Source of the DNA: a virus
Length of the DNA stretch: 21,241 nt
Virus record (IMG/VR): IMGVR_UViG_3300010354_000824
Location: 1 to 21,241 of that record
Direction: 5' to 3' (one strand)
Below, piece after piece: positions 1 to 21,241 of the stretch. Position 1 is the first letter of the stretch, and each line of letters begins with the position of its first letter. The notes beneath the pieces are model-generated. The model had not been told where the DNA came from, did not search any database, and was given only the letters and a program-made list of their open reading frames with translations. The position numbers and the translations under genes were made by a program.

Positions 1-12
1 ATCTCTCGTCCT

Positions 13-555
13 TTATGTTCCGCCCTTTGTGCTTGTCGTCAAGGGCGTGTTCGTTCCGTCAGCCACGCTCGTGAACGAGAGCGCGATGCGCTTGACGGTG
101 TTTCCCATGTCCATGTACTCGGGTCCCGCGCTCAACATGCAGTTGAACCTGTAGACCGTCTCTCCGGCGCGGTCAGGCTCGACCATGATCGTGACCACGC
201 GGGTTCCGCTCGTCACGACCACTCCGCCCACCGTGGCCTCCTCGCCTTCATCCGTGATGATGGGGTTGTTCACGATTCCCTGCCGGCACTTCTTGAGGAG
301 CTTGTTGAGCTCGCCCTGGTCCCACGCGACCATCGTGAAGTCGATCGACCACGTCGTGCCGGCGAGCACCGCCTCCGCGATCATGTCGCCGAGGTCGCTT
401 CGCGAGAACGTGCGGTAGTGGTCGCGGCCCGTGATGCGGACGAGATCCTCGTTGTCGGTTCGACCGAGCTCGGAGAGGTTGGATCCGCTCTGGTTCGTGC
501 CAGCGCCCCAGTAGATCTTCGTCGGTCCATTTACATGAAAGTCGCCTGCGGCCAT
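13..555 (-). CDS. Putative tail tube/major tail-type structural protein
   Basis: This 180-residue protein is the last complete gene of the structural module. Its ATG follows the stop of the tail completion gene by one base and has a TGGAG ribosome site about seven bases upstream. The sequence is rich in Thr, Gly and beta-prone stretches (for example TTWSIDFTMVAWDQ and GTRVVTIMVEPD) and has no signal peptide or membrane segment. A beta-rich protein of this size directly after a tail completion protein is usually the tail tube subunit. I do not recognise a specific family motif, so the role is inferred from position and composition. Another neck or tail terminator protein is possible. Confidence 0.55.
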   Translation of the reverse strand: MAAGDFHVNGPTKIYWGAGTNQSGSNLSELGRTDNEDLVRITGRDHYRTFSRSDLGDMIAEAVLAGTTWSIDFTMVAWDQGELNKLLKKCRQGIVNNPIITDEGEEATVGGVVVTSGTRVVTIMVEPDRAGETVYRFNCMLSAGPEYMDMGNTVKRIALSFTSVADGTNTPLTTSTKGGT

Positions 556-556
556 G

Positions 557-1057
557 TCATGCTCCAGCGATGCGGTCCATCGCGTTGTTCACGATATCGT
601 TCATGTCATCCCTCGAGATGTCGTTCCACGGCCTCGAGGGAACCCTCACCTTCTTCTTGACGACGAAGTCGACGCCCTCGGTCAGCTCGGCGAAGTTTCT
701 CATCCTGCGGATGCCCTTCGTTCGACCGAGATACACGTTGCCGAACTCCCCTCCGCGCGCCTGCTCGACGCCGTAGTCCCTTGACAGGATAGCGACGTTC
801 ACCTGCACTCCGCCATTGCCAAGCGACGACATTTCGGGGTTGCCGACCTTCACGGACTGATACAGGTTCCCCGTGTCAAGAAGCGGCCTGTCCGCGTTCG
901 TCCTGTCCGCCTCGAACGGGATGAACTTGCTGTCCCAGATCGCGAGCGGCTCGAGCCGAACGCGGTTTCCCCCCTGCGCGCCCTCGCTGCGCTCCAGGTT
1001 CCGGCGAAGCGCCTCCGCCACGTCGTTCGACACGGCTGCGACGATCGAGCGGATCAT
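557..1057 (-). CDS. Tail completion / virion morphogenesis protein (gpG/gpS-like)
   Basis: The chosen ATG gives 166 residues and has GAAGG six bases upstream. A GTG at 1078 that overlaps the upstream stop (GTGA) is an alternative and would add seven residues. The C-terminus has a VPSRPW motif followed by a helix that starts DDMNDIV, the pattern seen at the end of phage virion morphogenesis (Mu gpG / P2 gpS type) proteins, where an I-P-x-R-P-F segment precedes a final helix. Such proteins sit at the head-tail junction and finish the tail or the connector. Position between a gp36-like adaptor and a probable tail tube protein agrees. The family call is from motif and synteny only. Confidence 0.6.
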   Translation of the reverse strand: MIRSIVAAVSNDVAEALRRNLERSEGAQGGNRVRLEPLAIWDSKFIPFEADRTNADRPLLDTGNLYQSVKVGNPEMSSLGNGGVQVNVAILSRDYGVEQARGGEFGNVYLGRTKGIRRMRNFAELTEGVDFVVKKKVRVPSRPWNDISRDDMNDIVNNAMDRIAGA

Positions 1058-1074
1058 GGCGAGCCTTCGCGGAG

Positions 1075-1566
1075 TCACGATGCCGTGTACTTCCTTCTCG
1101 GGAAGAACTCGCTGTCGGCGACCATCCCGAGGTTGCCGCGCTGGACCTGGCTGATGACCGACAGCATCGGCTTCGATGCGTCGATGTTCGCCGCGACGGG
1201 GAACACCCTGCCGCCGTCGCGGAGATCGAGCAGCATCGCGTTCGCCTTGTCGATCCTGTCCTTGATTGCATCGCCGAACGGACCGCCACGGCGCGCGAGC
1301 AGGATGCCGAGCGCCAGGTCGCACACGACGCCGATCAGGCTCCAGTTCGCGGACGACTGGAGCGCATCGAGGTCGGACTCGTCGTACACGCCGCCACGGA
1401 GCGCATAGGTCTGCACCTCGTGCGATGCCCGAGTGAGCGCCGTGACGATGATCGTGTTCGTGTTGTCGACGACGCCGTCCGCCTCCGCGTCGATCCCGAG
1501 CTCCGATAGGAGCCGCTGGTCGACCGCAAGGATGAACTGCGCCACGGTCGCGTATGGAACGGGCAT
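1075..1566 (-). CDS. Head-tail adaptor, Mu gp36-like
   Basis: This 163-residue protein starts at an ATG preceded by GGAGGGCAC and begins with PYATVAQFILAVDQRLLSEL, followed by a long helical region with an ALTRASHEVQTYA segment. That is the usual plan of gp36 (DUF1320) and HK97 gp6-like connectors: a short N-terminal helix that reads like 'Y-x-x-x-x-x-F', then a helical bundle spanning a residue set that counts DNA-attached subunits. It lies directly downstream of the major capsid gene, the normal place for the head-tail adaptor that forms a ring under the portal. Its stop overlaps a possible start of the next gene. The call is by synteny and overall pattern. Confidence 0.6.
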   Translation of the reverse strand: MPVPYATVAQFILAVDQRLLSELGIDAEADGVVDNTNTIIVTALTRASHEVQTYALRGGVYDESDLDALQSSANWSLIGVVCDLALGILLARRGGPFGDAIKDRIDKANAMLLDLRDGGRVFPVAANIDASKPMLSVISQVQRGNLGMVADSEFFPRRKYTAS

Positions 1567-1580
1567 GTGCCCTCCGATAA

Positions 1581-1614
1581 GGGGAGGGATGGGTTCTTAG
1601 GCCCACCCCTCCCC
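1581..1614 (-). promoter_or_regulatory. Strong hairpin just downstream of the major capsid gene
   Basis: Stem arms at 1581-1593 and 1602-1614 pair over 13 bases, with one G-U wobble in the minus-strand RNA, around an 8-base loop. It begins 27 bases after the capsid stop and ends about 15 bases before the next start. No U-run follows on the minus strand, so it is not a classical intrinsic terminator. It may be an attenuator or a 3' end stabiliser that lets capsid mRNA exceed that of the downstream genes. This role is inference. Confidence 0.5.
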
Positions 1615-1640
1615 CCACGAAAAGAGAGAGATCGTCCCGA

Positions 1641-2693
1641 TCAGGCGAAGATGTTCGCGACGTAGATGCCGGCGAGCGGAGCGGTCAGCTCGGGGACGCT
1701 GTTGTCCACGATGCTGCCGACCGTGCGGCGGTTCTTCGGGTCATCGAAGGTCTCGACCGTCATGTCCTCGTAGACGAAGTTGGTGATGGTCGCGAAGTTC
1801 GACCCACCCTCGACGCCGACGAGACCCTGCGGACGGGACAAGAAGAGGACACGGCCATCGCCGAGGATGTAGTCCGCCGCGCGGGTCGCGCCCTTCTGGG
1901 TCGAGACCTTGACCGCGTCCTCGATGACGATGTCGCCGATGCCGAACAGCGCGGGAGCGAGGCCGTAGCGGGAGAAGTTGCCTTCGCCCTTCATCAGGTC
2001 AACGCCCTGCGTGTACTTGATGAGGTCCTTCATTTCCGCAGTGCGCGACAGGCGGAAGGCCGTCTTGGGCGACATGACGCAGATGATGTCGCTCATCTGG
2101 ATCGCGCCACCCGTGTTGACCATCAGCTTCTCGGTCGCGGTCTGGAAGAGACGCGCGACATAGGGCTTGTCGGTCGCGTTGCCGTCCTCGACGCCGTTCG
2201 TCGTGGTGCCCGCTCCAAAGGCCAGAGCGTCGAAGTCGGGGAAGAAGTTGACATTGTTCGTCCAGTTGCCCGCAGTGGTCAGCACGTTGAGCACGCGCTG
2301 CGTGCGGAGCGTCATCAGCTGGGCTGCGCGGCTGCGGGCGTGCTGCGCCACGATGTCCCATGCGGCGACCTTCGCGGTCTCGTAGGGGATGTGGAAGCCG
2401 CGCTCGAACCGCTTGGTCGTGAACTGCGCGAACTCGAAGTCGTTGTTCACGCCGGTCGGACGGTCCTCGCCGTATGCCCAGCGGAAGTCGTTCTCATCGA
2501 CCACGCGGACGGCCTCGTCCGAGTTGATCTTGAGGTAGTAGCCGCTGACGGTCGAGACGGGGACGAGCTTGGTGTAGCGGTTCAGCGCGAACGACTTGAC
2601 GTTCCGCGTGAACTCGGTCTGGATGAGGCCGGTCGCCTCGCTGAAGGTGGGCACGAACGTATTCAGTCCGCCACCGATGTTTGCATCTGCCAT
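1641..2693 (-). CDS. Major capsid protein
   Basis: This 350-residue soluble protein starts at an ATG with GAGGT eight bases upstream. It has the size of a phage major capsid protein and lies between a probable decoration protein and a head-tail adaptor, downstream of a protease/scaffold gene. The N-terminus reads as a capsid N-arm (residues 1-40), and there is an RGFHIPYE segment near residue 97 and a repeated use of small and aromatic residues typical of HK97-fold subunits. The C-terminal part has the usual mixed alpha/beta pattern with an RPQGLVGVEGG stretch. No transmembrane segments or enzymatic motifs are present. Assignment rests on synteny, size and composition; the exact capsid family was not identified. 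A strong hairpin follows the gene. Confidence 0.85.
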   Translation of the reverse strand: MADANIGGGLNTFVPTFSEATGLIQTEFTRNVKSFALNRYTKLVPVSTVSGYYLKINSDEAVRVVDENDFRWAYGEDRPTGVNNDFEFAQFTTKRFERGFHIPYETAKVAAWDIVAQHARSRAAQLMTLRTQRVLNVLTTAGNWTNNVNFFPDFDALAFGAGTTTNGVEDGNATDKPYVARLFQTATEKLMVNTGGAIQMSDIICVMSPKTAFRLSRTAEMKDLIKYTQGVDLMKGEGNFSRYGLAPALFGIGDIVIEDAVKVSTQKGATRAADYILGDGRVLFLSRPQGLVGVEGGSNFATITNFVYEDMTVETFDDPKNRRTVGSIVDNSVPELTAPLAGIYVANIFA

Positions 2694-2727
2694 GTGTGTT
2701 TACCTCGTTGGTTGGTGTGCGGACTGA

Positions 2728-3126
2728 TTAGGCCGTGGCGACCGCGTGCATCTTGTAGACGCGGATGATCTCGCTTGCTCCGCCGGCGGGCTCGAGAGCG
2801 ATGCCGAAGGGGAACTGCGTGGCGACAGCGACCTGCGCTCGGCCATTGGTGCTCGGGGCGACCCGCGCGCCGGCGGTGATCGCGGCAGCTGCCTCGACCA
2901 GGACGACGTTGCCGCCCTGGAGGTTGATCGGATCGCCTGCTGCGGCGTGAAGGTTGGTCACGCCGGTCGCGGGGAACGACTTGCTGGAGCCATCGGCAAC
3001 GCCAACGGCGATGTTCGTGATGGCATCGCAGGTGATGCCCAGGTTGCGACCGCTGACGCGAACGAAGCGGTATGCGGTGCAATCGCCGCTTGCGACGAGT
3101 GATGGAGTGTCAGAGTATGCGCTCAT
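2728..3126 (-). CDS. Probable head decoration protein (DUF2190-like)
   Basis: The 132-residue product begins MSAYSDTPSLVASGDCTAYRF and is dominated by Ala, Gly and Val with beta-strand character, in particular a run of residues near 60-100 in which 'AITAGARVAP' type strands occur. Phage DUF2190/decoration proteins show the same 'add-a-property, wash out to a default state' beta-rich composition and sit between scaffold/protease and major capsid genes, as here. The ATG has an AAAGGAAGG ribosome site eight bases upstream. It would bind the outer face of the expanded capsid as a stabilising protein. Family membership is inferred from gene order and composition. Confidence 0.6.
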   Translation of the reverse strand: MSAYSDTPSLVASGDCTAYRFVRVSGRNLGITCDAITNIAVGVADGSSKSFPATGVTNLHAAAGDPINLQGGNVVLVEAAAAITAGARVAPSTNGRAQVAVATQFPFGIALEPAGGASEIIRVYKMHAVATA

Positions 3127-3146
3127 GTCTGGAGCCTTCCTTTAGA

Positions 3147-3740
3147 TCAGACGCCGCTCTTCGCGCGCGCCATGAGGGTCTTGAACTTCTCGGAATCGCC
3201 AGCCGCCTCCGCGACGAGCTTGGCAACGGTCTCACGGTCGATGCCCGACTGCGCGGGCTTGACGCCGCTGCGCGGAGCAGCCGCGATGCGGGTGTTGATG
3301 GGGTCGCGGCGGAAGTTCTCGCGCCAGAACGCGATCTTGCGCTGCGGGTTCGACGAGGAGACGAGCTCCTCGATCATCTCGTCGCGGCAGCAGTCGACTG
3401 CGAAGCCATCGGCGGCCATCGAGTCGAGCTCGCGCGAGAAACGCTCCTTCGCCAGCTCGGTCTCGAGCGCGGCGATGCGCCTCTCGAACTTCTCCTTCAT
3501 GCGGGAGAACTCGATCTTGTCGCCGGACTTGGAGTTCTTGGACTTCATGGCCTTCGCCGTGTCGTCCTCCTCATCCTCGTCCTCATCGCCCTCGTGGGAG
3601 TCGATGTCGACGTGGGTCTGGTTGTACATCTTCCGGTTCTCTTCCTTGAGGCGCGCGATCTCCGCGTCCTTCTCGGCGATGAGCTTGGACATCTCGTCCT
3701 TCTCGTCCTTCTTCTCGTCTGCCTTGGCTTCGTCAGCCAT
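3147..3740 (-). CDS. Nested in-frame scaffold protein (internal start)
   Basis: Within the protease/scaffold gene an in-frame ATG at 3740 (protein start MADEAKADEKK) is preceded by AAGGAG at 3747-3752 with a six-base spacer, a better ribosome site than that of the full-length gene. The product would be 197 residues: coiled coil, acidic stretch, then a C-terminal domain ending in a short basic tail. Mu gpZ and lambda Nu3 are known cases where the scaffold is made alone from an internal start of the protease gene. Separate expression here is inferred from the ribosome site and the domain boundary. Confidence 0.6.
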   Translation of the reverse strand: MADEAKADEKKDEKDEMSKLIAEKDAEIARLKEENRKMYNQTHVDIDSHEGDEDEDEEDDTAKAMKSKNSKSGDKIEFSRMKEKFERRIAALETELAKERFSRELDSMAADGFAVDCCRDEMIEELVSSSNPQRKIAFWRENFRRDPINTRIAAAPRSGVKPAQSGIDRETVAKLVAEAAGDSEKFKTLMARAKSGV

Positions 3741-4307
3741 GTTGGACTCCTTCTTCTTCACGGCTGCGCCGGGTACGAACACGTTGCCCACCCCGGGCGC
3801 AGCCTCGAAGCAGGAGGAGCATTCAATCGCGAACACGGTCTTCTCACCCTGCTTGGAGAAGCGGGTGTCTGGAAGCGGGCGGCGCGGGGTGTCCCGTCCG
3901 AGCAGCGCCACCTCGCTCATGTGGTCGTCGTTCCAGATCTCCGCCGATCGTCGGGGATACCTGTTCGACGCGATGTACGAGTCGAAGTCGTTTCGCGACA
4001 TCTCCACGTCGCCGACGACGAAGGGCACGCCGTTGCGCTCCTCGAGCTGCACGTCGAGGATCGCGCCCACGGCCTCCTTCGGCTCGGAGTGGTCCTCCTG
4101 GGCGTGCATGATGACGAGCCGAGGGTGCTGCCGGCGGCTGATGAACTGCCGGGTGCGGTCGACGATGCGCGCCACCTTGCGGCGGTCGAACCGCTTGATC
4201 TCCTCGTCGGAGCCGTCGTCGATGGTCGGATCGAAGCCGGAGAACAGCTCGAGCCGCCTGATGACGACCTTGTCCTCGGATTCGTCGATGTCGTGGGATC
4301 CATTCAT
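3147..4307 (-). CDS. Prohead protease fused to scaffold (Mu gpI-like)
   Basis: The start is the ATG of MNGSHDIDES, giving 386 residues. A longer frame reaching upstream to 4397 runs through AT-rich non-coding DNA and is rejected. The first ~190 residues look like a capsid maturation protease: an IMHAQED segment near residue 65 supplies a candidate His, and YPRRSAEI near residue 120 supplies a candidate nucleophilic Ser, followed by EVALLGRDTP, a pattern common in Mu-type prohead proteases. From about residue 190 the sequence becomes a charged, Lys/Glu-rich coiled coil with a polyacidic stretch, typical of a scaffold. The fusion matches the Mu I/Z layout, in which the protease carries the scaffold as its C-terminal part and trims it during maturation. 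Catalytic residues are proposed from pattern only. Confidence 0.75.
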   Translation of the reverse strand: MNGSHDIDESEDKVVIRRLELFSGFDPTIDDGSDEEIKRFDRRKVARIVDRTRQFISRRQHPRLVIMHAQEDHSEPKEAVGAILDVQLEERNGVPFVVGDVEMSRNDFDSYIASNRYPRRSAEIWNDDHMSEVALLGRDTPRRPLPDTRFSKQGEKTVFAIECSSCFEAAPGVGNVFVPGAAVKKKESNMADEAKADEKKDEKDEMSKLIAEKDAEIARLKEENRKMYNQTHVDIDSHEGDEDEDEEDDTAKAMKSKNSKSGDKIEFSRMKEKFERRIAALETELAKERFSRELDSMAADGFAVDCCRDEMIEELVSSSNPQRKIAFWRENFRRDPINTRIAAAPRSGVKPAQSGIDRETVAKLVAEAAGDSEKFKTLMARAKSGV

Positions 4308-4411
4308 CCGTGCGTATAACGCATCAGAGGCAAGGGAAAAGCAAATAGATAATGTAAGATAGACTGCGATTAGTGCCGATAAGCGCACTAATATCAATCA
4401 TTCATCTAACA
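4308..4411 (-). promoter_or_regulatory. AT-rich gap with inverted repeat upstream of protease/scaffold
   Basis: This 104-base gap breaks an otherwise gapless gene series and is clearly richer in A+T than its neighbours. It contains an inverted repeat with perfect 8-base arms, ATTAGTGC and GCACTAAT, at 4369-4376 and 4385-4392, separated by 8 bases. No T-run follows on either side. The gap could hold an internal promoter for the protease, scaffold and capsid genes, with the repeat as an operator or RNA hairpin. No convincing -35/-10 pair was found, so the promoter role is a guess. Confidence 0.4.
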
Positions 4412-5305
4412 TCATCGGAAACGCGGGTCGGGGTACTGGCCTCGGTCGATGTAGCCCTGCCTGTCGCCGTTGTACGCCCTGATGGCGGCGAAGTCGACCT
4501 GGCCGGCGGAGTCGACGAGCCCGAGCGTCTCTGCGCGCTCGCGGCTGACGGGGAACAGGCTCGCTCGGCAATTGCGCCCGCATGGGGGCACGCAGTCCTG
4601 ACGAACGATCTCCTCCATCGTGTTGATGTAGCCGCTGACCTGCCAATGGTAGCCGTCGTCGGGGAAGTCGCCTGACGGGTTGCCGCGCGTCCTGCGGTCC
4701 ATGATCTCCCTGATCTCCCAGAGCGGGAACCGACGCCTCGGAGCCGGCGCGTCGGGACGGATCTCCGCATCGGGCGCGGAGATTCCAGCCTCGGCGATGC
4801 CGACGTTGTACGAACGGCGTGCCTCATTGAGCGCAGGCAGCACCGACCGCCTCGGGATCGTCCTGACGAGCGCCTGCATGTCCGCATCCTGCCCGAGGAT
4901 CTCGAGCCCAGTGCGCGCCTGCGCGATCGGGATGTCGAACCGTGCCGCGCGCCTCGAGATCGCCACAGGGACGCCTCGGGGTATCTGGCGCATGTTGGCG
5001 TCGTCTTCGTCGAAGAAGAGCAGGTAGATCGCGGCGACCATGTCCTCGCCGTGACGCGCCGATGCCGCCGCGTACCTCGGCTCGACCTCCTGCATCGCGC
5101 GCATGGTGAGCCTGCGTGACGCCTCGAGGAAGCGGGCGATGTCGCCACCGCCCGCCCCCTCGGGGAGATACAGCCTGCTTCCGCTGTCCCATGCGGATGC
5201 AAGCGCACCGCCGACCTCGCGCGCCATGCCGTCCCAGCGACGGCGCGCAAGCCCGCGCTTCCATGCGGCATCCATCATGCGCTCGATGGCGGACATCGAG
5301 CTCAC
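4412..5305 (-). CDS. Phage head morphogenesis protein (Mu gpF / SPP1 gp7-like)
   Basis: I chose the GTG that overlaps the portal stop (GTGA), because GGAGG lies seven bases upstream; it gives 297 residues. An ATG three codons later is possible. The C-terminal part contains a His (YHWQVSGYI) and then CVPPCGRNCRASL near residues 243-255, similar to the H...NCRC-type C-terminal motif of the phage head morphogenesis family. It directly follows the portal gene, as gpF-type minor head proteins do, and it should be present in a few copies in the prohead or be ejected with DNA. The N-terminal half is helical and Arg-rich. The family assignment is moderate. Confidence 0.65.
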   Translation of the reverse strand: MSSMSAIERMMDAAWKRGLARRRWDGMAREVGGALASAWDSGSRLYLPEGAGGGDIARFLEASRRLTMRAMQEVEPRYAAASARHGEDMVAAIYLLFFDEDDANMRQIPRGVPVAISRRAARFDIPIAQARTGLEILGQDADMQALVRTIPRRSVLPALNEARRSYNVGIAEAGISAPDAEIRPDAPAPRRRFPLWEIREIMDRRTRGNPSGDFPDDGYHWQVSGYINTMEEIVRQDCVPPCGRNCRASLFPVSRERAETLGLVDSAGQVDFAAIRAYNGDRQGYIDRGQYPDPRFR

Positions 5306-7611
5306 TGGTCGTCCTCCTCCTGGGAGTCGAAGTCGAACGGACCCTTGAGCCCGTCGACCTTGCCGTTCTTCGTCTTCTCGGCGTCGAGGCGGGCGACGAT
5401 GCGCTTCGCCCACGTCCATCCTGCGTCACCGCCCCAGCCGTTCCACGCCTGCCAGCCCTTGCCCTGCTCGTCCCACGTCTCGCCCTTCTTGTCCGACTGG
5501 TGGCGGTCGAAGTACCGCACCATGCGGCGGACGGTCTCCTCGGACAGGCGCTTCCTGTTCGCGAGGTCGCGGGCGCGCGCGAGTCCGACTGCGGTCATGC
5601 CGCGCTCGGACTCAGGCTTCGTCTCGCGGACATCGAGGGCACGGCGCGCGTTCGACGCGACCTTCTCGGGCGGAAGGTATCCCTCCGCCTCGTCGAACGT
5701 CTCCTTCTCGCCGACCTTCTCCTCCTCGCGGTCGAAGGTATGCGTGTCGCCCTTGACGACCTCGCCCTCGCGCTCGAGCATCGAGTCTCGGGCGGCGATG
5801 CGGACCGCCTGCTCGACGCTCAAGCCCTGCCTGACGAGGTCGCCGGCACGGTCCTTGCGGGATTCCGTGTCGAGAGCCTTCGGCGGACGGCCATGCTCGC
5901 TCTTCGATTCGCCGCACATCGAGTAGGCGATGGCCCACGCCTGGTCGTCCGAGTATCCCTCGTCGACCAGCACGCGGTGCTTCTCGATGACGCAGTCGCC
6001 GACGCCCTTCTCGTTCCTCTTCTTCGCCTTCTTCGTCGGGCTCTTTCGGGTCTCGGGATAGTCGTGCTTGCCTGCCGCGCAGTTGTTCGCATCGGTGAAT
6101 CCGCCGAACCCGTTGCCGCAGTTCCCCTTCGGCTTCTTGCGTCGACGGCGCACCGCCTCGCGGTTCAGCTCGCCTGGAGTCATCCTCGAGAACACGTCCT
6201 TCGCGTTCAGGATCGGGCCGTCGTCGTCGCCGCCATCAGGCGACAGGTCGGGCAAGATGTCCTTGACCTTGCCGGTGAGCACGGGCTCGTCCACGTCGGG
6301 GATCGCGAGCCCGAGCATCTTGCGGGTCTCCGCCTCGCTGACCGTGCCGCCGAGCTCGTTGACGAAGATGCGCACGGCCTCGAGCTTCTTCTCCATGTCG
6401 ACCGACTCGATCGAGAACTCGAAGCGCGGGTAGTCCTCCTGCGGACCGAAGTTCATGTCGACGATCTCGCGCACGAACTGGTGCGTGATCGTCTCGGCGA
6501 GGCCGTCCGCAACGAACTTCATCTGCCGCGTGAACGTCTTCGAGTGCTCCTTGCCGACGCTCGATCCGAGTCCCGTCGACACCGCCTCGCTCGTCGCGCT
6601 CTGGCCGACGATGAGCTCCTTGATGTTCTTGGCGAGCCACTCGGTCAGGTCGGCGAAGACCTGCGCGCGGGCCGCACCGGGCTCCTTGATCTCGATCTCG
6701 TAGTCCTTCTGGCCGGGGGTCGTGCGCGGGACGACAGCCGACACGTCGCCGACGAGGTTCCGCAGGATCGTCTCCATCTCCTCCTTGCCGCCCTTCTGCG
6801 CCATCGGGTAGTAGCCGACGCGGATGCCCTGCGCGTAGCGCTCGGCATACGTCGCCCAGTTCTGGAGCACGGCCTGCTTCAGGTTCCAGTACCACCAGAC
6901 CACGTCGCGAACGCCCTTGCCCATGTACGAGTACGCCGTCTCGTATGGATCGTCGAAGTCCGGCCCCTGCACCATGTAGCGATGCCAGAGCACCGCGCGG
7001 CGCTCGATGTCGGTGAAGAGGTGGACGCGGCTATCGAATCCCTGCTGGGTCTCGCCGCCCGTGCCGCCCATCTCGCCGTAGTAGCGCGGGCCGACCTTGA
7101 TGCCGGGAGTGCCGTCCTCATGGACGATGAGCACGTCGGGGTTGAACGGGATCCAGTCGACGGGAACGATCTCGCCGCGCTCGGTGCGCGAGTAGATCAC
7201 GTTCAGCGCGCTCGAGCCGTACCACACCGCGTCGAGGAGATGACGCACCATGTCGGCGAACCTCGGGAGCCGGCGGAGGATCTCGGCGACACGCTCCGCC
7301 ATCTCCTCCTGCATCGAATCCCTCGAGTCGAACGGCTTGACCTGCCACTCGAGCCCCGCGATCGACACCTGGAGCTGCGTGAGGGGACCCATGCAGTCGG
7401 GGTCGTTCCTCATCTGCTTCATCAGCTGCCGGTCCTTGCGGTACGACAGCGACGGATTGCGCAGGATCTTGGCGACGGACGCATAGAACGTCCGCTGCAT
7501 CTCGATCGGCATCGCGACGGGGACCATCATCTTCGACGGAAGATCGCCCTCGACCGCCTCGCTCGCCTTGCGCTTCCCACGACCACGACCCTTCTTCAGC
7601 ATCTCATCCAT
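5302..7611 (-). CDS. Portal protein, DUF935/Mu gp29-like, with long C-terminal extension
   Basis: The product is 769 residues, much longer than a usual ~450-520 residue portal. The start is the ATG overlapping the terL stop by eight bases, with TGGAGG at 7616-7621. Residues ~20-440 show the portal core: WQVKPFDS, a LLDAVWYGSSALNVIYS stretch, an HRYMVQG segment, and IVGQSATSEAVSTGLGSSVG near 335, which is a hallmark of gp29-type portals. After about residue 480 there is a Cys-containing module with CVIEKHRVLVDEGYSDDQA (~540) and then, from about 645 on, a domain with ARRALDVRE, GMTAVGLARARDLA and WGGDAGWTWAKR, which I recognise from various phage structural proteins. The portal core is firm; the job of the tail modules is unknown. 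Confidence 0.85.
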   Translation of the reverse strand: MDEMLKKGRGRGKRKASEAVEGDLPSKMMVPVAMPIEMQRTFYASVAKILRNPSLSYRKDRQLMKQMRNDPDCMGPLTQLQVSIAGLEWQVKPFDSRDSMQEEMAERVAEILRRLPRFADMVRHLLDAVWYGSSALNVIYSRTERGEIVPVDWIPFNPDVLIVHEDGTPGIKVGPRYYGEMGGTGGETQQGFDSRVHLFTDIERRAVLWHRYMVQGPDFDDPYETAYSYMGKGVRDVVWWYWNLKQAVLQNWATYAERYAQGIRVGYYPMAQKGGKEEMETILRNLVGDVSAVVPRTTPGQKDYEIEIKEPGAARAQVFADLTEWLAKNIKELIVGQSATSEAVSTGLGSSVGKEHSKTFTRQMKFVADGLAETITHQFVREIVDMNFGPQEDYPRFEFSIESVDMEKKLEAVRIFVNELGGTVSEAETRKMLGLAIPDVDEPVLTGKVKDILPDLSPDGGDDDGPILNAKDVFSRMTPGELNREAVRRRRKKPKGNCGNGFGGFTDANNCAAGKHDYPETRKSPTKKAKKRNEKGVGDCVIEKHRVLVDEGYSDDQAWAIAYSMCGESKSEHGRPPKALDTESRKDRAGDLVRQGLSVEQAVRIAARDSMLEREGEVVKGDTHTFDREEEKVGEKETFDEAEGYLPPEKVASNARRALDVRETKPESERGMTAVGLARARDLANRKRLSEETVRRMVRYFDRHQSDKKGETWDEQGKGWQAWNGWGGDAGWTWAKRIVARLDAEKTKNGKVDGLKGPFDFDSQEEDDQ

Positions 7612-13248: not shown

Positions 13249-13452
13249 ATGAAGATCACATTTGACATTCCCGACGACAAGCCGAATCATCTCATCTCCG
13301 CCCTGACGAGCGCGATCGACAACGCGCAGTTCAACCGGGAGGACGCCGACCGAAACGAGGATCACGAGATGATCGCGGCTTGGGAGAGCGACGAGCACAT
13401 TCTCACCGAGCTCCTCGCGCAGGTCGAGGCGCAGACCGAAAGGCGCGCATGA
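13249..13452 (+). CDS. Hypothetical small protein
   Basis: The ATG has AGGAG at 13237-13241 with a seven-base spacer. The product is 67 residues: a short beta-like start (MKITFDIPDD), then Asn, Asp and His-rich sequence and an acidic helix (AAWESDEHILTELLAQVEA). It is not coupled to the previous gene (an 86-base gap carries its own leader), but its stop overlaps the next start (ATGA). No family recognised. Confidence 0.65.
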   Translation: MKITFDIPDDKPNHLISALTSAIDNAQFNREDADRNEDHEMIAAWESDEHILTELLAQVEAQTERRA

Positions 13453-13589
13453 TCCCTGCATTCATCCTCTCTTCGTTCATCGCGTCGGGTCTCTATGTCC
13501 CGGCGCGTTTCCGTCTCATCACCAACATTCCGAGGACCGCTATCTGCCATGCCGTGCACGAAACAGAACACGCCATCGTCACGACCTAA
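13449..13589 (+). CDS. Hypothetical 46-residue protein, ATGA-coupled
   Basis: The start overlaps the previous stop (ATGA) and is preceded by AAAGG five bases upstream. The N-terminus MIPAFILSSFIASGLYVPARF is hydrophobic and could be a short membrane helix or signal-like segment, followed by a basic and His-containing tail. The next gene overlaps its 3' end in another frame. The call rests on coupling and ribosome site; the function is unknown. Confidence 0.4.
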   Translation: MIPAFILSSFIASGLYVPARFRLITNIPRTAICHAVHETEHAIVTT

Positions 13590-13836
13590 CCTACAACGCC
13601 ATTCCGATGCCGTGCACGCCTTGACCAACCGGCGGCTGAAGCGGCTCGGGCAGACTTGGAGCTGGCTGGCGACGGCGATCGCCGACAACGGAATCGCATC
13701 GCCCGCGTCGATCATGCACTGGGGGAATCGCCGCAACCTACAGGTCGGGTGCGGCGTCTACTCTGCCGTGGACGAGATACTGCGGACGGCGGAGCGCCGA
13801 GCTCGCAGACCAATCAAGATTGGAGGTGCATCGTGA
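13549..13836 (+). CDS. Possible Cro/HTH-like DNA-binding protein
   Basis: An ATG at 13549 gives 95 residues; an ATG at 13495 in the same frame would give 113, and neither has a strong ribosome site. Residues from about 25 on (RRLKRLGQTWSWLATAIADNGIASPASI) resemble a lambda-repressor-type helix-turn-helix, with a basic start, W and L at the expected helix positions, and MHWGNRR in the recognition region. The ending is basic. A Cro-like protein would fit a plus-strand control operon, but this is a weak motif match. It overlaps the previous gene by 41 bases and the next gene by four (GTGA). Confidence 0.45.
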   Translation: MPCTKQNTPSSRPNLQRHSDAVHALTNRRLKRLGQTWSWLATAIADNGIASPASIMHWGNRRNLQVGCGVYSAVDEILRTAERRARRPIKIGGAS

Positions 13837-14150
13837 AGGGCATGAGCTTGCGGACCGCATTCCTGACCATCGACCCCGATGTCCGGTTCACGCTGACAAG
13901 TGGAAGACTGGAGACCGCCAAGCGCATCGGCGAGATGCGCCGGATACCCGGCGATATGGGCGTGCCTATCTACCTTGTCTATGAAGACGAGGCGGGGTAT
14001 GTCTATGTCGGCATATCGCCATCGGAGCAATGCGATGCCGAGGAGTGGCGTCGTGAGCAGATGGAGACGCCGCTGTTCAAGTCGGTCGATCGCGTCGATA
14101 TGCTCGGCGTCATCATCCGCCCGCCGGACACGATCGGGGGTGCGGATTGA
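13833..14150 (+). CDS. Hypothetical protein upstream of the recombinase
   Basis: The GTG overlaps the previous stop (GTGA), with GGAGGT six bases upstream; the product is 105 residues. It begins VKGMSLRTAFLTIDPDVRFTL and has a central GVPIYLVYEDEAGYVYVGIS segment with alternating hydrophobic residues, likely beta strands. The C-terminal third is polar and ends IIRPPDTIGGAD. No recognised domain. The stop overlaps the TTG start of the recombinase, so the two are translationally coupled. Confidence 0.65.
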   Translation: MKGMSLRTAFLTIDPDVRFTLTSGRLETAKRIGEMRRIPGDMGVPIYLVYEDEAGYVYVGISPSEQCDAEEWRREQMETPLFKSVDRVDMLGVIIRPPDTIGGAD

Positions 14151-14875
14151 ACGCCATCGTCTATCTGCGAGTCTCGACCGACGAGCAGGCGCAAAGCGGT
14201 CTCGGGCTTGAGGCGCAGCGTGCGGCGTGCGAGGCGCGCGCCAGGGCTCTTGGAGCCCATTCCGTCTCCGTATTCGCCGACGAGGGCGTGAGTGGATCGA
14301 CGCCGGTAGCTGAGCGCGATGGGCTTGTCGCCGCGCTGGAGTCGCTCGGCAAGGGCGACTGCCTGATCGTCGCCAAGCGCGACCGCATCGCCCGAGACTA
14401 CCTTGTGGCGGGCTGGGTTGACCTTGAGGTTGCCCGCGCCGGCGCGCGTTTGATATCCGCCGCCGGCGAGGGGACCGACTCCGACGAGCCGATGGCAAAG
14501 GTCATGCGCGGCATCGTTGACTTGTTCGCGCAGTACGAGCGCGACATGATCCGCGCGCGCACCGCCGCCGCCTTGCGTGCCAAGCGAGCCCGTGGCGAGA
14601 AGACCGGAGGCTCCGTGCCGTTCGGCTATCGCGTGGCGTGCGTGACCGTCACGGACGGATCCGAGCGGAAGACGTTGGTCGCCGACAAGGGCGAGCAAGC
14701 CGCGATCGCTCGGGCTCGGGAGCTGCACGCGCAGGGGTTCGGGCTACGGCGCATCGCAAGCGCGCTGGCTGCGGACGGGTTCACCGGGCGCGGCGGGCGT
14801 CGGCTCGCGGCGACGACCGTGGCGCGACTGCTACAGCGTGATCTTGCGCCCGCAGTCGGGGCAGCGAATGAATGA
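14147..14875 (+). CDS. Serine recombinase (resolvase/invertase family)
   Basis: The TTG start overlaps the previous stop (TTGA); only this start keeps the N-terminal motif. The 242-residue protein opens with AIVYLRVSTDEQ, with catalytic Ser10, and continues with GLGLEAQRAACEA, a DEGVSGST segment, and VAKRDRIAR, the usual resolvase fold. Residues ~135-145 end with YERDMIRARTAAALRAKRARG, the connecting helix, followed by GSVPFGYRV and a short C-terminal HTH-type region (LHAQGFGLRRIASALAADGF). It is much shorter than typical large serine integrases. It may invert, resolve or integrate DNA; no att site was identified. Its 3' end overlaps the convergent winged-helix gene by 45 bases. Confidence 0.9.
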   Translation: MNAIVYLRVSTDEQAQSGLGLEAQRAACEARARALGAHSVSVFADEGVSGSTPVAERDGLVAALESLGKGDCLIVAKRDRIARDYLVAGWVDLEVARAGARLISAAGEGTDSDEPMAKVMRGIVDLFAQYERDMIRARTAAALRAKRARGEKTGGSVPFGYRVACVTVTDGSERKTLVADKGEQAAIARARELHAQGFGLRRIASALAADGFTGRGGRRLAATTVARLLQRDLAPAVGAANE

Positions 14876-15106
14876 CCGCGCGATCGGTCGCGCCTCTAGA
14901 GCCGTCTTGCCAGAGGGCGTAATCAGGTATCGCCCGTACTCGACCTTCTTCAAGTAGCCGAGCTCGACCAGGCGCGTCAGGTGCGCATGGATCGTGGCGC
15001 GGTTCCTGCCGAGCTCGTTGGCGACCTCGGTCAGGCTCACGTCGATTCCGCCGTTGTTGTTGAATCGAGCGAGGATGTCCTTGAGCGTCTGCGTGTACCT
15101 AGCCAT
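14831..15106 (-). CDS. Winged-helix DNA-binding protein with a C-terminal CPDC knuckle
   Basis: The ATG overlaps the rusA stop by eight bases; the product is 91 residues. Residues ~15-65 fit a winged helix: VSLTEVANELGRNRATIHAHL as the HTH, then LVELGYLKKVEYGRYLITPSGK as the wing. The end, RCPDCGRKITL, is half of a zinc ribbon, which could pair with another chain. It is the last gene of the right-hand minus operon and converges on the recombinase. It could be a transcription regulator for replication or the recombinase, which is inferred. Confidence 0.8.
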   Translation of the reverse strand: MARYTQTLKDILARFNNNGGIDVSLTEVANELGRNRATIHAHLTRLVELGYLKKVEYGRYLITPSGKTALEARPIARSFIRCPDCGRKITL

Positions 15107-15548
15107 TCACCGTCTCCGTATTCGTCGAGAGAACAAACTCCGCGCGAGGCTGTCCATCGGGCTCGGCGTAGATTTTGATCGCGTTGATCCAGTAGAGCTG
15201 CGCGTCGTCATGCACGACGCCGCTGTTCACGATGGCGTCCACCGCCGCCTTGACGAGGTTGTCGATGTCTGGCTTCGCGGTGTGCGGGATGCGCTCGCGC
15301 GCGCCTCCCCGCCGTCCCATGAGCCTCTTCGGTCGAGGAAGGTAGAAGGCGCAGGTCAGGCTCCAGCCGTCGCGGATCGGCGTGACCGCCGGATCAACCG
15401 CTCGGCTCGCCGCCATCGCCACCGCCCCCTTGAAGCCGTCCGCCGTGTCCGGCGTCCACATCCTCACCATCCCCTTCGAGAACGATGTCGCCCTCACCCT
15501 CGGCTGCGCCTTCGGGATCGCCTGCGCCGTGAAGTGCCATTCGCTCAT
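15099..15548 (-). CDS. rusA: RusA-family Holliday junction resolvase
   Basis: This 149-residue protein has the RusA pattern: IPKAQPRVRATSF near residues 11-23, the FYLPRPKR stretch, then HTAKPDIDNLVKAAVDAIV, with Lys92, Asp94, Asp96 and Lys100, and VVHDDAQL with Asp114/115. These match the KPDxDNL and downstream Asp motif of RusA, which resolves branched DNA in replication and recombination by paired cuts. Its ATG overlaps the stop of an upstream gene (ATGA) and has AAGGAGG nine bases away. The next, HTH gene overlaps its end. The call is secure. Confidence 0.95.
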   Translation of the reverse strand: MSEWHFTAQAIPKAQPRVRATSFSKGMVRMWTPDTADGFKGAVAMAASRAVDPAVTPIRDGWSLTCAFYLPRPKRLMGRRGGARERIPHTAKPDIDNLVKAAVDAIVNSGVVHDDAQLYWINAIKIYAEPDGQPRAEFVLSTNTETVNG

Positions 15549-15717
15549 TCCGCCTGTCCTCCTTGTGGATCCTGCGCTCGAGAGCCGAGACCCTCCTGCG
15601 GAGCCGCATGATCTCCTCGAGCAGGATCGACACGACCGCCGGCCTCAGAGGCAGGTTCCGATCCACGCATTCCTGGGCGCGAAGCAGCGCCCGCACCATC
15701 CGCATGACCTCCGACAT
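15394..15717 (-). CDS. Overlapping hypothetical protein, coiled-coil N-terminal part
   Basis: A 107-residue frame whose first ~60 residues look like real protein (LLRAQECVDRNLPLRPAVVS and IMRLRRRVSALERRI, amphipathic helix), while the last ~50 are Gly/Asp/Glu-rich. GGAGG six bases before the ATG supports translation. It lies across two other frames: its first part overlaps the C-terminal part of the 176-residue gene above and its last part overlaps rusA. I treat it as a probable gene with an overprinted C-terminus; a frameshift event is an alternative. Confidence 0.5.
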   Translation of the reverse strand: MSEVMRMVRALLRAQECVDRNLPLRPAVVSILLEEIMRLRRRVSALERRIHKEDRRNERMALHGAGDPEGAAEGEGDIVLEGDGEDVDAGHGGRLQGGGGDGGEPSG

Positions 15718-16075
15718 GATCCGCCTCCGTATTCCCGACCGTCCGCTGCACCGAGACGATACGCCTGATGCGCTCCTGGCTCTCGGCGGATACCTGTCCC
15801 TGGATCGCGGTCGGCTTGCCGGCGTCGAGACGGTCGATGCGGTCGATCTCGAGCGCGATGTCGCGGTTGTCAGCCGCCAGCATCCGCAGTATCTCCGCAG
15901 CCTTCATCGCCTCGCGAAGCCGTCCTGATTCCTGCGCGAGCTGCATCATCTCCATGACGCGCTCGGCGAGCTTCTCCATCTCGTCGGGGAGCCTGTAGGG
16001 CTTGATGAGACCCTTCGAGATCATGTTTCGGTAGATGCCGAGGTCCTCGGACGTGGTCGGCATGAACACGTTCAC
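15545..16075 (-). CDS. Hypothetical helical protein with overprinted C-terminus
   Basis: The GTG overlaps the upstream stop (GTGA); the product is 176 residues. Residues 1-118 look normal (MNVFMPTTSEDLGIYRNM, then helical segments such as LPDEMEKLAERVMEMM and LREAMKAAEILRML). The final ~58 residues are Gly, Ala, Pro and Arg-rich in the manner of a shadow frame, because this part overlaps the better-looking neighbour in another frame. Yet its stop overlaps the rusA ATG (ATGA), which favours use of the whole frame. The N-terminal part has the look of a phage replication accessory protein, but no family was recognised. Confidence 0.6.
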   Translation of the reverse strand: MNVFMPTTSEDLGIYRNMISKGLIKPYRLPDEMEKLAERVMEMMQLAQESGRLREAMKAAEILRMLAADNRDIALEIDRIDRLDAGKPTAIQGQVSAESQERIRRIVSVQRTVGNTEADHVGGHADGAGAASRPGMRGSEPASEAGGRVDPARGDHAAPQEGLGSRAQDPQGGQAE

Positions 16076-16281
16076 TGGCTTGGGATCCACAGGTATCGGC
16101 GGAAGCCCCTCGGGCTGCGCTCCACCCGTATTGGATGCCCCATGTTCCGCATCGCGTAGATCGCGGGAGCCCCGTTGAACCGCCATTTGGCGAAGCACGT
16201 CCCCTCGTCCATTTCCCCGTGGGTCGCGAGGTAGTGCAGCATCTCGAGGTCCCTTCCCCTTTCCCAGCCGGTTAGCGTCAC
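16072..16281 (-). CDS. Small winged helix-turn-helix protein
   Basis: The GTG overlaps the primase stop (GTGA) and gives 69 residues. RDLEMLHYLATHGEMDEGTCFAKWRFNGAPAIYAMRNMGHPI reads as a winged helix: helix 1, a turn, a recognition helix, then a wing with VERSPRGFRRYLW. The pattern resembles the small phage HTH_55-like proteins that regulate neighbouring genes. A longer frame (ATG at 16294, other frame, GGAGGAG upstream) is not chosen, as its product is low-complexity. Probably a regulator or DNA-binding accessory protein. Confidence 0.6.
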   Translation of the reverse strand: MTLTGWERGRDLEMLHYLATHGEMDEGTCFAKWRFNGAPAIYAMRNMGHPIRVERSPRGFRRYLWIPSQ

Positions 16282-17138
16282 GCTCTCGGGCCATTGGAAC
16301 TCCTCCGGTCTTCGTATCTCCGCAGCGAGGTCGTCAAGTCTCGAGCGGTCATTCCGTGGTTCAGGCACTCCCGAACGTCCTTCATCGGGGGCAACGCCAT
16401 CTCGACTCGGCGGGCCGGTCCACGAAGCGTCTGGGTCAGGCGCAGAGCGCCGTCGATCCCTGGACCGTCCGCGTCGGCGATCACCGTCACCTCCATGCCG
16501 CTTGTCCATCTCGAGATCTCCTGCTCGCATCCGAGGCACGACGGCCTGCCGATGGCGTTCAATCCCATGTCGATCATCGCGAGCACGTCGGACGCGCCCT
16601 CGACGACGTACACATGACCCTGCCGGCGTGCACTGCGCGGGATGAACAGTCCAGACCGAGAGCCCTTGATCGCGTACTTCCTGCCCTCCGGCGTGCGCGT
16701 GCGGAAGCCGACGATCTCGTCCCTGTGGTTCCTCATCGGGAACGTCCAGAGACCGTTCCATCCGACGCCAAGGTCGGCCAGCGCCTCAAGGCTGACGCCG
16801 AGCTCAAACGCGAGCATCGGGATCCGATGACCCGTGTAGGAGGCGAACTGCGCCTGCATCGCCTCGCCGCCCGCGAGGGCCTCGACCGTGTTCTCGACCG
16901 CCTGCCGGCGCAGCTGCGCCTTCTGCGACGGGATGCTGCCGCCAAGGGAATGGAGCCATCCCGCGCTGCCGATCTTCCGGTTGCTCTCGGTGCGCGGGCA
17001 GATCGCGAGCTGGCGCTCGGGATCGACGAGACACCATGAGTCATGCTCGCAGACGGGGCATCTTCGGCGTGAGGTCACGCGCAGCCCGTCGAAGACGAGC
17101 TCGCCGGTCGAGGACTCGATCAGTGTCACGACGCTCAT
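16278..17138 (-). CDS. DNA primase, Toprim domain with an N-terminal zinc site
   Basis: The ATG overlaps the upstream stop (ATGA) and gives 286 residues. Zinc binding is suggested by Cys27, Cys30 and Cys47 (CPVCEH ... AICP). The Toprim part starts at HVYVVEGASDVLA with Glu180 and continues to VTVIADADGPG with Asp222 and Asp224, the acidic residues that bind metal. The KDVRECLNHG segment follows. It lacks a helicase domain, unlike T7 gp4, and is short for DnaG. It would make primers at the phage fork together with the SF2 helicase encoded upstream, or act in another Toprim role. The family call is firm; the exact primase type is not. Confidence 0.85.
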   Translation of the reverse strand: MSVVTLIESSTGELVFDGLRVTSRRRCPVCEHDSWCLVDPERQLAICPRTESNRKIGSAGWLHSLGGSIPSQKAQLRRQAVENTVEALAGGEAMQAQFASYTGHRIPMLAFELGVSLEALADLGVGWNGLWTFPMRNHRDEIVGFRTRTPEGRKYAIKGSRSGLFIPRSARRQGHVYVVEGASDVLAMIDMGLNAIGRPSCLGCEQEISRWTSGMEVTVIADADGPGIDGALRLTQTLRGPARRVEMALPPMKDVRECLNHGMTARDLTTSLRRYEDRRSSNGPRA

Positions 17139-17404
17139 GTCATCAGGCTCGATGCGGGGACGATGACGAGCGGCAATCCATTGCCGCCTGCTCCGGCGAC
17201 GTTGAAGTCGACCCACTCGACGGCCTCATCAGGATCCATGCCTTGCTTGATGAAGCACTCGACGAGCTTCTCGTAGTCGTAGACGACCTGCCCCGTCGAG
17301 TTCGTGCAGCTCGTCACACCGATGACGGCGTCGTCGCATTCGTCGAACAGAACCGTGTCCTCGCCGAAATGCTCGGAGATCGCAGCTCGGAGTTCCTTGT
17401 TCAT
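17135..17404 (-). CDS. Conserved phage hypothetical protein
   Basis: The ATG has AGGAGG seven bases upstream and overlaps the previous stop (ATGA); the product is 89 residues. VYDYEKLVECFIKQGMDPDE and AVEWVDFNVAGAGGNG are a pattern I recognise from small phage proteins that carry 'EAxEWxDFNvxGA' near the end. Function unknown. It sits directly before the primase gene and is translationally coupled to it. Confidence 0.65.
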   Translation of the reverse strand: MNKELRAAISEHFGEDTVLFDECDDAVIGVTSCTNSTGQVVYDYEKLVECFIKQGMDPDEAVEWVDFNVAGAGGNGLPLVIVPASSLMT

Positions 17405-17664
17405 TGGCAATCCTCCTTGATTCGTTGGCACGCATCCAATGCGACCTTCATCTCAGCCTTCGTCACTGTCACCGAGAACAGCGCCGTCCACCCCTCGCCG
17501 TCCCAACCCTCGATGATGAAGTCGGGAAGAGGGTGCATGGAGTCACTGTAGATGGTAAGCAGCGCGCGATACTTGCCCTCATGCTTCTTGACGAGCTTGA
17601 TCGCGTCATCGAAGAGGACGCACGGGACGACATCGGAGCACAGGTGGATGTCGATCGCGCTCAC
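17401..17664 (-). CDS. Hypothetical small protein
   Basis: The GTG start overlaps the upstream stop (GTGA); the product is 87 residues. It has mixed alpha/beta character (VSAIDIHLCSDVVPCVLFDD, YRALLTIYSD) and ends in an amphipathic helix, AEMKVALDACQRIKED. No family recognised. The gene is coupled on both sides within the replication operon. Confidence 0.6.
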   Translation of the reverse strand: MSAIDIHLCSDVVPCVLFDDAIKLVKKHEGKYRALLTIYSDSMHPLPDFIIEGWDGEGWTALFSVTVTKAEMKVALDACQRIKEDCQ

Positions 17665-17879
17665 TTGCGCACCGCCTTCCGCATCTCGTCCAGGGGAATG
17701 AGCCACTCGGTAGGGATGCAGAACACCCACGGCGAGTCGACGGTCAGACCGCCCTTCGTGACGGGCTCGACGCCGACGCACTTGCGTCCGGCAAGATCAA
17801 ACTCCTCGGAGGAAATCCGCACGCGGAAGTAGGCGATGTCGTTAGTCCGTGCATGTGCAGGGGATCGTGGCAGAGTCAT
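17661..17879 (-). CDS. Hypothetical small protein
   Basis: Two adjacent ATG codons (17882, 17879) could start it; the second is spaced six bases from GGAG. The 72-residue product includes a likely beta region (IAYFRVRISSEEFDLAGRKC) and ends in a short helix, DEMRKAVRK. It overlaps the 3' end of the PAPS-reductase-like gene by about 38 bases and shares GTGA coupling with the next gene. Function unknown. Confidence 0.55.
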   Translation of the reverse strand: MTLPRSPAHARTNDIAYFRVRISSEEFDLAGRKCVGVEPVTKGGLTVDSPWVFCIPTEWLIPLDEMRKAVRK

Positions 17880-18162
17880 CATCGTCTCCAAATAGACCTG
17901 GCTGGATTCTGACCTGATGCAGGATTTGCTCGTACTTTGGCCGGTCCTTGCGGAAAGTCCCGCCAATAGCGTTCTCCTGCTCGATCCACCATCTAGCCCG
18001 CTCAGGCTCCGCACTGATAACTCGATCCGTCATTGATCTAGACTTCAGGAAGCAAAGATCGCAGTTCCCGAAAGCTCGGTCGTCGTTCGGAAGCCGCAGG
18101 TCAAATGGCTGTTGCTTCCAGAAGGCAAGAACATCGTCGATCGTGTGTCCAGCCCTGCTCAT
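17842..18162 (-). CDS. C-terminal half of PAPS-reductase-like protein, after in-frame TGA
   Basis: This frame continues the reading frame of the preceding gene past a TGA at 18166-18168, with only one codon (CCG) between the TGA and its first ATG. The sequence, HTIDDVLAFWKQQPFDLRL, NCDLCFLKSRSM, WWIEQENAIGGTF and PCTCTD at the end, matches the C-terminal part of phage PAPS-reductase/PP-loop ATPase family proteins. The ATG has no visible ribosome site, so independent translation looks unlikely. The two halves together (163 + 107 residues) have the size of one family member. Interpretation: readthrough, an old nonsense mutation or a sequence error. Confidence 0.6.
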   Translation of the reverse strand: MSRAGHTIDDVLAFWKQQPFDLRLPNDDRAFGNCDLCFLKSRSMTDRVISAEPERARWWIEQENAIGGTFRKDRPKYEQILHQVRIQPGLFGDDDDSATIPCTCTD

Positions 18163-18165
18163 CGG

Positions 18166-18657
18166 TCAGTCGTAGTCGAGTCCATTCCGGACATCGCCCT
18201 GAACCCGATGCACTCGCCTCGGCTCGTCTGCGCGGAGACCGATGGCCATCGTCGCAGATTGGACGCCGATCGACTTGAGATATGCGGCGATCGCCCTGAC
18301 CTTGAGCTCCTCAGTGCAGAATCGCGCGATTGGATTCGGCAGATAGTTCTTCTTCTTGATGAGATCGGCGAATGGCTCGCCGTTGCGCGATGCGCTCGTG
18401 AAGTCGACGATGCGGAACGATGGATCCTGCCGGAACATCCTTTCGACCCAGACGATGTCAACGCCCCATCTCTCGGATATGTCCCGCACGAACTCGAGGG
18501 TAGCCTCGTGCTCCTTACCCGTGTTCGCAAAGCAGACGTGGCTCCCCGATGGAATGGATCCACCGAATGCATTGAGGATCATGCGAAGCATGAATCCGCT
18601 AGTCCTTCCACCGCTGAACGAGATCACGAACGGCTCATCAATCCTGTAATGATTCAT
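18166..18657 (-). CDS. N-terminal half of PAPS-reductase-like PP-loop ATPase
   Basis: The ATG chosen (MNHYRID) has GGGAGGG ten bases upstream, and the frame ends at TGA after 163 residues. The PP-loop SFSGGRTSGF (Ser15-Ser20) binds ATP in adenosine phosphosulfate and related N-type ATP-pyrophosphatases. CFANTGKEHEATLEFV, ASRNGEPFADLI, RFCTEELKV and AIGLRADEPRR follow in the family order. It is cut short in the region where the C-terminal FW..QPFDL part should follow, and that part is found in frame directly after the stop. The family handles sulfur or nucleotide chemistry; phage examples have no firm role. The gene is best treated as one interrupted gene. Confidence 0.75.
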   Translation of the reverse strand: MNHYRIDEPFVISFSGGRTSGFMLRMILNAFGGSIPSGSHVCFANTGKEHEATLEFVRDISERWGVDIVWVERMFRQDPSFRIVDFTSASRNGEPFADLIKKKNYLPNPIARFCTEELKVRAIAAYLKSIGVQSATMAIGLRADEPRRVHRVQGDVRNGLDYD

Positions 18658-18970
18658 TTTTCCAGACCCTCCCATCCTTGCAATTCGTCTGCCTTCCTTC
18701 AAGCAAAGATCGAGCGTAGTCGGCTGCAAGCGGTTCATTCTGTGCGTTGTCGATGATCCTGCGCATTCCCCTAGTCAGCATCGTCACCTCGCGTTCCGAG
18801 TCAACTAGAGCATTCCGCAGCCGCTCGATCTCGTCGGCGGCCTCGCGCATAATCGCATGACAATCATCAAACAACGCGGTTGCGGCACGGTCGGTTTCCA
18901 TGTCGCCAAACCGATTCTTTCGAAGGATGGTTGGACGAAGCCGCAGCCGCGTCACGATGTCAATACTCAT
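18638..18970 (-). CDS. Small helical phage protein
   Basis: The ATG (MSIDIVTRLRLRP) has GAGGAG six bases upstream and gives 110 residues. The DIVTRLR start and a later AADEIERLRNAL segment are typical of small, coiled-coil phage proteins found in early operons. It overlaps the microprotein upstream by 11 bases and the PAPS-like gene downstream by about 20. The function is unknown. Confidence 0.65.
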   Translation of the reverse strand: MSIDIVTRLRLRPTILRKNRFGDMETDRAATALFDDCHAIMREAADEIERLRNALVDSEREVTMLTRGMRRIIDNAQNEPLAADYARSLLEGRQTNCKDGRVWKNESLQD

Positions 18971-19055
18971 GGTCACTCCTCGGCAGCATGATGCACGACA
19001 TGATCCACGCGAACGCAAGGATCAGGAACATCTTCGCGACCAGTTCAAGATTCAT
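18960..19055 (-). CDS. 31-residue single-pass membrane microprotein
   Basis: An ATG with GGAG seven bases upstream starts a 31-codon frame: MNLELVAKMFLILAFAWIMS, then CIMLPRSDHEY. One hydrophobic stretch (residues 5-24) is long enough to cross a membrane, and the tail is charged. The frame overlaps the end of the upstream gene and the start of the downstream gene by 11 bases each, which is the compact coupling seen in this operon. It is too short for normal gene finders. Role unknown. Confidence 0.5.
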   Translation of the reverse strand: MNLELVAKMFLILAFAWIMSCIMLPRSDHEY

Positions 19056-19329
19056 CGGATCGCTCCGTTCCGTTCGCACCCCACTTCTCGAGCGCGACTT
19101 CGTTCATCAAGGTGATGCCGGCGTGCGCGGCGATGATGAAGGCAAGTGCCGTGACCTCGCCGAACAGCCTTTCATTCGTCTCTGCGGGAGCCATCGCAAA
19201 GTCATTTAGCCGCTGCAAGACCAAGGCATGATCTTCCCTAGAAAATTCGCGAATCTGATGCTTCAGGCTTGCGAGATGCTGGTCATGCTGGGCGATCGCG
19301 CGCGGGTCATTTACGCTTCTGTGCCGCAT
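19045..19329 (-). CDS. Hypothetical phage protein
   Basis: The ATG (MRHRSVND) is preceded by a run of six G, and the product is 94 residues. It is mostly helical, with LASLKHQIREFSREDHALVLQRL and a hydrophobic stretch, TALAFIIAAHAGITLM (about residues 61-76), that might contact a membrane but is flanked by charge and may be a buried helix. It overlaps the previous gene by 23 bases. No family recognised. Confidence 0.6.
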   Translation of the reverse strand: MRHRSVNDPRAIAQHDQHLASLKHQIREFSREDHALVLQRLNDFAMAPAETNERLFGEVTALAFIIAAHAGITLMNEVALEKWGANGTERSDES

Positions 19330-19519
19330 AGTGCCCCCCGTCGATCAGCGCATCGGGATGCAGGGTGCAGATCGACGTGATTCCCATGCGGATCACGTCC
19401 GTCTTCGACACCTTCGTCTTGAATTTCTTGGTGAAGAACCGCGAAAGCTGGTTCAACTGCTCGTCGGTCTGAAGGTCGACCGTGACCGCGTTGTGCCTTT
19501 TCTTCGTGACAATCGGCAT
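19307..19519 (-). CDS. Probable ribbon-helix-helix DNA-binding protein
   Basis: The ATG has AGGAGG seven bases upstream; the product is 70 residues. VTVDLQTDEQLNQLSRFFTKK followed by SKTDVIRMGITSI fits a ribbon-helix-helix: beta strand, helix A, turn, helix B. Such small proteins bind DNA as dimers and often regulate the operon they precede. It sits directly downstream of the helicase gene, in a 24-base gap. Role inferred from fold pattern. Confidence 0.6.
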   Translation of the reverse strand: MPIVTKKRHNAVTVDLQTDEQLNQLSRFFTKKFKTKVSKTDVIRMGITSICTLHPDALIDGGHYAAQKRK

Positions 19520-19543
19520 ATCACACCTCCTTGTTCGATCAGG

Positions 19544-21220
19544 TTATGAGGGTTGTTTGATCCTGTCAAGGGCAGCGCGCGCATCGGCGTGCTTGTTCTG
19601 CTTCAACAGGTCGATGACGTTCGACGCGGACTTGCGATCGAGACCGACTGGATCGAGTCCAGCGCGTCGGATGAACCATGTTTGCTTCTCCGTTGGCTTC
19701 GACATGAGCGCCTCGATCAACTGCGATGCGCGTCCCGTGTCAAGGTCCTTCGGCAAGCGGAGACCGTTGCGCTCGAGCATGACGCGCTGCTTGTCCGTCG
19801 CGGGAATGCGAGTCTGCCAGCGGGGAACGGTGCGCGGGACGATGCCGAGCTGCTCGAACGGGTCGATGTCCTGCGTGACGAACTGGGCGCGACCGACGAC
19901 ATGCAGCCGGCGCTTGCGTTCCTTCTCCTGATCCTCCTCACGCTGCGAAAGGTCGAGCTCGGCGAGCACGTCGATCTCCTCCTCGACTCCCTTCGCCTTC
20001 GCCTTGCGCTCGTACCGCTTCGCCGCGCCCTCGGTCATCCTGCCGCCAAGGATGTCGCCAGCATGGACAAGCGTGTGCCTGCCGCTGTTCCCGAGGAAGT
20101 CGAGGCAGAGGATGTGGTCCTTTATGGACATGGATATGGATGCCCTGCGCTCCTCGGCATCCGCCGTGCCGGCGAACGTGCCAGGGAGCGCGCGCGTGCC
20201 GCGACCGAGCATCTGGACATACAGCGCGCGGCTCTTCGTCGGGCGCATCATGGCGATCACCTGAACGCCCTTGCCATCAAGTGCGGGATCGTCCCATCCC
20301 TCCGTGGCGACGGCGACGTTGACGAGGTACTGCGTCTTGCCCTCGCCGAATGATCGGAATATCTCGGCGCGGCGGTCCTTCGGCGTCTTGCCGTGGACGA
20401 CCTCGGCGTGGCCCGTCTTCATGCCGGGACGGTTGATGATCTCGGCGATGCGCTCGGCGTGCTTCACCGTCGCCGCGAAGACGAGCGTGCGCCTCTCGCC
20501 GACGATGCGCACCATCGGCACGACCATCTCCTGCAACGACCGCTCGAGGGCTTCCTCAAGGTCGGAGAGCTGGAAGTCGCCGCCGCTCGTGCGCGCAGCC
20601 GACAGGTCGAGGTGCTCGCATGTGACGAACCGCTGGCGCACCGGCACGAGCCATCCGTCTCGTATCCCATCGGATACATCGTAGTTGAACGCCACCGAGT
20701 CGAACAGCCTGCCGAGCGCCTTGCCGTCGAGCCTGTCGGGGGTCGCGGTCACGCCGAGCAGGCGTGACTGCGGGTTCTCCATGTAGTGCTCGATGACCTG
20801 AAGGTACGAGGTGCTGACGGCATGATGACATTCGTCGACGACGACGAGCCACGGGTTCCGGTTGCTGAACCTGTGCATCCGCCTCGAGTCTCCGCGCCCA
20901 GCGTTCTGAGTCTGGATGCTCGAGACGATCACTGGCGAGCGGTTGAACCCGTCCTCGACCGCGCGCATGTCGGCCATCTCGATGTCGGGCTCGATGCCCG
21001 TGACCTGCCGTATGCGGTCGGCGGCTTGGTGGATCAGCTCCTCGCGGTGCGCGAGCACGATCGCCCTGCGCCCAGGTATGCGGAGCGCGTTCTCAATCGC
21101 CTTCGCAAAGATGACTGTCTTGCCTAGACCAGTCGCGAGCACCGCGACCGTCGACCGGCTCTCCTGCAACCTCGCGTCTATCGCCGCGACCGCAGTCTGC
21201 TGATAGGGTCTCAGTTCCAT
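19544..21220 (-). CDS. SF2 DEAD/DEAH-box helicase
   Basis: The ATG at 21220 (MELRPYQQ) has AAGGAG six bases upstream, giving 558 residues; an ATG five codons earlier is possible. Motifs: a Q-like RPYQQTAV start, motif I ATGLGKT (29-35), motif II DECHH (129-133), motif III GVTATPDR, and motif VI QMLGRGTR (about 325-332). The C-terminal ~170 residues carry a charged linker (EEDQEKERKRRLH) and a helical extension. The layout is that of RAD25/type III restriction-like helicases that phages use in replication or recombination. It is the first gene of the right-hand minus operon within the window. Confidence 0.9.
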   Translation of the reverse strand: MELRPYQQTAVAAIDARLQESRSTVAVLATGLGKTVIFAKAIENALRIPGRRAIVLAHREELIHQAADRIRQVTGIEPDIEMADMRAVEDGFNRSPVIVSSIQTQNAGRGDSRRMHRFSNRNPWLVVVDECHHAVSTSYLQVIEHYMENPQSRLLGVTATPDRLDGKALGRLFDSVAFNYDVSDGIRDGWLVPVRQRFVTCEHLDLSAARTSGGDFQLSDLEEALERSLQEMVVPMVRIVGERRTLVFAATVKHAERIAEIINRPGMKTGHAEVVHGKTPKDRRAEIFRSFGEGKTQYLVNVAVATEGWDDPALDGKGVQVIAMMRPTKSRALYVQMLGRGTRALPGTFAGTADAEERRASISMSIKDHILCLDFLGNSGRHTLVHAGDILGGRMTEGAAKRYERKAKAKGVEEEIDVLAELDLSQREEDQEKERKRRLHVVGRAQFVTQDIDPFEQLGIVPRTVPRWQTRIPATDKQRVMLERNGLRLPKDLDTGRASQLIEALMSKPTEKQTWFIRRAGLDPVGLDRKSASNVIDLLKQNKHADARAALDRIKQPS

Positions 21221-21241
21221 GTGTGGCTCCTTCATTCATCG

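Follow-up and report, generated by a model that had tools for sequence, protein, structure and literature searches.

Among phage proteins, the PP-loop family gathered under phrog_424 ('phosphoadenosine phosphosulfate reductase') and PF01507 is encoded by accessory genes, whose products have in common an SGGRTS motif and four invariant cysteines, and whose reading frame is uninterrupted in nearly all homologues. Phage homologues of phosphoadenosine phosphosulfate (PAPS) reductase have been put forward as meriting further investigation (PMC11437467). The PP-loop fold is also that of the assimilatory PAPS/APS reductases (CysH), characterized by a C-terminal catalytic Cys motif of the ECG[I/L]H type, and of LarE and NcsA, two cysteine-rich [4Fe-4S] sulfur transferases, while a weaker similarity links the family member described here to SspD and DndC, the sulfurtransferases of phosphorothioation.

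The window analysed here, which is the whole stretch of 21,241 bases, carries on its minus strand a gene of this family that is cut by a stop codon (Table 1). The first-pass annotation had described two pieces of one family lying in the same frame, split by TGA at 18166-18168 and a single CCG codon; both the coordinates and the description are correct, the strand, which had been left unstated, being minus. The letters around the stop, read on the minus strand, are GAC TAC GAC TGA CCG ATG AGC AGG. A Shine-Dalgarno sequence, GGGAGG, precedes the start ATG at 18657, upstream of which a second in-frame ATG is located at 18738; directly before the ATG at 18162, by contrast, no Shine-Dalgarno-like sequence is present, which confirms the first-pass remark that this ATG lacks a ribosome site. 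The view that this is one gene interrupted in frame also holds, since in profile searches each part matches phrog_424 singly and the joined protein does so better (3.4e-52, residues 25-296).

Table 1. Features of the interrupted PAPS-like gene and its surroundings in the window.
Feature	Position	Strand	Remarks
Interrupted PP-loop/PAPS-reductase-family frame	18657→17842	minus	Cut by TGA; ends with TAA at 17842
N-terminal part, 163 codons	18169..18657	minus	SGGRTS PP-loop motif, ADEPRR motif, invariant Cys114; PF01507 3.5e-8, phrog_424 1.2e-37
In-frame TGA, codon 164	18166..18168	minus	Cys codon (TGC or TGT) in 7/7 closest relatives
CCG codon between TGA and ATG	18163-18165	minus	
ATG three bases past TGA	18160..18162	minus	Matches the clade's usual Met (CPM); no Shine-Dalgarno site
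C-terminal part, 106 codons and TAA	17842..18162	minus	NCDLCFLK, WW, FRKDRP and PCTCTD motifs; invariant Cys199, Cys202, Cys267; phrog_424 4.7e-9
Downstream small gene	17661..17882	minus	Starts inside 3' end of interrupted gene, overlap of about 40 bases; conserved in relatives, close to helicase and primase
Upstream small gene	18638..19018	minus	ADEIERLR motif; in L190 the counterpart adjoins the downstream gene, with no PAPS-like gene between
Stretch to which sister phages L189/L190 show no long DNA match	17844..18941	minus	Matching DNA on both flanks; PAPS-like gene missing there

The joined protein resembles the phage PP-loop family in sequence, SGGRTS motif, length, the four invariant cysteines and its status as an accessory phage gene product, and differs from it by the in-frame TGA at codon 164. 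Its predicted structure forms one compact domain (mean pLDDT 93.6), whose fold resembles those of PP-loop sulfur enzymes (CysH, LarE and NcsA). The best matches in the PDB include CysH (6vpu) and APS reductase (2goy), but the TM-score to CysH is only about 0.4-0.5, the ECG[I/L]H-type motif is absent from the translation, and the protein scores 13.2 bits against a cut-off of 235 for the NCBIfam APS_reductase model. LarE and NcsA are matched with a TM-score of about 0.35-0.45 and about 15% identity. The similarity to SspD (PADLOC, 2.5e-12) and DndC (about 1e-3 to 1e-4) is weak, the score lies far under the NCBIfam DndC cut-off, and no ssp or dnd partner is found among the identified genes of the window. 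The four invariant cysteines of the phage family (C114, C199, C202 and C267), together with the fold similarity to LarE and NcsA, suggest that the family consists of putative iron-sulfur sulfurtransferases.

A match was found at 188 loci, a count that includes the window's own locus and in which some contigs appear twice, and a stop at codon 164 is found in the window only; a hunt for the same TGA in related phages, proposed on first pass, thus yielded none. The DNA context of the stop gave no match in an exact search of IMG/VR, and a nucleotide search among annotated phages was also negative. Alignment of the joined translation with close homologues, likewise proposed, supported a single gene: the closest clade, which comprises seven distinct members (L002/L139, L003/L136, L004/L132, L005/L008, L006/L130, L007/L107 and L131), is 58-70% identical to the window across the joined protein, and this range of identity (58-70%) extends along the entire length of the 107 open codons 3' of the TGA, which therefore do not match by chance. 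All seven carry a Cys codon at the aligned position (TGC in six, TGT in one), so a single transversion accounts for the TGA. This Cys is specific to the clade; in the rest of the family one of M, I, A, V, T or L usually stands at the position, which indicates that codon 164 is tolerant and does not specify a conserved active-site residue. In most of the clade a Met follows Cys-Pro; the ATG past the TGA corresponds to this residue, so it was inherited rather than newly formed as a start codon.

Regarding what the stop removes, an alignment of 66 sequences places three of the four invariant cysteines past it, together with the invariant residues P165, W180, N198, K205, W224, E228 and F235. In the predicted structure the stop falls just after the strand formed by residues 160-163, and the residues directly before it belong to a stretch of variable length among homologues. 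The part past the TGA is undecayed, with neither a second stop nor a frameshift; the family-invariant residues S13, S15-S20, C114, C199, C202 and C267 are all kept in the joined frame, and across the whole protein only 3 departures are seen at the 84 columns that reach a conservation of at least 90% among homologues. In addition, pN is far below pS both before and after the stop. The branch leading to the window measures 0.33 past the stop and 0.19 before it, a pattern that L005 and L131 also display.

The genomic surroundings provide further information. Two sister phages, L189 and L190, were found through the neighbouring helicase, which is 99% identical at the amino acid level, with flanking DNA 93.7-96.2% identical. 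The PAPS-like gene is absent from both at exactly the window position of the interrupted gene: the DNA match breaks off at 17843, a single base beyond the gene's end, and restarts at about 18942-18967. Within the gap L190 holds the counterpart of the small upstream gene only, and L189 this counterpart and another short stretch. The absence of the PAPS-like gene from such near-identical phages indicates that it is dispensable. This site (window 17843-18967; L189:7269-7795; L190:3141-3360) is one of gene exchange between the helicase and primase modules, with different content in three near-identical phages. In the more distant syntenic L191-L193 no PAPS-like gene was found within the stretch compared. 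The 67%-identical, syntenic L131/L194, which like the window carry a serine recombinase, RusA, primase and helicase, possess an intact copy at the same site, which overlaps the downstream gene in the same way, and L195 (7394-7639) retains a remnant in which a large in-frame deletion has removed residues about 49-236 and spared the 3' end. Absent, intact or reduced to a remnant, the gene therefore comes and goes in this phage group. Elsewhere in the window, positions 5302-7611 encode a portal protein of 769 residues with a long C-terminal extension that matches phrog_2859, a family of unknown function.

Broken copies also occur in other family members. An in-frame internal deletion is found in L140:5222-5752 (Pseudothauera rhizosphaerae) and in a matching viral contig (L187:5141-5671). 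Four separately named contigs, L169-L172, whose gene DNA is identical, carry an in-frame TAG where the conserved WW has its first Trp, beyond which the frame continues (about 10001-10831 in L169), and in L066 a TAA lies close to the end of the gene. These inactivations are independent and differ in location and in the stops involved, a pattern that sporadic loss, but not a programmed site, would be expected to leave. The 3' end of the PAPS-like gene contains the start of the downstream gene both in the window and in L131/L194; an overlap of this kind is also seen in L195, with a different downstream gene that apparently encodes a DNA cytosine methyltransferase. This overlap may be a reason for which remnants keep their 3' end.

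Taken together, these observations make it very probable that the TGA is a recent loss-of-function nonsense mutation in a phrog_424 PP-loop gene that is gained and lost as an accessory. A point mutation in this strain would have changed a Cys codon (TGC or TGT) to TGA, and translation would end at residue 163, leaving a product devoid of the C-terminal 40% and of three of the four invariant cysteines. Since these cysteines and other invariant residues are lost and the break falls in a compact domain, the truncated product is presumably inactive. The locus is in every respect like nonsense and deletion alleles of phage accessory genes: a single stop lies in an otherwise intact frame, one base away from TGC or TGT, the gene is missing from sister phages, and broken copies are known in the family. 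The lack of decay past the stop and the low pN relative to pS speak against a nonsense mutation, as does the base that follows the stop, TGA followed by C counting as a leaky context; the undecayed state implies either that the mutation arose recently in comparison with the split from known relatives, or that this part is still made. An error in the consensus or assembly, in which the population would have the Cys codon and the TGA would be a sequencing artefact or a minority allele, calls for one differing base only in a frame that is otherwise pristine, and the 21,241-base window is an assembled contig (an IMG/VR-type virus record). Assembled consensus sequences, however, seldom contain a lone substitution error, and the same kind of lesion, shared identically by the four contigs L169-L172, demonstrates that this family does harbour nonsense alleles; such an error is thus considered improbable, and we infer that the phage truly carries the mutation.

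Explanations in which the full frame is still expressed must account for a stop that no relative shares. A TGA-reassigned code is rejected, in agreement with the initial opinion that a general code change was unlikely, because TGA ends most genes of the window, including those for portal, terminase, primase and integrase, and the code is therefore standard. Programmed or tolerated readthrough, by which some ribosomes would insert a residue at UGA-C and produce the full-length enzyme at low expression, would be in keeping with the open and constrained downstream frame, with the C after the TGA, and with a position that admits C, M, I, A, V, T or L in the family and where a near-cognate residue might be accepted. 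It is nevertheless most improbable: RNA structure after the TGA is not significant against shuffles (z 1.00 to -1.21), a search of the window for tRNAs and suppressor tRNAs found none, so that a suppressor tRNA is rejected as well, and the gene is dispensable in the sister phages. Readthrough had been deemed possible on first pass, and a nonsense mutation or sequencing error equally plausible; the nonsense mutation is now clearly favoured, while readthrough loses ground to the uniqueness of the stop and the absence of the gene from sister phages. The pairing of UGA with Cys in all seven closest relatives, as in bacterial selenoproteins, could also evoke selenocysteine, to which we assign next to no likelihood and which is rejected. 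An Rfam search that included SECIS elements gave no match, the hairpin past the TGA does not surpass those of shuffles in strength, and a simple test for a bacterial SECIS is passed by 25% of all TGAs of the window but not by the one at 18166-18168. Furthermore, if a TGA arose in this gene by random mutation, a Cys codon would be its source in 23-33% of cases, which makes the Cys/UGA pairing weak evidence, and the Cys is confined to one clade.

A split enzyme, in which reinitiation at the ATG three bases past the TGA would generate two fragments that assemble into an active protein, could draw on the position of this ATG, on the length-variable stretch before the stop and on the intact downstream part. 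This, too, is highly doubtful, given that the ATG is the clade's inherited Met with no Shine-Dalgarno site, and that the break lies inside one compact domain; halves encoded as separate genes, rejected here, were found in none of the relatives collected. Readthrough and reinitiation are, even jointly, of low probability. It is correspondingly quite unlikely that the TGA is a working switch, by which low UGA-C readthrough or reinitiation at the ATG would give a little full-length or two-piece enzyme and thus a reduced gene dose. If true, readthrough would represent a rare case of dose control for a phage sulfur-chemistry enzyme.

The nonsense mutation that we favour carries a caution, in that an in-frame TGA opposite a Cys can mimic recoding or selenocysteine. 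As for the biology of these phages, the sister genomes show the PAPS-like gene to be an accessory one that has been gained, lost and broken repeatedly.
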